Notes under the pieces: model-generated
What the model saw: the letters and a program-made list of their open reading frames with translations, nothing else
What the model was told of the DNA's origin: nothing
Database searches by the model: none
NCBI RefSeq assembly: GCF_020404405.1
Contig: NZ_JAIZDA010000003.1
Location: forward strand, 62,001-126,000
Reading direction: 5' to 3'
Length of the DNA: 64,000 nt
DNA from: Novosphingobium sp. FKTRR1
GTDB taxonomy: Bacteria; Pseudomonadota; Alphaproteobacteria; Sphingomonadales; Sphingomonadaceae
Program-made: the position numbers and the translations under genes
In this document: positions 1 through 64,000 of the stretch, in pieces
Numbering within the stretch: position 1 is the stretch's first letter
Layout of the letters: each line of letters starts with the position of its first letter

Positions 1-392
1 CCAACGCACCCTTCTTCAATGCCATCGATCATGTGAATGCGCAGGCAGAGGCGGCCGACGGCTTCGTCTGGCGGTTGGTGGGCGAGGGCAACAACGCCAC
101 CGATATCGAGATCGTGCAGGGAGATCCCGATCTGATCGTCAACATGTCGGTATGGCGCGACGTCGAATCGCTTGAAGCCTTTGCCTATCGCCATGCCGAT
201 CACCGCGCGGTACTCGCACGGCGCAAAGAGTGGTTTCAGGACATAACCCCCTCTTTGGTGCTGTGGCCGGTGCCCGAAGGGCATGAACCGACAGTGGCGG
301 AAGGCATGGCCAAACTTGCCGAACTCGCCGCCAATGGCCCCGGCAAGGCCGTGTTCACGTTTCGCTGGTACAGGGAAAACCGGTCGGGCTGA
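1..392 (+). CDS. DUF3291 family protein (5' partial)
   Basis: The reading frame is open from base 3, so the true start lies outside the window; the GTG at 33 is internal. The visible part is about 130 residues and matches the DUF3291 pattern: an N-terminal F-F-x-A-I-D-x-V-N segment, then a G-F-V-W-R motif, then a W-x-D-x-E-S-L-E-A-F segment. Members are small dimeric alpha/beta-barrel-like proteins related to antibiotic biosynthesis monooxygenases, with no assigned reaction. It ends about 50 bp before the toxin-antitoxin pair and shares no obvious operon with it. The family call is good; the function is unknown. Confidence 0.75.
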   Translation, partial: NAPFFNAIDHVNAQAEAADGFVWRLVGEGNNATDIEIVQGDPDLIVNMSVWRDVESLEAFAYRHADHRAVLARRKEWFQDITPSLVLWPVPEGHEPTVAEGMAKLAELAANGPGKAVFTFRWYRENRSG

Positions 393-410
393 TGGGGCGC
401 GGCCCTTGAC

Positions 411-441
411 ATGATATCATGATATGATATCAGAATATCAT
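411..441. promoter_or_regulatory. Palindromic operator of the toxin-antitoxin operon
   Basis: Directly before the antitoxin start lie a perfect 10-bp palindrome ATGATATCAT (411-420) and an inverted repeat ATGATAT-CAGA-ATATCAT (424-441). A TTGACA hexamer at 406-411 could be the -35 element. Ribbon-helix-helix antitoxins normally repress their own operon by binding such repeated AT-rich boxes, so this is the likely autoregulatory operator. The -10 is not clear because the region is AT-repetitive. Confidence 0.6.
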
Positions 442-442
442 C

Positions 443-697
443 ATGACCAGAATTCTTGCCGATCTGCCCGATGATGACATCAAATGGCTCGATACCCGCG
501 CTGCCGAGCAGGGGCGATCACGAGCGTCTGTGCTGCGTGATGCGGTGGCGGCTTACAAGGCGCAAGCGGTGTCATCGGGAAACAAGGACTGGATCCTGCG
601 CGGGGCCGGGTACTGGAAAGATCGTGCCGACATTGGCGACGGGGTGGAATACCAGCAGGGCATCCGCGAGGATCGTCGCCCCTACGAAGATATCTGA
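443..697 (+). CDS. Ribbon-helix-helix antitoxin (CopG/VapB-like)
   Basis: An 84-residue protein. Residues 1-45 fit a ribbon-helix-helix fold: a beta-strand start (MTRILADLPDD), then two helices with R-S-R-A-S-V-L-R-D-A-V. The C-terminal half, rich in charged and aromatic residues, would wrap the toxin. It is immediately followed by a PIN-domain toxin gene, with 3 bp between stop and start, which is the classic vapBC layout. Its role would be to neutralise the toxin and repress the operon through the AT-rich palindromes just upstream. The ATG at 443 is the only sensible start, although no strong ribosome binding site is visible. Confidence 0.75.
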   Translation: MTRILADLPDDDIKWLDTRAAEQGRSRASVLRDAVAAYKAQAVSSGNKDWILRGAGYWKDRADIGDGVEYQQGIREDRRPYEDI

Positions 698-700
698 GCC

Positions 701-1066
701 GTGTCCGACCCGTTCTTTGACACCAACATCCTGATCGATTGGTTGAAGGATCGTCCGCAAGCGACGGCGGAACTGTCGCGCTATAACGGGCATCGGGTCA
801 GCCGTATCGCCTGGGCAGAAGTGCTTGCAGGAGAGCCGCTTGAAACGCGTGACCGGGTCCGTGATCTGATAGCGCCGTTCGAGGTAGTCGAGATAGATGG
901 CCGCATCGCGGCAACCGCCGCAGACATCCGTCATCGCACCCGAATGAAGCTGCTCGATGCGTTGATTCTGGCGACCGCGCAAGTCAATGGCGCCATACTG
1001 GTAACCCGCAATACCCGCGATTATCCGGTGAACATGCCGGGCATACGCGTACCCTATACCCTGTGA
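701..1066 (+). CDS. PIN-domain toxin, VapC-like ribonuclease
   Basis: A 121-residue protein with a GTG start 3 bp after the antitoxin stop. It carries the acidic PIN-domain set: Asp in FFDTN near residue 7, Glu in the W-A-E-V-L-A-G segment near residue 40, and Asp in L-L-D-A-L-I near residue 86, followed by T-R-N-T-R-D. VapC toxins are Mg2+-dependent ribonucleases, usually cutting tRNA or rRNA. The length is slightly short but complete for the family. It sits only 35 bp before glmS, so read-through into glmS is possible. Confidence 0.8.
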   Translation: MSDPFFDTNILIDWLKDRPQATAELSRYNGHRVSRIAWAEVLAGEPLETRDRVRDLIAPFEVVEIDGRIAATAADIRHRTRMKLLDALILATAQVNGAILVTRNTRDYPVNMPGIRVPYTL

Positions 1067-1101
1067 ACCCCAACTCCCTCTGACCAAAGGCACCCTCTCC
1101 C

Positions 1102-2925
1102 ATGTGCGGAATCATCGGTATTGTCGGCAAGGAATCCGTGGCGGAGCGGCTGGTCGATGGCCTGCGGCGGATGGAATATCGCGGCTATGACAGCGCCGGG
1201 GTGTGCACGGTGGAAGGCGGCGAACTCGTGCGCCGTCGTGCCGAGGGCAAGCTCAACAACCTGGTCATCGAACTGGCGCGCAATCCCGCGCCGGGCAACG
1301 TCGGCATCGCGCATACCCGCTGGGCCACGCATGGCGCTCCGACGACCAACAACGCGCACCCGCACGCCACCGAGCAGGTCGCGCTGGTCCATAACGGCAT
1401 CATCGAGAACTTCCGCCCCTTGCGCGAAGCGCTGACCAGGCGCGGCCGCGTGTTCGAAAGCGAGACCGACACCGAAGTCGTCGCCCATCTGGTATCCGAA
1501 TATATAGAAAATGGCGAAAGCCCTGAAAATGCGGTGAAAGCCGTGTTGCCGCAACTGCGCGGTGCCTTTGCGCTGGCCATCGCGTTTCGCGAACACCCCG
1601 AATTGCTGATCGGCGCGCGACTGGGTTCGCCACTGGTTGTCGGTTATGGCGATGGTGAGACGTTCCTTGGCTCCGACGCGCTGGCACTGGCGCCGCTGAC
1701 CCAGCGCGTGACTTATCTGGAAGAAGGCGACTGGGTGATCATCACCCGCGATGGCGCGCAGATATTCGACGTGGCCAACAATCCGGTCAAGCGGCCCATC
1801 GTGGCTTCGGGCGCGACGGCGGCGGCGATCGAGAAGGGCAATTACCGCCACTTCATGCTCAAGGAAATCTACGAGCAGCCGATCGTGGTGGCACAGACGC
1901 TGCGTTCGTACTTGCGCCGCTATGAACAGGTCGTCTCGTTGCCGCAGATCGATTTCGATCTTGCCAGCATCACGCGCGTGACCATCGTGGCTTGTGGTAC
2001 CAGCTACTATGCCGGGATGGTGGCGAAGTACTGGTTCGAACGTTTTGCCCGCCTGCCGGTGGACATCGATGTGGCCAGCGAGTTCCGTTATCGCGATCCG
2101 GTGCTGGAAAAGGGCGGCCTAGCGCTGTTCATCTCGCAAAGCGGCGAAACCGCCGACACGCTGGCCGCGCTGCGCCACTGCAAGGCCGCTGGACAGACCA
2201 TCGCTGTCGTCGTCAACGTGCCGACCAGCACGATGGCGCGCGAGGCCGACTTGCTCTTGCCGACCCACGCCGGGCCGGAAATCGGCGTCGCCTCGACCAA
2301 GGCGTTCACCTGCCAGCTTGCCGTGCTGGCGGCACTCGCCGCGCATCTGGCCGACAAGCGCGGGCTGCTGACCCGCGCCGAAGAAGCCGAGATCGTCGAC
2401 CATCTGGTCGAGGCACCCGCCGCGCTCAACGCCGCGCTGGCGCATGACGACGAGATTGCCGCCATCGCTCCGCTGATCGCGCCGGCGCGCGACGTGCTGT
2501 ATCTCGGGCGCGGGCCGGACTATCCGCTCGCACTGGAAGGCGCGCTGAAACTCAAGGAAATCAGCTATATCCATGCCGAGGGCTATGCCAGCGGCGAGAT
2601 GAAGCACGGCCCCATCGCGCTGATCGATGAATCCGTACCGGTGATCGTGCTGGCACCGCGCGGGCCGCTGTTCGAAAAGACCGTGTCGAACATGCAGGAA
2701 GTGCGCGCACGCGGCGGCAAGGTCGTGCTGATTTCCGACGCCGAGGGCATTGCCGAAGCGGGGGAGGGGTGCCTCGCCACGATCGAAATGCCCAAGGTTC
2801 ACCCGCTGATTGCGCCGCTGGTCTATGCCGTTCCGGTGCAGTTGCTCGCCTATCACGTCGCGGTTGCCAAGGGCACCGACGTCGATCAGCCGCGCAACCT
2901 TGCCAAATCGGTGACGGTCGAATGA
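1102..2925 (+). CDS. glmS: Glutamine--fructose-6-phosphate aminotransferase (isomerizing)
   Basis: A 607-residue cytoplasmic enzyme making glucosamine-6-phosphate from fructose-6-phosphate and glutamine, the first step to UDP-GlcNAc for peptidoglycan and lipopolysaccharide. The protein begins MCGIIGIVG, with Cys2 as the N-terminal nucleophile of the class II glutamine amidotransferase domain (about residues 1-240). Two SIS sugar-isomerase domains follow, with S-Q-S-G-E-T-A-D and a C-terminal K-S-V-T-V-E tail. Length is typical. The upstream gap is only 35 bp and the stop overlaps the next start by 4 bp (ATGA), so it is probably co-transcribed with the acetyltransferase gene. glmU is not nearby. 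Confidence 0.96.
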   Translation: MCGIIGIVGKESVAERLVDGLRRMEYRGYDSAGVCTVEGGELVRRRAEGKLNNLVIELARNPAPGNVGIAHTRWATHGAPTTNNAHPHATEQVALVHNGIIENFRPLREALTRRGRVFESETDTEVVAHLVSEYIENGESPENAVKAVLPQLRGAFALAIAFREHPELLIGARLGSPLVVGYGDGETFLGSDALALAPLTQRVTYLEEGDWVIITRDGAQIFDVANNPVKRPIVASGATAAAIEKGNYRHFMLKEIYEQPIVVAQTLRSYLRRYEQVVSLPQIDFDLASITRVTIVACGTSYYAGMVAKYWFERFARLPVDIDVASEFRYRDPVLEKGGLALFISQSGETADTLAALRHCKAAGQTIAVVVNVPTSTMAREADLLLPTHAGPEIGVASTKAFTCQLAVLAALAAHLADKRGLLTRAEEAEIVDHLVEAPAALNAALAHDDEIAAIAPLIAPARDVLYLGRGPDYPLALEGALKLKEISYIHAEGYASGEMKHGPIALIDESVPVIVLAPRGPLFEKTVSNMQEVRARGGKVVLISDAEGIAEAGEGCLATIEMPKVHPLIAPLVYAVPVQLLAYHVAVAKGTDVDQPRNLAKSVTVE

Positions 2926-3413
2926 GCGTGGCACCCGCCATCAATCTGGTCGGCATGCTGGCGCTCAACCAGGCGCATGTCTTGGAAACGTCCTCGCTCG
3001 ATTACGCCGCGCTGGAAAACCTGATCGAGCAGGCGTTCCACGTTGGCACTTGCGATTCAGGCGGCATGGATGCGTTCCTGATCGCGGTCGATCAGGACGC
3101 CGATTACGATAGCCCCAATTTTCTGTGGTTTCGTCAGCGCTTTACCCGTTTCGTTTATATCGATCGGGTGATCGTGGCGGAAAGCCAGCGCCAGCGCGGC
3201 TGGGGACGCCGGTTCTACGCCGACTTGTTTGCGGCCGCCGAAGCGGCAGGACACGATGTGGTGTGCTGTGAAGTCAATCAGGTGCCGCCAAACCCCGGCT
3301 CGGACGCGTTTCACCGCGCACTGGGCTTCGAACCCGTCGGTACGGCGACATTGGCTGGCGGGGTCAAGACGGTCAGCTATCTGGTGCGCAAACTGGCCCA
3401 GTCGGACGTCTGA
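2922..3413 (+). CDS. GNAT family N-acetyltransferase
   Basis: A 163-residue protein starting at the ATG that overlaps the glmS stop by 4 bp; upstream in-frame codons lie inside glmS. It shows the GNAT acetyl-CoA motif A, Q-R-Q-R-G-W-G-R-R, after a beta strand (Y-I-D-R-V-I-V-A), and a late F-H-R-A-L-G-F-E-P-V-G segment typical of motif B. The acceptor is unknown. Translational coupling to glmS invites the idea of a glucosamine-related or protein acetylation role, but the coupling alone does not show it. Confidence 0.8.
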   Translation: MSVAPAINLVGMLALNQAHVLETSSLDYAALENLIEQAFHVGTCDSGGMDAFLIAVDQDADYDSPNFLWFRQRFTRFVYIDRVIVAESQRQRGWGRRFYADLFAAAEAAGHDVVCCEVNQVPPNPGSDAFHRALGFEPVGTATLAGGVKTVSYLVRKLAQSDV

Positions 3414-3468
3414 TCTTACCCCACGACGGATTGGGACGTTCGGTCCCGCACCGTCTGCCCGCGTGTTC

Positions 3469-4689
3469 TCAAACGTCCCACACCAGCGGCAGGCTGGTGC
3501 ATGCCCCGACATTGCCGCCGCGCATCGTTACCGGACGGGCGGGATCGAGCCGGACTTCGGGCATGTTTGCCAGCCATTCGCGCAGGAACGCGATGACTTC
3601 CAGCCGGGCCAGCCCCGCGCCGACGCAACGGTGTGCGCCTGCGCCCAGTGTCGTATGGCGGATCGGGGTCAGACCGCGCGCGAAGTCGACGGTCAGCGGG
3701 TCGGAAAAGCTGGCCGGATCAAGGTTGTGCAACACGCTCGGCAGGTAAACGATGTCGTCGGTACGGATGGTCACGCCATCGACCGCGATGTCCTCCACCG
3801 CATTGCGGCTGACGCTGACGGTGGGATAGCGGCGCATCAGTTCGTCCGCCGCCGCCGGGATCAGTTCAGGCTGGGCACGCAGGAGCGCCTGATCGTGCGG
3901 ATTGCGCGCCAGGTGCAGCGCGACCATGCCGACCATCGCCACCACCGTGTCGAGCCCGCCGAACAGCAGGTTGCGACACATCCGCCGTGCTTCATCGAGC
4001 GTCCACGGTCGGTCGCCCACCGGCTCGGCCAGAATGCGGCTGAACAAGTCGGTCCCCGGATTGGCCAGCCGGGCCTCGACATAGGGCGCAAGATAGGCGT
4101 CCGCTGCATCGCGCAGTTGTTCGACGGTCATCGACCCGTCGGGGCGGGTCAATTGTGCGCCCAGCGGACGCAGCTTGGCGCGGTCCTCCACCGGTACGTC
4201 GATCAGCGTCAGGAAGATGTGCAGCGGCAGGATCTCGGCAAAATCCTGCATGAACTCGCACGATCCGCGCGGCCGCAAGGCAGCGGTCAGGTCGCGCGCC
4301 ACAGCGGTGATCAGCGGGTCGAGCGCGATGATGTGTCGCGCGCCGAAGCCCTTCATGATGGCGTTGCGCGTGGCGTGGTGTTCGCGCCCATCCTGTTGCA
4401 GCGGGATGAAATCCATCACTTCGCCAAGGCCGGGTGTCACCGCCAGAACCTTGTTCGAAAGACGCGCGCTGTCGGCCCACAGCGAGCGGATCAATTCGCC
4501 CGAGGTAGCGATCCAGTGGCCGTGGTTGGCGGTGGTCCACACCAGCGCCGGTCGGCCCGTGTCGGCCCCGCCGCGCAAGGCCTCCCAGGCGGCGAAATAA
4601 TCGTTTTCGACGCCGGGCAGGGCAAAGATGTCGAAATCGACGACCCGGTCAGCCGGAACATGATCCGGAATGTGAAGAACGCTGGCCAT
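3469..4689 (-). CDS. Cytochrome P450, CYP101 (P450cam-like) family
   Basis: A 406-residue soluble bacterial P450. The heme-ligand motif is L-G-A-G-A-H-R-C-V-G with Cys355; the usual first Phe is Leu. The I-helix has G-G-L-D-T with the acid-alcohol pair Asp247-Thr248, and the K-helix E-x-x-R is Glu283/Arg286. Long stretches parallel P450cam, such as GHWIAT, DFIP, RPDGSMT and LPLVWD. P450cam Tyr96, which binds the camphor keto group, aligns with Met92 here, so camphor is unlikely to be the substrate. No putidaredoxin-like ferredoxin or reductase lies beside it. It is the last gene of a minus-strand operon behind the VOC gene. A substrate of terpenoid or alicyclic type is inferred from the family. 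Confidence 0.9.
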   Translation of the reverse strand: MASVLHIPDHVPADRVVDFDIFALPGVENDYFAAWEALRGGADTGRPALVWTTANHGHWIATSGELIRSLWADSARLSNKVLAVTPGLGEVMDFIPLQQDGREHHATRNAIMKGFGARHIIALDPLITAVARDLTAALRPRGSCEFMQDFAEILPLHIFLTLIDVPVEDRAKLRPLGAQLTRPDGSMTVEQLRDAADAYLAPYVEARLANPGTDLFSRILAEPVGDRPWTLDEARRMCRNLLFGGLDTVVAMVGMVALHLARNPHDQALLRAQPELIPAAADELMRRYPTVSVSRNAVEDIAVDGVTIRTDDIVYLPSVLHNLDPASFSDPLTVDFARGLTPIRHTTLGAGAHRCVGAGLARLEVIAFLREWLANMPEVRLDPARPVTMRGGNVGACTSLPLVWDV

Positions 4690-4722
4690 GTTTCTGTTTT
4701 TCCTCTCCCGCGCTGCTGGTGT

Positions 4723-5256
4723 TCAGCCCAGCTTGCGCAACGGCTCGGTGCCGTCCCAGTCTTTCGCGGCGTCCTTGATCATCTGGAAGATCGCATCGGC
4801 GCCGGTCATGTTCTGCAGCAGTTCGATCACCCCGCCCGGACCAGCGCCGGCGTCGACATAGATCACCGCGCCATCGGCCCCGACGGTGCCTTCGACCAGA
4901 ATCTCTGCGCCGACAGCGGCCACCGCGGCCCGTGCTTCGGCGATGGAATCGACGAAGATGCAGACATGGTGCAACTGGTCGGTGACCGCGTATTCGCCGG
5001 TATAGATCGACGGTTCACGGTTTTCCGGGCGGATCAGTTCGATCTGCACGTCGCCCCAATAGGCGATGGCGATGCTGAAGATCGCGCCGGTGGGCACGCC
5101 CTTGTACCTGGCATCGCCCAGTGCGACGTTCTCCATCAGGTAGAACGGGCCGACACCCATCGTTTGCGTCCAGTACGTCACCGCCGCGTCGAAATCCTGC
5201 GGCAGAAAGGCGAGCTGGCCGATGGGGCCAAGGTCTTTGATCGCTTTGACGGTCAC
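4723..5256 (-). CDS. VOC (glyoxalase/dioxygenase superfamily) protein
   Basis: A 177-residue protein with two beta-alpha-beta-beta-beta modules of the vicinal oxygen chelate fold. Visible segments are the opening I-G-Q-L-A-F-L-P-Q-D-F-D-A-A, the W-G-D-V-Q-I-E-L-I strand, L-H-H-V-C-I-F-V-D in the second module, and G-V-I-E-L-L-Q. The start is GTG, overlapping the E2 stop by 4 bp (GTGA), so it is translationally coupled to the 2-oxoacid dehydrogenase. Members include epimerases, lyases and ring-cleaving dioxygenases; the metal ligands are not conserved clearly enough to choose. A second and a third VOC gene lie at 34.5 and 42.9 kb. Confidence 0.75.
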   Translation of the reverse strand: MTVKAIKDLGPIGQLAFLPQDFDAAVTYWTQTMGVGPFYLMENVALGDARYKGVPTGAIFSIAIAYWGDVQIELIRPENREPSIYTGEYAVTDQLHHVCIFVDSIAEARAAVAAVGAEILVEGTVGADGAVIYVDAGAGPGGVIELLQNMTGADAIFQMIKDAAKDWDGTEPLRKLG

Positions 5257-6719
5257 TGGAACAGTCCTTCGGGCGCTTCGATCAGGCCCTTCAAGGTTTG
5301 CAGGAAGGTGGCGCCCGCCGCGCCGTCGATGGCGCGGTGGTCGACCGACAGGGTCAGTCCGATGCGGCTTTCGAAGGCGATGTCGCCATTATCACGTTCC
5401 ACCGCGACCTTGTTCACCCCGCCGACGGCAAGGATCGCGCCTTGTGGCGGGTTGATGATCGCGTCGAACTGCTCGATCCCGAACATGCCGAGGTTCGAGA
5501 CGCTGAAGGTGCCGCCATCCATGTCGTCGTAGCTCAGTTTGCCGGCCTGTGCCTTGTCGATCAGCGCGCGGGTGGTGCTGGCGATCTGGGCGATATGCAG
5601 GCGGTCGGCCTGCCGCACGATCGGCGTGACCAGTCCCTTGGGGCTGGCGACGGCGATGGCCACGTCAGCGTGGGGGAAGCTATGCACCGCATCGCCATGG
5701 ACCTGCACATTGACATCAGGATGCCGCACCAGTGCCAGCGCCACCGCCTTGACCAGATAGTCGTTGATCGAGGCCCCCTTGCCGCCAATAACTCCCCCAA
5801 GCACGATATTGGCGGTCTTGCGCAGCGCGATCAGTTCATCGACCCGTGCCGAGACGCGCAAGTAGAAGTGCGGGATGGTCTGCTTGGCCTCGGTCAGGCG
5901 GCGGGCCACGACCTTGCGCACTTTGTCGAAGGGCTGGACTACCGGATCGTTGGCTACTGGAACGAAGGGAGCGCCGAACACCACCGTACCCGCCTGGGCT
6001 GCGGGAGCGGGGACCAGCGCCAGCACGTCCTTCTTCGAAATGCGCCCGCGCGGTCCGGTGCCGGTCAAGCCGGTCAGGTCGATATCATGCAGCGCGGCCA
6101 GTCGCCGGGCCAGAGGCGAGGCGAAGATTGCCGCGATCTCGGCGGGCAGGGGCGCTGCACCCTTGTAGCTGGCAGCGCGGTCGGGCTGGAGCGCCTGAAA
6201 CACATCCTGATAGGTGATGCGACCGCCGCGTCCCGAGCCCGAGATCGGCTCGATATCGATGCCTTCGGCTTCGGCCAGCTTCAGCGCTTCGGGGCTGATC
6301 GGGCGGTTGGTGACGATCTTCTTCGGTGCGCGAGCAGGCGTTGCCGGTGCGGCCGGGGCGGCAGCCACTGGCGCAGCGGCAGGGGCTGGCGCCGAACCCG
6401 CCTTGGCCGCTACCGACGTTTCAGCCGGTTTGAACGCGGCGATGAAGGCATCGATTTCGGCATCGGTGGCGGCCGCTTCGGCAAATACCGCCAGCAGCGC
6501 ACCCACCGGATGCGCATCCTCGCCAGCGGGTACGAGCAGCCGCTTGAGCACGGCATCGTATTCCGCTTCGACCTCGTTGGTGATCTTGGCGGTTTCGATC
6601 AGGCACAGCGTTTGCCCACGAGTGAAGGCATCGCCTTCCTTGACCATCCATTCGGCGATGGTGCCCTCGGTCATTTCGATGCCCCACTTGGGCATGCAGA
6701 ACGGGCGGATATCGGCCAT
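5253..6719 (-). CDS. 2-oxoacid dehydrogenase E2 (dihydrolipoyl acyltransferase) with two E3-binding domains
   Basis: A 488-residue E2 component that transfers the acyl group from lipoate to CoA. It has a lipoyl domain (about 1-78; lipoylated Lys45 in E-T-A-K), an Ala/Pro linker, a first peripheral-subunit-binding domain (about 140-176, G-S-G-R-G-G-R-I), a second one (about 200-235, G-T-G-P-R-G-R-I), and a catalytic acyltransferase domain with His461 and Asp465 in H-R-A-I-D-G. One binding domain is usual, so the tandem is notable. The start is the ATG 13 bp after the E1beta stop. No E3 (lipoamide dehydrogenase) gene is in the window, so it must be borrowed. The complex is of acetoin/pyruvate dehydrogenase type; its substrate is unknown. 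Confidence 0.92.
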   Translation of the reverse strand: MADIRPFCMPKWGIEMTEGTIAEWMVKEGDAFTRGQTLCLIETAKITNEVEAEYDAVLKRLLVPAGEDAHPVGALLAVFAEAAATDAEIDAFIAAFKPAETSVAAKAGSAPAPAAAPVAAAPAAPATPARAPKKIVTNRPISPEALKLAEAEGIDIEPISGSGRGGRITYQDVFQALQPDRAASYKGAAPLPAEIAAIFASPLARRLAALHDIDLTGLTGTGPRGRISKKDVLALVPAPAAQAGTVVFGAPFVPVANDPVVQPFDKVRKVVARRLTEAKQTIPHFYLRVSARVDELIALRKTANIVLGGVIGGKGASINDYLVKAVALALVRHPDVNVQVHGDAVHSFPHADVAIAVASPKGLVTPIVRQADRLHIAQIASTTRALIDKAQAGKLSYDDMDGGTFSVSNLGMFGIEQFDAIINPPQGAILAVGGVNKVAVERDNGDIAFESRIGLTLSVDHRAIDGAAGATFLQTLKGLIEAPEGLFQ

Positions 6720-6732
6720 GGCGCGCAGTTCC

Positions 6733-7746
6733 TTAGCGGTAGGACAGGACTTTGCGCACCGCCGCTTCGATCTTGTCGATCGAGGGGAGGTACGCCGTCT
6801 CCAGTTCGCGCGCGAACGGGATCGGGGTGTGCGGCGGATTGACGCCGAGCGGCGGCGCCTTGAGGCTGGCAAAGGCCTTTTCCGAAACCAGCGCGCAGAT
6901 ATCGCTGGCAAGGCTGCAACGCGGCGGCGCTTCGTCGACCACGATGAGGCGACCGGTTACTTCGACAGAATCGAGGATCGCTTCCTCGTCCAGCGGGCTC
7001 GTGGTGCGCAAGTCGATCACGTCGCAGCCGATGCCTTCGGCCGCCAACCTGTCGGCCACCGCCTCGCAGAAACCGAGCAGCAACCCGGTCGAGACGATCG
7101 TCACGTCCTGCCCTGCGCGGCTGAGGCGGGCATGGCCGAACGGGATCATGAAGTCCGGGTCGTCGGGCACTTCGCCGCTGACACCGTAGAGCGCCTTGTG
7201 CTCAAGGAAGATAACCGGGTCATCGTCGCGGATGGCGGTGCGCAAAAGGCCCTTAACGTCGGCGGGCGTCGTCGGCATCACCACCTTGAGGCCGGGCATG
7301 CCGGTCAGGATCTGGTGGACCGCCTGGCTATGCTGGGCCGCCGCATTGTAGCCCGCGCCATAGGCCATGCGGATCACTGCCGGGCAGCGGGTCTTGCCGC
7401 CGAACATGTAGCGAAACTTGGCCAGCTGGTTCCAGATCTGGTCGAGCGATACGCCGATGAAGTCGGCGAACATCAGTTCGGCCACCGGCCGCTTGCCCGA
7501 CAGCGCCAGTCCTGCCGCAGCGCCGATGATGGCGCTTTCCGAGATCGGCGTGTCGATCACCCGGTCGGCGCCGAACTTCCCGAACAGGCCGGTCGAGGTC
7601 GACCAGATCCCGCCGATGGCTTCGGGGCCACCGGGGGTGCCCATGCCGCCGACCACGTCTTCACCCAGCACGACCACATTGGGGTCGCGCGCCATTTCTT
7701 CTGCGATCGTCGAGACGACGGCGTCGCGATACATCATCTTGGCCAT
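6733..7746 (-). CDS. 2-oxoacid dehydrogenase E1 beta subunit
   Basis: A 337-residue transketolase-like subunit pairing with the E1alpha encoded just upstream. Family features include the opening M-Y-R-D-A-V, the G-E-D-V-V-G-G segment, D-T-P-I-S-E-S near residue 60, and the C-terminal transketolase domain with V-V-D-E-A. Together alpha and beta decarboxylate a 2-oxoacid or an acyloin (as in acetoin dehydrogenase) with thiamine diphosphate and pass the acyl group to E2 lipoate. Spacing is 14 bp to E1alpha and 13 bp to E2, consistent with one operon. The acetoin-dehydrogenase-like family is the best match in size and order, but the catabolic context suggests a pathway-specific substrate. Confidence 0.92.
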   Translation of the reverse strand: MAKMMYRDAVVSTIAEEMARDPNVVVLGEDVVGGMGTPGGPEAIGGIWSTSTGLFGKFGADRVIDTPISESAIIGAAAGLALSGKRPVAELMFADFIGVSLDQIWNQLAKFRYMFGGKTRCPAVIRMAYGAGYNAAAQHSQAVHQILTGMPGLKVVMPTTPADVKGLLRTAIRDDDPVIFLEHKALYGVSGEVPDDPDFMIPFGHARLSRAGQDVTIVSTGLLLGFCEAVADRLAAEGIGCDVIDLRTTSPLDEEAILDSVEVTGRLIVVDEAPPRCSLASDICALVSEKAFASLKAPPLGVNPPHTPIPFARELETAYLPSIDKIEAAVRKVLSYR

Positions 7747-7760
7747 TGTTCGCTCCCGCC

Positions 7761-8735
7761 TCAGTACGAAATATAGACGTCGGTCAGGACGTCCTCGGCG
7801 GTTGGCCGGGCCGCCGCCTTGGCCTTGGCCGTGGCATTCTCGATCGCGGCCAGCACCTCGGCATCGACCGCATCGATATCCTCGTGGCTCAACAGCCCGG
7901 CACCGGTCACGCTGGCGCGGAACTTCTTGATGCAGTCACGCGTCTCGCGGATGCGATCGAGTTCGCCCGGACCGCGATAGCGCTGCGGATCGCCCTCGAA
8001 GTGGCCGAAGAAGCGCTCGGTGTCGAATTCCACCGCCGCCGGCCCGTTGCCCGGCACGCGGACATAATCGAGCACTTCGCGCATGGTTTCGAAAACCGAG
8101 AAGAAATCGGTGCCATCGCCGCGCCACACCTTCATGCCGAATGCTTCGGCGCGGCTGGCGATGTCCAGTTGCGTGCCGACCGCGTAATCGAACCCGGTGT
8201 GTTCGGAGTAGTGGTTGTTCTCGAACACGAAAATGCATGATGCCTTGGTCACCACCGCCATGTTCATCGCTTCGAACGTGGTGCCCTGGTTGCAGGCGCC
8301 ATCGCCCGAGAAGGTGATGGCGACGTGACCCTTGCCGTCGATCTTGCAGGCAATCCCTGCGCCGACCGCGATCGGTGCGCCCGCGCCGACGATGCCGTTG
8401 GCGCCCAGCATGCCCTGATCGAAGTCGGCAATATGCATCGAGCCGCCCTTGCCCTTGCACAGGCCTTCGCGGCTGCCCCAGATTTCGGCCATCATGCCAT
8501 CGACATCGCAGCCCTTGGCAAGGCAATGGCCGTGGCCGCGATGGGTCGAGACGATCTTGTCCTCGACCGACAGATGCTCGCACACCCCTACCGCGACAGC
8601 TTCCTGCCCGCAGTACAAGTGCGTGAACCCGGCGATCTCGCCGGTCTGGATATCGACGTGCAACCGTTCCTCGAACTCGCGGATCAGTTTCATCTGGCGA
8701 TAGGCGCGCAAGAGCGCCTCACGGCTCAACTGCAT
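7761..8735 (-). CDS. 2-oxoacid dehydrogenase E1 alpha subunit
   Basis: A 324-residue thiamine-diphosphate-binding subunit. The ThDP motif starts G-D-G-A-C-N-Q-G and ends in E-N-N-H-Y, and the phosphorylation-loop-like Y-R-G-P-G-E segment is present. An H-L-Y-x-G-Q-E-A-V motif near residue 40 is typical of acetoin/pyruvate dehydrogenase alpha chains. A purine-rich ribosome binding site (AAGGTGGGATGAAGG) precedes the ATG. It is the first of the three dehydrogenase genes, 37 bp after the acyl-CoA dehydrogenase stop. The enzyme acts in the cytoplasm as an alpha2beta2 heterotetramer. The substrate cannot be inferred beyond a 2-oxoacid or acyloin arising in the surrounding pathway. Confidence 0.92.
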   Translation of the reverse strand: MQLSREALLRAYRQMKLIREFEERLHVDIQTGEIAGFTHLYCGQEAVAVGVCEHLSVEDKIVSTHRGHGHCLAKGCDVDGMMAEIWGSREGLCKGKGGSMHIADFDQGMLGANGIVGAGAPIAVGAGIACKIDGKGHVAITFSGDGACNQGTTFEAMNMAVVTKASCIFVFENNHYSEHTGFDYAVGTQLDIASRAEAFGMKVWRGDGTDFFSVFETMREVLDYVRVPGNGPAAVEFDTERFFGHFEGDPQRYRGPGELDRIRETRDCIKKFRASVTGAGLLSHEDIDAVDAEVLAAIENATAKAKAAARPTAEDVLTDVYISY

Positions 8736-8772
8736 CCTTCATCCCACCTTGTTGTTGTTGAAAGTCATGTGT

Positions 8773-9987
8773 TCAAAGTCCCAGTACGGTCTTGGCGATG
8801 ATCGAGGACTGCACTTCGTTGGTGCCGCCAAAGATCGTCCACGCCCGACTGTTGAGGTAGCGCGCGGTGGCCACTTGTGCGGCGCGCGAATGGACCGGCG
8901 GTGGCGCGTTGTCGCCATAGAGCGGCCGCGCCGGATCAAGCTGCAACCCGGCGGTGCCCAGCGCGTCCACTGCCAGAAGGTCGATGTCCTGCCGCAAGTT
9001 CGAGGCGAGCAGCTTGGTCAGCGAGGTTTGCGGCCCCGGCGGGCGGCCTTTGGCGACATCGGCCAGAATTTTCAGTTCGATCATTTCCAGCGCCTGCACC
9101 GACAGCTTTGCCCGTGCCACGCGGCGCTTCCAGTCGGTATCGTCGGCCAGTCTGCCGCCGCGCCCGTCCGCTTCTTCGGCGGCCAGCAGTTCGACTTGTT
9201 CCAGATCGTAGCTGAGCTTGGGCGCGTGGCACGATCCGCCGCGCTCGTTTTCAAGCAGGAACTTTGCCAGTTTCCAGCCGTCGCCCTCCTCGGCCACGCG
9301 GTCGGCGACGGGTACGACCACGTCCTCAAGGAACACCTGATTGACTTCGTGATCGCCTGCCAGTGTCAGGATCGGGCGCACCGACACGCCGGGGGCCGCC
9401 ATGTCGATCAGCAGGAAGGTGATGCCCGCCTGCTTTTTCACCTCGGGATCGGTGCGCACCAGCGTGAACATGCGGTTGGCCCAGTGGGCATGCGTGGTCC
9501 AGATCTTCGAGCCGTTGACAACGTAGTGGCTGCCGTCGGCCGACAGCACCGCGCGCGTCTGCAAGCTGGCAAGGTCCGATCCGCTGCCCGGCTCGGAAAA
9601 GCCCTGACACCAATAATCCTCACCCGACAGGATGCGCGGCAGATAGCGCTGCTTCTGGTCGGGGGTGCCGAAGGTGTAGATCACCGGCGCGACCAGCTTC
9701 AGCCCCAGCACCGTCAGATTGGGGGCGCCGGCCAGCGCGCATTCCTTTTCGAAGATATAGCGCTGCACCGGGCTCCAGCCGGTGCCGCCAACTTCCTTGG
9801 GCCATTGATAGCCCAGCCAGCCGCGCGCGTTGAGCACCGCGTTCCAGTGCTGGCCGATATCGGGTTCGACGAACACCGTCGGGGACGCGGCGGCGCCGTC
9901 CTTGACCGCCTGCGGCAGGTTTTCGGCAAGGAACGCGCGCACTTCGTCGCGAAAGGCGATGTCCTGCGGGGAGAGGTCGATATCCAT
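8773..9987 (-). CDS. Acyl-CoA dehydrogenase (large-type subunit)
   Basis: A 404-residue FAD flavoprotein that introduces a 2,3-double bond into an acyl-CoA. Visible landmarks are the N-terminal helical domain (F-R-D-E-V-R-A-F-L), the FAD/substrate strand G-F-S-E-P-G-S-G-S-D-L-A near residue 125, and the C-terminal F-G-G-T-N-E-V-Q segment. It resembles the larger chain of the heteromeric acyl-CoA dehydrogenases used in steroid side-chain and terpene catabolism. The natural partner is probably the shorter, divergently transcribed homologue at 12.75 kb. It is separated from the thiolase-like gene by 12 bp. Electron transfer flavoprotein is not encoded here. Confidence 0.9.
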   Translation of the reverse strand: MDIDLSPQDIAFRDEVRAFLAENLPQAVKDGAAASPTVFVEPDIGQHWNAVLNARGWLGYQWPKEVGGTGWSPVQRYIFEKECALAGAPNLTVLGLKLVAPVIYTFGTPDQKQRYLPRILSGEDYWCQGFSEPGSGSDLASLQTRAVLSADGSHYVVNGSKIWTTHAHWANRMFTLVRTDPEVKKQAGITFLLIDMAAPGVSVRPILTLAGDHEVNQVFLEDVVVPVADRVAEEGDGWKLAKFLLENERGGSCHAPKLSYDLEQVELLAAEEADGRGGRLADDTDWKRRVARAKLSVQALEMIELKILADVAKGRPPGPQTSLTKLLASNLRQDIDLLAVDALGTAGLQLDPARPLYGDNAPPPVHSRAAQVATARYLNSRAWTIFGGTNEVQSSIIAKTVLGL

Positions 9988-9999
9988 GGCGTATGCTGC

Positions 10000-11151
10000 T
10001 TATCGTTCGAGGATGGTCACGGCTGAGACGCCGGGCGCGCCGTAGACGTGGCTGTAAGCGGTCCTGGGCGCACCGGGAACTTGGCGGCTGCCCCCGTCGC
10101 CGCGTAACTGGACCACGTTTTCATAGACTTGGCGCAAGCCGGACGCGCCGATGGGTTCGCCACAGGCAAGGCATCCGCCATCGGTGTTGACCGGCAGCGT
10201 GCCGCCGATCTCGGTGCGGCCTTCGGCCAGCCAGGCTTCCTGTTCGCCGTCGGCACAAAAGCCGTTTTCGGCCATGTGCATGATTTCGGCCCCGGCTTCG
10301 GTGTCCTGCAACTGCGCCAGCGCAATGTCCTCCGGCCCGATTCCGGCCATGCGGAATGCGTCGGCAGAGGCGATGCGCGTGGCCGTGGCGGTACCGCCGC
10401 CGATATCGATCGAAGGGGCGAACACTTCGAAGCTTTTGGTCGGGCGCGTGCGCATCGTCGCCGCCTTCAGCCGGACCAGCGGTTTGCCGAGTTCGCGCGC
10501 CTTCTTCTCGCTGGCCAGGATCAGCGCGACCCCGCCTTCGGCTGGTGAGCAGAACATGAACTTGCTGTAGGGGTCCGACACCAAGGCCCCGTTCAGGATA
10601 TCGTCCAGCGCAACAGGTTCGCGGCGCCACGCATGGGGGGCATGCACGGCGTTGCGGAACGCCTTTTCCGCCACGCGGCCAAGCGTGGTGCGGCTGATCC
10701 CGTGCAGGTGCATGTAGCGGGTGATCTTGGCCGCGAAGAATTGCGTGGTGATCATGAACCCGGCATCGCCGTACCAGTCGGGCAAGTTGTACTCGGCGGG
10801 CAGAGCGTTGAATGCGCCGCGCGGGTGTTTGTCGAACCCGACCGCAAGGCCGATGTCGAATTCGCCCGACTTGATCGCCATTTGCGCCGAAAACAGCGCC
10901 GATCCGCCCGCAGCGCAGCCATTGCGCACGTTGATGAACTGGACGCCGGTCAGCCCAAGCCGGTCGACCATCGTATCGGGATTGCCCGCAGCGTCCGAAC
11001 TGCCATAGGCGAACTGGATATCGGGCCAGGCGATCCCGGCGTCGCCCAGCGCCTGCTGGACGGCGAACACGCCTTGCTCAAGACCGGACAGCCCATCGGT
11101 ACGACCGAACGGGTGGATTCCTACGCCAACGATGCAGACGTCGCCGCTCAT
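10000..11151 (-). CDS. Thiolase-like / lipid-transfer-type acyl-CoA aldolase or thiolase
   Basis: A 383-residue thiolase-fold protein. The nucleophile region is N-G-C-A-A-G-G with Cys79. In the C-terminal motif the usual G-H-P is G-E-P (Glu332), so a catalytic His of classical thiolases is replaced. Together with the adjacent DUF35 gene, which overlaps by 4 bp, this resembles Ltp2-ChsH2 pairs, where a thiolase-fold aldolase and a DUF35 OB-fold protein cleave beta-hydroxyacyl-CoA side chains. A condensing or deacylating thiolase is an alternative. It is followed by the acyl-CoA dehydrogenase gene, consistent with consecutive side-chain shortening steps in the cytoplasm. Confidence 0.85.
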   Translation of the reverse strand: MSGDVCIVGVGIHPFGRTDGLSGLEQGVFAVQQALGDAGIAWPDIQFAYGSSDAAGNPDTMVDRLGLTGVQFINVRNGCAAGGSALFSAQMAIKSGEFDIGLAVGFDKHPRGAFNALPAEYNLPDWYGDAGFMITTQFFAAKITRYMHLHGISRTTLGRVAEKAFRNAVHAPHAWRREPVALDDILNGALVSDPYSKFMFCSPAEGGVALILASEKKARELGKPLVRLKAATMRTRPTKSFEVFAPSIDIGGGTATATRIASADAFRMAGIGPEDIALAQLQDTEAGAEIMHMAENGFCADGEQEAWLAEGRTEIGGTLPVNTDGGCLACGEPIGASGLRQVYENVVQLRGDGGSRQVPGAPRTAYSHVYGAPGVSAVTILER

Positions 11152-11552
11152 GCTGCCGCTCCTGTGGTTGCTGCGGGGCGGAAGGCGGGGATCTGCGCCG
11201 ATGCGGCGTTGTCGGGATCGAGCGGCACAGAAGTGAGTTCCAGCGCCATTCCGATGCTGATCTGGTCGAAGGCCACGTCGGTCAACCGCGCCTCGACGAT
11301 CACTTCGCCGGGCAGTTCGACATAGGCCACAGGCCAGGGGCGGAATGTGTCAGGCCCGGCATAAGGCGGGCTTTTGGGGCGATAGCGCTGGATCGTCCAA
11401 CTCCACAGCCTGCCGGTTCGCGACAGCGCGACGGGTTCGTAAGCTGCGCCGGGCGGGCAGGGGAACACGATGCGCCCGCTCGTCCGTTCGCGACCGCCGA
11501 TCAGACGTGGCGGCGCTTCATCGGTAAACAGCCCTTCGGCAATCGCGTGCAT
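11148..11552 (-). CDS. DUF35 OB-fold protein with degenerate zinc ribbon
   Basis: A 134-residue protein, first gene of the minus-strand P450 operon. The ATG at 11552 gives a normal DUF35 length; further upstream in-frame codons have no family similarity. The C-terminal OB fold is recognisable from L-S-R-T-G-R-L-W-S-W-T and P-V-A-Y-V-E-L-P. The preceding rubredoxin-like zinc ribbon normally has four Cys, but only one remains here (F-P-C-P-P). DUF35 partners bind acyl-CoA and activate thiolase-fold aldolases, and its stop overlaps the thiolase-like start by 4 bp, so the two probably form a complex. Candidate lux box B lies about 155 bp upstream. Confidence 0.85.
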   Translation of the reverse strand: MHAIAEGLFTDEAPPRLIGGRERTSGRIVFPCPPGAAYEPVALSRTGRLWSWTIQRYRPKSPPYAGPDTFRPWPVAYVELPGEVIVEARLTDVAFDQISIGMALELTSVPLDPDNAASAQIPAFRPAATTGAAA

Positions 11553-11707
11553 CTCGGCTCCCGTTTGCGGACATTCGAATTTGGATGTTTTCGAATCCCT
11601 TGCCTGCCCTTCAGGCCACAGCCGCGCCCGCTTGCCGACTCTGCAAAACGCTAGGGTTGCACGAATAATGCGCGAAAATGGCAGGAAACCGTCTGAAACG
11701 CGCACGC

Positions 11708-11727
11708 ACCTGTCCAATCGGGCAGGG
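11708..11727 (-). promoter_or_regulatory. Candidate lux box B, upstream of the DUF35-P450 operon
   Basis: ACCTGTCCAATCGGGCAGGG is an imperfect 20-bp palindrome with the CT-N12-AG core of lux boxes and a CCTGtCC/GGgCAGG pairing. It lies between the luxR stop and the start of the DUF35-to-P450 operon. The flanking 11553-11766 also has two TTCGAA palindromes 16 bp apart (574-579 and 590-595 of the 11-kb segment) that could bind another factor. Binding by the neighbouring LuxR is inferred from position and similarity to box A. Confidence 0.55.
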
Positions 11728-11766
11728 GTAGCCCCGCGCCGCCTAGCGCTGCCATGGCATGCATCG

Positions 11767-12582
11767 TCAGGTGTTGAGCGAGATGTAACCCAGTTGCGCT
11801 GCCTTGAACACGGTCTGGCTGCGGTTGACCGCGTTCAGCTTGGTTGAGGCGTTATGGATATGGAACCGCACCGTTGCGCGGCTGCGGCTCATGATCATGC
11901 TGATTTCCAGGTCGGTCTTGCCGATTGCCGCCCAGCGCAGGCACTCGACCTCACGCTTGGACAGGCGCGAGCCGGGCGGCAGCGCCTGCACCGAGCCCAT
12001 CGCATGGACATAGCTGGCGATGAACGTGCGCGCATAGATGCCAAAGGCATCGCCGTGCTGCAGGAAGGCTGCTTCCAGATCGGTGACCGTCGGGTCGAGC
12101 GGGTTGAAACTGACCGCGCCGATCTGCCCGAACGGCAGGTGCACGGGCACCACGATCGCGGCGCGTGTCATGGCGCGGTTGTCGAAATTGGTCAGGTCGA
12201 TGGCGGCCAGATAATGGTTGGGCTGGCGGGTGCGGAACCCTTGCGCATTGACCCAGAACGGCTCGCTTTCAAAACGGCACGCCGAAGTCAGCGGCGAATC
12301 GAGCGCGATCCGTGAATTGCGCCACCACACCTTTTCATCATTCCAGCCGAACACGTCACGCGCCAGAATGTTGCCATCGGCATCCACCGGGGTGCGCTTG
12401 TCGGCGATGTCGTGCGCCGGAGCGGCGCGCATGCCGAATGCCAGCGCCTGCTTGTGCAAGGCTTCTGCCGCGCGGCGAACGTCCGCCGGACAGCCGATTC
12501 GCACTTTGTCGATGGATTCGGCCGAAAGAGGGTTTGCATCCTGCACCTTCGGGTTCTCCAGCACATCCAGACCGTAAGCCAT
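11767..12582 (-). CDS. LuxR-family regulator with autoinducer-binding-like domain (no luxI nearby)
   Basis: A 271-residue transcription factor. Residues 1-200 resemble the autoinducer-binding domain, with W-W near 86-87, Asp95 in L-D-S-P and P-F-W ending at Trp110; Y and P positions are altered, so the ligand may not be a standard acyl-homoserine lactone. Residues 207-268 are a GerE/LuxR helix-turn-helix of the quorum-sensing type (L-S-K-R-E-V-E-C-L-R-W, then G-K-T, T-V-R-F-H, N-R-S-Q). The ATG at 12582 has a GGGAGG ribosome binding site; longer in-frame starts do not. It sits between the P450 operon and the divergent acyl-CoA dehydrogenase gene, and lux-box-like sites flank it. No luxI is in the window. 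Confidence 0.9.
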   Translation of the reverse strand: MAYGLDVLENPKVQDANPLSAESIDKVRIGCPADVRRAAEALHKQALAFGMRAAPAHDIADKRTPVDADGNILARDVFGWNDEKVWWRNSRIALDSPLTSACRFESEPFWVNAQGFRTRQPNHYLAAIDLTNFDNRAMTRAAIVVPVHLPFGQIGAVSFNPLDPTVTDLEAAFLQHGDAFGIYARTFIASYVHAMGSVQALPPGSRLSKREVECLRWAAIGKTDLEISMIMSRSRATVRFHIHNASTKLNAVNRSQTVFKAAQLGYISLNT

Positions 12583-12665
12583 AGTGGCCTCCCATGAAGT
12601 CCGGCATCTTTCGCGCGCCGTAACGTAAGACCGGACAATACCGGCAGTCGTGCCGGGAAACAATC

Positions 12666-12685
12666 ACCTGTATCTCTGTACAGCC
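12666..12685 (+). promoter_or_regulatory. Candidate lux box A in the luxR/acyl-CoA dehydrogenase divergent promoter
   Basis: ACCTGTATCTCTGTACAGCC matches the Vibrio fischeri lux box pattern ACCTGTA-N6-TACAGGT at 12 of the 14 arm positions. The core is a perfect CTGTA-N6-TACAG palindrome. It lies 67 bp before the acyl-CoA dehydrogenase start and 84 bp before the luxR start, so one site could serve both directions. This is the strongest of the lux-box-like elements in the window. Confidence 0.7.
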
Positions 12686-12751
12686 TAGTCTTTTGCGCAG
12701 CGTGGAGCCTGCCGCGACGGTGATAGGGATTTACGCCAAGGGAGAGCTTGC

Positions 12752-13858
12752 GTGAATTTCGACCTCACCGAGGATGAGGAACTGCTCAAGGCGCTGGCCG
12801 AGCGGTTCATCGATGACCGATACGATATTGACCGTCGCCGCGCCTATCTGGCGGCTGACGAGGGTTTTTCGCGCGAAAACTGGCTGCTGCTGGGTGAATT
12901 GGGATTGCTGGCGGCGCCTCTGGCCGAGGAATACGGCGGCCTCGGGATCGATGCCACGGCCGTTGCCACGGTTTTCGAGGCATTGGGACGCGGCCTCGTG
13001 GTCGAACCGCTGATCGAGGCGACGCTGGTCGCCGCGCGCCTGTTTGCCACCACTGCGCCTGCGGCACTGGCCGATTCGTGGCTGCCAGGCCTGCTCGATG
13101 GCAGCCGCCGTGTTGCGCTGGCGCATGCCGAAGCTGGCAGCAGGGGCGGCCATCTGTGGGTGCAGACCAGCGTCACCGGCAACGGCGATGAGGTTGTAAT
13201 CACCGGCCACAAGCCGCACGTCATTGCAGGTTTCGGGGCGGACGGGTTTGTCGTCAGCGCGCGCAGCACCGGCGCGCCGGGCGATCCGTCCGGGCTGGGC
13301 CTCTACTTCGTGAAAGCCGCTGCTCCGGGGCTGACGACGGCAAGTTGGCGGCTGGCCGATGGCTCGGTCGCGGCCGCGCTGACGCTCGATGCCGTGCCCG
13401 CAGTGGCGCTTGATGGCGGGTTTGGCGCGCTGACCGAGAACGAGGCGCTGGCCTCGCTCGCGCGTTCGGCCGAAGCGCTGGGCGTGATGCAGCGACTGTT
13501 CGACGATACGCTTGAATATCTGCGCACCCGCAAGCAGTTTGGCGCGGCACTCGGCACGTTTCAGGCGATCCAGCATCGCATGGCGGCGCAGTACGGTGCG
13601 CTCGAACAAGGCCGCGCCTTGCTGAACCTTGCCATCGTCAATCAGGGCAGTGCCGCGTTCGCCAAGGCGGTGCAGGGCCTGCGCGCCTTCGTCGCCCCTG
13701 CCAGCGTGGAACTGGGGCACGAGATGATCCAGTTCCACGGCGGGATGGGCGTAACTGACGAACTGCTGATCGGCCACGGCCACAAGCGCCTGCTGGTGCT
13801 GTCGCGCTGGCCAGAAGCACCCGAAGTGGCACTGGACCGCTTCGCCGGAGTGGTTTGA
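12752..13858 (+). CDS. Acyl-CoA dehydrogenase (short partner subunit)
   Basis: A 368-residue acyl-CoA dehydrogenase homologue with a GTG start preceded by AAGGGAGAG. The N-terminal helical domain (M-N-F-D-L-T-E-D-E), the middle beta domain and the C-terminal R-K-Q-F-G-x-x-L-G-T-F-Q-A-I-Q-H segment are visible, as is the terminal H-G-G-M-G-V-T-D-E. This shortened type, paired with a roughly 400-residue homologue, is typical of the alpha2beta2 acyl-CoA dehydrogenases of steroid and terpenoid side-chain catabolism, in which FAD sites form across the interface. The probable partner is encoded at 8.77-9.99 kb. It is divergent from luxR, with lux box A between, and ends at a strong terminator. Confidence 0.88.
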   Translation: MNFDLTEDEELLKALAERFIDDRYDIDRRRAYLAADEGFSRENWLLLGELGLLAAPLAEEYGGLGIDATAVATVFEALGRGLVVEPLIEATLVAARLFATTAPAALADSWLPGLLDGSRRVALAHAEAGSRGGHLWVQTSVTGNGDEVVITGHKPHVIAGFGADGFVVSARSTGAPGDPSGLGLYFVKAAAPGLTTASWRLADGSVAAALTLDAVPAVALDGGFGALTENEALASLARSAEALGVMQRLFDDTLEYLRTRKQFGAALGTFQAIQHRMAAQYGALEQGRALLNLAIVNQGSAAFAKAVQGLRAFVAPASVELGHEMIQFHGGMGVTDELLIGHGHKRLLVLSRWPEAPEVALDRFAGVV

Positions 13859-13892
13859 GCGCGATCGGGCCGCTGTCGTCGACCGAAACAGA

Positions 13893-13920
13893 AAGGGCCG
13901 GGGCGTGATCCCCGGCCCTT
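13893..13920. terminator. Bidirectional terminator hairpin
   Basis: An 11-bp perfect stem (AAGGGCCGGGG, 13893-13903, with its complement at 13910-13920) and a 6-nt loop lie between the convergent acyl-CoA dehydrogenase and ThuA-like genes. T-rich runs follow on both strands, so it probably ends transcription from both sides. Confidence 0.8.
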
Positions 13921-13957
13921 CCGTTTGGCCTGCTTGGTATTCTTGTCAGATGGCCGA

Positions 13958-14737
13958 TCAGTCGACGGTCGGCCGTTGTTTGAGCCAGCCGATACCCCGA
14001 CGCAGCAGCTCGTGGAAAACCGGCAAGTCCCAGGCGCAGCGGTCCAAGGTTGGCCACCAGTCGAGCATCGGTTGCAGGTCATAGTGCCCGCGGCAATGGC
14101 CCAGCGTGTTGTAGAGCACCGCGCCCTTGCCATGGTCCTTGATGTACAGCACCGGGTGCGTGCCGGGGGCGTCGGCAGCTTCGACGAAGCCGGTACCTTC
14201 CTCGACGCATTCGGTTTCCAGCAGCACGTGCAACTGGCCGTGGCATTCGAGATGGTACAACTCGTCGGTCGTCTCGAACGGTTCGATGCCTTGTGTCAGC
14301 GGGTGGTCGGGATCGGCCACGGTGACGGTGTAGGGCGCGATCGGGGGATGGCTGATGAACTGGCTGCCGAGCAGGTCCATCATCAACGGCGCCCAGCGCG
14401 GCGCCTCCCACAGGCCCGCGTTGGGACCATCGGCCAGCAGGCGCAGTACCGAGTTGGTGCCATGCAGCGCGTACCAGCGTCCACCCCGCTCCAGCCACGC
14501 CCGCAGCGCCTCCTGCGCCTTCAGCGAGGGCGTGACGTCGCATGTATAGGTGACGATGATGTCGGCGGCCTCGATCGCGGCGATGTTCTCGTAATCCTCG
14601 AACACACGGGTGCGGATCGCGGGATCTTCTGCCAGCAGCTTGAGCAGTTCGAGCCGGGCGAAGTCGATGTCGTGCCAAACCCCGCCACACACGAACACGC
14701 AGTTCACGCGCGGCGGATGCGTCTCCGCTTCGCTCAT
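13958..14737 (-). CDS. ThuA-like (trehalose utilization / class I glutamine amidotransferase-like fold) protein
   Basis: A 259-residue protein starting at an ATG that overlaps the Rieske oxygenase stop by 4 bp. It matches the ThuA fold: F-V-C-G-G-V-W-H-D-I-D-F at the N-terminus, then I-V-T-Y-T-C-D-V-T and L-E-R-G-G-R-W-Y-A-L-H-G-T, and later E-T-T-D-E-L-Y-H-L and G-K-G-A-V-L-Y-N-T-L-G-H. The family fold resembles glutamine amidotransferases but lacks a proven universal activity; some members act on sugars. Here it is strictly coupled to a Rieske oxygenase, and a second copy at 40.2 kb sits with an MDR reductase. A pathway role in the catabolic cluster is inferred, its reaction unknown. Confidence 0.8.
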   Translation of the reverse strand: MSEAETHPPRVNCVFVCGGVWHDIDFARLELLKLLAEDPAIRTRVFEDYENIAAIEAADIIVTYTCDVTPSLKAQEALRAWLERGGRWYALHGTNSVLRLLADGPNAGLWEAPRWAPLMMDLLGSQFISHPPIAPYTVTVADPDHPLTQGIEPFETTDELYHLECHGQLHVLLETECVEEGTGFVEAADAPGTHPVLYIKDHGKGAVLYNTLGHCRGHYDLQPMLDWWPTLDRCAWDLPVFHELLRRGIGWLKQRPTVD

Positions 14738-16179
14738 GCTTTGGCTCCCAGTTCGCCCGACAGGTACTTGTCGAGCGTCTGGTGGAACTGGCGGATGCGG
14801 ATTTCCTGATAGTCGCCCAGATTGACCTGGCCGGTCTTGGACGCGTGCAGACCCTGCTGCACATAAGGCAGGTTTTCCATGTCCTGTTCGAACACGTGGC
14901 CCAGCACGCCGATTTCGGGAGCATCGGTCCACTTCTGGTCGTTGCCCAGCAGCTTCATCGGCACGCCGCGCGGGATCGGCTCGCCCTTCTTGACGCGGGC
15001 AAGGATGCGCACTTCCATCAGGCAGGTGTCGGGCGTCTTGCCGGGGCGCCAGCGGTAGACGATGTTGGGCATGAAACCGCCCCACGGCGCAAAGTTGGGG
15101 AACACGTTGTAGACCAGCCCATCGAGCAGTTCGGCGTCGGTGGCGTGATCGTGGTCGTACCCGGTCTGCGCGGTGTACCCGGCGCGCATGGCGGCACCAA
15201 GGGCTTCGCGCGCGGTCAGCCCTTCGGGCACGGTGACGGCAAAGGGATCGCTGGCTTCGTAGTTGTCGCCCGAACGGCCATTGTACTTGACGAACTCGTC
15301 GACAATCCATTGCTGGGTCTTGCCGTCGGGGTCGATGTGCGGGCTCATGATCCCGAACGGGACCAGATTGACATTCACGTTGTCGCCCCAGGTCCAGTAG
15401 GCGCTGTTGGCGTCGCCGGTGAAGGGCAGCAGTTGCGGGTGCGTGACGATGGTGTGCCAGGCCTCCATGAAGGCTTCGGCGGTGACTTTCCAGTTGGCGG
15501 GCACTTCCTTCGCCACCCAGATCACCGTGGTGCACTCTTCATGGCGCCAGCGTTTGAAGAATTCGGGGATGGGGGCGAGGTATTCCTCAAGGCTCGGCCC
15601 GCCAGCCTCTTCGCGCAGGAAGATGTAGCCGCCCCAGCGACCGACTTCGGCCTGCGGCAGGGTCATCTTGTCCTTGGTCAGGTGCTTGAAGTCCCACGCG
15701 CAGGGCATTCCGACAAAGCTGCCGTCCTTGTTCCACGAAAAGCCATGGAACGGGCAGGTGAAGGTGTCGGCGGTACCATCATGGTCACGCAGCTTGCGGC
15801 CACGATGCAGGCAGACGTTGTGCATCGCCTTGACCGAGCCGTCTTCCTGACGGCTGATCAGCCACGACCGGCCGGCCATCTCGAACACGGTGTAATCGCC
15901 CGGCTCGGGAATGTCCTCGTCGCGCGCGGCGAACTGCCAGACGTGCGGCCACATCTTTTCGCGCTCGGAGCGGGCGAAGTCCTCGCTGGTGTAGCGGCTG
16001 GCGGCGATCGGGTCCGATCCGCGATACTGATAGCTTTCCTCGGTCAGCATGGCAGGAGCAGGGCGCGAATCCTGCGCCAGCAGATCGGGCCAGCTGATGC
16101 CGTTGCTACGGGCCAGACCGCCTGAGATCTGCCCGCCGGAATTCGTGAGTCCGCCGTCGGTTGCGTCGAAGTCAGCCAT
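14734..16179 (-). CDS. Rieske non-heme iron oxygenase, alpha subunit (1)
   Basis: A 481-residue oxygenase component. The Rieske [2Fe-2S] ligands are Cys123-x-His125 and Cys142-x2-His145. The catalytic iron site has His242 and His247 in E-A-W-H-T-I-V-T-H. The bridging residue that passes electrons between the centres is Glu239 rather than the usual Asp, as in carnitine-oxygenase-like groups. No beta subunit or reductase is adjacent, so electrons must come from elsewhere. The length is a little above the usual 420-460 because of an N-terminal extension. It is divergent from three SDR genes and coupled to ThuA, suggesting ring or alicyclic hydroxylation followed by dehydrogenation. Confidence 0.92.
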   Translation of the reverse strand: MADFDATDGGLTNSGGQISGGLARSNGISWPDLLAQDSRPAPAMLTEESYQYRGSDPIAASRYTSEDFARSEREKMWPHVWQFAARDEDIPEPGDYTVFEMAGRSWLISRQEDGSVKAMHNVCLHRGRKLRDHDGTADTFTCPFHGFSWNKDGSFVGMPCAWDFKHLTKDKMTLPQAEVGRWGGYIFLREEAGGPSLEEYLAPIPEFFKRWRHEECTTVIWVAKEVPANWKVTAEAFMEAWHTIVTHPQLLPFTGDANSAYWTWGDNVNVNLVPFGIMSPHIDPDGKTQQWIVDEFVKYNGRSGDNYEASDPFAVTVPEGLTAREALGAAMRAGYTAQTGYDHDHATDAELLDGLVYNVFPNFAPWGGFMPNIVYRWRPGKTPDTCLMEVRILARVKKGEPIPRGVPMKLLGNDQKWTDAPEIGVLGHVFEQDMENLPYVQQGLHASKTGQVNLGDYQEIRIRQFHQTLDKYLSGELGAKA

Positions 16180-16326
16180 TTGTTTTTCCTCGCCCGGATT
16201 CTAATCACTCCTGCCGGTTTTGCGCCATCGGCGCCAGTCCGTCACCTTGCGAAAAAGCATAGGTTGCGCGTCGGGGCCGACCACTTCACCACACCGTCGG
16301 GCGCCATGGCGCAGGAGAGGACATCG

Positions 16327-17106
16327 ATGGCACGACTCGAAGGCAAAGTGGCGCTGGTCACTGGCGGAACCACCGGCATTGGCGCGGCAACCGTGCGCAG
16401 GCTGACGGCTGAGGGCGCAAAGGTGTTCTTCACCGGATCGAAGGAAGAACCTGCCGCTGCTCTGTGCGCCGAAACCGGCGCGCAGTTCCGCAAGCACCGC
16501 GTGCAGGACGCTGCCAGTTGGCCCGCGCTGATCGACGACGTGATCGCGACGTACGGTCGGCTCGACATCGCTTTCGCCAATGCCGGCACCGAAAGCGGCG
16601 ATGCCAGCATCGAGGATGTCGGCATTGCGGGCTGGGACAACGTTGTCGCCATCAACCAGACCGGCGTGATGCTGACGGTGCAGAACGCCATTGCGGGCAT
16701 GAAGCGCAACCCCGAAGGGCCAACCGGTTCGATCATCGTCAATTCGTCGATGAACGCCACCCGGCCCTTGGGCAACTACGTGGCCTATTCGGTGACCAAG
16801 GCGGCCGTGTGCGCGCTGGCCAAATCGGCGGCGGTCCATTGCGGACAAAAGGGTTACAAGATTCGCGTCAATGCGATCCTGCCCGGCGTGGTCGAAACCC
16901 CGCTGATCCAGCAGATCATGAACGCGCAGCCTGATCCGGTGGCTGCGCGCTCGATCTACGAAGGCATGGCTCCGCTCGGGCGCATGGCGCAGTTGGACGA
17001 GATTTCGGGGCTGGTCGCGTACCTCGCATCGGACGAGTCCGGGTTCATTTCGGGTGCCGAGATCGCGATCGACGGCGCCACTACCGCAGGGATGATGGGT
17101 GTATGA
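16327..17106 (+). CDS. SDR-family dehydrogenase (1)
   Basis: A 259-residue classical short-chain dehydrogenase/reductase. It has the T-G-G-T-T-G-I-G cofactor motif near residue 12, A-N-A-G, catalytic Ser in N-S-S-M, and Y-S-V-T-K. The ATG at 16327 has a strong ribosome binding site (CAGGAGAGG); codons upstream lack family similarity. It is the first of three overlapping SDR genes divergent from the Rieske-ThuA pair. The likely reaction is NAD(P)-dependent oxidation of a secondary alcohol produced by the oxygenase. The substrate is unknown. Confidence 0.92.
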   Translation: MARLEGKVALVTGGTTGIGAATVRRLTAEGAKVFFTGSKEEPAAALCAETGAQFRKHRVQDAASWPALIDDVIATYGRLDIAFANAGTESGDASIEDVGIAGWDNVVAINQTGVMLTVQNAIAGMKRNPEGPTGSIIVNSSMNATRPLGNYVAYSVTKAAVCALAKSAAVHCGQKGYKIRVNAILPGVVETPLIQQIMNAQPDPVAARSIYEGMAPLGRMAQLDEISGLVAYLASDESGFISGAEIAIDGATTAGMMGV

Positions 17107-17921
17107 GCGATCTGGGTTCAAAGCGGCTGCAGGGCCGCGTGGCCTTCATCTCGGGCGGTTTGCGCGGCATCGGGCTCGCCTGCGCCGAGCGGTTCCTGGC
17201 CGAAGGCGCCGAAGTCGTGCTGTCCGACCTCGATGCCGCTGACAGCGAAGTGGCCAGCACGACGCTGGCCCGGCTGGGTCAGGCGGCGAGCTACATCAGC
17301 GCAAACGTGGCAAAGGAAGAGGACTGGGAACGCGCGGTCGCCACGGTCAAGGAGCGCCACGGCGCGGCGCACGTGCTGATCAACAACGCCGGGATCGACC
17401 TTACCGGCGCGGTCGAGACGTTGAGCCTTGAAGGCTGGCGGCGGATCATGTCGATCAACGTCGACGGCGTGTTCCTTGGCACCAAGCATTTCGTGCCGCT
17501 GCTGGCGGCCAGCGGCGCCGACGTAAAGGGTGGGGCCTCGATCATCAACGTCAGCTCGATCATGGGGCTGGTCGGTTACAACGAGGTGTCGGCCTACAAC
17601 GCCAGCAAAGGGGCGGTGCGCCTGTTCACCAAGGGCATCGCCATCGAGTTCGCGCAGAAGAAGATGCCGATCCGCGCCAATTCGCTGCACCCCGGTTTCG
17701 TGCTGACCCCGTTGCTCAACGCCGGATTCCAGCGCTGGGTCGATGCCGGGTTTGCCGAAAAGCCGCAGGATCTGGTCGACACGATGGCCGCAACCACGCC
17801 GATCGGACGGCTGGCCGATCCGAGCGAGCTGGCTTCGGCAGCGTTCTTCCTGGCGAGCTCGGACAGCAGCTACATGACCGGTGCAGAACTGGTCATCGAC
17901 GGGGGATGGACCGCACAATGA
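17103..17921 (+). CDS. SDR-family dehydrogenase (2)
   Basis: A 272-residue classical SDR overlapping the preceding SDR by 4 bp (ATGA). Motifs are S-G-G-L-R-G-I-G near the N-terminus, N-N-A-G, the S-S-I-M-G catalytic Ser, Y-N-A-S-K and a C-terminal V-I-D-G-G-W. The S-L-H-P-G-F-V-L-T-P-L segment and a roughly 20-residue insertion before the C-terminus are typical of hydroxysteroid/cyclohexanol dehydrogenase-type SDRs. Translational coupling to its neighbours suggests consecutive steps or stereospecific oxidation of related alcohols. Confidence 0.92.
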   Translation: MSDLGSKRLQGRVAFISGGLRGIGLACAERFLAEGAEVVLSDLDAADSEVASTTLARLGQAASYISANVAKEEDWERAVATVKERHGAAHVLINNAGIDLTGAVETLSLEGWRRIMSINVDGVFLGTKHFVPLLAASGADVKGGASIINVSSIMGLVGYNEVSAYNASKGAVRLFTKGIAIEFAQKKMPIRANSLHPGFVLTPLLNAGFQRWVDAGFAEKPQDLVDTMAATTPIGRLADPSELASAAFFLASSDSSYMTGAELVIDGGWTAQ

Positions 17922-18697
17922 CAATTGCACTCGACAACGTGGTCGCCGTTGTGACCGGCGCTGCCGGCGGCATCGGCCGCGAACTGGTCAAGGCGCTCAA
18001 GGCCGCGCACGCCACCGTCATCGCCACCGACATGGCGCCCGACGCCCAGATCGAAGGCGCGGACCTGTATTTGCAGCATGACGTGACCAGCGAAGCCGAC
18101 TGGGAAGCGCTCGCCGGGATCATCCACCGCGATTACGGGCGGCTCGATGCGCTGGTCAACAATGCCGGCATCTCGATCGTCACCAAGTTCGATGAAACGC
18201 CGCTGAGCGAGTTCCATCGGGTCAACGCGGTCAATGTCGATTCGATCATCATCGGCACGCAAGTCTTGCTGCCGCTGTTGCGCGCAGGGGGGCAGGCGCG
18301 CGGTGGCGGTGCCTCGATCGTCAACTTCTCCAGCGTTGGCGGCTTGCGCGGTGCGGCCTTCAACGCGGCATATTGCACCAGCAAGGCGGCGGTGAAGATG
18401 CTGTCGAAGTGCCTTGGCGCCGAATTTGCGGCGCTGGGCTATAACATCCGCGTCAATTCGGTGCATCCGGGCGGGATCAACACCGGGATGCTGTCCTCGA
18501 TCATGGACCGCTATGTCGAACTGGGCGCGGTGCCATCGCGCGAAGTGGCGATGCAGGGCATCGTCGCCAACCACCCGATCGGCCGGATGGGCCGCCCTGA
18601 CGAAATGAGCGGCGGCGTGGTCTATCTGTGTAGTGACGCGGCCAGCTTCGTCACTTGCAGCGAATTCGTGATGGACGGCGGTTTCAGCCAGGTGTGA
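17918..18697 (+). CDS. SDR-family dehydrogenase (3)
   Basis: A 259-residue classical SDR whose ATG overlaps the preceding stop by 4 bp and has a GGGGGATGGA purine run as ribosome binding site. It carries T-G-A-A-G-G-I-G, N-N-A-G, the S-S-V-G-G Ser and Y-C-T-S-K. The three SDRs at 16.3-18.7 kb form one tight unit with about 30-40% mutual similarity by eye, so they likely act on different intermediates rather than being recent duplicates. The specific substrate is unknown. Confidence 0.92.
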   Translation: MTIALDNVVAVVTGAAGGIGRELVKALKAAHATVIATDMAPDAQIEGADLYLQHDVTSEADWEALAGIIHRDYGRLDALVNNAGISIVTKFDETPLSEFHRVNAVNVDSIIIGTQVLLPLLRAGGQARGGGASIVNFSSVGGLRGAAFNAAYCTSKAAVKMLSKCLGAEFAALGYNIRVNSVHPGGINTGMLSSIMDRYVELGAVPSREVAMQGIVANHPIGRMGRPDEMSGGVVYLCSDAASFVTCSEFVMDGGFSQV

Positions 18698-18772
18698 TCG
18701 CGGGCAGGCAGGGCCTCTTGCCATTTGCGTGCGCGTCATTGCAGACTTCCGCCGACCAGACGGAGGGCTGCA

Positions 18773-19426
18773 ATGACGATCACGATCACCGGCTTTGCCA
18801 GTTCGCCCGACCGAGGCAGGGGCCTTGCCCGCGACATGCGGGTGCGTTGGGCGCTGGAGGAAGTGGGTCAGGCATACGCCATGCGCCTCTTGTCCTTTGC
18901 CGAGCTGAAGCAGCCCGCGCACATCGCCCACCATCCCTTCGGGCAGATCCCGACTTACGAAGATGGGCAGGGCCTTGTGCTGTTCGAGGCGGGGGCCATC
19001 GTCCTGCACATCGCCGAAAACCACGTTGGCCTGCTGCCGGTCGATCCGCAGGCGCGCTCACGGGCAATCATGTGGATGTTCGCGGCGCTCAACACGATCG
19101 AACCGGTGCTGCTGGAGCGGGAAACCGCCATGCTGATCGAGCGCGAACGGGACTGGCACCACGAGCGCCTGCCCTTGGTCGAACAGCGTATCCGGGTGCG
19201 GCTGGGCCAGTTATCGGACCGGTTGGGGGATGCCGAATGGCTCGATGTTGAATTCAGCGCTGGCGACCTGATGATGGCCTCGGTGTTGATCCGCACGAAG
19301 TCATCGGGCCTGATGGACGCGCATGCCAACCTTGTCGCCTACGTCGCGCGGGCCGAAGCACGACCGGCCTATCAACGTGCCTTTTCCGCGCAACTGGCGA
19401 TCTACGAAGCCTCGCTCAACGCGTGA
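18773..19426 (+). CDS. Glutathione S-transferase family protein
   Basis: A 217-residue protein with a thioredoxin-like N-terminal domain (M-R-V-R-W-A-L-E-E-V-G; P-F-G-Q-I-P near residue 60, the cis-Pro that orients glutathione; and an E-A-G-A-I segment in place of the usual E-S-x-A-I) and an all-helical C-terminal domain. The ATG at 18773 has a GGAGGG ribosome binding site. GSTs in sphingomonad catabolic clusters cleave ethers, dehalogenate or isomerise intermediates with glutathione; which applies here is not known. The 3' end overlaps the convergent SDR gene by 11 bp. Confidence 0.85.
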   Translation: MTITITGFASSPDRGRGLARDMRVRWALEEVGQAYAMRLLSFAELKQPAHIAHHPFGQIPTYEDGQGLVLFEAGAIVLHIAENHVGLLPVDPQARSRAIMWMFAALNTIEPVLLERETAMLIERERDWHHERLPLVEQRIRVRLGQLSDRLGDAEWLDVEFSAGDLMMASVLIRTKSSGLMDAHANLVAYVARAEARPAYQRAFSAQLAIYEASLNA

Positions 19427-20204
19427 GATAACCCGCTTCCACCGCAAGCGCATGGCCGGTGACATAGCTGGCGGCATCCGAACATAGCCATGCGCTGGCC
19501 TCGGCGACCTCTTCCGGCCTGCCGAAGCGCCCAAACAGGCTGAGCGCCGGGGCGAAGTCGGCCTCGCTGAACCCGGTTTCATCGAGCGCGGCGCGCAGCA
19601 TCGGCGTGTCGATGGCGCCGGGCATCACTGCGTTCACCCGGATCCCTTGCGGCGCGCCTTCGATGCTGGCGGTCTTGGTCAAGCCGATCACGCCATGCTT
19701 GGCCGCGACATAGGCTGCACTGTTGGGCTGCGGGCGGACCGAACTGACCGAGCCGATGTTGACGATCGCGCCTCGGATGCCATTGGTCTGGGCCTGCGCC
19801 AGCATCTGGGCGATCTCGTACTTCATGCACAACATGACACTGCGCAAGTTGACGCTGACCACCCGGTCGAAGATGGCCATGTCCGCCTGATGGATCGGCA
19901 GGTTGTCGGGCGCGATGGCGGCGTTGTTGACCGCGCAATCAAGCTTGCCGAACGCAACGACCGTGGCGGCCACGAGTGCAGCGACTTGTGCTTCATCCGC
20001 TACGTTGCAGGTGGTTGCCTGCGCAGTACCGCCCGCGCTGCGAATGGCTTCGGCCGTTGCGGCGGCGGTATCGGCGTTAATGTCGGCAACCATCACGCTC
20101 GCCCCGCGCGCCGCCAGCAGGCGGGCGGTGGCAGCGCCCATGCCGACACCAGCGCCGGTGACAAGCGCGACTTTGCCTGAAAGGCTGACCAATCCTGCGT
20201 CCAA
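19416..20204 (-). CDS. SDR-family dehydrogenase (4)
   Basis: A 262-residue SDR beginning with a probable TTG start supported by an AAGGAAAG ribosome binding site. It carries T-G-A-G-V-G-M-G, N-N-A-A in place of N-N-A-G, the G-S-V-S-S Ser and Y-V-A-A-K. It is encoded 24 bp after the SnoaL-like gene and probably forms a three-gene operon Rieske-SnoaL-SDR. Its 3' end overlaps the convergent GST gene by 11 bp. The likely role is dehydrogenation of a diol or alcohol made by the upstream Rieske oxygenase. Confidence 0.9.
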   Translation of the reverse strand: MDAGLVSLSGKVALVTGAGVGMGAATARLLAARGASVMVADINADTAAATAEAIRSAGGTAQATTCNVADEAQVAALVAATVVAFGKLDCAVNNAAIAPDNLPIHQADMAIFDRVVSVNLRSVMLCMKYEIAQMLAQAQTNGIRGAIVNIGSVSSVRPQPNSAAYVAAKHGVIGLTKTASIEGAPQGIRVNAVMPGAIDTPMLRAALDETGFSEADFAPALSLFGRFGRPEEVAEASAWLCSDAASYVTGHALAVEAGYLTR

Positions 20205-20228
20205 CGTGCTTTCCTTGCGTGTTCTGCG

Positions 20229-20669
20229 TTACTTCACGTTGTCGAGCGAGCCAGCCAGCGGCAACAGGAAGTCCATTGTGTAGCGCGTCGCCTTCCAGCC
20301 TTCCGGCGTGCGCACCACATCGAAGTAATAGCGGCCGTTCACGGTCACGCTGTTGCCATCCTTGCCGATGCCAATGCCCTGAACATAAGCGCGGATCGAG
20401 GCAGTATCACCGCCATAGGCAGTGATCGCGAAGTTGCTGAGATAGTGTGCGTGATGCACGTTGTTGGCAAAGACGGTGGCATAAAACGCGGCAATCGCGT
20501 CGTGACCATGCAGGGGGGCAAGCCCGATGCCCGACAGGTCGAACACGGCATCGGCGGTGAACACGGCAAGGATTCCGTCGATATCGCCGATCGTGTCGAC
20601 CGCGTGGGCGTAGGCGATCAGCAAGTCCTGAATCGCCAGCCGGTCCTCGACCGGGCAGGGTGCGCTCAT
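20229..20669 (-). CDS. SnoaL-like / NTF2-fold protein (1), possible oxygenase small subunit
   Basis: A 146-residue NTF2-like cone-fold protein overlapping the Rieske alpha stop by 4 bp. The opening E-D-R-L-A-I-Q-D-L-L-I-A-Y-A-H-A-V-D is typical of SnoaL_4 and ring-hydroxylating beta-like families, as is the terminal G-W-K-A-T-R-Y. The strict coupling to a Rieske alpha subunit raises the possibility that it works as its small subunit, although a separate isomerase or dehydratase role is equally possible. Two further SnoaL-like genes lie at 42.0 and 45.3 kb. Confidence 0.75.
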   Translation of the reverse strand: MSAPCPVEDRLAIQDLLIAYAHAVDTIGDIDGILAVFTADAVFDLSGIGLAPLHGHDAIAAFYATVFANNVHHAHYLSNFAITAYGGDTASIRAYVQGIGIGKDGNSVTVNGRYYFDVVRTPEGWKATRYTMDFLLPLAGSLDNVK

Positions 20670-22000
20670 CGGTCGGCTCCCGGCGCAACCGCGCCGACAT
20701 AATCGTTGAGCAGTTCATGGAAGCGCTGCACGCGCTTTTCCTGACCGGGCAACAGGCAGCCCTTGAACCCGCGTGAATTCAGACCTTGTTGCTGGGTGGT
20801 GCCAATCGACAAGTCCTGATCGGCGACATAGCCGACCGACACGCCGTCGCCATAGACCGAATGGCGCTGGATGGCATCGAGCCGGAACGGGGCGGGGCCG
20901 ACCGGGGTCTCGATCTGGTCCATGCCCTTGACCGGCGGGTAGAGGCACCAGTGCTGGAACACGCACTTTTCGGGGTCGGTCGGGTGCGGTTCGGTGCGCA
21001 GGATCTGGCACTGCTCGGGCGACATCGTCAGCGTCAGGTTGGGGAACAGCGTGCAATGGAAATAGTCGACCAGTTGCTGGTCGGTCATGTCGCTGTAGTC
21101 ATAGCCACGCGCTGCGCCGTGTTCGCGCTTGGCCTTGATCACCGCTTCGCGGATGTCACCTGTCCGACCACGGTATTCGGTGGGATCAATCCCCCAGCTT
21201 TGCGCTGCTTCGTACAAGCCGGGCGGCACGTCACCGCTGACATAGTCCTTGCGCGTGGTGGCCTGATGGCCAACCATCCACATCGCGTTGTGCCCGGTGG
21301 GATACATCTCGAACAGCGTCGTCGGCAGGCCATCGTTGATGAAGGTCGCCAGCTCGGGGTGGATCGTGGGCAGGTGATAGCTCTCGTTGAAGTTGTCGCG
21401 GATGATCTTCCAGTTGAAGTTGCAGTCCGCTGACACGTTGAGCACGCGCACCCAGTTTTCCAGCTTGTAGCCGGCCAGCCGCTCGGGAAAGGGTGCCAGC
21501 CAGTCGCGCAAGGGGGCGACGTCATCGTCCATGCACCAGAACACGAACGGCCCCCAGGTGTCGCAGCGCAGCTCGGCCAACTTGACCTTGCCGCACGGAT
21601 TGCCCCCGGCGAAGTCGTCGGGATCCTGCACGTGCACCAGCGTGCCGTCCGGGTCGAATTGCCATCCGTGATAGCCGCAAGTGATGCGCGGGGCCGAACC
21701 GACATCGCCCAACACCAGTCGGTTACCGCGGTGCGGACAGGTGTTGTAGAACGCCTTTACGGAGCCGTCCTGCTGACGGACCATGATCACCGATTCCTTG
21801 CCGAAGTTGTGGCGGATGAAGTCGCCTTCCTCCTCCAGTTCGGCCAGCACGCCGCCCAGATGCCAGACCTTGGGCCACAGGTGCTTGTTTTCCAGATCCA
21901 TCCATTCGCGCGTGATGTAGCGGTCGGCGGTGATGGTATCGCCGCGCACCGCCATATCGAATGCGGGCGAATAGCGGGAAATCGGTTGTTCGACGGTCAT
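20666..22000 (-). CDS. Rieske non-heme iron oxygenase, alpha subunit (2)
   Basis: A 444-residue oxygenase. The Rieske ligands are Cys88-x-His90 and Cys108-x2-His111 (C-P-H-R-G and C-G-Y-H-G). The iron site is Glu206-x2-His209-x4-His214 in E-S-Y-H-L-P-T-I-H, again with Glu at the bridging position. The ATG at 22000 is the first gene of a minus-strand operon continuing into the SnoaL-like gene. The divergent TetR gene and lux box C lie upstream. Substrate unknown; no dedicated reductase is seen. Confidence 0.92.
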   Translation of the reverse strand: MTVEQPISRYSPAFDMAVRGDTITADRYITREWMDLENKHLWPKVWHLGGVLAELEEEGDFIRHNFGKESVIMVRQQDGSVKAFYNTCPHRGNRLVLGDVGSAPRITCGYHGWQFDPDGTLVHVQDPDDFAGGNPCGKVKLAELRCDTWGPFVFWCMDDDVAPLRDWLAPFPERLAGYKLENWVRVLNVSADCNFNWKIIRDNFNESYHLPTIHPELATFINDGLPTTLFEMYPTGHNAMWMVGHQATTRKDYVSGDVPPGLYEAAQSWGIDPTEYRGRTGDIREAVIKAKREHGAARGYDYSDMTDQQLVDYFHCTLFPNLTLTMSPEQCQILRTEPHPTDPEKCVFQHWCLYPPVKGMDQIETPVGPAPFRLDAIQRHSVYGDGVSVGYVADQDLSIGTTQQQGLNSRGFKGCLLPGQEKRVQRFHELLNDYVGAVAPGADR

Positions 22001-22121
22001 TGCGGCACTCTCCCGGGACGGTGCGGCGTGGATTGCCGGACGGGCTTGTCCGTGCGATTCTTGTCGGCCATAAAACAGGCAGTAATGCTGGTTTTATTGC
22101 GGGAAGGCGGTGTCGCACTCA

Positions 22122-22141
22122 ACCTGTCCTATTCGATAGGG
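22122..22141. promoter_or_regulatory. Candidate lux box C, tetR/Rieske (2) divergent promoter
   Basis: ACCTGTCCTATTCGATAGGG has the ACCTGT left arm and the CT-N12-AG core, and shares ACCTGTCC with box B. Only half of the arms are symmetric (CCT-x-TC), so it is weaker than box A. It lies between the divergent Rieske alpha and tetR genes, where a TetR operator is also expected; the CCTAT/ATAGG inverted repeat inside it could serve that regulator instead. Confidence 0.4.
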
Positions 22142-22245
22142 GGGACTTCCGCGCCATCGTGCGCTGGTGGACGGAACAATCACCCTTTCGACCACTGGCC
22201 CTTTGAACAGGGGCAATTTTGTGCTGTCTTGACGATTGTGGGGGA

Positions 22246-22920
22246 ATGTCAGTGACCGGCTCGACCATGCAGAAGCGGATGCTAGCGGCGATGCGCCCGG
22301 CTGACCTTGCCGCGCAACCGGCGCGCTGGCAGCAGCAAAAAAGCGCACGCACGCGGGCACGGTTGGTCGATGCGGCGATCGACTGCCTCGTAGAAGGTGG
22401 CTATCCGGGGCTCACGACACAGCAAGTGGCCGAGCGGACCGGCGTTTCTCGCGGGGCGATGCACCATCACTTCCCCACCCGGTTCGATCTGGTGGCGGCG
22501 GTAATCGAGCATGTGTTCTATCAGCGCATGCGCCTGTTCCTCGACGATTATCTCGCAGGTCTCGCAGGCGCCGAGGAAAGCGAACTGGTTGCCCTGGCCA
22601 CAGCCGCGCACTGGCGCAGCGTACAGGGGCGCGAATATGCCGCCTATTTGGAACTGGCCGTGGCGGCGCGCACCAATGCCGAGCTGGATGGCGTGTTCGC
22701 GCCCGCCGCGCGCCGATACGATGAAGTGTGGATTTCGGAGATGATCGAATCGTTTCCTTACTGGCGTGAAAGGTGGGAAACGATGAAGCGCGCGCACGAT
22801 TTCGTGATCGCGGCGCACATGGGCATCTTGTTGCAACGCCCGGTGGTTGGCGAAGAGCGTACTGCGCAGATGACCGACCTGATCGCGCACTTTGCCCAAT
22901 CGCTTTATGCAATTCCCTGA
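22246..22920 (+). CDS. TetR-family transcriptional regulator (1)
   Basis: A 224-residue regulator with an N-terminal TetR helix-turn-helix (T-R-A-R-L-V-D-A-A-I-D-C-L, then T-T-Q-Q-V-A-E-R-T-G-V-S-R-G-A-M-H-H-H-F) after about 45 residues, and a helical ligand-binding C-terminal half. The start is uncertain: 22246 (ATG after GTGGGGGA), the GTG at 22252 or the ATG at 22267. It is divergent from the Rieske (2) operon and probably represses it until the substrate or an intermediate is present. The downstream hairpin suggests it ends before the next SDR gene. Confidence 0.88.
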   Translation: MSVTGSTMQKRMLAAMRPADLAAQPARWQQQKSARTRARLVDAAIDCLVEGGYPGLTTQQVAERTGVSRGAMHHHFPTRFDLVAAVIEHVFYQRMRLFLDDYLAGLAGAEESELVALATAAHWRSVQGREYAAYLELAVAARTNAELDGVFAPAARRYDEVWISEMIESFPYWRERWETMKRAHDFVIAAHMGILLQRPVVGEERTAQMTDLIAHFAQSLYAIP

Positions 22921-22927
22921 AACCTTG

Positions 22928-22959
22928 CAGGCGGGCGCCTTGTTCTGCGCGCCCGCCTG
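22928..22959 (+). terminator. GC-rich hairpin after tetR
   Basis: An 11-bp perfect stem (CAGGCGGGCGC at 22928-22938 with its complement at 22949-22959) and a 10-nt loop follow the TetR stop by 8 bp. There is no T-run, so it may be a weak terminator or an mRNA-stabilising stem before the next gene. Confidence 0.5.
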
Positions 22960-22991
22960 TCGGACAAACCTGACGAGAGGAGAGCCGGAAC

Positions 22992-23672
22992 ATGGCAATC
23001 GTGGCAATCACCGGAGCAGCGCGCGGTATCGGGCTGGAACTGGCACGGCAACATGTCGCTGCGGGCGATCGGGTGTTGGCGTTGGCGCGCAAGGCCGGTC
23101 CTGCGCTGGACGAACTGGCAACCGCATCGAACGGCCTGCTGACGATCCACCTTGCCGACGTCAGCGATGACGCTTCTGTGCGCAGCGGCGTTGCCACGAC
23201 GGGCGATGGGCCGGTCGACATCGTCTACAATGTCGCCGGGGTCAGCGGACCGACCGCTCCCGAGCTTGAGAGTGCCGACTGGGCCGCGTGGAACGATGTC
23301 TTTGGCGTGATGGTGCAGGGCCCCTTGCGCGTGTTGCAAGCATTCCTGCCAAGACTTGGCGCGGGCGCCAAGGTGATCAACATCTCAAGCCAGCTGGGTG
23401 CCTCGACCTGGCCGTATGGCGGGCATTATGCTTACGCGGCGGCCAAGGCGGCGCTCAACCGCCTGATGCGCTCGGTCGCCATCGACGTAAAGGATCGCGG
23501 GCTGATCATCGGGCTGGTCCATCCCGGCTGGGTGCAGACCGACATGGGTGGCGCGGCCGCTGATATAACGCCGGTTGAAAGCGCCACTGGCATCCGTCAG
23601 GTTGCGGCGGACTGGACGCTGGCGACCTCGGGCGAGTTCCTCAACTGGAACGGAAAGCCGCACGCCTGGTAA
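22992..23672 (+). CDS. Short SDR-family protein (5), sniffer/CsgA-like
   Basis: A 226-residue SDR, shorter than the classical type. The cofactor motif T-G-A-A-R-G-I-G starts near residue 7. The N-N-A-G position reads Y-N-V-A-G, and catalytic S-S-Q-L-G and Y-A-A-A-K are present. The usual C-terminal D-G-G is missing and the end reads N-W-N-G-K-P. This pattern fits the carbonyl-reductase (sniffer/CsgA-like) subgroup. A ribosome binding site GAGAGGAG precedes the ATG. It follows tetR after a hairpin; the role is probably reduction of an aldehyde or ketone. Confidence 0.85.
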   Translation: MAIVAITGAARGIGLELARQHVAAGDRVLALARKAGPALDELATASNGLLTIHLADVSDDASVRSGVATTGDGPVDIVYNVAGVSGPTAPELESADWAAWNDVFGVMVQGPLRVLQAFLPRLGAGAKVINISSQLGASTWPYGGHYAYAAAKAALNRLMRSVAIDVKDRGLIIGLVHPGWVQTDMGGAAADITPVESATGIRQVAADWTLATSGEFLNWNGKPHAW

Positions 23673-23971
23673 GCGGTGCGGACTTCGATCCGGCATGGGT
23701 GGAGGGGCTTCACGCCCCCGCGGTTGGTGTGCGCCTGCGAATACATTAGGCGGATGCCGCGCGCCGTGCTATTCAATCATCGCTGACGTTGGATTTCAGA
23801 CGGGTATCGGCGCATTATTCTTCTCTTTTCCGGCACGATCTGGCCTGTCCAGACACTGCCTGGAAAGTGTTGCCTGACGACGACCAATTCCTTTCACTTG
23901 ACGACATGAAGCGCATACCCGTGCCGCAATTTCGCGGTGCGGCTCCACTTGTTTCTTGAAAGGAAACGCGC
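23673..23971 (+). other. Long untranslated region upstream of cspA
   Basis: About 300 bp without a gene between the SDR and the cold-shock gene. It begins with a small stem (GGGGCTTCACGCCCC near 23710) that could end the SDR transcript. The rest is a long leader, as is usual for cold-shock mRNAs whose 5' UTR folds differently with temperature; no conserved box is recognised by eye. Confidence 0.4.
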
Positions 23972-24178
23972 ATGCCCGTTGGAACCGTAAAGTTTTTCAA
24001 TACCGACAAGGGTTATGGCTTCATTCACCCCGATGACGGTGGCCAGGACAGCTTTGTCCACATCTCGACCGTGCAAGCGGCCGGCTGGAACACCCTGAAC
24101 AAGGACCAGCGCCTGTCGTATGAAATCGAAACCGGCCGCAATGGCAAGGCTTCGGCTGTCAACCTGGTTGCTGCCTGA
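23972..24178 (+). CDS. Cold-shock domain protein, CspA family
   Basis: A 68-residue single-domain nucleic-acid-binding protein. RNP1 reads K-G-Y-G-F-I-H-P and RNP2 reads D-S-F-V-H-I-S. CspA-type proteins melt mRNA structure at low temperature or act as general RNA chaperones. The ATG has an AAAGGAAA ribosome binding site and the length is normal. A stem-loop follows 8 bp after the stop. The divergent IF-1 gene at 24.8-25.1 kb is another translation-related protein, so the region may form a small translation module. Confidence 0.95.
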   Translation: MPVGTVKFFNTDKGYGFIHPDDGGQDSFVHISTVQAAGWNTLNKDQRLSYEIETGRNGKASAVNLVAA

Positions 24179-24185
24179 ACCGGTT

Positions 24186-24219
24186 GCCGGGGCAGACGCG
24201 TAAGCGCTTCTGCCCCGGC
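24186..24219 (+). terminator. Stem-loop after cspA
   Basis: An 11-bp stem GCCGGGGCAGA (24186-24196) pairs with TCTGCCCCGGC (24209-24219), with an inner GCG/CGC pair. It lacks a T-run and lies 36 bp before the next start, so it may be a weak terminator or a processing and stability element. Confidence 0.5.
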
Positions 24220-24254
24220 GCCACCCTCATCCCCGCTCCGCGAAAGGCGCGCTC

Positions 24255-24515
24255 ATGGTCCTGTCATTCGAATTCTGTGAACGGCGGGCCGATGAAGCCG
24301 CAACAGCCGCTGCTGGATCGGCGCTGAGCAACGTCAAGGACCGCGAACTGCGCTCCGAAGCGGCATGGCGCGCGCTGGCCTACCAGATCATCGCGATTCG
24401 CAAGGCGCGCGAGGCCATCGAGGAACGCAAGGCACTCGAAGTGGCAGGTCTGATTGTGCAGGCCGACGCCGATGCGGACGACGACGGCGATGATGATGAG
24501 CCCGTTATCGATTGA
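24255..24515 (+). CDS. Small hypothetical protein with acidic tail
   Basis: An 86-residue soluble protein. Residues 1-70 are predicted mostly helical, with many Ala, Arg and Glu; the tail is strongly acidic (A-D-A-D-A-D-D-D-G-D-D-D-E-P). No domain is recognised. It is downstream of cspA in the same direction and ends at a clear terminator, so it may be co-transcribed with cspA. It could be an acidic partner of a nucleic-acid-binding protein, but that is speculation. Confidence 0.6.
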   Translation: MVLSFEFCERRADEAATAAAGSALSNVKDRELRSEAAWRALAYQIIAIRKAREAIEERKALEVAGLIVQADADADDDGDDDEPVID

Positions 24516-24565
24516 TGTGCGGCTGATCGTCCCGAACCGCTGACAACTTCCTTGGCAGAAACCAT

Positions 24566-24597
24566 GAACCCCGGAAATCTCGCGATTTCCGGGGTTC
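24566..24597 (+). terminator. Terminator after the cspA-adjacent small gene
   Basis: A 12-13-bp stem (AACCCCGGAAAT, 24567-24578, with its complement at 24585-24596) and a 4-6-nt loop, followed by CGGTTTTGT. This is a good Rho-independent terminator for plus-strand transcription. Confidence 0.75.
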
Positions 24598-24841
24598 GGT
24601 TTTGTCAGGACGACGGACGGATCGTCAGTCGACCATGGCGGCCACAAGGTGCCGCAGTTCCTGAGTGGAAAGACCGGCATGGCGCCGGGTCATCGGCCGC
24701 GCCCCAACCGGGGTTGCGCAGACCGTCAAAGTGCCGGCATCGGGCCAGCGAAACAAATGGCGCGTCTTTGCGCCAACATCATGCAAATTCATTCAAATCC
24801 TTCATGGCCGACACAAGGTGTGTCGGCCTCATTTCAAGTGT
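24598..24841. other. Intergenic stretch without a recognisable gene
   Basis: About 240 bp between the cspA-side terminator and the IF-1 stop. No reading frame here looks coding and I see no tRNA or strong repeat beyond a short GTGTCGG/CCGACAC stem near 24810-24830 that may end IF-1 transcription from the other strand. Confidence 0.4.
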
Positions 24842-25111
24842 TCAGCGCCTGAAGCCGCCGCGCTTGCGAGGAGCGCCCGGACCTGCGCCAGGGGTGCGTT
24901 CGCGAAACACGATGCGGCCCTTGGTCAGATCATATGGGGTCATTTCGACCTGCACGCGGTCGCCCACAACGCTGCGGATGCGGAAACGCCGCATCTTGCC
25001 AGCAGTATAGGCGATAATCCGGTGACCGTTTTCGAGCATGACGCCAAAACGCCCGTCGGGGTAGATTTCATCAATCTGGCCGTCGACGGCAAGCAACTCT
25101 TCTTTGGCCAA
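24842..25111 (-). CDS. infA: Translation initiation factor IF-1 variant with C-terminal extension
   Basis: An 89-residue S1/OB-fold protein matching IF-1 over residues 1-71 ([34 protein letters not shown]). A basic Gly/Pro/Arg tail of about 18 residues follows, absent from the usual 72-residue factor. The initiator must be TTG at 25111, because the family start is conserved there and no ATG is available. IF-1 occupies the ribosomal A site during initiation. The tail, the rare start codon and sequence drift suggest a second, special-purpose copy, perhaps linked with cold shock through nearby cspA. Confidence 0.85.
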
Positions 25112-25312
25112 CGCGGGGCGCCTTCCTGCAATGCAAATGTCCCGCAGCGCGGGAATTCGCGCGGCAGGGCCAGGAAGCATGGGGAGGAAAGTCCAGCGAG
25201 AATGGCTGAGTAGTTCCGTCGCAGGCGACGTCAGGCAAAAGCTACATAGGTCATGCCTGCACAAATTGCAATGACCGCTTCATTGCCACGAGGCGATCGG
25301 CGAACAATCGCG

Positions 25313-25723
25313 TCAGCTGTCAAGCTTCGCCTGAGGACGGCTCGGAACCTGGCTGGCGGGCGGGGTTCTTGCCAGCGGCATGTTCGAACCACGCTTTTTG
25401 GCGACATAGATGCGCATCTTGCTGCGATCATAAAGCTGTTCTTCGCCGACGATGATCTCATCAAGCAGGCCCGAATCACCCATTGCCGAAAAGCAGCCTT
25501 CAGCGGAATCCTGATCGGGAAAATCGACTTCGACGATGAGATCAAAGTCGTGATCCATCGTCGCGCCATCGATCGGCTCAAGGAAATAGCGCTCGTACCG
25601 AACGGCAAAGTCGGTGAGCACGCGCTCGACGTTAGGGCGGTGGGTCGTTTCATAGTAGGCCATGAAATCGGACCGGCTCAACCCGGCCCGACGCTTCAGG
25701 AGAATGACCACGGTGAACCCCAC
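25313..25723 (-). CDS. EthD-domain protein
   Basis: A 136-residue ferredoxin-like alpha/beta dimeric protein. The opening V-V-I-L-L-K-R-R-A-G-L-S-R-S-D-F and Y-Y-E-T-T-H-R-P are the EthD signature, and the V-E-V-D-F-P-D strand supports it. A GTG start at 25723, 5 bp after the Rieske stop and with a GGAGA ribosome binding site, is preferred; an ATG at 25783 would overlap the Rieske gene. EthD proteins assist ether or polyketide-type oxidation in catabolic clusters, often without a defined reaction. It forms an operon with Rieske (3). Confidence 0.8.
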   Translation of the reverse strand: MGFTVVILLKRRAGLSRSDFMAYYETTHRPNVERVLTDFAVRYERYFLEPIDGATMDHDFDLIVEVDFPDQDSAEGCFSAMGDSGLLDEIIVGEEQLYDRSKMRIYVAKKRGSNMPLARTPPASQVPSRPQAKLDS

Positions 25724-25728
25724 CGGAG

Positions 25729-26907
25729 TTACATCTCCGGTTTGGGCAGCGTCTTGTCGTCCTGAAGATACCAGTTCAACCATTCGTGAAAATACTGATT
25801 GCCACGCTCATTGCGACCGAACACGAGATCATCATGGGCTCCGCTTTCCAGGCCCTGCTGGATTTCCAATCCGATCAGATAGTCCTCTGTGTAAGTCACG
25901 TCACGGAAAAAATTGATCGCGGTTTCCACATTGGCACGATCTTCCTCGTCCCGAATCGGATCGCGCCGCAAATAATTCAATACTGTACGGTTCTTGTCGG
26001 GCGTGGGTCCGGGGAAAAGCTGCGCAACTTGGGTGATTTCGGGCGCGATGAAAGCCGAGACATTAGGAAACATTATGCGCACAAAATCGAAGCCGTTATT
26101 CTCCTGATTGCCCCAGTCCTCACGGGGCACATCGTCGAGCGCTTCGGCAATGCGGTGATGTGGAAAGCCGATCCGTTGGTGCGGGCCGAAGCCTTCGTAA
26201 TGCATGCAGTTTGATGGCGTGCGCGGAAAAATCGTTTCAGGGTGCAACGAAGCGAAGTGATAGCCCTCAAGGTAGCCGTCGTAAGCGATCTTCCAGTTGG
26301 CACCTTCGATCACCCGACTGCCAAGGTAGGTCCACGAACCGAAGTCGAGCGCTTCGAAGTCCTCAAGAAAGCCACGGAAATAGTCGTCAAGGTCGATCGG
26401 CGCATTGGGGGTGAGGACAACGAAGATCATGCCCGCCCGTTCTTGCGCAGGCAGTTCGCGCAGGCCCATGCCCGGCTTGTCGACATCGCCGAACTTGCTC
26501 GCCTCGGAAATGCCGATCAGCTTGCCGTCCTGACCGTAAGTCCAGCCATGGTATTTGCAGGTGAAGCGCGGGCAGTTGCCGTGGCCCTCGCTCGCGACCG
26601 GAGCGCCGCGGTGCGAACACACGTTCAGGAACGCGCGTACCTTTCCCGATTTGTCGCGATTGATCAGAACCGGCAGGCCGACCGCCTCCATCGCCTTGTA
26701 ATCGCCGGGATTGGGCAGTTCGGCAGTGAATGCCAGCATCAACGGCACTCGCTTGAACACCAGCTCGATCTCGGCCTTCCACTGGTCGCTGTCGGTATAG
26801 CTGCGGGTCGGCACGCTCAGCGTCTTGTCGGTCAGGAAGGTTTGCTTGTTGGCGACGTAATCGCGCATGATTGCAGCGACTTCGCCAATGCGCTCGATAC
26901 GGTTCAT
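25729..26907 (-). CDS. Rieske non-heme iron oxygenase, alpha subunit (3)
   Basis: A 392-residue oxygenase. The Rieske ligands are Cys97-x-His99 and Cys117-x2-His120 (C-S-H-R-G and C-K-Y-H-G). The iron site is Glu214-x2-His217-x4-His222 in E-G-Y-H-F-A-S-L-H, with Glu in the bridging position as in the two other copies. The ATG at 26907 has a GAGAGG ribosome binding site. It is the first gene of a two-gene operon with the EthD protein and divergent from an acyl-CoA ligase. It is shorter than the other two and belongs to a different branch. Substrate and reductase unknown. Confidence 0.92.
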   Translation of the reverse strand: MNRIERIGEVAAIMRDYVANKQTFLTDKTLSVPTRSYTDSDQWKAEIELVFKRVPLMLAFTAELPNPGDYKAMEAVGLPVLINRDKSGKVRAFLNVCSHRGAPVASEGHGNCPRFTCKYHGWTYGQDGKLIGISEASKFGDVDKPGMGLRELPAQERAGMIFVVLTPNAPIDLDDYFRGFLEDFEALDFGSWTYLGSRVIEGANWKIAYDGYLEGYHFASLHPETIFPRTPSNCMHYEGFGPHQRIGFPHHRIAEALDDVPREDWGNQENNGFDFVRIMFPNVSAFIAPEITQVAQLFPGPTPDKNRTVLNYLRRDPIRDEEDRANVETAINFFRDVTYTEDYLIGLEIQQGLESGAHDDLVFGRNERGNQYFHEWLNWYLQDDKTLPKPEM

Positions 26908-27004
26908 GGGTTCGGTGCCTCTCCGTGGCGGATTGTTGGGGCGGGGGCAGTCGCCCCATCCTTCGTGCAGGCGCGTATCATGCCCGCGCGCGGCGGGGCG
27001 CGGT

Positions 27005-27024
27005 AGCTGGCAAGTTTGGCAGGT
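27005..27024. promoter_or_regulatory. Candidate lux box E, Rieske (3)/acyl-CoA ligase divergent promoter
   Basis: AGCTGGCAAGTTTGGCAGGT is symmetric at 7 of 10 pairs, with a CTG-N10-CAG core, and its reverse strand ACCTGCCAAACTTGCCAGCT resembles las/rhl-type boxes. It overlaps a perfect 12-bp palindrome GCAGGTACCTGC (27019-27030). It lies 55 bp before the ligase start and about 100 bp before the Rieske start, so it could control both. Confidence 0.45.
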
Positions 27025-27079
27025 ACCTGCTTCTTTGACCAATTGGCGCAACGTCCCCGGTGTGGGCAAGGAAGCCGCC

Positions 27080-28714
27080 ATGACACAGGCGATTGCAGCA
27101 CCGTGGGACTGGGTGGAAAAACCCGCAGCGCACCAGCGCGGCTTTGCTGAAGCCTGGGCGGCAGCAGGCGCTCTCCAGACGATTGGTGCGCTGGCCGAGC
27201 AGCGGGCGGCCACCGATCCCGATTTCGTCGCGTGGATCGACGGCACCGGCCAGCTTACTTTCGCGCAGGCACTGGTGCAGGCGCGGGCACTTGCCGCCTC
27301 GCTCGCAGCGCGCGGGCTGGTCGCGGGCGATGTGATCGCGTTTCAGGTGCCCAACTGGCGCGAGGCGGCGGTGATCAACCTGGCCGCTGCGATCGGCGGG
27401 CTGGTCGTCAATCCGATAGTGCCGATCTATCGTGATGCCGAAGTCACCCAGATGCTGGGGGATTGCCGCGCGCGGGCGATCTTTGTGCCGCAGGTGTTCC
27501 GCAAGATCGACTACGCCGCCATGGCCCGCCGCGCGCAGCAGCGTTTGCCACACCTCAAGCATGTATTCACTGTGCGCGGCGAGGGGGAAGACGACTTTGC
27601 CGCACTGGTTGAGCAAGGACAGGCTCTGTCGTTCTCTCCCCCGACCGTCGATCCGCTGGCGGTCAAGCTGGTGCTCTACACCTCAGGGACCACCGGGTTG
27701 CCCAAGGGCGTGCTGCACAGTCATGTGACGTTGCAGCACATTGTTGCCCGCAGCGGTGAGCATTGGCGGCTGCGCGCGGGTGAGGCGACGCTGATGCCCT
27801 CGCCGGTGACTCACGTGTCGGGCTATGCCAACGGGCTTGAAGCGCCGCTGGTGTGCGGCGTGCGCAGCGTGCTGATGGAAAGCTGGAATGCCGACGAAGC
27901 GCTTGCCCTGATCGAGCAGCACCAATTGGTCGGAACGGTCGCGGCCACGCCGTTTTTGGTCGAACTGGCTGCTGCCGCACGCGCTTCGGGCAAGACACTG
28001 CCCAGCTTGCGTTTCTTCGCCTGTGGTGGCGCAGCGGTTCCGGCGGATCTTATTCCGGCGGCGAGCGCGGCCTTCGCCAATTGTCAGCCGTTCCGGGTGT
28101 TCGGTGCGTCCGAGGTGCCGTTGGTGACGTTTGGCTGGCCCGATGACCCGTTGCTTGCCGCCACCACCGACGGTGAAGTGATCGACTATCAGGTGCGCAT
28201 CGTCGATGGCGATGATCGGGAGGTAGCTTCGGGGCAAGAAGGCGAGATACTGGCGCGCGGCCCGGCGATGATGTTGGGCTATGCCGACGCCGCGCAGACC
28301 GATGCCGCGCTTACCGATGATGGCTTTTTCCGCACGGGCGATCTGGGCGTGCTCGACGCGGCGGGCGCGTTGACCATTACCGGCCGCAAGAAGGATCTAA
28401 TCATCCGGGGCGGCGAGAACATCTCGGCCAAGGAGATCGAGGACGTGTTGCACGGCCATCCGGCGGTGAGCGAGGCGGCAGTGGTGGCGATGCCGCACGA
28501 CCGGTTGGGCGAGGGTGTCTGCGCGTTCGTCATTCTGTCGGAACCGGCAGATGCCGCGGCGCTTGCCGCGCATGTCGGAGCCAGCGGGCTGGCGCGGCAA
28601 AAGATCCCCGAGCGCTTTGAGTTTACCGATGATTTTCCCCGTACAGCGAGCGGCAAGGTCCGCAAGGACGTGCTGCGTGCTCAAGTGGCAGAGATTGTAC
28701 GGCAGGCTACCTGA
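27080..28714 (+). CDS. AMP-forming acyl-CoA synthetase / ligase
   Basis: A 544-residue ANL-superfamily enzyme that activates a carboxylic acid to its CoA ester via an acyl-AMP. The P-loop is Y-T-S-G-T-T-G-L-P-K-G (near residue 200), followed by F-G-A-S-E-V and Y-R-T-G-D-like F-F-R-T-G-D-L-G. The hinge G-R-K-K-D-L-I-I-R-G-G-E-N-I and the catalytic Lys in R-T-A-S-G-K-V-R-K near the C-terminus are present. The ATG at 27080 has an AAGGAAG ribosome binding site. It resembles cyclohexanecarboxylate/medium-chain CoA ligases. It would supply the CoA thioester for the acyl-CoA dehydrogenases and thiolase-like enzyme of the cluster. Confidence 0.92.
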   Translation: MTQAIAAPWDWVEKPAAHQRGFAEAWAAAGALQTIGALAEQRAATDPDFVAWIDGTGQLTFAQALVQARALAASLAARGLVAGDVIAFQVPNWREAAVINLAAAIGGLVVNPIVPIYRDAEVTQMLGDCRARAIFVPQVFRKIDYAAMARRAQQRLPHLKHVFTVRGEGEDDFAALVEQGQALSFSPPTVDPLAVKLVLYTSGTTGLPKGVLHSHVTLQHIVARSGEHWRLRAGEATLMPSPVTHVSGYANGLEAPLVCGVRSVLMESWNADEALALIEQHQLVGTVAATPFLVELAAAARASGKTLPSLRFFACGGAAVPADLIPAASAAFANCQPFRVFGASEVPLVTFGWPDDPLLAATTDGEVIDYQVRIVDGDDREVASGQEGEILARGPAMMLGYADAAQTDAALTDDGFFRTGDLGVLDAAGALTITGRKKDLIIRGGENISAKEIEDVLHGHPAVSEAAVVAMPHDRLGEGVCAFVILSEPADAAALAAHVGASGLARQKIPERFEFTDDFPRTASGKVRKDVLRAQVAEIVRQAT

Positions 28715-28913
28715 AACGCTTCAGCAGCTGGTCGAATACTGCGCTCTTCCGACCGTTTTGCCAAGTCTGCCAGCATGATCATTGTTTAGCCAAAGTTCTG
28801 GCGCGCTCGATACAGACCTTGCATTGAAACGGGTTGTCGCTTGATTGTTGTCAGGCGCTCAGGCATCCTTGCGAACAGCGTTCGTCGGTCGGCGATGGCT
28901 GGGGGGAAGTCGG

Positions 28914-29138
28914 ATGGACATCAAGAGCTTTTCGCCGCTCTCGCTTCTGGCCGGGCTTGGCTTTGCGGTTATTGTCCTGTTGGTGTTGTCACCGGTTCCC
29001 GATGATGTGTTTGCGCCGGTTGCGGTCGGCTCCTTCCTCGCCGGGGCGGGAGTGTGGGAACTGATCCGTCGCATTCGCCAGAAGCCGGCAGCCGGGTCTC
29101 AAGTGGTCGAGAGTCAAGCCGGAAAGGGCGGCGAATGA
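28914..29138 (+). CDS. Small two-helix membrane protein
   Basis: A 74-residue protein with two hydrophobic stretches: residues about 9-27 (L-S-L-L-A-G-L-G-F-A-V-I-V-L-L-V-L) and about 33-52 (V-F-A-P-V-A-V-G-S-F-L-A-G). A basic R-R-I-R-Q-K segment and a polar tail follow. It is preceded by GGGGGGAAG as ribosome binding site and overlaps the following lipoprotein gene by 4 bp, so the two are co-translated. No family is recognised. Confidence 0.6.
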   Translation: MDIKSFSPLSLLAGLGFAVIVLLVLSPVPDDVFAPVAVGSFLAGAGVWELIRRIRQKPAAGSQVVESQAGKGGE

Positions 29139-29953
29139 TGCGCCGATCACTGTCTATGGTGATTGCGGCCATGTTGCTGACCACCGGTTCGCTTACGCTT
29201 GAGGGTTGCGGACAGGCGCTAATGCCAGCGGCGGCACCTCCACCTCCACCTCCACCTCCGCCGCCACCTCCGCCGCCGCCGCCTCCTCCACCAATGCCCA
29301 TTCCCACGCCTTCACCAGTCGTGGCCGAGCCTATGGTCGAGGAAGTGGTGCAGGGCTATGTCCTATCGCCCGATGATACCTGGCCCAAGGATACGGCGGG
29401 ATACGGTGTGCCCATTTTCACCACGGTGCAGCAGGCGCGCGACTTTTGTCCGGCGTTCATCGATCACGTCCGCATCGTCGGGCCTTTGAGCGGTGCCATC
29501 AAGCTGCGCGTGACCGTAAGCGGCATTCCCACGCGGATCATCCCGTTCATCTGGCCGGTCCAGTCGTGGGGCCGGGGGGATCGGGTGGACTGCGGCACGC
29601 TGGTGGCGCGCTACAACTTCACCGCTGCGCGTGCCTTCTTCGCACAGGCGCAGCGCACCATCGTCCGGCTTGGTGGTCATCCCCCAGACAAGCTGGCGGG
29701 TGGTCCATTCATTCTGGCGCGACGACTGGACACCGACCGGATAACGGTGTTCGACCTTACGCGCATTCCCCAGATCGATCAGGCGCGCTGGATCGACATC
29801 GCGCTCGACGCCATGACGCGACAGCGCAAGGCAGCCGCACAAGTCGTTCGCCCGCCATGGCGCGACCAGATGCGCGCCTATGTGTTCAGGTCAGCGCCGA
29901 GCTGGAACCGGATCATCGCGATGCTCCTGCCCGCCTACAAGGCCAAAGGCTAG
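29135..29953 (+). CDS. Proline-rich putative lipoprotein
   Basis: A 272-residue protein. A signal sequence ends in a lipobox-like L-E-G-C (Cys25), so it is probably anchored in the envelope. A run of 19 consecutive Pro (residues 35-53) then acts as a rigid spacer, followed by a compact domain of about 200 residues with Cys in F-C-P-A-F and D-C-G-T-L that could form a disulfide, and Arg/Trp-rich motifs (R-P-P-W-R-D-Q). The function is unrecognised. The Pro tract may let the domain reach across the periplasm or peptidoglycan. It overlaps the upstream small membrane-protein gene by 4 bp. Confidence 0.65.
   Translation: MMRRSLSMVIAAMLLTTGSLTLEGCGQALMPAAAPPPPPPPPPPPPPPPPPPPMPIPTPSPVVAEPMVEEVVQGYVLSPDDTWPKDTAGYGVPIFTTVQQARDFCPAFIDHVRIVGPLSGAIKLRVTVSGIPTRIIPFIWPVQSWGRGDRVDCGTLVARYNFTAARAFFAQAQRTIVRLGGHPPDKLAGGPFILARRLDTDRITVFDLTRIPQIDQARWIDIALDAMTRQRKAAAQVVRPPWRDQMRAYVFRSAPSWNRIIAMLLPAYKAKG
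29237..29293 (+). repeat. (CCACCT/CCG)-rich microsatellite encoding polyproline
   Basis: A 57-bp tract of 19 Pro codons, beginning with four CCT-CCA hexamer repeats and then CCG-rich units. Slippage in whole hexamers would change only the length of the Pro spacer without a frameshift, so the tract may vary between strains. Confidence 0.8.
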
Positions 29954-29963
29954 GCGGCGTGGC

Positions 29964-30869
29964 TCAGGTGGTGGCGACGGCCCGCAACAGGGCCAGAGCG
30001 GCAATGTGTTCCGGCCCGATCCCGCAGCAGCCGCCAAGGATCGTGGCGCCTTCGTCGGCCCATGCCCTGGCAAATGCAGCATAGCCTGTGGGCGTCAGGT
30101 CGGCGCGGATAGGGCTGAGGCCGGAATTGGCTTCGGCATCTTCGGCCATCGGCGGAAAGGCGTTGGCATAGACGCCGATGCGGATCGGACTCGCTTCGCC
30201 CAGTTCTGCGCTTGCTGCACGGACGGCGACCTGCATTGCTTCTGGCTGGCTGCAGTTGAACAACAGCGCTTCGGCGCCCAGTGCGCTTGCCAGCCGGGCC
30301 GCCGCGACAACGCTCTCGCCCGAGCGCAGCGCGGGTTCGGTCAAGGGCGCTTCATCGTGCAGCGTGAAACTGAGCCATAGGGGCTTACCCTTATCGCGCA
30401 CCAGATCGGCGACAAGTTCGGCCTCGGCCAGCGCCGACAGGGTTTCAGCCTGCCAATGATCGACATACGGCGCGAGCCCTGCCACCAGTACTTCAAGCAC
30501 CGGGCGCGCGCGGGCAAGGTCAACCAGGTCTGGACGGTACGATCCGCCGACCGGAGGCAGCGAGCCGGCCACACGGACCTTGCGCGGTGCCGCATCGGCC
30601 ACCTCGCGCGCCAGACGCCCGGCCAGATCGGCCAGTTCGCGCCCTTGCGCGGCAAAGCGATCCTCGCCGATATGGAACGGCACCACGGCATAGCTGTTGG
30701 TGGTGATCACGTCCGCGCCCGCGTTCACGTAGCGGCGGTGCACCTCGCTGACGAACTGCGGCCCCTCGATCAGCGCGAGTGCCGACCATTCGGGCTGGCG
30801 GAACGGTGCGCCACTGCGGGCGAGTTCGCGACCTGTCCCGCCGTCGAGCAGAATGAGTGTGTCGGTCAT
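29964..30869 (-). CDS. Homocysteine S-methyltransferase family protein
   Basis: A 301-residue zinc-dependent methyltransferase of the MMUM/YagD type. It opens L-L-D-G-G-T-G-R-E-L and has the zinc-binding Cys residues in F-N-C-S-Q-P and G-G-C-C-G-I-G-P. Members transfer a methyl group from S-methylmethionine or S-adenosylmethionine to homocysteine, giving methionine. It lies 4 bp after the gamma-glutamyltransferase stop, so the two form an operon linking thiol and methionine metabolism. The donor is not resolved by sequence. Confidence 0.9.
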   Translation of the reverse strand: MTDTLILLDGGTGRELARSGAPFRQPEWSALALIEGPQFVSEVHRRYVNAGADVITTNSYAVVPFHIGEDRFAAQGRELADLAGRLAREVADAAPRKVRVAGSLPPVGGSYRPDLVDLARARPVLEVLVAGLAPYVDHWQAETLSALAEAELVADLVRDKGKPLWLSFTLHDEAPLTEPALRSGESVVAAARLASALGAEALLFNCSQPEAMQVAVRAASAELGEASPIRIGVYANAFPPMAEDAEANSGLSPIRADLTPTGYAAFARAWADEGATILGGCCGIGPEHIAALALLRAVATT

Positions 30870-30873
30870 GGTC

Positions 30874-32646
30874 TCAATACCCGTCCACCGCGCCCATCGG
30901 CAAGCGCGGATCGATCGCGCCGAACAGCGGCGCGGGCGGGATCGGTACCCCTTCGTCGTCCTCCTGCTCGGGCGGGGTGCCGATGATCTTGGCCCCGCCG
31001 GTCAGGATTGCGGCGATGTGGTTGCCGTGTCGGCGTTCCTGCAGGTTCTGACCTTTGGCCTTCAGCGCGGCGATGGTGTCTGCCGACAGGCCAAAGCGCT
31101 CGTAATAGGTCACGTCGGGCAGCCATTGCTGGTGCAGGCGCGGCGCATCGACCGCTTCTTGAAGGTTCATGCGGTAATCGATCAGGTTGATGAGCACTTG
31201 CAGCACGCCAGTCGGGATGCGGCTGCCGCCCGGCGTTCCCAGCACCGCGGCCAGCTTGCCCTGATACGTCACGATTGTCGGGGTCATCGACGACAGCGGC
31301 CGCTTGCCCGGAGCGATGGCGTTATTGGGGCCCTCGACCAGCCCGTACATGTTCTTTTCGCCCGGCTTGGCGGTGAAATCATCCATTTCATCGTTCAGCA
31401 GGATGCCGGTGCCCGGCACCGTCACCCGCGCGCCGAACCAGTCGTTGAGCGTGTAGGTCACCGACACCGCGTTGCCCGCCGCATCGACGATGGAATAATG
31501 GGTGGTGTTCTGGCCTTCGTGTCCACCGCCGACACCGCCAAGGCTTGCCGATGGAGTGGCCTTGTCCGGGTCAATCCCGGCACGCAAGGTTGCGGCATAG
31601 TCGGCGGAGATCAGCTTGGTGATATCGGCCTTGACGAAATCGGGGTCGCCCAGCGCCACGTTGCGATCATGGTAGGCGCGGCGCAGCGCCTCGATCAGGT
31701 AGTGGCTGGCTTGCGCCGAATGGAACCCGAGCTTGTCCATCGGATAGCCCGACAGCACGTTCAGCGTCTCGCAGATGACCACCCCGCCCGAGCTGGGAGG
31801 CGGTGCCGAAATGACATGATAGCCGCGATAATCGCACTCCACCGGCTTGAGATCGCGCACTTTGTAGCGCGCGAAGTCGGCCGCGCTGAAGATGCCGCCG
31901 TGCTGACGGCTGGCCTGCACCATCGTGCGCGCAATCGCGCCGGTATAGAACGCTTCGGTTCCGCCTTGGGCGATCGCGGTCAACGAACGGCCAAGATCGG
32001 CTTGAACCAGTCGCGCGCCCGGCGCCCACGGCTTGCCATGGTCAAGGAAGATCGCAGCGCTAGCGGGGTCTTTGGCAAAGTCCTCGGCCCCGGTGGCGAG
32101 CATCGCCGCATCGCCTCGGTCGAGCACGAAGCCGTGGCTTGCCAGCGCTATGGCGGGAGCCAGCAGTTCGGCGCGCGGGCGGGTGCCCCAGGTGGCGCGG
32201 GCCTGTTCTAGGCCTGCCACGGTGCCCGGAATCCCGGCCGAGAGATAGCCCCGCGTCGACAGTTCGGGCACCGGCTTGCCATCGGGCCCCAGATACATGT
32301 TGGCGCGCGACAGGCCCGGCGCGGTTTCGCGGAAGTCGAGGAAGTGAACCGAGCCGTCGGCCAGCCGCACCGTCATGAAGCCGCCGCCGCCAAGGTTTCC
32401 GGCCTCGGGAAAAGTAACCGCCAAGGCATAGCCGACCGCGACCGCCGCATCGATGGCGTTGCCGCCCTTCTTGAGCACCTCGACTCCGACTTCGCTGGCG
32501 AGGCGGTGCGCGGTCACCACCATGCCATGGTCGGCCGCTACGGGCACGCGGGACGCTGCAACGACCGGGGTGGGTACGGCCGCAAGGGTGATTGCGCCTG
32601 CGACAAAGCACGACATCGAGGCACGCAGCAGGTTCTTGAGCTTCAT
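30874..32646 (-). CDS. ggt: Gamma-glutamyltransferase (periplasmic)
   Basis: A 590-residue precursor with an N-terminal signal peptide ending A-V-P-T-P-V-V-A. It autocleaves before the catalytic Thr of the T-T-H-Y-S-I-V-D motif to make two subunits. Substrate-binding segments R-E-T-A-P, G-N-L-G-G-G-G-F and S-S-M-T-P (near the C-terminus) and G-T-P-G-G-S-R-I are present. The enzyme releases gamma-glutamyl groups from glutathione and its conjugates in the periplasm. The ATG at 32646 gives the best signal peptide; ATG at 32658 is 4 codons longer. It is followed within 4 bp by the homocysteine methyltransferase gene. Confidence 0.92.
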   Translation of the reverse strand: MKLKNLLRASMSCFVAGAITLAAVPTPVVAASRVPVAADHGMVVTAHRLASEVGVEVLKKGGNAIDAAVAVGYALAVTFPEAGNLGGGGFMTVRLADGSVHFLDFRETAPGLSRANMYLGPDGKPVPELSTRGYLSAGIPGTVAGLEQARATWGTRPRAELLAPAIALASHGFVLDRGDAAMLATGAEDFAKDPASAAIFLDHGKPWAPGARLVQADLGRSLTAIAQGGTEAFYTGAIARTMVQASRQHGGIFSAADFARYKVRDLKPVECDYRGYHVISAPPPSSGGVVICETLNVLSGYPMDKLGFHSAQASHYLIEALRRAYHDRNVALGDPDFVKADITKLISADYAATLRAGIDPDKATPSASLGGVGGGHEGQNTTHYSIVDAAGNAVSVTYTLNDWFGARVTVPGTGILLNDEMDDFTAKPGEKNMYGLVEGPNNAIAPGKRPLSSMTPTIVTYQGKLAAVLGTPGGSRIPTGVLQVLINLIDYRMNLQEAVDAPRLHQQWLPDVTYYERFGLSADTIAALKAKGQNLQERRHGNHIAAILTGGAKIIGTPPEQEDDEGVPIPPAPLFGAIDPRLPMGAVDGY

Positions 32647-32744
32647 CGCAAATCCCATGGGCTTGGTCGGTCCGGCGCGGCACGGACCTTGACCTGCGGT
32701 ATGGAATGGGCGGTGCGCGAGTGCAAGACCTCGCGCCCACGCGA

Positions 32745-33548
32745 TCAACCGCTGGCGGCGCCGATGGCGGCGGCCATTTCCTCTCGTGTGGGGTTGCGGC
32801 GCAACGTCAGCCCGCCGTTCACCTGCAGGTTTTCGCCGGTCATGAAGCATTCGTCACTTGCAAGGAACACGGCGGCGGCGGCGATGTCATCGGACGTGCC
32901 CCATCGGCCAAGCGGATAGGAAGCGCGGAAGCTTTCAAACAGGCCGGGCACTTTCTTGGCTTCCTCGTTCATCGGGGTGTCGGTCAGGCCGGGCGAGATC
33001 GAGTTGGCGCGGATGCCCTCAACGCCGAATTCGTGTGCGATGCAGCGGATGACGTGGTCGGTTCCCGCTTTGGTGCCCATATAGGCCGCGTGGTCGTTGA
33101 GCATGATCGTGGCGGTGGCCGAACTGATCGTGATGATCGACCCGCCGCGCCCGCCTGCCGACCGCGCCATCTTGCGGATCATCGCCTGAAAGAACTGGTA
33201 GGGGCCGATGAACTGCAACGCGACCATCGCTTCCAGATCGGCGCGGCTGGTGTCGAGGAACGGCTGCAGCAGTCCCCAGCCGGTGGCATTGATGGCGATG
33301 TCGATCCCGCCGAGTGCTGTGGCGGCAGTATCGGCCAGTGCGGCCACGCTCGCTTCGTCGGTGAGGTCGCAGGCTGCCCAAAGACTGCCGGTTTCGGCGG
33401 CAAAGGCTTCCAGCACATCGGCCTTGCGACCTGAAACCAGCACCGTGGCGCCCTCGGCCTGAAAACGCCGGGCGATCACCTGACCCATGTTGCCGGGGCT
33501 GCTTGCGCCCATGATCAGGGCCGTTTTGCCTGCCAGACGTCCGGTCAT
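32745..33548 (-). CDS. SDR-family enzyme (6), atypical cofactor loop
   Basis: A 267-residue SDR. The first loop reads M-G-A-S-S-P-G-N-M-G-Q rather than T-G-x3-G-x-G, a form seen in enoyl-reductase-like SDRs. The N-N-A-G position is I-N-A-T-G-W-G. The S-S-A-T-A Ser and Y-M-G-T-K are intact, with V-N-G-G at the C-terminus. A GGGAGAG ribosome binding site precedes the ATG. It is divergent from the SDR/VOC operon at 33.7 kb with a weak lux-box-like site between. It may reduce an enoyl or keto group rather than oxidise an alcohol. Confidence 0.88.
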   Translation of the reverse strand: MTGRLAGKTALIMGASSPGNMGQVIARRFQAEGATVLVSGRKADVLEAFAAETGSLWAACDLTDEASVAALADTAATALGGIDIAINATGWGLLQPFLDTSRADLEAMVALQFIGPYQFFQAMIRKMARSAGGRGGSIITISSATATIMLNDHAAYMGTKAGTDHVIRCIAHEFGVEGIRANSISPGLTDTPMNEEAKKVPGLFESFRASYPLGRWGTSDDIAAAAVFLASDECFMTGENLQVNGGLTLRRNPTREEMAAAIGAASG

Positions 33549-33603
33549 TGTTCTGCTCTCCCGCTATTGCGACGAACAGCTATCATGCGTCGGCTGCGGC
33601 TTT

Positions 33604-33623
33604 TCCTGTTCAAAAGGGTAGTG
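33604..33623. promoter_or_regulatory. Weak lux-box-like element G
   Basis: TCCTGTTCAAAAGGGTAGTG keeps CCTGT on the left and the CT-N12-AG spacing but has poor dyad symmetry. It lies in the divergent promoter between SDR (6) and SDR (7). It is listed for comparison with boxes A-F and may be coincidental. Confidence 0.25.
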
Positions 33624-33700
33624 CCCGCGCAAGCCGGGGCAGGGCAAGGTCGCAACAAAGGGTCGGTGCGATCACCGGTCGGGATCGAGGAGGTTGAAAC

Positions 33701-34462
33701 ATGGATCTTGGACTCAAGGGCAAGAAGGTCATCCTGACCGGCGGTAGCCGCGGGATCGGTCGCGCGACGGTGGAATTGCTGGCTGCAGAAGGAGCCGACG
33801 TTGCGTTCTGCTCGCGCAATGCCGAACAAGTGGCGCAAACTGCCGCCGTGCTGGAAAAGGCCGGTGTTCGGGTGTTCGGGTCGGCGTTCGATCTGGATCA
33901 GGGGCCCGACGCCTATCGCGCCTGGCTGACCGATGCCGCTGAAAAGCTGGGCGGCGTCGATATCTTTATCCCGATGATCTCCACGTCGGGTTCGGGAGCC
34001 ACCGGCGACTGGCAGAAGGGTCTGGACCACGATATCATGGGTTCGGTCATCGGGGTCGAAGTGCTTGAACCCTATCTCGAAAAGTCGGACGCAGCTTCGG
34101 TCGTGATCCTTGCATCGACGGCGGGTCTGGAGACCTTCATCGTGCCGCAAGGTTACAACGCGCTGAAGGGCGCGCTGATCGTCTATTCAGGCCAGCTCAG
34201 CCAGGCCCTCGGTCCCAAGGGTATTCGCGTCAATGCCGTGTCTCCGGGGCCGATCAAGTTCACCGGCGGCAACTGGGATGTTATCGAAACCGCTGCGCCC
34301 GACTTGTACAAGGCGGTCGAAGCCGGCTTCGCGCTTGGCCGGTTCGGCGATGCCGAAGAAGTCGCCAAGGCGGTCGTATTCCTTGCCAGCCCGGCGTCAT
34401 CCTACACCACCGGCACCAACCTTGTGGTCGATGGCGGCTATACCAAGCGCGTGCAGTTCTGA
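33701..34462 (+). CDS. SDR-family protein (7), lacking N-N-A-G
   Basis: A 253-residue SDR with T-G-G-S-R-G-I-G near the N-terminus and Y-N-A-L-K in the active site; the Ser is in A-S-T-A-G. The conserved N-N-A-G is replaced by a sequence around I-P-M-I-S-T-S, so the strand that stabilises the central sheet is different, as in 7-alpha-hydroxysteroid-like and certain ketoreductase SDRs. A GAGGAGG ribosome binding site precedes the ATG. It is followed 33 bp later by a VOC gene in the same direction and forms an operon with it. Confidence 0.88.
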   Translation: MDLGLKGKKVILTGGSRGIGRATVELLAAEGADVAFCSRNAEQVAQTAAVLEKAGVRVFGSAFDLDQGPDAYRAWLTDAAEKLGGVDIFIPMISTSGSGATGDWQKGLDHDIMGSVIGVEVLEPYLEKSDAASVVILASTAGLETFIVPQGYNALKGALIVYSGQLSQALGPKGIRVNAVSPGPIKFTGGNWDVIETAAPDLYKAVEAGFALGRFGDAEEVAKAVVFLASPASSYTTGTNLVVDGGYTKRVQF

Positions 34463-34495
34463 ACGACAAGGCGGTCGGACCATGAGTATCATGCC

Positions 34496-35023
34496 ATGAC
34501 AATCGGGGCACGGGGTATCCACCATATCGGAGTCTCCGTGCCCGATCTCGCGTTGGCGCGGCGGTTTTATCTCGACCTGCTTGGCGGCACAGAGGTCGGG
34601 CCGCCGCTGGAATGGCAGGACAACTCGTTCATCGACGCAGTGGTCGGCTTGCCCGGCAGCGCCGCGCGCCAGTTCATGTGCCGGTTCGGCAACGCCTATA
34701 TCGAAGTGTTCGAATACCTTGCGCCCCGATCCGATCCTCAAGACCCAGATCGGGGTGTGAACATCTACGGCTACACCCACATCGCCTTGCAGGTGGAGGA
34801 CGTGCTGGCTTGCCATGAACGGTTGGTGGCGGCGGGAATACGGGTCCATACCCCACCCGCGATGGGCGGCATCACCGTTCTGCCCGATGGCAGCAAGACC
34901 GGTTATGCCGCCACCTATTGCCGTGACTGGTTCGGCAATGTCTTCGAAATCATGGAAATCTATGACGACCCGCAAATCCGCCCGGTCTGGCGCGCTGACA
35001 CGGGCATAATTGCGGCGTCCTGA
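34496..35023 (+). CDS. VOC-family protein (2)
   Basis: A 175-residue vicinal-oxygen-chelate protein. The N-terminal module starts I-H-H-I-G-V-S-V-P-D-L and has Y-I-E-V-F-E; the second has Y-T-H-I-A-L-Q-V-E-D and F-G-N-V-F-E-I-M-E. His and Glu at these four places fit a metal-binding VOC enzyme such as an epimerase, lyase or dioxygenase. The ATG at 34496 gives the family start. It is co-transcribed with SDR (7) and convergent with SDR (8). Substrate unknown. Confidence 0.82.
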   Translation: MTIGARGIHHIGVSVPDLALARRFYLDLLGGTEVGPPLEWQDNSFIDAVVGLPGSAARQFMCRFGNAYIEVFEYLAPRSDPQDPDRGVNIYGYTHIALQVEDVLACHERLVAAGIRVHTPPAMGGITVLPDGSKTGYAATYCRDWFGNVFEIMEIYDDPQIRPVWRADTGIIAAS

Positions 35024-35062
35024 CCCTTCCCACATGCAGTCGATGAGCGGTCCCCCGCCCGA

Positions 35063-35791
35063 TCAATGCCTTACCATCGCCCCGCCATCGACCCATACGC
35101 CGTGACCCGACATGAACCGCGCGTCGTCGCTGCACAGGAACGCGACGACGTCGGCGATGTCCTGCGGCTGGCCAAGGCGGCGCAAGGGCGCCTTGCCTTC
35201 CCAGAACGTGCGGTATTCGGGCATCTGGGTAAAGGCGGGCGCGGTCATCGGCGTGTCGATCGCGCCAGGCTGCACGCAATTGGCCGTCACGCCGAACGGC
35301 CCCAGTTCGGCGGCAACCGATTTGGTGAACCCCAGCACCGCGTGCTTTGACGCGGCATAGGCGCACAGCCCTTCATCGCCGAAGCTCGATGTGGTCGAAC
35401 CGATGGTGACAATGCGCCCCGCGCCGTGGGCCTTGAGCAGCGGCGCGGCATCGCGGACAAGGCGGAACACGGCGATCAGGTTCACTTCTAGCACCCGCCG
35501 GAAATAGGCATCCTCATGCCCTTCGAGCGGCTGAAACGCGCTGATCCCGGCGCAAGGCACCAGCGTGTCCAATCCGCCCATCCGGTCGAGAGCCAAGGCG
35601 ACGAGCTCCGCATTGGCAGTCTCGCCGGTCAGGTCGGCGACGTAATCGACGTCGCCGTGCACGTCGGCGGTGACGACCTGCGCGCCGTCTGCCTTCAAGC
35701 GGGCCACCACCGCCGCACCGATCCCCGATGCGGCACCGGTGACGATGGCCCTGCGCCCGTCAAGGCGACCGCCCAGACGCTCAGAGACCAT
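35063..35791 (-). CDS. SDR-family dehydrogenase (8)
   Basis: A 242-residue classical SDR: T-G-A-A-S-G-I-G near residue 18, V-P-C-A-G at the N-N-A-G site, the G-S-T-T-S Ser and Y-A-A-S-K, with W-V-D-G-G at the end. Its ATG overlaps the last 11 bp of the upstream MDR gene, so the two are translationally coupled. It presumably oxidises an alcohol that the MDR enzyme then reduces at an adjacent double bond, or the reverse. Substrate unknown. Confidence 0.9.
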   Translation of the reverse strand: MVSERLGGRLDGRRAIVTGAASGIGAAVVARLKADGAQVVTADVHGDVDYVADLTGETANAELVALALDRMGGLDTLVPCAGISAFQPLEGHEDAYFRRVLEVNLIAVFRLVRDAAPLLKAHGAGRIVTIGSTTSSFGDEGLCAYAASKHAVLGFTKSVAAELGPFGVTANCVQPGAIDTPMTAPAFTQMPEYRTFWEGKAPLRRLGQPQDIADVVAFLCSDDARFMSGHGVWVDGGAMVRH

Positions 35792-36803
35792 CGGCGATCT
35801 TCAGCACGAGCTTGCCGGTATTGGCGCCGCTGAACAGCCGCATGAACACGTCGTAGGCGTTCTCGAGGCCCTCCTGCACGTCCTCGTCGATGCGCAGGCG
35901 CCCTTCGGCCATCCACCCGGCCATCACCGCGCCACCTTCGGCAAAGCGTTCGACATAGTCCATGATCAGGTAACCATGGATCGTCGACCGGGTGGTGAGC
36001 ACGCGCCACAAGTTGCGAATGCCGATCTTTTCAGGCGCATTGTACTCGCTGATCAGCCCGCACAGCACCACACGCGCACGCATCGCCAGATTGAGCAGCG
36101 CGGCGTCCATCACGTCGCCGCCGACGTTCTCGAAGATCACATCGACACCGGCAGGCGCCGCCGCGGCGATCTCGGCAGCGAGTTCGTCGACCGACTTGCC
36201 CTTGTAGTCGATGGCGACGTCGAAGCCGTAATCATCGATCAGACGCTGGCACTTGGCGGCGCCTCCGGCGATGCCGATCACCCGCGCGCCCAGAATCTTG
36301 CCAATCTGGCCGACTGCCGAGCCGACCGCACCGGCCGCGCCCGAAACCAGCAGCGTTTCGCCCGGTTGCGGCTTGGCGATATCGATCAGCCCGAAATAGG
36401 CGGTAAGGCCGACTGCGCCGAGCGCGGAGAGGTACTTGGACGGCGAATCGACGATCGAGACGTCGATCTTCATTGTGAAGCCACCGGCCTGGTTTACCGA
36501 GTAGTCCTCAAGCCCGTTCAGCCCCATGACCCAGTCGCCCACCGCGAAATCGGGGGAATCGGTGGCCGATACCTGACCGATCGTGGTCGCCCGCACCGGA
36601 TCGCCCAGCGGGATCGGCGGCATGTAGCTGGGGGCATCGTCCATCCATCCACGCTGCGCCGGATCGAGCGAGGCATAAGCGTTGCGCACGACAAAACCGC
36701 CCGGCGGCGCGCTTGGTACGGCTTGTTCGACAAGCTGGAAGTCGTCGGGCACGGGGGTTCCGTGCGGACGGCGGGCAAGCAGGAATCGGCGGTTGGTGGC
36801 CAT
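35781..36803 (-). CDS. Zinc-independent MDR oxidoreductase (1), PTGR/CurA-like
   Basis: A 340-residue NADP-dependent medium-chain reductase without zinc ligands. The substrate domain opens R-R-F-L-L-A-R-R-P-H-G and the nucleotide domain has S-G-A-A-G-A-V-G-S-A-V-G-Q. The F-E-N-V-G-G segment and Y-N-A-P-E are typical of leukotriene B4 12-hydroxydehydrogenase/CurA enzymes that reduce alpha,beta-unsaturated ketones. The ATG at 36803 has a GGAGAG ribosome binding site. It is divergent from the TonB receptor with lux box D between. Two paralogues are at 41.0 and 44.2 kb. Confidence 0.9.
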   Translation of the reverse strand: MATNRRFLLARRPHGTPVPDDFQLVEQAVPSAPPGGFVVRNAYASLDPAQRGWMDDAPSYMPPIPLGDPVRATTIGQVSATDSPDFAVGDWVMGLNGLEDYSVNQAGGFTMKIDVSIVDSPSKYLSALGAVGLTAYFGLIDIAKPQPGETLLVSGAAGAVGSAVGQIGKILGARVIGIAGGAAKCQRLIDDYGFDVAIDYKGKSVDELAAEIAAAAPAGVDVIFENVGGDVMDAALLNLAMRARVVLCGLISEYNAPEKIGIRNLWRVLTTRSTIHGYLIMDYVERFAEGGAVMAGWMAEGRLRIDEDVQEGLENAYDVFMRLFSGANTGKLVLKIADGL

Positions 36804-36856
36804 TGTCGTCTCTCCCATTTGGTACTGCATGCCTTGCATCCGACATGTCAGAGGGC

Positions 36857-36876
36857 ACCTGTAACAAGTTGCAGTA
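36857..36876. promoter_or_regulatory. Candidate lux box D, MDR/TonB-receptor divergent promoter
   Basis: ACCTGTAACAAGTTGCAGTA has the complete left arm ACCTGTA and T-G-C-A-G at the position of T-A-C-A-G, one mismatch in the right core. It lies 84 bp before the TonB receptor start and 54 bp before the MDR start. After box A it is the best match in the window. Confidence 0.55.
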
Positions 36877-36959
36877 CGCCAAACGAGCGCATCCTGTCAG
36901 GATACTACTCGTTGGTCAGCCCCCAAACGTGCGCGGCCATTTCAATGGGAGGATTCCTG

Positions 36960-39290
36960 ATGCGTACCGCATTTGCGCGGGCCGCCGTATTTACGGCGCT
37001 TGCCACAAGTTCATGCCTTGCTCTTTCTTCGCAAGCTTTTGCCGCTGACGAACCGCAGGCGCAGGCCGTCGATGCCACCGCCGGTTCAAGCGAGGGCGAT
37101 ACCGGCGCGATCATCGTTACCGCGCGTCGCCGTTCGGAAACCTTGCAGACCACCCCGGTCGCGATCACCGCGATCAACACGGCGATGCTGGAAAACAAGG
37201 CTTCGGTGAACATCGGCGATCTGCAGGGTGCAGCGCCGGGCTTGCTGATCACCCAGCAGAACTCTGGCGCGCAGGCGGCCAACATCTCGATCCGCGGCCT
37301 GACTTATGCCGACATCGAAAAGTCGCAGACGCCGACCGTTGGCGTGGTCGTTGATGGCGTGACCATCGGCACCAACACCGGCCAGTTGCAGGATGCGTTC
37401 GACGTGGCGCAGATCGAAGTGCTGCGCGGTCCGCAGGGCACGCTGTTCGGCGCCAATACCATCGGCGGCGTCATCAACATCACCCGTTCCAAGCCGACCA
37501 TGCAGCCCGGCTTCAAGGGCGAAGTCAGCTATGGCCGCTGGAACACCTGGTCGGCCAAGGGCATCGCCAACTATGGCGACGGCAGCACCTGGGGCGTCAA
37601 GCTGTGGTACTTCCACAACCAGACCGACGGCTTCTACCACAACGAAACGCGCAATACGTCGGACGGCTGGAGCAAGGGCGACAGCTTCGGCGGCAGCTTG
37701 CTGTTCAAGCCCGCAGGTTCGGGTTTCGACGCCCAGCTCTCGGTCGAGCAGGTGGTGCAGTCGTTCGCCCCGGTGGTGAGCAACATCGCCAAGACCGGCG
37801 AAGTGTTCTGCGCCTTCGAGCCCGCCAAGGAATGCAACCGCAACACCACCACCGACCTGTACACCACGTTCGGCCAGGCTGCGGACAGCCATTACCACGC
37901 GCCTGACGCCACGCTGCAGATGAACTACGATCTGGGCGGCGTGAAGCTGTCGTCGATCACCGGCTGGCGCCACAGCCGCGAAGAGCAAACGCAGGACTTC
38001 GACGGTTCGTCGACCGATTTGTACTATGTCGACCGTCGCCAGCACTACACGCAGTGGAGCCAGGAACTGCGCGCTGCCGGTAAGGTCTTTGACGGCTTTG
38101 ACTACGTGGTTGGCGGCTACTTCTTCTCCTCCAACTACGACCTGACCCAGTGGTCGCGCGTGTTCGGTTTCGCGCCCACCGTGGTGCCGACCGTGTTCGA
38201 CAAGAACGCCCAGCACGTTGAGGGCAAGACCAAGAGCTACGCGCTGTTCGGCGACTTCAACTGGGCCTTTGCCGACAAGTGGCGTCTGTCGTTCGGCGGC
38301 CGCTGGAGCCACGACAACAAGAAGCTGAACAACGGCTTTGCCGGTGGCAAGCTGATCGATCCGAACAACGTCACGCTCAGCCAGTTCGTGCCGGTCGGTT
38401 CGGGCGATGCCAGCTTCAGCAAGTTCACGCCGAAGGTCGGCATCGACTATCGTCCCAACAGCGACACGATGATCTATGCCAGCTGGTCGCGCGGCTATCG
38501 CTCGGGCGGGTTCAGCCCGCGCGCGGCAACCGCCGACACCGCCAGCACGCCTTTCCGCCCCGAAACCGTGGATTCTTGGGAACTCGGCGCCAAGCTTGCT
38601 GCGTTTGACCGCAAGCTGGAAGTCAACATCGCCGGCTACGTGTCCGACTACAAGAACATGCAGCAGAACCTGACGGTTCCGGGCGGTCCGACCGGCAACC
38701 AGACGGTCACCGGCAACGTCGCTGGTGGTGCGCTGATCAAGGGTGTGGAAGTCGATGGCACGCTGCGCGTTACGCCTGATTTCAAGATCACCGCGTCGGC
38801 TGCATACATGGAATCGCATTTCCGCAACTTCGTGGCCAACGGCGTCTATGGCACCGCGATCGTGCCCTTCAACTATTCGGCCAACAACCTGATCTACGCG
38901 CCCAAGTTCACCGGTTCGATGAGCGCGGAATACACCGTGCCGACCAGCTTCGGCAAGGTGATCTCCAGCGTGAGCTGGCGCCATATCAGCCCCTACGACG
39001 AACAGCTTTCACAGGCTTCGCTGACGCCGATCCTGTCGGGCACCACGGTGACCGGCGTGATCGTCAACGGCAACGATGCCCGTGTGCGCACGGTAACGCA
39101 GAACCTGGTCGATGCCAGCCTGACCGTGAACTTCAAGCTCAGCAACACCGACGCCTATGTCCGCGTGTTCGGCCGCAATCTGGCCGATACCCGTACGACT
39201 ACCCACGCCTTCACGGTGGCCGGGCTGTGGTCGTTCGGCATGGCGGTGGAGCCGCGCACTTATGGCGCGACCATCGGCGTGAAGTTCTGA
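36960..39290 (+). CDS. TonB-dependent outer-membrane receptor
   Basis: A 776-residue outer-membrane barrel receptor. A signal peptide (M-R-T-A-F-A-R-A-A-V, ending A-F-A) precedes a TonB-box-like I-I-V-T-A-R-R. The plug domain has I-S-I-R-G-L, V-D-G-V and L-R-G-P-Q-G-T-L-F-G; the beta-barrel ends in G-V-K-F with the terminal Phe. GGGAGG lies 7 nt before the ATG. Sphingomonads use such receptors for catabolic substrates and siderophores; here the catabolic neighbours suggest the growth substrate. A strong terminator follows. It is divergent from the MDR-SDR operon and may be co-regulated through lux box D. Confidence 0.93.
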   Translation: MRTAFARAAVFTALATSSCLALSSQAFAADEPQAQAVDATAGSSEGDTGAIIVTARRRSETLQTTPVAITAINTAMLENKASVNIGDLQGAAPGLLITQQNSGAQAANISIRGLTYADIEKSQTPTVGVVVDGVTIGTNTGQLQDAFDVAQIEVLRGPQGTLFGANTIGGVINITRSKPTMQPGFKGEVSYGRWNTWSAKGIANYGDGSTWGVKLWYFHNQTDGFYHNETRNTSDGWSKGDSFGGSLLFKPAGSGFDAQLSVEQVVQSFAPVVSNIAKTGEVFCAFEPAKECNRNTTTDLYTTFGQAADSHYHAPDATLQMNYDLGGVKLSSITGWRHSREEQTQDFDGSSTDLYYVDRRQHYTQWSQELRAAGKVFDGFDYVVGGYFFSSNYDLTQWSRVFGFAPTVVPTVFDKNAQHVEGKTKSYALFGDFNWAFADKWRLSFGGRWSHDNKKLNNGFAGGKLIDPNNVTLSQFVPVGSGDASFSKFTPKVGIDYRPNSDTMIYASWSRGYRSGGFSPRAATADTASTPFRPETVDSWELGAKLAAFDRKLEVNIAGYVSDYKNMQQNLTVPGGPTGNQTVTGNVAGGALIKGVEVDGTLRVTPDFKITASAAYMESHFRNFVANGVYGTAIVPFNYSANNLIYAPKFTGSMSAEYTVPTSFGKVISSVSWRHISPYDEQLSQASLTPILSGTTVTGVIVNGNDARVRTVTQNLVDASLTVNFKLSNTDAYVRVFGRNLADTRTTTHAFTVAGLWSFGMAVEPRTYGATIGVKF

Positions 39291-39317
39291 TCGTCCGATC
39301 GCATGATTGACCCTACC

Positions 39318-39352
39318 GGGGGGCAGGGTGTTTGCCCTGTCCCCCTTTTTTT
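39318..39352 (+). terminator. Rho-independent terminator after the TonB receptor
   Basis: An 11-bp G/C stem (39318-39328 pairing with 39335-39345, one G-U pair), a 6-nt loop and seven T (39346-39352). It lies 28 bp after the receptor stop and 21 bp before the next SDR start. Confidence 0.85.
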
Positions 39353-39373
39353 ACCTGATCGTGGAGAGCATGA

Positions 39374-40138
39374 ATGGCACGGCTTGAAGGCAAGATCGCA
39401 CTGGTGACCGGCGGCGCTTCGGTGCCGGGGCTTGGCAGCGCGACCGCGCACCGCTTTGCGCAGGAAGGTGCGAAAGTGTGGCTGACCGACCGCGACGCCG
39501 CCGGGGCCGAGGCTGTGGCGCAAGCAATCCGCGATGCGGGCGGGCAGGCTGTCGCGCTGGCCCATGACGTGACCAGCGAGGCCGATTGGGACGCGGTGTT
39601 CGCCGCAATCGAAGCCACCGATGGCCATCTCGACATTCTGGTGAACAATGCGGGGATCGCCGTGTTGCGCCCGATCGGCGAGATGACGACCGCCGATTGG
39701 CTGCTGCAGAACAACGTCAACCTGAACAGCGTGTTCTTCGGCACCAAGCGTGCGGTCGTTTCGATGCGCAAGACCGGCACCAAGGGTTCGATCATCAACA
39801 TTTCGTCGACGGCGGGCCTTGTCGGCGTTCCGGCCTGCAGCGCCTATGCGGCGGCCAAGGGCGGGGTACGGCTGTTCTCCAAGACGGTGGCCATCGAGAC
39901 AGCGCGCGAGGGTATCCGCGTCAATTCGGTACATCCCGGCATGATCCTCACCAACATCCAGGGCGTGGCGCAGGAAGATAACGCGGCAAACTATGACGCG
40001 GTGCTGGGTGCGGTACCGATGGGTTGCATGGGCGAGCCAGACGACATCGCCAACGTGAACCTGTTCCTCGCTTCGGACGAAGCCAAGTACGTAACCGGCG
40101 CCGAATTCGTGGTCGACGGCGGCATGACGGCAGTTTGA
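39374..40138 (+). CDS. SDR-family dehydrogenase (9)
   Basis: A 254-residue SDR. The cofactor loop T-G-G-A-S-V-P-G-L-G-S is two residues longer than usual. N-N-A-G, the S-S-T-A-G Ser, Y-A-A-A-K and V-D-G-G-M at the C-terminus are present. The ATG at 39374 lies 21 bp after the TonB receptor terminator, so it needs its own promoter or read-through. A hairpin separates it from the convergent ThuA gene. Confidence 0.9.
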   Translation: MARLEGKIALVTGGASVPGLGSATAHRFAQEGAKVWLTDRDAAGAEAVAQAIRDAGGQAVALAHDVTSEADWDAVFAAIEATDGHLDILVNNAGIAVLRPIGEMTTADWLLQNNVNLNSVFFGTKRAVVSMRKTGTKGSIINISSTAGLVGVPACSAYAAAKGGVRLFSKTVAIETAREGIRVNSVHPGMILTNIQGVAQEDNAANYDAVLGAVPMGCMGEPDDIANVNLFLASDEAKYVTGAEFVVDGGMTAV

Positions 40139-40148
40139 GCCACGGCAG

Positions 40149-40182
40149 GAGGGGCATGGATTTCCCTCGATCCATGCCCCTC
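40149..40182. terminator. Hairpin between convergent SDR (9) and ThuA genes
   Basis: A perfect 13-bp stem (GAGGGGCATGGAT at 40149-40161, complement at 40170-40182) with an 8-nt loop. It has no long T-run but its position suggests a bidirectional terminator. Confidence 0.65.
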
Positions 40183-40196
40183 ATCTGTGCCCCCAT

Positions 40197-41003
40197 TCAC
40201 GCCGTCCGCACCTTCGTCACCCAGCGGATCGCGTTTTCTACCAGTCGCCGGTAGTTTGGATCGGCGTAAGTCGATGGCCCGTCACCCGGTTGAAGATAGA
40301 CCAGACGGCTGTTCAGCGCCTGCTTGGTCCAGCCGATCAGGTTCGATCCGGCCGGATGGTCCCACCCTTCGCGGTCGTGCATCCGCCCCCGCACCGCCAG
40401 ATCGGCCGACCAGAAGTGGTCGCGGGTGAACGCTGCGGACGAGCGCAGAAGCGGGGTAACGTCGGCCTCAAACACTTGCGCCAGATACAACTCGTCGGTC
40501 AGCGTGAAGCGTTCGGGCAACCCGGCGGTCACCGGGTGATCGGCCAACACGGACACCTCGTGCGTCACGTCGTGGGCATAACCGCTGTCGAGCACGGGTG
40601 CCCCGCGCACCTCGCCGGGGTGGTAGAGGAATTGCCCGCCCAGCCAGTCGTGATATTCGCGCCATGTCGGCCAACCGGCCAGCGCATGGTGGAGCGCGAC
40701 CACACCGGTCCCCTGTTCCAAAAGGGCGCGGAAACCTTCGCGCAACGCCGGGTCGGGCTCGCGATAGTGGGGCGCGCCTTCGGGTGCTTCGAAATCGAGC
40801 CCGGGCATGTCGTACAGCACCAGCGCATCGAAGCCGCGCATCCCGTCGGGGTTCATCAACCGTGCAGCGGCGGGCTGGTCGACCATGGTTGCGGCGATCC
40901 CGTCCATCTGCTGGAACACTGCGTCGAACGCGGTCCGGTCGAACGGGTGGCCGCGCACGGCGACCAGCACTTGCAGGGCTGCGCGGTGGCGAATGATCGG
41001 CAT
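40197..41003 (-). CDS. ThuA-like protein (2)
   Basis: A 268-residue ThuA-fold protein distinct from the copy at 13.96 kb. It has V-L-V-A-V-R-G-H-P-F near the N-terminus, L-V-L-Y-D-M-P-G-L, G-V-V-A-L-H-H-A-L-A-G-W and F-T-L-T-D-E-L-Y-L. The gene starts 1 bp before the MDR (2) stop, within the operon SnoaL-MDR-ThuA. ThuA proteins occur repeatedly in terpenoid and steroid catabolic clusters; the reaction is unproven. The repeat of this association here makes a pathway role likely. Confidence 0.78.
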   Translation of the reverse strand: MPIIRHRAALQVLVAVRGHPFDRTAFDAVFQQMDGIAATMVDQPAAARLMNPDGMRGFDALVLYDMPGLDFEAPEGAPHYREPDPALREGFRALLEQGTGVVALHHALAGWPTWREYHDWLGGQFLYHPGEVRGAPVLDSGYAHDVTHEVSVLADHPVTAGLPERFTLTDELYLAQVFEADVTPLLRSSAAFTRDHFWSADLAVRGRMHDREGWDHPAGSNLIGWTKQALNSRLVYLQPGDGPSTYADPNYRRLVENAIRWVTKVRTA

Positions 41004-41004
41004 G

Positions 41005-42018
41005 TCAGGACACCTTCACGATGACTTTGCCGATCGCGCCGCCGCTCAACATCCGGGCATAGGCGGTCAGCACGTTTTCAAGCCCAGCGGTTTCGTCAAA
41101 GCGCAATTGCAGGCGGCCCTCGTCCAGCCAACGGCGCAGCGTCGGCAGGAACTCGGCTCCGCGATGGAGGAAGTCCGGGATGAAGAAGCCCTCGATGCGC
41201 AAGCGCCGCATCAGTACCTGATCGAAGCGCGCCGGGCCGGGCAGGGGGGTGTCGCTGTCATAGGCGGCAACCATGCCGCATACCGCGACGCGTCCGTAAT
41301 GCGCCATGTTGGGCAGCACCGCATCGAGCAGCGGGCCGCCGACATTGTCGAAATAGGCGTTCAACCCGCCCGGCACTTCACCCGCCAGCCGCGCCGCCAC
41401 GTCATCGGCCTTGTAGTCGATGGCGATATCGACGCCGAGGTCATCGGTCAGGTAGCGACACTTCGCCGCACCCCCGGCAATGCCGACGACCTTTGCGCCC
41501 AGATTGCGCGCCACCTGACAGGCAAGGCTTCCGGTCGCGCCGGCCGCGGCTGAAACCGCGATCCATTCGCCCGGCTGGACGCGCGCCACTTCCTGCACGC
41601 CGACCAGCGCGGTCCACGCGTTCATGCCCAGCGCGCCGAAATGTTCGCGCAAGTCGGCCAGCGCCGGATCGACTGCTTCGAGTCCGGCCAGCGCGGGCGT
41701 GACCACGCTGAAGTCGGCCCACTGTCCGAAGCCGCGCACCAGCGTGCCGTCGGTAAACGCCGGATCACGGCTTTCGCAGACGGTGCCCAGTACCAGACCG
41801 TTCATGCGTGCGCCCAGCGGCAGCGGCGGCTGGTAGCCGTCGGTGCGCGGGCTCATCCACATCCGCGTACCAGCGTCCATGCTGAGCCAGCGCGTGGCGA
41901 TGCGGACTTGCCCTTGTTCAAGTGGCTGCACGGCCTCCTCGCGCAGCGAAAGCGCGCTAGCGAAGTCGGATCCCTGTGGCCGTGCGTCGAGTTGCCAGAA
42001 GCGGTTAGCGACGGACAT
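41005..42018 (-). CDS. Zinc-independent MDR oxidoreductase (2)
   Basis: A 337-residue NADP-dependent reductase of the same branch as the copies at 35.8 and 44.2 kb. The nucleotide-binding loop is S-A-A-A-G-A-T-G-S-L-A, followed by V-V-G-I-A-G-G-A-A-K-C-R and Y-F-D-N-V-G-G. ATG at 42018 is preferred; a GTG at 42033 would overlap the SnoaL stop. It is 7 bp downstream of SnoaL (2) and 1 bp before ThuA (2), all in one operon. It should reduce a conjugated ketone or lactone intermediate. Confidence 0.9.
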   Translation of the reverse strand: MSVANRFWQLDARPQGSDFASALSLREEAVQPLEQGQVRIATRWLSMDAGTRMWMSPRTDGYQPPLPLGARMNGLVLGTVCESRDPAFTDGTLVRGFGQWADFSVVTPALAGLEAVDPALADLREHFGALGMNAWTALVGVQEVARVQPGEWIAVSAAAGATGSLACQVARNLGAKVVGIAGGAAKCRYLTDDLGVDIAIDYKADDVAARLAGEVPGGLNAYFDNVGGPLLDAVLPNMAHYGRVAVCGMVAAYDSDTPLPGPARFDQVLMRRLRIEGFFIPDFLHRGAEFLPTLRRWLDEGRLQLRFDETAGLENVLTAYARMLSGGAIGKVIVKVS

Positions 42019-42025
42019 CGCGCGA

Positions 42026-42454
42026 TCAGGCACCCTTGGGCTGGATCTGGCGGTGGATGTTGCGGAAACTGCGCGAGCGGAACAGCCAGCGGCCGTCGAT
42101 CTTCACCAGAGTATCGTCGTACTGGCCCCGGTCGCGGTGGGTCTGGCCGTTCTGGTCATAGACTTCGGCGGTATAGCTGCGCACCACGGCGGTATCGCCG
42201 GTTACCTCGATCGCGCCGGGCCATGCCTCGAACATGATGCCGGGATAGCCCTTCATCGCCTCGACCCACATCGCGCGGATCGCTGGACGGCCATGGGTTG
42301 TGCCAAGCTCCGGGTAATCGGGCAGCGACCATTCGGCATCTTCTGCCCAGGTCGCGATCCAGGCATCGGCGTCGAGGCGGGTCACCGCATCGGCATAGGT
42401 TTCCAGCAATTCGCGTATGGCAAGCCGGTCTTCGGCGGGGCCGGTGAAGGACAT
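42026..42454 (-). CDS. SnoaL-like / NTF2-fold protein (2)
   Basis: A 142-residue NTF2-like protein opening E-D-R-L-A-I-R-E-L-L-E-T-Y-A-D-A-V, the same signature as SnoaL (1). W-A-E-D-A-E-W and D-G-R-W-L-F-R are typical of SnoaL_4 proteins, some of which are ketosteroid-isomerase-like enzymes or oxygenase small subunits. First gene of the operon that continues to MDR (2) and ThuA (2). Lux box F lies 58 bp upstream. Confidence 0.78.
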   Translation of the reverse strand: MSFTGPAEDRLAIRELLETYADAVTRLDADAWIATWAEDAEWSLPDYPELGTTHGRPAIRAMWVEAMKGYPGIMFEAWPGAIEVTGDTAVVRSYTAEVYDQNGQTHRDRGQYDDTLVKIDGRWLFRSRSFRNIHRQIQPKGA

Positions 42455-42511
42455 GGCGCAACTCTCCCGTTTGATTTGCGACAGAGCCTAACCCGCCAAG
42501 CCCGGCTGCGA

Positions 42512-42531
42512 ACCTGTGGGATTGATGAGGC
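42512..42531. promoter_or_regulatory. Candidate lux box F, upstream of the SnoaL-MDR-ThuA operon
   Basis: ACCTGTGGGATTGATGAGGC has the full ACCTGT left arm and the AGG right arm at the lux-box spacing (CT-N12-AG). The inner positions are not symmetric. It fits between the Rieske ferredoxin stop and the SnoaL (2) start, where a promoter for the latter operon is expected. Confidence 0.4.
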
Positions 42532-42533
42532 CC

Positions 42534-42887
42534 CTATCCGGTGATGACCGGCGTTTCATCCATGCCGGGCGGATTGTCAGGGACGCAGACCTCAATCGTC
42601 CCGTCACTCACCCGCAAGCCGAAGCTGCGCAGATCGCGGTAGGCGCCGCCGATGCACTTGCCGCCCGCCATCTCGAAGCGCGCACCGTGCAGCGGGCACA
42701 TCACCGCACCGCGCCGGATGCGCCCGGCCGAAAGCAACGCGGCCTGATGGGTGCAGCGATCGTTTACCGCGAACAGGCCGTCGTCGGTCTTGGCCACAAG
42801 CACGTGCCAGCCAGCCACTTTGGTGGCCAGCTTGCCGTCACTCGGGAACTCTGCTTCGGGGATCAGGGCGTGCCAGCTATCGCTCAA
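42534..42887 (-). CDS. Rieske [2Fe-2S] ferredoxin-type protein
   Basis: A 117-residue protein with a single Rieske domain: C-x-H in R-C-T-H-Q and C-x2-H in C-P-L-H-G. It is of the NirD/biphenyl-dioxygenase ferredoxin size. The start is probably TTG at 42887 with an AGGA ribosome binding site. It could donate electrons to the three Rieske oxygenases, which have no other visible redox partner in the window. It is the last gene of the operon MDR-SDR-VOC-ferredoxin. Which oxygenase it serves is inference. Confidence 0.85.
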   Translation of the reverse strand: MSDSWHALIPEAEFPSDGKLATKVAGWHVLVAKTDDGLFAVNDRCTHQAALLSAGRIRRGAVMCPLHGARFEMAGGKCIGGAYRDLRSFGLRVSDGTIEVCVPDNPPGMDETPVITG

Positions 42888-42900
42888 CGGGTCTGTTCCT

Positions 42901-43443
42901 TCAGGTCATCGCGATGGTGGTGATCAGGTCTTGCCCTTTGGCAAAGCCGTTGCGCGCGGCGTCTGCCACCATCGCATAGAAATCGGTCAGCACCGCAACC
43001 GGCGCGTAAAGCTCGGTCATGTGGCCCAGCGTAGCGCTGGTATCGGCAAAGGCAAAGACGAAGCCGTCATTCATCTGCGCCCGCAGTGCGCAAGGTGCGC
43101 CCATCGCGGCAAATTCGGCCAGCGCCGTGTCGACATCGTCGACGAACACCGCGACATGATGCAGGCCAAAGCGGCCAGAGCCTTCGGGATAGAGGTCGTG
43201 AAAGGGGGAGGGGCCGGGATTGTTCTGTGCCACGAACTCGATCATCACGTCGCCCCACTGGCCATAGGCCGACGTGTGGTCAAGCACGCGTTCGGTGCCG
43301 CGATGAACGGCGCGGGCGAGCGGAATGTTGTCGGCAACGAAATAGGGCCCCGACCCGAACGCCGCATGGTGCGCGCGGGCGGCTTCGCGCACGTCGGCAC
43401 AGAAATAGGCGACCTGACGGATCGGACGGGCAGTCGCGGACAT
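42901..43443 (-). CDS. VOC-family protein (3)
   Basis: A 180-residue vicinal-oxygen-chelate protein resembling the copy at 4.7 kb: opening I-R-Q-V-A-Y-F-C-A-D-V, W-G-D-V-M-I-E-F-V in the first module, L-H-H-V-A-V-F-V-D-D in the second and a late M-T-E-L-Y. The ATG overlaps the SDR (10) stop by 1 bp (TGATG). The copies near the P450 and in this operon are probably paralogues acting on related intermediates. Reaction unknown. Confidence 0.78.
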   Translation of the reverse strand: MSATARPIRQVAYFCADVREAARAHHAAFGSGPYFVADNIPLARAVHRGTERVLDHTSAYGQWGDVMIEFVAQNNPGPSPFHDLYPEGSGRFGLHHVAVFVDDVDTALAEFAAMGAPCALRAQMNDGFVFAFADTSATLGHMTELYAPVAVLTDFYAMVADAARNGFAKGQDLITTIAMT

Positions 43444-44186
43444 CAGATCGATGCGCCGCCATCGATGCGGAACTCGGCCCCGGTGGCAAAGGCCGAATCG
43501 TCGCTGGCGAGATAGAGCGCGATTGCGGCGATCTCTTCGGGACGGCCCAGCCGCTTGACCGGGTGTACATCGACAAAGCTTTGATACAGCGCGGCAGGAT
43601 CGTCGGACTGGGCAAGCACTTTGTCGATGATCGGGGTGTGGATCGCGCCCGGATGGATCGAGTTGCAGCGGATGGCATAGCCGCGTTCGGCAAAGTGCAG
43701 CGCGCAGGATTTCGTCATCAGCGTGACCGCCGCCTTGGCCGCGTTGTAGGCCACCAGATTGGCCGACGCGCGCACGCCCGACAGCGAGGACATGTTGATG
43801 ATCGATCCGCCATGCGCCTTCATCAGCGGGATCGCCGCCTGCGTGCCAAGGAACACCCCCATCACGTCGACGTCGAACTCATGACGGAACTGTTCGGGGG
43901 TGACCTCCTCGATCGAGCCCAGCGTGGTGATTCCGGCATTGTTGACCAACACATCAAGCTGCTCGATGCCGCCAAGCGCCGCCTGCCAGCTTGCGGGTTG
44001 CGACACGTCAAGCGGGACGAACCGCGCCGCGCCGCCCAGCGATGCCGCCATGGCCGCGCCTTGGGTGGCATCAAGGTCGGCGATGATCACCTCAGCCCCT
44101 TCGGCGGCAAAGACCTCGGCGATGGCCGCGCCAAGTCCCGATGCGCCGCCGGTGATCAGCGCGGTCTTTCCAGTCAGTCGGCCCAT
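43443..44186 (-). CDS. SDR-family dehydrogenase (10)
   Basis: A 247-residue classical SDR with T-G-G-A-S-G-L-G near residue 12, N-N-A-G, the S-S-L-S-G Ser and Y-N-A-A-K, ending I-D-G-G-A-S-I. It is 21 bp after the MDR (3) stop and overlaps the VOC (3) start by 1 bp, so it is translationally coupled. A secondary-alcohol dehydrogenase role in the cluster is inferred from motifs and context. Confidence 0.9.
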   Translation of the reverse strand: MGRLTGKTALITGGASGLGAAIAEVFAAEGAEVIIADLDATQGAAMAASLGGAARFVPLDVSQPASWQAALGGIEQLDVLVNNAGITTLGSIEEVTPEQFRHEFDVDVMGVFLGTQAAIPLMKAHGGSIINMSSLSGVRASANLVAYNAAKAAVTLMTKSCALHFAERGYAIRCNSIHPGAIHTPIIDKVLAQSDDPAALYQSFVDVHPVKRLGRPEEIAAIALYLASDDSAFATGAEFRIDGGASI

Positions 44187-44207
44187 TGCTCTGCCCTTTG
44201 CGTTCGT

Positions 44208-45215
44208 TCAGATCATCACCAGCGTCTTGCCGGTGGTGCGCCCGCTCATCAGGTCGATGAAGGCTTCGGGCAGCGTGGCAAAGCCCGAGCGCACGTTTTC
44301 GAGCGGGCGCAGCGCGCCGCTGGCGAACAGCGCGTCAAGCTCGGTCTGCGCCTGCTCCAGCACGTCCATGTGGTCGTAAGTGATGAAGCCGCGCATCGTC
44401 AGCCGGTTGACCACCACCTGCCACAGGTTCTTGAGGCCCGGCGGGTTGTCGGCATCGTTGTACTGGCTGACCATGCCGCACACCGGAATGCGTCCGTGCA
44501 ACCGCATCAACGGCAGCAATGCATCGAGCGTCTCACCGCCGACATTGTCGAAATAGACGTCGATACCATCTGGCGCAGCGGCGCGAACGGCGGCGGCAAG
44601 TTCCGGCCGCGCGCGATAGTCGATGGCAACATCGGCGCCCAGATCGCGTACGACTTGCGCTTTTTGCGGGCCGCCCGCCAGTCCGATCACGCGGCAGCCG
44701 CGCGCCTTGGCCAGTTGCACCACGGTGCTGCCGGTCGCCCCGGCCGCAGCGCTGACCACCACCGTCTCACCCGACTTGGCCTGTCCGATCGTGACAAGCC
44801 CGACCCACGCGGTCAGGCCGACCGGCCCCAGTGCACCCATGTAGTGCTGCAACGGCACGCCGGGGGCGGCATCGACCCGTTCAAGCCCCAGCGCGTCGCC
44901 GCGAATCACATAGTATTCCGACCACGTGGCAAAGGCGCGCAGCAGCGTGCCCACCGGCCAGGCCGGATCGTTCGATTCGACCACTTCGCCCAGCGACATG
45001 CCGTTGATCGGCGCGCCGATGGCGACTGGCGGAAGGTAGCTTGGCCGGTCGTCAAGAAAGCCCCGGATCGCCGGATCGCACGATCCCACGCGCATCCGCA
45101 CCAGGATTTCTCCCGGTCCGATCTGCGGCATGGCGCCATGCACCAAGGCGAAGTCATCAGGCACCGGCACGCCTTGCGGGCGGCGGGTGAGCACGATCTG
45201 GCTTATGTCTCCCAT
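44208..45215 (-). CDS. Zinc-independent MDR oxidoreductase (3)
   Basis: A 335-residue NADP-dependent reductase with S-A-A-A-G-A-T-G-S-T-V-V-Q in the nucleotide-binding loop, Y-F-D-N-V-G-G and V-C-G-M-V-S-Q-Y-N. The ATG at 45215 is preferred; the upstream ATG at 45236 would add seven residues. It heads the operon MDR-SDR-VOC-Rieske ferredoxin, transcribed divergently from the SnoaL (3) gene. With the paralogues at 35.8 and 41.0 kb it makes a set of three enone reductases. Confidence 0.9.
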   Translation of the reverse strand: MGDISQIVLTRRPQGVPVPDDFALVHGAMPQIGPGEILVRMRVGSCDPAIRGFLDDRPSYLPPVAIGAPINGMSLGEVVESNDPAWPVGTLLRAFATWSEYYVIRGDALGLERVDAAPGVPLQHYMGALGPVGLTAWVGLVTIGQAKSGETVVVSAAAGATGSTVVQLAKARGCRVIGLAGGPQKAQVVRDLGADVAIDYRARPELAAAVRAAAPDGIDVYFDNVGGETLDALLPLMRLHGRIPVCGMVSQYNDADNPPGLKNLWQVVVNRLTMRGFITYDHMDVLEQAQTELDALFASGALRPLENVRSGFATLPEAFIDLMSGRTTGKTLVMI

Positions 45216-45329
45216 GACGCGCAGTACTAACCGCATTGCCGTACGCCGGTCGCTCTCCATTTCGCTAGGTAGGCCTTGGCTGTGCGGTGGGAGAGAGTGG
45301 CGCAAACCGAACGAGAGAGGAATCGCCGC

Positions 45330-45737
45330 ATGACCCCTGATGAGATGATCCGCGCCGTTGACGACCTCTATGGCGCGACCGGCGTTGGCGACTGGGATCG
45401 GGCGGCCGCGATGCTCACCGATGATTTTTTCATCACCGAGGCTGATCCCCTGCCCATGGCCGGGATATATCGCGGCAAGAGCGCGCTGCGCGACCTGTTC
45501 ATCAAGGTGATGGGGATGATGGACGTAGCCGGGCTTGACCGGGTGGAAACCACGGCGGGCAAGGATCATGCGATCACGATCCTGTCCTTCCGCTTCGCCG
45601 ACCCGGCGCTTGCGCCTGCGCACCTGCTCGAACTGTTCCACTTTCGCGACGGGTTGATCAGCGAGATCAGGCCGTACTATTTCGATCCGGCCACGGTTGT
45701 GGCTGCTTGCGCCGCCAAGCAGGCGGCCACTGCCTGA
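45330..45737 (+). CDS. SnoaL-like / NTF2-fold protein (3)
   Basis: A 135-residue NTF2-fold protein: D-D-L-Y-G-A-T-G-V-G-D-W-D-R-A-A-A-M-L-T-D-D-F-like N-terminal helix, Y-R-G-K-S-A-L-R-D-L-F and E-L-F-H-F-R-D-G-L-I-S-E-I-R near the end. This ketosteroid-isomerase/SnoaL pattern is somewhat different from copies 1 and 2. GAGAGAGG precedes the ATG. It is divergent from MDR (3) and followed by the GGDEF-EAL gene, with a 170-bp gap, so the catabolic block probably ends here. Confidence 0.75.
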   Translation: MTPDEMIRAVDDLYGATGVGDWDRAAAMLTDDFFITEADPLPMAGIYRGKSALRDLFIKVMGMMDVAGLDRVETTAGKDHAITILSFRFADPALAPAHLLELFHFRDGLISEIRPYYFDPATVVAACAAKQAATA

Positions 45738-45904
45738 TCATCGCGCGCTGAATTCCGCGCCAAGACACTTGTCCAATACTGGCCAGTGAAAGCGAACGCC
45801 GCGTCGAGCGCAAGCGTTTGCTCTGGCGCGCTTTCTGCTGCTGAAATGGTAAATATCGGGATTGAAGGCGTTTTTTCTGCCAAGACCCCGCCAATCTGGT
45901 TGCA

Positions 45905-48307
45905 TTGATTACCTTTGCGCAAGGTTTGGCCCTTACGCTTTGGATCGTGCAATTGAACCGTTCACCTGGCACCAGTTTGCCGCGGCATTTTCCCGCTTTG
46001 GCCGTGCTTGGCCTGATCGAGCCCGACAGCGGCGACTGGGGCTATCTGCGGGGACTGCAATACGGCAGCGTTGCGCGGCGTATCGGCGTTCGCATGATCG
46101 GCAATCTGGCTTGCATGGCGTTGGTCGGCATGAGCCTGATTGGCGTGGTGGACCCGCTGCAATTTGCAGTATGGGCGCTGACGATGGTCAGCGTGCTAAT
46201 CTATGGTGCGCGCCATGACCGCAGCCTGAGCGATGCCGACCGGCGGGTTCTGGATCGCTTCGAAATGGTGCACCAGGCTATCCCAGCGGGGTTGATGGCC
46301 TTGCTTTGGGCGGTGGCCTTGTGCGGCTTTGCCCCGCAGGGCGGGCCTCAGGTCCAGTTGCAGGTCTGGAGCATCGTGGCCATCGTGCTGGTCGGAACCG
46401 CAGCCGTCTATGCGATCGTGCCGCTTGGCACCGTACTTTTCAGCGCCATTCTGGGGGCTGCCGGGATGATCGGGTTCGCCATCAACGGGATGGGAATGGC
46501 CGCCGTGATCGCCGGTGCTTTCGCGGTGGTCGTGTGCGTCGGCATCCTGCAGTCGGCGCGCGTCATTCTGGCGGGCAAAGTGGCTGAGGCCGGCCTTGCC
46601 GAAAAGAGCGAAGTCGTCTCGCTGTTGCTGCGCGAACATCAGGAAGGCGATGCCGACTGGCTATGGCAGGTCGATGCCGGTCGCCGGGTGCGCACCGCAA
46701 GCCCGCGCTTTGCCTATGCTCTGGGCGAGGATGTCAACGATATCGAGGGCAAGCCGCTGATCCAGTTGATCGCCGGAGACAGTTGGGAAAGCGGGCATTT
46801 CCATTCCTCGCTGCACGATCTTGCCGAACGCATGAAGCGCCGTGAAAGCTTTTCGGGCTTGCTGGTGCGGGTCAACTTGCGCGGACAAGTCCGCTGGTGG
46901 GAACTTGCCGCATCGCCGATTCTTGATGACAGCGGGGCTTTCACCGGGTTTCGCGGGGTCGGCTCAGACGTTACAGAACAGCGCGAAAGCTCTGAAAAAA
47001 TCGCGTTTCTGGCGCACTATGACACCCTTACCGGTTTGCCCAACCGCGCGCTGTTGACGCACACGCTGGGCGAATCGATGCGCGGCATCGAACAGCGCCG
47101 CAATCATTGCGCGTTCCTGATGATTGATCTGGACCGGTTCAAGGCGGTCAACGACACGTTGGGCCATCAGGTCGGCGATCGCCTGCTGGCGCGTGTGTCG
47201 GAGCGGCTCAAGACACTGATGACGCGCAACGAACTGTGCGGCCGGCTGGGGGGTGACGAGTTTGCCATCGTGATCCGCGATGGCGCCGACGCTGATCGGG
47301 TGGAACAGGTGGCGCAAGCCGTCATCGCTTCGCTGTCACAACCCTACCAGGTCGACAACCACGAGCTTTATGTCGGCGCCAGCGTCGGTTCGGCGATCGG
47401 ACCGCGCGATGGTTCGACCGTGGAAACCTTGATGCGCAATGCCGATCTGGCGCTTTACCGTGCCAAAGACGAAGGTGGTTCGGCGCATTGCACCTATGAA
47501 CCCGCGCTCCATGCCCATGCTGAAGAGCGTCGGCGGCTGGAATTCTCGTTGCGCCACGCGATCGAGCGCGGCGAAATGAGCCTTGTGTTCCAGCCCGTGG
47601 TCGATGCCGCCAGCGAAGTGGTACTGGGATTTGAGGCTTTGCTGCGCTGGGACAGTGCCGACCATGGTACCGTCAGCCCGGTCAAGTTCATCCCGGTGGC
47701 CGAAGAAACCCGGCTGATCGTCCCGATCGGCGAATGGGTACTGCGCAACGCTTGTCAGGAAGCGGCCAACTGGCCCCCGCATGTCAAGCTTGCAATCAAC
47801 GTTTCGGGTGAGCAGTTGCTCGACAGCCACTTTGCCGAGACGGTGGTCCATGCGCTGGCGCAAAGCGGTCTGGCACCGCACCGGCTGGAGATCGAAGTTA
47901 CCGAAAGCGTGTTCGTGCGTGATGGCACGACCGCCCAGCACACGCTCAACCAGATCATGGCGCTGGGCTGTGCGGTGGCGCTCGATGATTTCGGTACCGG
48001 CTATTCATCGCTCGGCTATCTGCGCACGATGCGCTTTTCGACGATCAAGATCGACCGCAGCTTCGTGCAGGGCGCCGCGCGCGGCACCGCTGAAAGCCTT
48101 GCGATCGTGCGCGCCGTCGTCGCCATGGCCGAGAGCCTGGAAATGGCAACCACTGCCGAAGGGGTTGAGACGGTCGAGGAATTCGCGGCAGTGCGGCGTT
48201 TGGGCTGCCGCAAGGTGCAGGGCTATCTGTTCGGCCGTCCGATGCTGGCGACCGAAGCGCGCCGGGTGATGCAGATGACCGACGCACCGCGGGGCCGGGT
48301 AGCCTGA
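45905..48307 (+). CDS. Membrane GGDEF-EAL (c-di-GMP) protein with PAS domain
   Basis: About 800 residues. The N-terminus (to about 225) has roughly six membrane segments, then a PAS domain (about 245-360), a GGDEF domain (G-G-D-E-F at 449-453) and an EAL domain (E-A-L at 577-579, with N632, E664, D694-D695, K715 and E752). The GGDEF motif is intact, but the R-x-x-D inhibitory I-site is replaced (T-R-N-E at 440-443). Both activities are possible: diguanylate cyclase and phosphodiesterase. The start is uncertain (TTG at 45905, no clear ribosome binding site). It is a stand-alone gene before the convergent purQ. Confidence 0.88.
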   Translation: MITFAQGLALTLWIVQLNRSPGTSLPRHFPALAVLGLIEPDSGDWGYLRGLQYGSVARRIGVRMIGNLACMALVGMSLIGVVDPLQFAVWALTMVSVLIYGARHDRSLSDADRRVLDRFEMVHQAIPAGLMALLWAVALCGFAPQGGPQVQLQVWSIVAIVLVGTAAVYAIVPLGTVLFSAILGAAGMIGFAINGMGMAAVIAGAFAVVVCVGILQSARVILAGKVAEAGLAEKSEVVSLLLREHQEGDADWLWQVDAGRRVRTASPRFAYALGEDVNDIEGKPLIQLIAGDSWESGHFHSSLHDLAERMKRRESFSGLLVRVNLRGQVRWWELAASPILDDSGAFTGFRGVGSDVTEQRESSEKIAFLAHYDTLTGLPNRALLTHTLGESMRGIEQRRNHCAFLMIDLDRFKAVNDTLGHQVGDRLLARVSERLKTLMTRNELCGRLGGDEFAIVIRDGADADRVEQVAQAVIASLSQPYQVDNHELYVGASVGSAIGPRDGSTVETLMRNADLALYRAKDEGGSAHCTYEPALHAHAEERRRLEFSLRHAIERGEMSLVFQPVVDAASEVVLGFEALLRWDSADHGTVSPVKFIPVAEETRLIVPIGEWVLRNACQEAANWPPHVKLAINVSGEQLLDSHFAETVVHALAQSGLAPHRLEIEVTESVFVRDGTTAQHTLNQIMALGCAVALDDFGTGYSSLGYLRTMRFSTIKIDRSFVQGAARGTAESLAIVRAVVAMAESLEMATTAEGVETVEEFAAVRRLGCRKVQGYLFGRPMLATEARRVMQMTDAPRGRVA

Positions 48308-48308
48308 A

Positions 48309-48339
48309 CGCGGTTCGCGACGCTTACGTCGTGACCGCG
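48309..48339. terminator. Imperfect hairpin between convergent GGDEF-EAL and purQ
   Basis: CGCGGT (48309-48314) pairs with ACCGCG (48334-48339), and an inner CGACG/CGTCG stem closes on a CTTA loop. A bidirectional terminator is likely from position, but the T-runs are poor. Confidence 0.45.
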
Positions 48340-48347
48340 CGATTGCC

Positions 48348-49043
48348 TCAGGCGGCGACGTTCAGTCCATGCAGGATCGATTCGAACAACCGCGCACCGT
48401 CGGTTCCGCCCTGTGCGGCCTCGATCATGCGTTCGGGATGCGGCATCATGCCCAGCACGTTGCGCGCACCGTTGAGCACACCGGCGATATCGCGCTGCGA
48501 ACCGTTGACCGGCTCGGCATAGCGGAACGCTATGCGGTCTTCGGCTTCAAGCTGATCGAGCGTCGCGGCATCGGCAAAGTAGTTGCCATCGTGGTGCGCC
48601 ACCGGGATCGAGATGCGCTGGCCGCGCAGATAGCCCGAGGTGAACTGCGATTGCGTAGTGCCAACCGTCAGCGCCACTTCGCGGCAGACGAAACGGATGC
48701 CGGCATTGCGCACCAGCGCACCGGGCAGCAGCCCCGCTTCGGTCAGTACCTGAAAGCCGTTGCACACGCCCAGCACGGGCACGCCGCGCCCGGCCGCCGC
48801 GATCACGTCCTGCATGATCGGCGAGCGGGCCGCCATTGCGCCCGAGCGCAAATAGTCACCATAGGAAAAGCCGCCGGGCAGCGCGATCAGGTCAAGGCCT
48901 TCGGGCAGGCTGGCATCGCCGTGCCACACGCGGTGGACCGTGCCGCCGCAGATCTGCTCGATCGCAACCGCCATGTCGCGGTCGCAGTTCGATCCGGGAA
49001 AGGTGATGACGGCGGCTGCAAAGCCGTTGCCGGGGCCGCCCAT
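48348..49043 (-). CDS. purQ: Phosphoribosylformylglycinamidine synthase subunit PurQ
   Basis: A 231-residue class I glutamine amidotransferase subunit. The nucleophile Cys is in G-V-C-N-G-F-Q-V-L, and the catalytic His/Glu pair in P-H-P-E-R near the C-terminus. [14 protein letters not shown] is the typical opening. It delivers ammonia to PurL to make FGAM in purine synthesis. The ATG overlaps the purS stop by 1 bp (TGATG). purL is not in the window. Confidence 0.96.
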
Positions 49044-49279
49044 CAGGCCGCCACCTTCTCGATCCGGTAGTTCTCGATCACCTGGTTGGCCAGCAGCTTG
49101 CGGCACATGTCATCGAGCGCTTCATCGGAGGTGTCATCGGCCACGTCGAGTTCGATCAGGCGCCCGGCGCGCACATCGTTGATGCCGGCAAAGCCCAGCC
49201 CCTCGAGGGCGTGATGGATGGCGCGGCCCTGCGGATCGAGCACGCCGTTCTTGAGGCTGACGTGGACGCGGACTTTCAT
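49043..49279 (-). CDS. purS: Phosphoribosylformylglycinamidine synthase subunit PurS
   Basis: A 78-residue structural subunit of the small-type FGAM synthase. It begins [18 protein letters not shown] and contains [11 protein letters not shown]. It bridges PurQ and PurL. Co-translated with purQ. purC lies 10.2 kb upstream on the same strand, although in many alphaproteobacteria purC-purS-purQ are contiguous, which suggests an insertion between purC and purS. Confidence 0.95.
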
Positions 49280-49377
49280 CGCTGGCGGGCCTTTCGCGAA
49301 GGAACGGGGTTTGAGACTCGAGCGCGCCTATGCCTCCAAGCGCGGCCGAGGGCAAGGTTTGCGCTTGACCCATTTTC

Positions 49378-49397
49378 ATAACGCACGTGTCTGTTAT
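49378..49397 (+). promoter_or_regulatory. Candidate TetR operator before the export cassette
   Basis: ATAAC-N10-GTTAT (49378-49397), with a CACGTG palindrome one base off its centre, directly before the tetR start. TetR repressors usually bind such inverted repeats and repress their own operon, so this is a probable autoregulatory site. Confidence 0.45.
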
Positions 49398-49406
49398 TAT
49401 CAGAGC

Positions 49407-50063
49407 ATGGCCCGAGTCACCCCATCCGATCGCCGTGAGCGCATTCTGGCGGCCGCGCGCGACGAATTTGCCGAGCGCGGCTTTGCTGCGGCGCGCATGG
49501 CAGACATAGCGCGTCGCGTTGGCGTCAGCCGTTCGGCGCTGTACCAGATGTTCGATGACAAGGAGGCGCTGTTCCGAGCGCTGGTGGCTGACCTGGTCGG
49601 CTCGATGCTGCCAGTGCTCGATGTGCCCGATCCGGTTGCGCAGCCGGTCGGCCCCTTGCTGCAGGCGTTCATCCACGCGGCGCTGCAACGGATGGCGCGT
49701 GGCGATGCCGCGTTCCTGCCACGCCTGATCGTTGGGGAGGGTGCGCTGTTCCCCGATCTTGTCCGCCATTATCACGATCATGGCATCGCGCTGGTGCTGG
49801 CGGCGGTCGAGCGGCTGATCGCGCACGGCGTGGCGCGGGGCGAGTTCGCGCCGGTCGATCCCGCGCTGGCCGCGCGTAGCGTCGCGGGTGGCATCCTGCT
49901 CACGGCCCTGTGGAAGATCGTGTTCGAACCGGCCGGGGCGCCGTTACTGGATATCAATGCGATGGCCAGCGCGCATGCCGATCTCGTGCTTCATGGACTG
50001 ATGCAGCGTAACGCCAGCGACGACAACCCAAGTGACAACACCCCAAGCAGCAAGGTGCTATGA
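49407..50063 (+). CDS. TetR-family regulator of an export cassette (2)
   Basis: A 218-residue repressor with an N-terminal helix-turn-helix (R-R-E-R-I-L-A-A-A-R-D-E-F, then M-A-D-I-A-R-R-V-G-V-S-R-S-A-L-Y) and a helical ligand-binding domain. It overlaps the HlyD gene start by 4 bp and heads a four-gene operon (tetR-hlyD-ATPase-permease) like CecR-YbhGFSR of enterobacteria. The ATG at 49407 is the best start; it is preceded by ATAAC/GTTAT repeats. It probably responds to a drug or toxic metabolite. Confidence 0.9.
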   Translation: MARVTPSDRRERILAAARDEFAERGFAAARMADIARRVGVSRSALYQMFDDKEALFRALVADLVGSMLPVLDVPDPVAQPVGPLLQAFIHAALQRMARGDAAFLPRLIVGEGALFPDLVRHYHDHGIALVLAAVERLIAHGVARGEFAPVDPALAARSVAGGILLTALWKIVFEPAGAPLLDINAMASAHADLVLHGLMQRNASDDNPSDNTPSSKVL

Positions 50064-51031
50064 CCATGGCCATACCCCGTCGGTTGATCGCTTTGGCCGG
50101 ACTTGTGGTCATCGGCGCCGGGGCATGGACCTTGTGGCCGGCGCCTGCGACCGAACCATGGCTCGGTTATGTCGAGGGGGAGACGCTGTACTTTGCCGCG
50201 CCGGTCGCGGGCACGCTGGCGCGCCGCGATGTCGAGCGTGGGGCGGAGGTGCATCCGGGACAAAGCCTGTTCACGCTCGATCCGCGCAGCGTCGATGCGG
50301 CGGTTGCTGCGTCGGCAGCGCAAGTCGCCAACGCCAGTGCGCAGGCCGCCGACCTGACCGACCCGCGCCAGCGTGCGCCCGAGATCGATCAGGCGCGTGC
50401 GGCCGAAGCTTCTGCGCGCGCCCAACTCGCACGTGCCGAGGCCGACTTTGAGCGCTTTTCCGCGCTGGCAGCGAAGGGCTTTGCCAGTCGGACGCAGCTT
50501 GATGCCGCGCGTGAGGCGCGTGACGTAGCCGCCGCCGCGATCCGGCAGGCGCAGGCGCAGCAAAGCGCTGGCAGAATGACCGCCGGGCGGATCGAGCAGC
50601 AGCGCGCGGCGCAGGCAGGCGTTGCGGGCGCACAGGCCAGCTTGCGGGCTCAGCAGCGCCAGCGGCAGGAAATCGCGCCTGTCTCGCCCGTGGCGGGGCA
50701 AGTGGAGCAGGTCTATTACAATCCAGGTGAATGGGTTGCCGCCAACCAGCCGGTCGTTTCGGTGATCCCCGCCGACCGGCGCAAGATCCGCTTTTTCGTG
50801 GGGCAGGATCGCGTGGCCGCGCTGCATCCGGGAAATCCGGTGACCTTTACTTGCGATGGTTGCAGCCAGCCGCGCACTGCGACGATCCGCTACATCGCGC
50901 CGCGCGCCGAGTTCACGCCGCCAGTGATCTACAGCGAGCACGCCCGCGCCAAGCTGGTGTTCATGGTCGAGGCGGCCTTGCCGGCGGATCAACCGCTGCC
51001 GCTGGGCCTGCCGGTGGCGGTGCAGCCGTGA
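50060..51031 (+). CDS. HlyD-family periplasmic adaptor protein
   Basis: A 323-residue membrane fusion protein, similar to YbhG. An N-terminal signal-anchor (R-L-I-A-L-A-G-L-V-V-I-G-A-G) is followed by a barrel-sandwich/lipoyl half (Y-F-A-A-P-V-A-G-T-L), a long coiled-coil hairpin rich in Ala, Gln and Arg (about 90-200) and the second half (A-P-V-S-P-V-A-G-Q-V-E). It joins the ABC exporter in the inner membrane to an outer-membrane channel. The coding sequence overlaps its neighbours by 4 bp and 1 bp. Confidence 0.9.
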   Translation: MTMAIPRRLIALAGLVVIGAGAWTLWPAPATEPWLGYVEGETLYFAAPVAGTLARRDVERGAEVHPGQSLFTLDPRSVDAAVAASAAQVANASAQAADLTDPRQRAPEIDQARAAEASARAQLARAEADFERFSALAAKGFASRTQLDAAREARDVAAAAIRQAQAQQSAGRMTAGRIEQQRAAQAGVAGAQASLRAQQRQRQEIAPVSPVAGQVEQVYYNPGEWVAANQPVVSVIPADRRKIRFFVGQDRVAALHPGNPVTFTCDGCSQPRTATIRYIAPRAEFTPPVIYSEHARAKLVFMVEAALPADQPLPLGLPVAVQP

Positions 51032-52005
51032 TGAACGCGCCAGCCCCTGCACAACCGGCCCAGCCGCAAGCGGACCTGAGCCAGCCGGTGATCGACGTGC
51101 ACGGTCTGACCAAGCGCTTTGGCGGGCGGACGGTCGTTGATGCGGTCGATCTGGTGGTCGGACGCGGGCGCATCTGCGGCTTTCTGGGTCCGAACGGATC
51201 GGGCAAGACCACGACCTTGCGGATGATCTGCGGACTTTTGATCCCCGACGCGGGCGAGGGACAAGTGCTGGGCTTCGACTTGCGGCGCCAGCGTGGCGCG
51301 ATCAAGCGCCGCGTCGGCTACATGACGCAAAAATTCGGCCTGTTTTCCGATCTGACGATTGCCGAGAACCTGGAGTTCTTTGCGCGAGTGCACGGCCTTG
51401 ATCGGCGCAAGGAGCGTGTGGCGCAGGCGCTGGAGCAACTGGGCCTGGCCTCGCGCGCGGACCAGTTGGCGGGAAAGCTTTCGGGGGGCTGGAAGCAGCG
51501 GCTGGCGCTGGCTGCCTGCGTGCTCCACGACCCCGAGATCCTGTTGCTGGACGAGCCGACGGCTGGCGTCGATCCGCAGGCCCGGCGCGAGTTCTGGGAC
51601 CAGATCCACACGCTTTCGGCCAATGGCATGACGGTGCTGGTTTCCACCCACTACATGGACGAGGCCGAGCGGTGCCACGAGATTGCCTATATCGCCTATG
51701 GCCGGATGCTGGCGCGTGGCAGCATCGCCGACGTTGTCGATGGGTCGGGACTTGTCGCGCTGGTGGGCGAGGGGCCGGGGGCGGACCGGCTTGCCAGCGC
51801 CATCGAGCAGCGCCCGGGCGTGGCGATGGCCGCGCCGTTCGGCACTGCGTTGCATGTGTGCGGACCCGATCTGGCGGCTTTGCAAGCAGCCGTGGCGCCT
51901 TGGGCGGATCAGATTGCCTTTCGGGTCGGCCGACCCAGCCTTGAGGACGTGTTCATCCACCTGATGCGCGGGGCGGAGGACGCCTCGGTGGTGGTGCGGG
52001 CATGA
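51031..52005 (+). CDS. ABC exporter ATPase
   Basis: A 324-residue ATPase of the DrrA/YbhF type. Walker A is G-P-N-G-S-G-K-T-T, the signature is L-S-G-G-W-K-Q-R, Walker B is L-L-L-D-E-P-T-A-G-V-D, and the H-loop is S-T-H-Y-M-D-E-A. A C-terminal extension of about 90 residues follows. The start overlaps the HlyD stop by 1 bp (TGATG). Together with the permease it powers export of a small, probably hydrophobic compound. Confidence 0.94.
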   Translation: MNAPAPAQPAQPQADLSQPVIDVHGLTKRFGGRTVVDAVDLVVGRGRICGFLGPNGSGKTTTLRMICGLLIPDAGEGQVLGFDLRRQRGAIKRRVGYMTQKFGLFSDLTIAENLEFFARVHGLDRRKERVAQALEQLGLASRADQLAGKLSGGWKQRLALAACVLHDPEILLLDEPTAGVDPQARREFWDQIHTLSANGMTVLVSTHYMDEAERCHEIAYIAYGRMLARGSIADVVDGSGLVALVGEGPGADRLASAIEQRPGVAMAAPFGTALHVCGPDLAALQAAVAPWADQIAFRVGRPSLEDVFIHLMRGAEDASVVVRA

Positions 52006-53150
52006 GCCTGACCAGCGGTATCGCGGGCGCCTGGCAACGCATCGGCGCGATGATCTTCAAGGAAGTACGCCAGATGCTGCGCGACCGGGGCACCATCGGA
52101 ATGATGCTGGCTATGCCGCTGGCGCAGTTGATGATCTTCGGTTTTGCCATCAACAACGATCCGCATCGGTTGCCCATGGCGCTTGAGGTCAACGACCGCT
52201 CGAACTTTGCGCGCGCGATCGATGCGGCCTTGCGCAACACCGACTATTTCCGCGTGGTTGCGGTGGTTTCCGCACCGGGCGAGGGTGAGCGGTTGCTGCA
52301 GCGCGGGGCGGTGCAGTTCGTGGTGACGATACCGCCCGATTTCGCGCGTGATCTGGTCAAGGGACGGCGTCCGCAACTGCTGGTCACCGCCGATGCCACC
52401 GATCCTGCTGCCACCGGCAACGCGCTGGCCGCCATCGGCGACGCGGTTGCGAGTGCGCTGGCGCATGACCTGATCGGCCCGCTTGCGGCGCGAGCGGGCG
52501 GCAGTTCGCCGGTCGATGTCGTCCTCCACCGGAGCTACAATCCCGAGGGCATCACCAGCCACAACACTGTGCCGGGTCTGCTGGCTATCGTGCTGTCGAT
52601 GACGATGGTCATGCTCACCGCGCTGTCGGTCACGCGCGAGGTGGAACAGGGCACGATGGAGAACCTGCTGGCCACGCCTTTGCGTCCGTTCGAGGTGATG
52701 GTCGGCAAGATCGTGCCTTATCTGATCATCGGGTTGGTGCAGGTGATGGTGATCCTGCTGGCCGCCGCGTTTGTCTTCCAAGTGCCCTTCAGCGGTCCGC
52801 TGCCGTTGATGCTGGGCGCCACTTTGCTGTTCATGATCACCAGCCTTGCGCTGGGCTTTACTTTGTCGACGATCGCGCAAAGCCAGTTGCAGGCGATGCA
52901 GATGAGCTTTTTCTACCTGCTGCCCTCGATCCTGCTGTCGGGCTTTGCCTTTCCGTTCCGCGGCATGCCACAATGGGCGCAGATCGGGGCGGAGGCGCTG
53001 CCGACCACGCACTTTATCCGGCTGGTGCGCGGCATCATGCTGAAAGGCTGGACCATCGCCGATGCCGCGACCGATCTTGGCGTGCTGGCGCTGATGCTGG
53101 CAATCCTTGGGACCGTGGCGGTACGCCGCTATCAGGATACGGTGGCTTAG
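52002..53150 (+). CDS. ABC-2 type exporter permease
   Basis: A 382-residue membrane protein of the YhhJ/YbhS family. An N-terminal membrane segment (M-L-A-M-P-L-A-Q-L-M-I-F-G) is followed by a large periplasmic loop of about 150 residues and about five C-terminal membrane segments (starting G-L-L-A-I-V-L-S-M). The start overlaps the ATPase stop by 4 bp. Only one permease gene is present, whereas YbhFSR systems have two, so a homodimer is expected. The 3' end is 5 bp from the convergent M16 peptidase. Confidence 0.92.
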   Translation: MSLTSGIAGAWQRIGAMIFKEVRQMLRDRGTIGMMLAMPLAQLMIFGFAINNDPHRLPMALEVNDRSNFARAIDAALRNTDYFRVVAVVSAPGEGERLLQRGAVQFVVTIPPDFARDLVKGRRPQLLVTADATDPAATGNALAAIGDAVASALAHDLIGPLAARAGGSSPVDVVLHRSYNPEGITSHNTVPGLLAIVLSMTMVMLTALSVTREVEQGTMENLLATPLRPFEVMVGKIVPYLIIGLVQVMVILLAAAFVFQVPFSGPLPLMLGATLLFMITSLALGFTLSTIAQSQLQAMQMSFFYLLPSILLSGFAFPFRGMPQWAQIGAEALPTTHFIRLVRGIMLKGWTIADAATDLGVLALMLAILGTVAVRRYQDTVA

Positions 53151-53155
53151 GCGGC

Positions 53156-56023
53156 TCAGCCCGGCTTGGCCCCCTCGGGCAGGACCAGCACCTCCACCGC
53201 CGCATCGGGTGCCAGAAAGCGGCGGGCGCCAGCTTGGATGTCAGCGGCGGTGAGCGTCTCCAGCCTTGCGCGGGCAGAGCGAAAGCGGGTCAGCCGTTCG
53301 GGGTGGCTTTGCGCGCGTTCGGCCAGGCCCATCCAGCCGCCGTTGGTGTTCAGGGTGTTGTCGATGCCTTCGAGCATCGGTGCACGGGCGCGGGCGAGCA
53401 CATCGGCATCGACGGGATGATCGCGCAGTGCCTTGACCACCTGCAGCAAGGCGGCGCGGGTGGCGGCGACTTCGGACACGGCGACCTGTGCCTGCAACGA
53501 AAAGGTGCCCCAGCCTCTCCAGATGCGCGATTGCGACGAGTCGGCGCCGGGGGAGTAGGCCTTGCCCAGCGCCTCGCGCACGCTGTCGAGCACCTCGATC
53601 CCGGCGACTTCCTGCAGCAGTTCGAGCGTGGCGGAAAGCACCGGGTCGCTGTCATCGGCTGTGGGCCAAACCAGCCGGAGCGTCGCCTGATCGGCCTCGC
53701 CTTTGTGGCGCACCACGATCTGGCCACGCCGGGCGGTGAATGCGCGCTGGCGCTCGGCGGCATAGGCGCGGAAGTCGGCCTCGCGCACTGGCAGCGCCCC
53801 AAACGTACGGGCGACAGAAGCGATGGCCGCGTCCTCGTCCAGATCGCCGACCAGCGTGATCTCCAACGCGCCGTGCGCCAGACGATCGGCAATTGCTGCC
53901 TTGAGCTTGGCGAACGACAGGGACTGATAGGCGCCTTCGGGCTGAACGGAAAAGCGCGGGTCGCCGTCCGACAGGATGCGGCCCAGCGCATTGTTGAGCG
54001 CCAACCCCGGCGTGGCATCGATCCGCTTGAAAAAGTTGCTGACGTTCTGGCGATAGAGCGCCTCGGCCTCGGGCCGGTAGCCGGGATCGCTGATCAGTGC
54101 GGCCAAGACCTGCAGTTGCAACGCCAGATCGCGCGGTGTCGTCGTCATGCCGCCTGCGAACACATCGCCCACCGTGCCGAAACCGAGTGAGACAGAGCGC
54201 CCGGCCAAAAGCGTCTGCAGATCGTCCTGGCTGTGCTTTCCGAGCCCCCCTGCGGCCAGCGAGCCTGCCAGTTCGACGGCCAGCGGGTTCGCTTTGCTCG
54301 ACAGAAGTTCCCCGCCATCAAGCGCGAAACGCACCGCGATCCGGTCCTTTTCGAGCGCGGTACGCTTCAGATTGAGCCGAACGCCATTGGCAAAGCGCAC
54401 CGTGCGAATGGCAAACAGCGGCTCGCGCGTGTCGGCAGCGACGGTTCCCGGAAGGCCGAAGTCGGTGTAGGCGAACGGGCCCTTGACCGGCTCATAGGTG
54501 AACGCAGCGGTGCCACCGCCCGCACCATCCCACGCTTTGCGGATCGCCTTGGCACCGCCTGCTGGCGTGGTGCGGCCCTGAAAGCGCAGCAGCGGTTCGG
54601 CAAGCGGAAGCGCTTCCTGCTTCAGCGCCGCCAGTACGCTGGCAGGCGTGATCGACGGGGCGAAGGCATTGAAGCGCGCCAGCCCGGCCACCGGGCCCGT
54701 CGGCACCTGATCGTCGTGTAGCAGTGCCAGTGCGGCGCTGACCAAAGCGCCGTTGCCGCGCGTGTCAGCCCCGGCGGCGGCATTTTCCAGCGACGTGCGG
54801 ATATTGGCGACCTGTTCGGCCAGTTCCTCGGTCGTGAAGCCATGGGCAAGTGCCTGATCGAGCATCGCACGGGCTGCCGTTAGCCCGCGTTGCCAGCCAC
54901 CGTCCTGCACATCCACGACAAGGTTGGTGGTGCGGCCGATGCGGAAAACGTCGCCGGTGCCATAGCCCGCGCCCCGGAACGGCGGATCGACCGCGCGCGT
55001 TACCCGCAGGAACCGGCGGTTGATCACGCCATAGCCGATTTGCCTCAGCAGCGCGGTGCGGCGGTTGGCGATGGTGTCGGGCTCATCCTGCCAAGGGCCA
55101 TGGCGCGAGGCGGTGATGCGCTCGGACAGGGCGGGATCGAGCCAGATGTCGGTGCGCCCGCGCAGCTTGCGTTCGACTTTGCCCTGGTCGGGGCGTGGAG
55201 CGGGGCGAGCAGGCTGCCAGTCGGCAAAGCGGGCGCGTATGGCGCTTTCAACCGCTGCCGGATCGAAATCGCCCACCACGATCACCGTCGCCTTTTCAGG
55301 CACATATTGCCGGGCCCAAAAGCCGCGCAGGCCATCGGGCGTGGCCGCCTCGAGCGATGCCACCGTGCCGATCGGCAGGCGCTGCGGATAAGTCGCGCGC
55401 GGATAGAGGAACGCGATCTGGTCCTTCAGGTTGGCCAGCTGATAGCCCTGATTGTCGCGCAGTTCGGACAGGACCACCCCACGTTCCCGCCCGACCGCTG
55501 CCGGGGTGATCGTCAGTTCGCTGGCGGTTTCGCGCATCAGCATCAGTGCGGTGTCGAGCAACTTGCCATCGGCGCGCGGCAAGTCAAGCTTGTAGGTGGT
55601 CTGTTCGAAGCTCGTCTGGGCATTGGTATCAGCGCCAAACGCCAGCCCGTCGCGCTCCAGCAGCTTGACCATCTCGCCCTCGGGCACGTGGGTGCTGCCA
55701 TTGAAGGCCATGTGTTCGACAAAGTGGGCATAGCCGCGCTCGGCCTTGCGTTCATCCAGCGATCCGGCATCGATATCAAGCCGCACCAGCGCGGTACCGG
55801 GCGGCGTCGCATTGCGGCGGATGATGAAGCGCATGCCGTTGGGCAACGTGCCGAACCGCCATGCCGGTTCGGGGGCAAGGTCGCTTTTCGCGAATGCCCA
55901 CGCTGGTTTGAGGGCGGAGGCGACATGGCCCTGCGGTGCGGCGCAACCCGAAAGTAACAGCGTCGGGGCAAGCAACACGCATAGACGACGAACAAGCCCG
56001 GACGGGCCACGACGGACTGACAT
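53156..56023 (-). CDS. M16-family zinc peptidase, putative lipoprotein
   Basis: A 955-residue inverzincin protease. A signal sequence ends in a lipobox L-L-L-S-G-C, so it is probably anchored in the envelope. The zinc motif is H-F-V-E-H (H-x2-E-H) near residue 110, and later repeats of the M16 fold make two copies of the half domain. The start at the ATG giving the lipoprotein signal is preferred; a longer in-frame start at 56122 exists. M16 proteases degrade peptides in the periplasm. It is convergent with the ABC permease and followed upstream by the CocE-type gene. Confidence 0.88.
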   Translation of the reverse strand: MSVRRGPSGLVRRLCVLLAPTLLLSGCAAPQGHVASALKPAWAFAKSDLAPEPAWRFGTLPNGMRFIIRRNATPPGTALVRLDIDAGSLDERKAERGYAHFVEHMAFNGSTHVPEGEMVKLLERDGLAFGADTNAQTSFEQTTYKLDLPRADGKLLDTALMLMRETASELTITPAAVGRERGVVLSELRDNQGYQLANLKDQIAFLYPRATYPQRLPIGTVASLEAATPDGLRGFWARQYVPEKATVIVVGDFDPAAVESAIRARFADWQPARPAPRPDQGKVERKLRGRTDIWLDPALSERITASRHGPWQDEPDTIANRRTALLRQIGYGVINRRFLRVTRAVDPPFRGAGYGTGDVFRIGRTTNLVVDVQDGGWQRGLTAARAMLDQALAHGFTTEELAEQVANIRTSLENAAAGADTRGNGALVSAALALLHDDQVPTGPVAGLARFNAFAPSITPASVLAALKQEALPLAEPLLRFQGRTTPAGGAKAIRKAWDGAGGGTAAFTYEPVKGPFAYTDFGLPGTVAADTREPLFAIRTVRFANGVRLNLKRTALEKDRIAVRFALDGGELLSSKANPLAVELAGSLAAGGLGKHSQDDLQTLLAGRSVSLGFGTVGDVFAGGMTTTPRDLALQLQVLAALISDPGYRPEAEALYRQNVSNFFKRIDATPGLALNNALGRILSDGDPRFSVQPEGAYQSLSFAKLKAAIADRLAHGALEITLVGDLDEDAAIASVARTFGALPVREADFRAYAAERQRAFTARRGQIVVRHKGEADQATLRLVWPTADDSDPVLSATLELLQEVAGIEVLDSVREALGKAYSPGADSSQSRIWRGWGTFSLQAQVAVSEVAATRAALLQVVKALRDHPVDADVLARARAPMLEGIDNTLNTNGGWMGLAERAQSHPERLTRFRSARARLETLTAADIQAGARRFLAPDAAVEVLVLPEGAKPG

Positions 56024-56111
56024 GGCTGCAAACTGCCGTGTCAGGCGAGAGTGCGCAATGGTTCGGCGGTGCACCAACACCACGCCGCCTGCCCTGTACT
56101 TGCCCTCGGCG

Positions 56112-58034
56112 TCATGGGACAACCGGCAGCGCGATGTAGCTGCCGTTCGTCCCTCCGACGCTGATCTTCTGCGTCGCCTTCACATAGTCGGCCGATTTGG
56201 CATCGATGATCGAGGGCACGAACGTCTGCGGATTGCGATCATACAGTGGGAACCAGCTGGACTGGACCTGCACCATGATGCGGTGCCCGGCACGGAACAC
56301 GTGGTTGGCAGGGGGCAGGTCGAAGGTGAATTCCAGCGGCGTGCCGGGCGTGATCGGCTTGGCCACGCTCAGGCTTTCGCGATAGCGGCCGCGGAAGATG
56401 TCCATCCCCACCGCCAACTGATAGCCACCCATTGCGCGGTCGCCGGGCACCTCGTCGGGGTAGACGTCGATCAGCTTGACCACCCAGTCGCTGTCGGTGC
56501 CGCTGGTGGCGGCGGTCAGGTGGACGATCGGGGTTCCAGCGATGGTCACCGGCTTGTCGAGCACCGGGCCGGTGAAAGTCAGCACGTCAGGGCGGCCCGA
56601 AACCGGGCGCTGGTCGTCGGTCAGCCAGGTCGGCCAGGGGTTTTCCTCGTAGCCCACCAGCTTGTTCGGGCGCGGCTCGTAGGTCACCGGTTTGGCCGGA
56701 TCGGACACGTAATCTACCGTGCCTTCCTTGGCCGAAGGATCGAAGCCCAGCGTCTCATCAGCGTGCAGGAACAGCTTGGCGGTCGCCGGCGCAGTCGGCC
56801 AGCCCGGCAGCGTCTGCCAACGGTTGGTACCGCTCTGGAACGCGGTGACGGTGCCCACATCCATCGGCTTGTCGTAAAGATAGTGCGCAAGGAACGGGGC
56901 GAGTACGTGCGCGCGCCACCACTTGCCGGTGTCGGCATCCCACCGCACCGCGCCCAGCGTGTCGGCGCGCTCGATTTCCTGCCCATGGAACCACGGGCCC
57001 ATCGTGAGGAACAGGTTGCCCGCCTTGTCCTGCGGTTTCAGCGCCTTCCACACGGCGGGCGCGCCATAGATATCCTCCTGATCCCACAGCGAGTGGACCA
57101 GTAGCGTCGGTACGGTCAGCGGCGCCTTGGCGAGGATCTTGTCCATCGCCTGTTCCTGCCAGAAGCTGTCCCACGCCGGGTGTGCCTTCAACTTCTGCCA
57201 GAAGCCGATCTGGTCGAGCCCATGCGCGCTCGCCGCCGCACCCGCCGAGCCATAGCGCATGAAGTGGGTGTAGGCGTCGGCCTCGGTCACTTCGTATTTG
57301 TTCGAGTTGTCGCGGGTGCCGACCTGTTCCCAGATATAGCTGAGGTTGTACTGACGGAACGCGCCGTTGTGGAACCAGTCGTCCCCGCGCCAGCCATCGA
57401 CCATCGGGTTCATCGGCACCGCGACCTTCAACGCAGGGTGCGGATTGACCAGCGCAGCCAAGGCAGTGAAGCCGTCGTAGCTGATGCCCAGAATACCAAC
57501 CCGACCGTTGCTTTCAGGCACGTGGTGCACCAGCCATTCGATCGTGTCGTAAGTATCGGTAGCGTGATCGACTTTGGTCGGGTTGAGCGATGTCCCTACG
57601 AACGGGCGGTTCATCACATACGTCCCTTCGGACCCGTACTTGCCGCGCACGTCCTGCACCACGCGGATGTAGCCGCCTTCGGCCACCACTTCGGGCGCGC
57701 TGTCATAGCCATCGAGCGAGATCGCCATGCGGCCAGAGGCATGCTGGCTGGTCATCTCCTCGGCATTGTAGGGCGTGCGGGTAAGCAGCATGGCCGCGCC
57801 CCCCTTTGGCATTGGTGCGCCCTTGGGGACCAGAATGACAGTGTGCAGCTTCACCCCGTCGCGCATCGGGATGTCGACGCTGCGCCGTTCGTAATCGCGG
57901 TATGCAGTGGGTTGTTCCAGCTTTGCAGGGCGTTCGTCATAGCTCGCGGCGGCGGGAGTTCCTGCCATGACGGGCAGGGCGGTTGTCCCAAGCATTGCCG
58001 CTGCCAGACTTGTCCATGCCGCCATTCGTCGCAT
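56112..58034 (-). CDS. CocE/NonD-family hydrolase (X-prolyl / alpha-amino-acid ester type), secreted
   Basis: A 640-residue hydrolase with a signal peptide (A-A-M-L-G-T-T-A-L-P-V-M-A). The alpha/beta-hydrolase domain has the nucleophile Ser in G-I-S-Y-D-G, the Asp in H-S-L-W-D-Q-E-D and the His in G-P-W-F-H-G. A C-terminal jelly-roll domain follows. Family members cleave alpha-amino-acid esters, cocaine or X-Pro peptides. ATG at 58034 is preferred. It is transcribed towards the M16 peptidase gene with an 88-bp gap, so the two may act together on peptides in the periplasm. Confidence 0.9.
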   Translation of the reverse strand: MRRMAAWTSLAAAMLGTTALPVMAGTPAAASYDERPAKLEQPTAYRDYERRSVDIPMRDGVKLHTVILVPKGAPMPKGGAAMLLTRTPYNAEEMTSQHASGRMAISLDGYDSAPEVVAEGGYIRVVQDVRGKYGSEGTYVMNRPFVGTSLNPTKVDHATDTYDTIEWLVHHVPESNGRVGILGISYDGFTALAALVNPHPALKVAVPMNPMVDGWRGDDWFHNGAFRQYNLSYIWEQVGTRDNSNKYEVTEADAYTHFMRYGSAGAAASAHGLDQIGFWQKLKAHPAWDSFWQEQAMDKILAKAPLTVPTLLVHSLWDQEDIYGAPAVWKALKPQDKAGNLFLTMGPWFHGQEIERADTLGAVRWDADTGKWWRAHVLAPFLAHYLYDKPMDVGTVTAFQSGTNRWQTLPGWPTAPATAKLFLHADETLGFDPSAKEGTVDYVSDPAKPVTYEPRPNKLVGYEENPWPTWLTDDQRPVSGRPDVLTFTGPVLDKPVTIAGTPIVHLTAATSGTDSDWVVKLIDVYPDEVPGDRAMGGYQLAVGMDIFRGRYRESLSVAKPITPGTPLEFTFDLPPANHVFRAGHRIMVQVQSSWFPLYDRNPQTFVPSIIDAKSADYVKATQKISVGGTNGSYIALPVVP

Positions 58035-58290
58035 CGCATCCGCCCCAACCTGTTGATCAAGCGCGCACGGTAGCGGGCCTTTGCGCCGGGCAAAAGTCCC
58101 CTGTTCGCTGAAAGGCTCGGTTTGGATCGGAGCGGCCGGACCAAGGACTTGCCGCACCATTTCTGGTCTCCTGTGGTGTGGCCTAAGCCTCGTGGAATTT
58201 GTCTACGCCGCCTAAAACAAGCCGCAATTTTAATGTGGAGAAATGGCGGTTCGTTGATATCCTTTTGTCGAACTGGCGGGGGGAATCGGC

Positions 58291-59397
58291 ATGTTCGGCT
58301 CGGCAATTCTTGACGTCGGCATTGGTCTTGTTCTGGTTTTCCTTCTGGTAAGTCTGATCCTTACTGCCGTTCGGGAGGTTGTTGAAACGTGGATGCGCAG
58401 TCGATCGGGCGATCTGGTGCGTGGCCTGTACGAATTGCTTCAACGTGATCAGGATACCTTGAAGCTCGTATTCAATCATCCACTGGTGTTCGCGCTGCAC
58501 AAGGCGACGGATGGCGGAGACGAGGCCTTACGCGCGCTGGGACTTGGAAAACCCGGTGAAAGTCTGCGTAATGCTCGCCAGAAACTCCCTTCCTACATTC
58601 CGACCGACATCATGACTGCCGTGCTTTGCGAGGTTTACAACCAGTCCAAGCAGCCGATCGCCAGCGCACCAAAGTTTGCAGCCGAACTTCAGAAGCTGTT
58701 CCTGACGCTTGAAAATTCGGCGATTTCCGGCGCCGTCGATCTGGAAGCCAACGTGGCCCATCTGTACGACAGCGTGATGGAACGGGCGACCGGCTGGTAC
58801 AAGCGGCGCACGCAGACGATCCTGTTCTGCCTTGGTCTTGCCGCCGCGCTGGTTTTCAACATCAATGCGGTGATCGTGGGCAACTACCTTGCCACCAGCC
58901 CGCAGGCGCGCGAGGCGGCAAGCGGCTATGCCACGCAGTTCGTGGCGGCCGAACAGGAACGGCGGCGCAAGGGCGAGCAACCGGTGGCCATGCCAACCGC
59001 AGAGCCAGCGGATACCGCGACGACTGCTTCACCGGCGGACGATGGTTCAGCCTTACCGAGCGATGCTGCGACGGGCGAAGCGGTGCAGAACGACGCTCCG
59101 CCAGCACCCCAAGTGCCGATCGACCAGTTGTTCGGCGATCTTCAGGATACGATAGGGTTGCCGATCGGCTGGTCGGGTGCGACCGTCCAGCGCATTCAGG
59201 CGGTGTTTCCGCATGGGCCGACCGCGCAAAGCGGGTCATGCTTGGGCTATATTGGACCGATCCTGCTGCTTCTGGCGGGTTATCTGATCACGGCGTTTGC
59301 GGCGACGCTGGGCGCGCCGTTCTGGTTCGACGTGCTCAATCGCTTCGTCTCGGTCCGCAGTGTGATGAAGCCCAAGGCGAAGGACGATGCCGCCTAG
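58291..59397 (+). CDS. Hypothetical membrane protein
   Basis: A 368-residue protein with three or four membrane segments: residues about 6-27 (A-I-L-D-V-G-I-G-L-V-L-V-F), about 175-195 (I-L-F-C-L-G-L-A-A-A-L-V-F) and about 325-345 (G-Y-I-G-P-I-L-L-L-L-A). A hydrophilic Ala/Pro-rich loop (about 215-270) and a soluble helical region (about 50-165) lie between. GGGGGGAAT precedes the ATG. No domain is recognised. It is divergent from the CocE-type gene and convergent with purC. Confidence 0.65.
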   Translation: MFGSAILDVGIGLVLVFLLVSLILTAVREVVETWMRSRSGDLVRGLYELLQRDQDTLKLVFNHPLVFALHKATDGGDEALRALGLGKPGESLRNARQKLPSYIPTDIMTAVLCEVYNQSKQPIASAPKFAAELQKLFLTLENSAISGAVDLEANVAHLYDSVMERATGWYKRRTQTILFCLGLAAALVFNINAVIVGNYLATSPQAREAASGYATQFVAAEQERRRKGEQPVAMPTAEPADTATTASPADDGSALPSDAATGEAVQNDAPPAPQVPIDQLFGDLQDTIGLPIGWSGATVQRIQAVFPHGPTAQSGSCLGYIGPILLLLAGYLITAFAATLGAPFWFDVLNRFVSVRSVMKPKAKDDAA

Positions 59398-59424
59398 CCA
59401 GTGCGGGCCGGGGGAATTAAGCAG

Positions 59425-59455
59425 CCGCGCCGCTGGACCAGGTCCGGCGGCGCGG
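59425..59455. terminator. Bidirectional hairpin between the membrane protein and purC
   Basis: CCGCGCCGC (59425-59433) pairs with GCGGCGCGG (59447-59455), and an inner GGACC/GGTCC stem closes on a single A. This almost perfect palindrome between convergent genes is a probable terminator for both. Confidence 0.6.
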
Positions 59456-59465
59456 TGATCACGGC

Positions 59466-60251
59466 TTACTTCTTGGTACGCAGCTTGCGGTGGGCGCCCA
59501 GGTCGAACACTTCGCTGGGGCCGTTGTCGGATTCGAGAAGGCCGAGGCGGCGCGCGACTTCCTGATAGGCTTCTTCTTCGCCACCAAGATCGCGGCGGAA
59601 GCGGTCCTTGTCGAGCTTTTCGCCGGTGGTCATGTCCCACAGGCGGCAGCCGTCGGGGCTGATCTCGTCGGCCAGAATCACGCGGGCATAGTCGCCGTCC
59701 CAGATGCGGCCGAATTCAAGCTTGAAGTCGACGAGCCGGATGTTGATCGCGGCGAACATGCCCACAAGGAAGTCGTTCACGCGGATCGCCATCGAGGACA
59801 TGTCTTGCATCTCCTCGTTGTTGGCCCAGCCGAAGCAGGCAATGTGCTCTTCGGCGACCATCGGATCGCCCAGCGCATCGTCCTTGTAGTAATACTCGAT
59901 CAGCGTGTGCGGCAGCGGTTCGCCCTCGGCGATGCCAAGCCGCTTGCTGATCGAACCGGCGGCGACGTTGCGCACAACGACTTCGAGCGGGATGATCTCG
60001 ACCTGACGCACCAGTTGCTCGCGCATGTTCAGGCGGCGGATGAAGTGCGTGGGGATGCCGATGTGCGACAACCGCGTGAACACATACTCGCTGATGCGGT
60101 TGTTGATCACGCCCTTGCCGTTGATCGTGCCGCGCTTCTGCGCGTTGAAAGCCGTGGCATCATCCTTGAAATACTGGATCAGGGTGCCGGGTTCGGGGCC
60201 TTCGTAAAGGATCTTGGCCTTGCCTTCGTAGATCTGGCGGCGACGGGACAT
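59466..60251 (-). CDS. purC: Phosphoribosylaminoimidazole-succinocarboxamide synthase
   Basis: A 261-residue SAICAR synthetase of purine synthesis. Typical segments are [28 protein letters not shown] and D-F-K-L-E-F-G, and the C-terminal E-V-F-D-L-G. ATG at 60251 with a GGAAGA ribosome binding site starts the family sequence. A structured leader with a terminator-like hairpin lies 67 bp upstream. In many alphaproteobacteria purS and purQ follow directly; here they are 10.2 kb away. Confidence 0.96.
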
Positions 60252-60317
60252 GGGCGATTCTTCCTGTGCGTCGTGAGCGCGCGCGGGCACTCTAGGCCCT
60301 TCGCGGCAAATCAAAAA

Positions 60318-60369
60318 CCCCGGCAGACGAAGCTGTCACCAGCGAAGTGACATCATCGCAAGGCCGGGG
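60318..60369 (-). ncRNA. Nested hairpin with T-run in the purC leader (attenuator or small RNA end)
   Basis: On the minus strand GCCCCGGC (complement of 60363-60370) pairs with GCCGGGG (complement of 60318-60324), and an inner TGTCAC/GTGACA stem lies inside. The outer stem is followed by TTTTTG, like a Rho-independent terminator, 67 bp before purC. There is no minus-strand gene further upstream (60370-60589), so it is either a leader attenuator of purC or the end of a small RNA. Confidence 0.45.
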
Positions 60370-60589
60370 CTGCGATCCGCGCCCATAGGCGAAAACGCCG
60401 CGCGGTGCAATTCCGGGTTGCATTTCGAAAAACTTGAACAACTCATGCTATCTTATCTGTCTGAACTGAATGATGGCTGAAGCGTATAAGCACGGCATAC
60501 CCTTTGCGGGCCGTGCCGCTCGATCCCCCCGCTCCCCCAAAGGCGCGGTGCGGCCCGCATCCTGCCCTCACGTCAAAAGGATGATCCCC

Positions 60590-61189
60590 ATGAGCAAGGT
60601 TCTGGTTCTCTACTACTCCAGCTATGGCCACATCGAAACTCTGGCCAACGCCATCGCCGAAGGCGCTCGCGCCACCGGGGCGCACGTCGATGTCAAGCGC
60701 GTGCCCGAGACGGTTCCGCTCGAGATCGCGCAGGGTGCGCATTTCAAGCTCGATCAGGCGGCGCCGGTCGCCACCGTGGCCGAACTGGAGCATTACGACG
60801 CGATCATCGTCGGCACCGGCACACGCTTTGGCCGGATCAGCAGCCAACTGGCCGCGTTCCTCGATGCTGCAGGCGGCCTGTGGGCGCGCGGTGCGCTCAA
60901 CGGCAAGGTCGGTGCGGCGTTTACCAGCACCGCCAGCCAGCACGGTGGGCAGGAAACCACGCTGTTCTCGATCATCACCAACCTGCTGCACTTCGGCATG
61001 ACCATCGTCGGGCTCGACTATGGCTTCCAGGGCCAGTTGGGCGTGGACGAAGTAGTCGGTGGTTCGCCTTATGGTGCCACCACCATCGCGGCGGGTGACG
61101 GCAGCCGCCAGCCGAGCGCGGCCGAACTCGACGGCGCCCGCTATCTGGGCAAGCGCGTGGCCGACACCGCCAACAAGCTGTTCGGCTGA
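60590..61189 (+). CDS. wrbA: NAD(P)H:quinone oxidoreductase, WrbA type
   Basis: A 199-residue flavodoxin-like FMN protein with V-L-Y-Y-S-S-Y-G-H near the N-terminus, G-T-G-T-R-F-G, and [14 protein letters not shown]. It reduces quinones by two electrons and protects from oxidative stress. An ATG at 60590 matches the family start; an ATG at 60581 would add three residues. The 338-bp region to purC holds both promoters and the purC leader hairpin. A G/C hairpin follows. Confidence 0.93.
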
Positions 61190-61195
61190 ACTTGG

Positions 61196-61233
61196 GCGCG
61201 GGGAGCGGCACCGTCTGGCGCCGCCCCCCGCGC
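61196..61233 (+). terminator. GC-rich hairpin after wrbA
   Basis: GCGCGGGG (61196-61203) pairs with CCCCGCGC (61226-61233), and an inner GCGGC/GCCGC stem lies inside. It lies 7 bp after the wrbA stop and lacks a T-run. Confidence 0.55.
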
Positions 61234-61372
61234 ACAGCCCGAGTGGTGCCTAAGGCGTGTGGACAAGTTCGGGCGTGCCAGAAGCGTCAGCTATCCGCCA
61301 TTTTTCCCTGGCAACGAACTTTCCGGATACGACGCCATTGCGGACGTGAACGCCACCAAAACACAACACCTT

Positions 61373-61529
61373 CGTCGCCCCGTGCTTGACACGGGGCTTG
61401 GCTACATTTCCGCGCCGCCCCAGGGCGAGTTCGCCATGATATAGACCCAACCGCCCCTTTCGATCGGGCAGTCATGCCAAACGCGAGGCCGCAAGGAAAG
61501 CCAAGCCCCGTGTCAAGCACGGGGCGACG
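61373..61529. repeat. REP-like 31-bp inverted repeat pair
   Basis: Two identical 31-bp copies in opposite orientation at 61373-61403 and 61499-61529, 95 bp apart. Each contains the palindrome CCCCGTGTCAAGCACGGGG, which is itself a 7-bp stem with a 5-nt loop. This resembles the paired REP/BIME-type elements scattered in sphingomonad and other proteobacterial intergenic regions. It lies in a 491-bp region (61190-61680) without a gene. Confidence 0.8.
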
Positions 61530-61680
61530 GTGGTTTGGAGGAGGAAATGACCGCTCCCCACGACTTTTCTGCCATAGCGAAGCCGAGCCGACAGGATTGT
61601 CAACCGCTCTTGGCTCAGGTCGGTCCGAAGAGTCGCCTTCGCCCAGTTGCGGACATTTGATGCGGCGGTAATGTCTCTCA

Positions 61681-62157
61681 ATGCTGCATTGGTTCTCTGC
61701 CGTTCTCGCCCTCGGTGCTGTTCAGTCCACTCCAGTGGCTTCTCTCCGCGTGGACGCTGATCGAGCCACCTTCCTCGCAATTATAGAGGAAGATCGTGTC
61801 CACGGTTACAAGATCCAGATTAAGTGCGTGGCTAAATGCTCTCATTCAATGAGCTACAGCGAACCCGTCGGCGACAGCCCCTTGGGCTTATTCTATGGCG
61901 AAAACGGCCTGCTTTACTCCAAGTGGGCTGGAGGTTCGGCGTATCGTGTCCGAGTTTGGCGCGTCACCGACAAGGGCGTGGAGAAAGTTGGCGAATTCGC
62001 AAGCTGGCACCGGGAGCCAGACTTCACGAGTGACAAGCTCGGCCGACCCGCGATACGGGTTTATGAGGGAGGGTTCGACTTCGCGCTGACCTTGCGCCCA
62101 GTGCTTTGGACATACATTCATGGACGCTTTTTGCGCGAGACGCGGAACGGCAACTGA
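61681..62157 (+). CDS. Hypothetical protein
   Basis: A 158-residue protein with a hydrophobic N-terminus (M-L-H-W-F-S-A-V-L-A-L-G-A-V) that may be a signal peptide. The rest has beta-rich segments and two Cys (I-K-C-V-A-K-C) that could form a disulfide. No family is recognised. GC content and codon usage appear lower than in its neighbours, so it may be recently acquired. It lies between the REP-like repeat and the tRNA-like element. Confidence 0.5.
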   Translation: MLHWFSAVLALGAVQSTPVASLRVDADRATFLAIIEEDRVHGYKIQIKCVAKCSHSMSYSEPVGDSPLGLFYGENGLLYSKWAGGSAYRVRVWRVTDKGVEKVGEFASWHREPDFTSDKLGRPAIRVYEGGFDFALTLRPVLWTYIHGRFLRETRNGN

Positions 62158-62175
62158 CCGCCCAGTTTAAGCTAT

Positions 62176-62255
62176 TGCCAGCGGCGGGGATCGAACCCGC
62201 ACCCCGTTGCCGAGGATCGCTGTAGCGACACGTCTACCAATTCTGTCACGCTGGC
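62176..62255 (-). tRNA. tRNA-Leu-like element with truncated anticodon arm
   Basis: The 80-nt minus-strand sequence starts GCCAGCG and ends CGCTGGC-A: a perfect 7-bp acceptor stem. The T-arm is GCGGG-TTCGATC-CCCGC, the D-loop has the Leu-type A-A-T-T-G-G-T-A-G-A, and a long variable arm is present. Where the anticodon arm should be there is TCGC-TACA-GCGA, a stem with a 4-nt loop, so no 7-nt anticodon loop exists. No CCA is encoded. It is therefore a tRNA pseudogene or a tRNA-like RNA. Confidence 0.65.
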
Positions 62256-62426
62256 AGGAACGACATAGCACGTGAGCCAGAACACAGGAACGGCAGCTCC
62301 CCACGCCTTTCCCGCCGTTTGATCCGCTATCGGCGATCCTCAATAGCGGTCATCCCTTCATGGTGGCCATTGTCCACGCTGCTTAGGGGGGCTGCGCCTC
62401 GCGATGCCGCCTTGCGGGCCGATGGC
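62256..62426. other. Intergenic stretch before the S9 peptidase 3' end
   Basis: About 170 bp between the tRNA-like element and the end of the convergently placed S9 peptidase gene. No gene is apparent; G/C-rich repeats such as GGGGGGCTGCGCC are visible. Confidence 0.4.
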
Positions 62427-64000
62427 CTAACGCTCGCCCAGCAGGTTCTGTTTCCAGAAGGCGACTTCGGTCCAGAACTGGTAATCCTGATTGGCCTTTT
62501 TGGCATAACCATGGCCTTCGTCGAGGGCGATCAGGTGCCAGGCGGTGCGGCCTTGGGCGCGTACTGCCTTGACCATCTGTTCCGCCTCGCTGCGCGGCAC
62601 CCGCGGATCGTTGCCGCCGGTGGTGACCATCAGCGGGATTGCCAGCCGGTCGGCGTGGGTCAGGGGCGAGATGGCGAGCAGTTGAGCGCGCTGTACAGGG
62701 TTGCGCTCGTCGCCATATTCCACCCGGCGCAAGTCGCGGCGATAGCCCTGAGTATTCTGCAGGAACGTGACGAAATTGCTGATTGCCACGGCGCAGGCCG
62801 CTGCTTTCAGTCGCGCGCCATAGCGGATCGCGCTGGCATAGCACATATACCCCCCGTACGACCCACCCGTGACGGCCATCGCTGCGCCGTCGATCTGCGG
62901 GTCGGCGGCCAGCCGGTCGAGCAGCGGTTCGATATCGCGCACCGAATCCTCGCGCTTGAACGGCCCGTTGTCGAGCGCGACGAAGCGTTTGCCGAAGCCG
63001 GTCGAACCGCGCACGTTGGGCAGCAGTACCGCGATGCCCAATTCGTTGACCAGATAGTTGGTCCGCCCGCGAAAACCGGGACGCGACTGGCCTTCGGGGC
63101 CGCCGTGGATGTCGACGATGACGGGGCGTTTGCCCGGAAACTTTGCCGGATCTGGACGATAGAGGTACCCGCTGACCGGCTCACCATCGAAGCTTTTCAC
63201 CTCGACCAGTTCGGCGGCAGCGTTGCGTGCCGGGTCGAGCCCACCGGTCTCGCTGGCGGTCCAGCGGGTGACCGCAAGCGAGATCGGATCGACGCTGAAG
63301 GCATCGGCCGGGAACTTCGCCGATTCGAGCGAGAGCCCGATCGTGCCCCATGGCGCCACTTTCATTGCGCCGATCACGCCAGCGGGCAGCTTGGCCACGT
63401 CGCGCATCGTCCCCGAAGCGGGCACGAACAGCCGCAGCTTCGATTCGCCCGCAATGTTGACGGTATAGGCGATGAAACGTCCGTCCGGAGCGATGTCGAA
63501 ATCCTCGACATCACCGCGCGGTTCGGGCGAGCGCGCGGTGAAGCGTCCGCTGGCAAGGTCCACCGTGCCCAGCCGCAGGAAATCCGAGCCGGCGTCGCTG
63601 GTTGCCCACAACTTGCCATCGGGCGCGAAGGCGACTTTGCCGAACGCGGCCGGGGCCAGCTTGGCTTTGGGGCCGCCGAGCGGGGTAAGCGTTCCTTTGG
63701 ACAGATCCAGCCGGTACAGATTGGTGCGCGCGACCGAGACATATTCGGTGACCAGTGCCGTCTTGCCATCAGGGGCGAAATCCCCGATCTGCCAGCCGCC
63801 GCCGGTCACTTGCGCCACCAAGCGGTTGGTTTCGGGATGGCGTGGGTCGATCACGTAAAGATCGGCATCCACACCGTTGCGGCGGGTCGAACGATAGCCC
63901 AGCCAATGCCCGTCGTGGCTGACCGCGCCCACTTCGTTGCGGCTCTTGCCGTCGGTCAACAGCGTCAGGCGCCCGTCCTTGAGTGTGTAGAACTGGAAGA
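62427..64000 (-). CDS. S9-family peptidase (prolyl-oligopeptidase-like), 5' partial
   Basis: The open frame runs past 64000, so the N-terminus is missing; the visible part is about 525 residues. An N-terminal beta-propeller (W-L-G-Y-R-S-T-R-R and repeats with D-G-K) precedes an alpha/beta-hydrolase domain with the catalytic Ser in G-G-S-Y-G-G-Y, Asp in T-G-G-N-D-P-R and His in D-E-G-H-G-Y. S9C-type enzymes cleave small peptides, often in the periplasm. It has no co-directional neighbour in the window. Confidence 0.92.
   Translation of the reverse strand, partial: FQFYTLKDGRLTLLTDGKSRNEVGAVSHDGHWLGYRSTRRNGVDADLYVIDPRHPETNRLVAQVTGGGWQIGDFAPDGKTALVTEYVSVARTNLYRLDLSKGTLTPLGGPKAKLAPAAFGKVAFAPDGKLWATSDAGSDFLRLGTVDLASGRFTARSPEPRGDVEDFDIAPDGRFIAYTVNIAGESKLRLFVPASGTMRDVAKLPAGVIGAMKVAPWGTIGLSLESAKFPADAFSVDPISLAVTRWTASETGGLDPARNAAAELVEVKSFDGEPVSGYLYRPDPAKFPGKRPVIVDIHGGPEGQSRPGFRGRTNYLVNELGIAVLLPNVRGSTGFGKRFVALDNGPFKREDSVRDIEPLLDRLAADPQIDGAAMAVTGGSYGGYMCYASAIRYGARLKAAACAVAISNFVTFLQNTQGYRRDLRRVEYGDERNPVQRAQLLAISPLTHADRLAIPLMVTTGGNDPRVPRSEAEQMVKAVRAQGRTAWHLIALDEGHGYAKKANQDYQFWTEVAFWKQNLLGER

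Follow-up and report, generated by a model that had tools for sequence, protein, structure and literature searches.

A divergent LuxR-family regulator of sphingomonads and a conserved candidate operator at its acyl-CoA oxidation gene cluster

The window, i.e., the whole 64,000-nucleotide stretch of Novosphingobium sp. FKTRR1 DNA that was analysed, contains a luxR gene located between two groups of catabolic genes (Table 1). On the minus strand, luxR extends from an ATG at 12582 to its end at 11767, while a longer version in the ORF list begins at an upstream TTG; the gap at 12583-12751 separates it from ACD1, and the DUF35 operon lies on its other side. Judging from database matches, a single heterotetrameric dehydrogenase seems to be encoded by the two acyl-CoA dehydrogenase genes, ACD1 resembling its small subunit and ACD2 its large one. 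The best NCBIfam models are pimD_small for ACD1 and pimC_large for ACD2, both below cut-off, with PDB matches to 6wy8_A and 4x28_D for the former and to 4x28_A and 6wy8_B for the latter. Each gene product best matches a different subunit of the ChsE/FadE-type and PimC/PimD enzymes (4x28, 6wy8), which identifies complementary subunit genes of a ChsE/PimCD-type heterotetramer, as a type and not as an identity. Unlike in those systems, the subunit genes here belong to divergent units with the regulator between them. The thiolase has PDB matches to benzoylsuccinyl-CoA thiolase (7pxp) and SCP2-thiolase (6hsj), and together with the DUF35 protein it would have the layout of a side-chain-cleaving aldolase/thiolase pair. 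The nearest match of the P450 is N. aromaticivorans CYP101C1, for which ionone is a reported substrate (PMC9655578).

Relatives of LuxR were sought by protein search (E<=1e-30) in 398 genomes of the family, about a third of which (123) were positive. For locus comparisons we used 80 loci from named genomes, mostly Novosphingobium but also Sphingomonas, Sphingobium, Croceicoccus and others. Linkage of LuxR to the catabolic operons is conserved in this set, luxR being linked to ACD1 at 72, to DUF35 at 62 and to the thiolase gene at 61 of the 80 loci, and the order ACD1 / LuxR / DUF35 - thiolase - ACD2 - E1alpha - E1beta is kept across relatives. Elsewhere in the window, at 29160-29300, the beginning of an ORF encodes a signal-like segment and then a long run of prolines.

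Table 1. Genes, predicted promoter elements and candidate regulatory sites discussed in the text (window coordinates).
Feature	Position	Strand	Basis or remark
LuxR-family regulator, 271 aa	11767-12582	-	GerE HTH and divergent N-terminal domain of autoinducer-binding fold
ACD1, acyl-CoA dehydrogenase, small-subunit-like	12752-13858	+	GTG start at 12752; divergent from luxR
DUF35 / ChsH2-like OB-fold protein	11148-11552	-	PF01796, 1.3e-16; first gene of its operon, ATG at 11552
SCP2-type thiolase/aldolase, DUF35 partner	10000-11151	-	Pfam thiolase C-terminal domain
ACD2, acyl-CoA dehydrogenase, large-subunit-like	8773-9987	-	NCBIfam and PDB matches
2-oxoacid dehydrogenase E1alpha	7761-8735	-	Pfam
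2-oxoacid dehydrogenase E1beta	6733-7746	-	Pfam
2-oxoacid dehydrogenase E2	about 5253-6719	-	from its ORF
Glyoxalase-like protein	4723-5256	-	Pfam; toward 3' end of DUF35 operon
CYP101C1-like P450	3469-4689	-	Pfam; PDB 3oft, 652 bits; 3' end of DUF35 operon
SDR oxidoreductase, likely third target	32745-33548	-	Pfam adh_short_C2; conserved candidate operator upstream
Candidate ACD1 operator, CAGCCTAGTCTTTTGCGCAGCG	12681-12702	+	PWM 25.2; 69/72 relatives
Candidate DUF35-operon operator, AACCCTAGCGTTTTGCAGAGTC	11637-11658	-	PWM 31.8; 59/62 relatives
Weaker candidate operator before SDR gene, GGCACTACCCTTTTGAACAGGA	33604-33625	-	TGATAG at 33585-33580
Predicted extended -10 of ACD1 promoter, TGATAGGGA	12721-12729	+	TGnTA spacing in relatives
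Predicted luxR promoter	12635-12663	-	TTGTTT (12663-12658), 17 bp, TATTGT (12640-12635); read from sequence
Lux-like box 1	12666-12685	+	12/14; overlaps left edge of operator; non-conserved
Lux-like box 2	11708-11727	+	10/14; non-conserved

A conserved element, CCTARCnTTTTGnnnAG when read toward the target gene, is present on both sides of LuxR. Using a PWM trained on the relatives alone, with the window excluded, we detected one site before ACD1 and one before DUF35, the next-best score in the 64 kb being 13.0. Of the relatives' promoters, 69 of 72 for ACD1 and 59 of 62 for DUF35 carry the operator at a score that 10 of 7200 shuffles reached. In 17 close relatives, positions 12684-12700, beside lux-like box 1, are 91% identical and the flanks about 30%, and the DUF35-side operator occurs as an identical 20-mer in a relative with 90% LuxR identity. 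Its symmetry is limited to CT-N12-AG, with no obvious palindrome; such a non-palindromic operator is unusual for a LuxR dimer and counts against the explanation that we favour. Pattern searches of the 4.98-Mb genome gave six matches with at most one mismatch, four of them in the window; the two others (contigs C7 and C26) are both inside ORFs, as expected of chance. In N. subterraneum (L045, 14281-14336) and N. taihuense (L046, 14262-14334), the operator before DUF35 is repeated in tandem with a 17-bp period, in three and four copies respectively. A conserved CTGGCAAAAGG, absent from the window, is found immediately upstream of the DUF35 operator at loci L041-L053 and is possibly a second, inverted half-operator.

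Beyond the two flanking operons, the SDR gene is a likely third target on the strength of its upstream sequence. The site there is one of the six genome-wide matches with at most one mismatch and has TGATAG at the usual spacing from it, and in relatives the pattern is found in 13 of 20 SDR promoters, 49-64 bp from the start codon, versus 1 of 4000 shuffles; the seven promoters without it count against our explanation. The match at 28749, downstream of the CoA ligase gene and with no suitable -10, was rejected as a target, and a common operator upstream of that ligase gene (acs) was unconvincing in relatives. The sequence at 22191-22212 (ACCACTGGCCCTTTGAACAGGG, score 13.0) is similar to the operator of the SDR type and faces the TetR gene; no extended -10 (TGnTA) was found at the usual spacing from it.

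Of the 69 ACD1 promoters that carry the operator, 63 have an extended -10 (TGnTA) beginning 20-21 nt past it. This spacing would put the centre of the operator near -43 relative to the predicted start, overlapping the -35, which is the usual place of an activator. The same site is near -63 of the oppositely facing predicted luxR promoter, whose -35 and -10 are respectively 76% and 44% identical in close relatives and unconserved in more distant ones. The -10 of the DUF35 promoter is poor in the window, which also counts against our explanation. On inspection, the motif was judged to be neither a sigma-54 nor an ECF promoter: GG is missing at -24 and the -10 is sigma-70-like.

Several results point to LuxR as the operator binder without proving it. 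The operator stays before DUF35 even when inserts of 2.5-6 kb separate luxR, and at two loci where LuxR is directly beside E1alpha (L054, L067) it precedes E1alpha. In one genome (G037; loci L144 and L145), LuxR is relocated 23 kb away, beside CoA ligase and SDR genes; ACD1 and DUF35 retain the operator there, and the LuxR recognition helix still reads RSRATVRFH. This rearrangement constitutes a natural test of trans action. The loss of adjacency in this genome can also be taken to mean that the motif, which tracks the target genes and lies directly upstream of the expected -35, belongs to the core promoter or serves a different regulator, LuxR being a mere neighbour. We consider this rather unlikely. 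A general promoter element would recur, whereas six near-matches exist in 4.98 Mb, and the motif sits 21 nt upstream of the extended -10, not at -35 spacing. It is also associated with LuxR-bearing genomes: among the 398 genomes, the strict motif is present in 13 of the 24 with a LuxR at least 70% identical versus 8 of the 374 without (Fisher 5e-13), an association that partly reflects the same loci having been used to define the motif. In genomes lacking a close LuxR, the strict matches are mostly inside ORFs. As for another binder, no other regulator was common to the loci among the window genes compared, tetR for instance being found at 3 of 80. Moreover, the motif differs in clades with an altered LuxR recognition helix. 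Such diverged clades (e.g., RSHATIRYHIHRAG; helix RSHATIRYH or similar) are without the strict motif, and de novo sampling before their homologous operons gave CCTARCATTTTS or CCTAGCCGTTTTGGCAG. Of the de novo motifs obtained for clade B promoters, the majority proved to be coding sequence, and only those of the P450 operon and DUF35 were operator-like.

Because the shared operator is conserved before both operons in almost all relatives, LuxR very probably regulates both of its flanks. An initial, sequence-only reading of this DNA had placed the acyl-CoA operons and the P450 under direct LuxR control. The regulon idea was largely right, given the shared operator, and the P450 is weakened as a core target. 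Its CYP101C-like homologs in relatives are elsewhere in the genome or absent, unlinked to the cluster, so the P450 should not define the pathway; no operator was found before P450 homologs in relatives. On these comparisons, the P450 appears peripheral to the regulon.

LuxR could bind the motif and repress, the pathway substrate then releasing it. LuxR-type repressors exist, one having been reported in Comamonas testosteroni (cited in PMC8700777). At the present locus this mode of action is quite unlikely, as the site is upstream of the -35/-10, where activators typically bind, and the -35 is poor.

The sequence-only reading had LuxR act through two lux-like boxes flanking its gene, box 1 (ACCTGTATCTCTGTACAGCC) in the gap before ACD1 and box 2 (ACCTGTCCAATCGGGCAGGG) before DUF35, and both were recovered exactly as described. 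LuxR proteins often bind lux-type boxes, and each of these lies in a fitting gap. With 12 of 14 arm positions matched, a score not reached once when the gap that holds it was Markov-shuffled 4000 times, box 1 is individually unusual, though chosen post hoc; shuffling the second gap yielded the 10/14 of box 2 in 0.9% of cases. Over the window, matches of at least 10/14 number 12 versus 5 expected, many in coding DNA, and a consensus scan allowing up to three mismatches gave 23 versus 12 expected, mostly in coding DNA. No relative shares the boxes. None of the ACD/LuxR gaps of 72 relatives contains a lux box of at least 11/14 (two reach 10/14), and 6/14 is the best in the gap of one relative whose LuxR shares 90% identity. 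In 17 relatives with LuxR at least 85% identical, arm 1 of box 1 is 30% identical to the window and the spacer 31%, despite an HTH that is nearly invariant among close relatives. The two boxes are also unlike each other in sequence, and box 2, 155 bp before the DUF35 ATG (11552), would be near -113 of the predicted start. Because they are not conserved among relatives (72 gaps; 17 close relatives), both boxes were rejected as the family operator, and control of the two operons through them is very improbable. Least probable of all is that they are recent strain-specific sites adding quorum input from the two AHL-type LuxRs of this genome: two luxI/luxR pairs exist and box 1 is statistically unusual, yet no match above 10/14 was found in the 3-3.5 kb luxI loci and relatives lack the boxes. 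A third candidate lux box, ACCTGTCCTATTCGATAGGG at 22122-22141, was rejected; it contains CCTAT-N3-ATAGG, is flanked by a Rieske oxygenase gene and a divergently oriented TetR gene, and is probably the TetR operator.

The LuxR protein itself belongs to the family by its GerE HTH (PF00196, 52.4 bits versus a cut-off of 23.5; 4e-14), while the autoinducer-binding domain PF03472 remains below cut-off (17.1 bits versus 23; E 0.0042). In the structure model, whose HTH part has low confidence (about 60), the N-terminal domain nevertheless has the autoinducer-binding fold, with matches to LasR, RhlR and QscR at Z 11-13.5 (LasR LBD, Z 13.5 over 151 residues). LuxR shares with TraR, LasR, QscR, SdiA and RhlR this fold, the two-domain architecture, the GerE HTH and the equivalents of Trp57, Pro71 and Trp85 (TraR numbering). 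Unlike the quorum LuxRs, it lacks the full conserved AHL pocket (Trp57/Tyr61/Asp70/Pro71/Trp85): the Asp70 position is Ser96, invariant in every ortholog aligned, and the Tyr61 region is shortened by three residues. It further differs from them by its sub-cut-off PF03472 score, by a conserved operator that is not a lux box and by having no adjoining luxI. The sequence-only reading was correct in noting altered pocket residues and no luxI in the window, and the full-genome search that it proposed revealed two luxI genes, one on contig C35 and one on C57, both accompanied by a luxR of their own. Canonical AHL binding by such a pocket seems unlikely; the preference for a pathway compound over a cell-density signal is upheld to the extent that the pocket changes disfavour canonical AHL binding, and a pathway metabolite would be the more likely inducer.

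The two genomic luxR-luxI pairs (L001 on C35; L002 on C57) are each followed by a phytanoyl-CoA-dioxygenase-like gene, an arrangement with phyH previously reported for Novosphingobium pairs of the NovR/NovI type (PMC3704786, PMC4288048). The regulator described here is from the same bacterial family and 22-26% identical to them. One of these surveys applied a PF03472 filter of E<1e-5 (PMC4288048), which would miss it. By description, this LuxR can be likened to TeiR/TesR of C. testosteroni, a LuxR-type activator of testosterone catabolism (PMC6895838, PMC8700777): both are LuxR-family proteins linked to catabolic genes, those of TeiR/TesR reportedly serving a cyclic hydrophobic compound, and TeiR/TesR is not described as a quorum regulator, but lineage and targets are different. 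Closer in lineage, the LuxR of the pdc cluster (EGO55_13855 of Caenibius tardaugens, Saro_3594 of N. aromaticivorans) is a progesterone-induced, proposed activator (PMC12239570). This protein, likewise compared by description, is a sphingomonad LuxR-family regulator adjoining catabolic genes, with Baeyer-Villiger and luciferase-like monooxygenases as neighbours, unlike the present locus. No description of the present LuxR group or of its motif was found in the literature searched, the coverage of which is incomplete.

Taken together, we hold it probable that this protein is a LuxR-family "solo"-type, metabolite-sensing activator of a sphingomonad acyl-CoA/ring-oxidation cluster, acting via CCTARCnTTTTGnnnAG. 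The operator, its conservation and spacing, the fold, the pocket changes and the synteny are supported by comparative sequence analysis, and we infer LuxR binding, activation, subunit coupling and ligand class. LuxR would bind the motif, the centre of which lies some 43 bp before the predicted start, and would recruit RNA polymerase to promoters with an extended -10 and a poor -35. Three units would be targeted, namely ACD1, the DUF35-thiolase-ACD2-2-oxoacid dehydrogenase-glyoxalase(-P450) operon and the SDR gene, the inducer most likely being a metabolite of the pathway rather than an AHL. The divergent gap has a single operator, which would serve ACD1 and could act on luxR as well. ACD1 and ACD2 seem to be subunits of one heterotetramer whose genes are read in opposite directions, so that sharing an operator would keep the two subunits in step.

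More tentatively, and with somewhat less than an even chance of being right as a whole, the locus may exemplify a group of LuxR proteins that spans the lineage, retains the AHL-receptor fold but has changed both its ligand and its DNA code, and governs an acyl-CoA/ring-oxidation supercluster and ties together its dehydrogenase subunits. The replacement of Asp70 by Ser and a non-lux operator whose right half changes with the recognition helix would be the marks of this changed code, and the group would be largely invisible to surveys requiring PF03472. An eye-catching but non-conserved lux box is replaced by a testable operator and regulon, for a LuxR that is widespread in sphingomonads. The group may offer a clean case of an AHL-receptor fold repurposed for metabolite sensing, with operator and recognition helix changing together, and the operator sequences and three promoters would provide a handle for finding the substrate of a widespread catabolic cluster.
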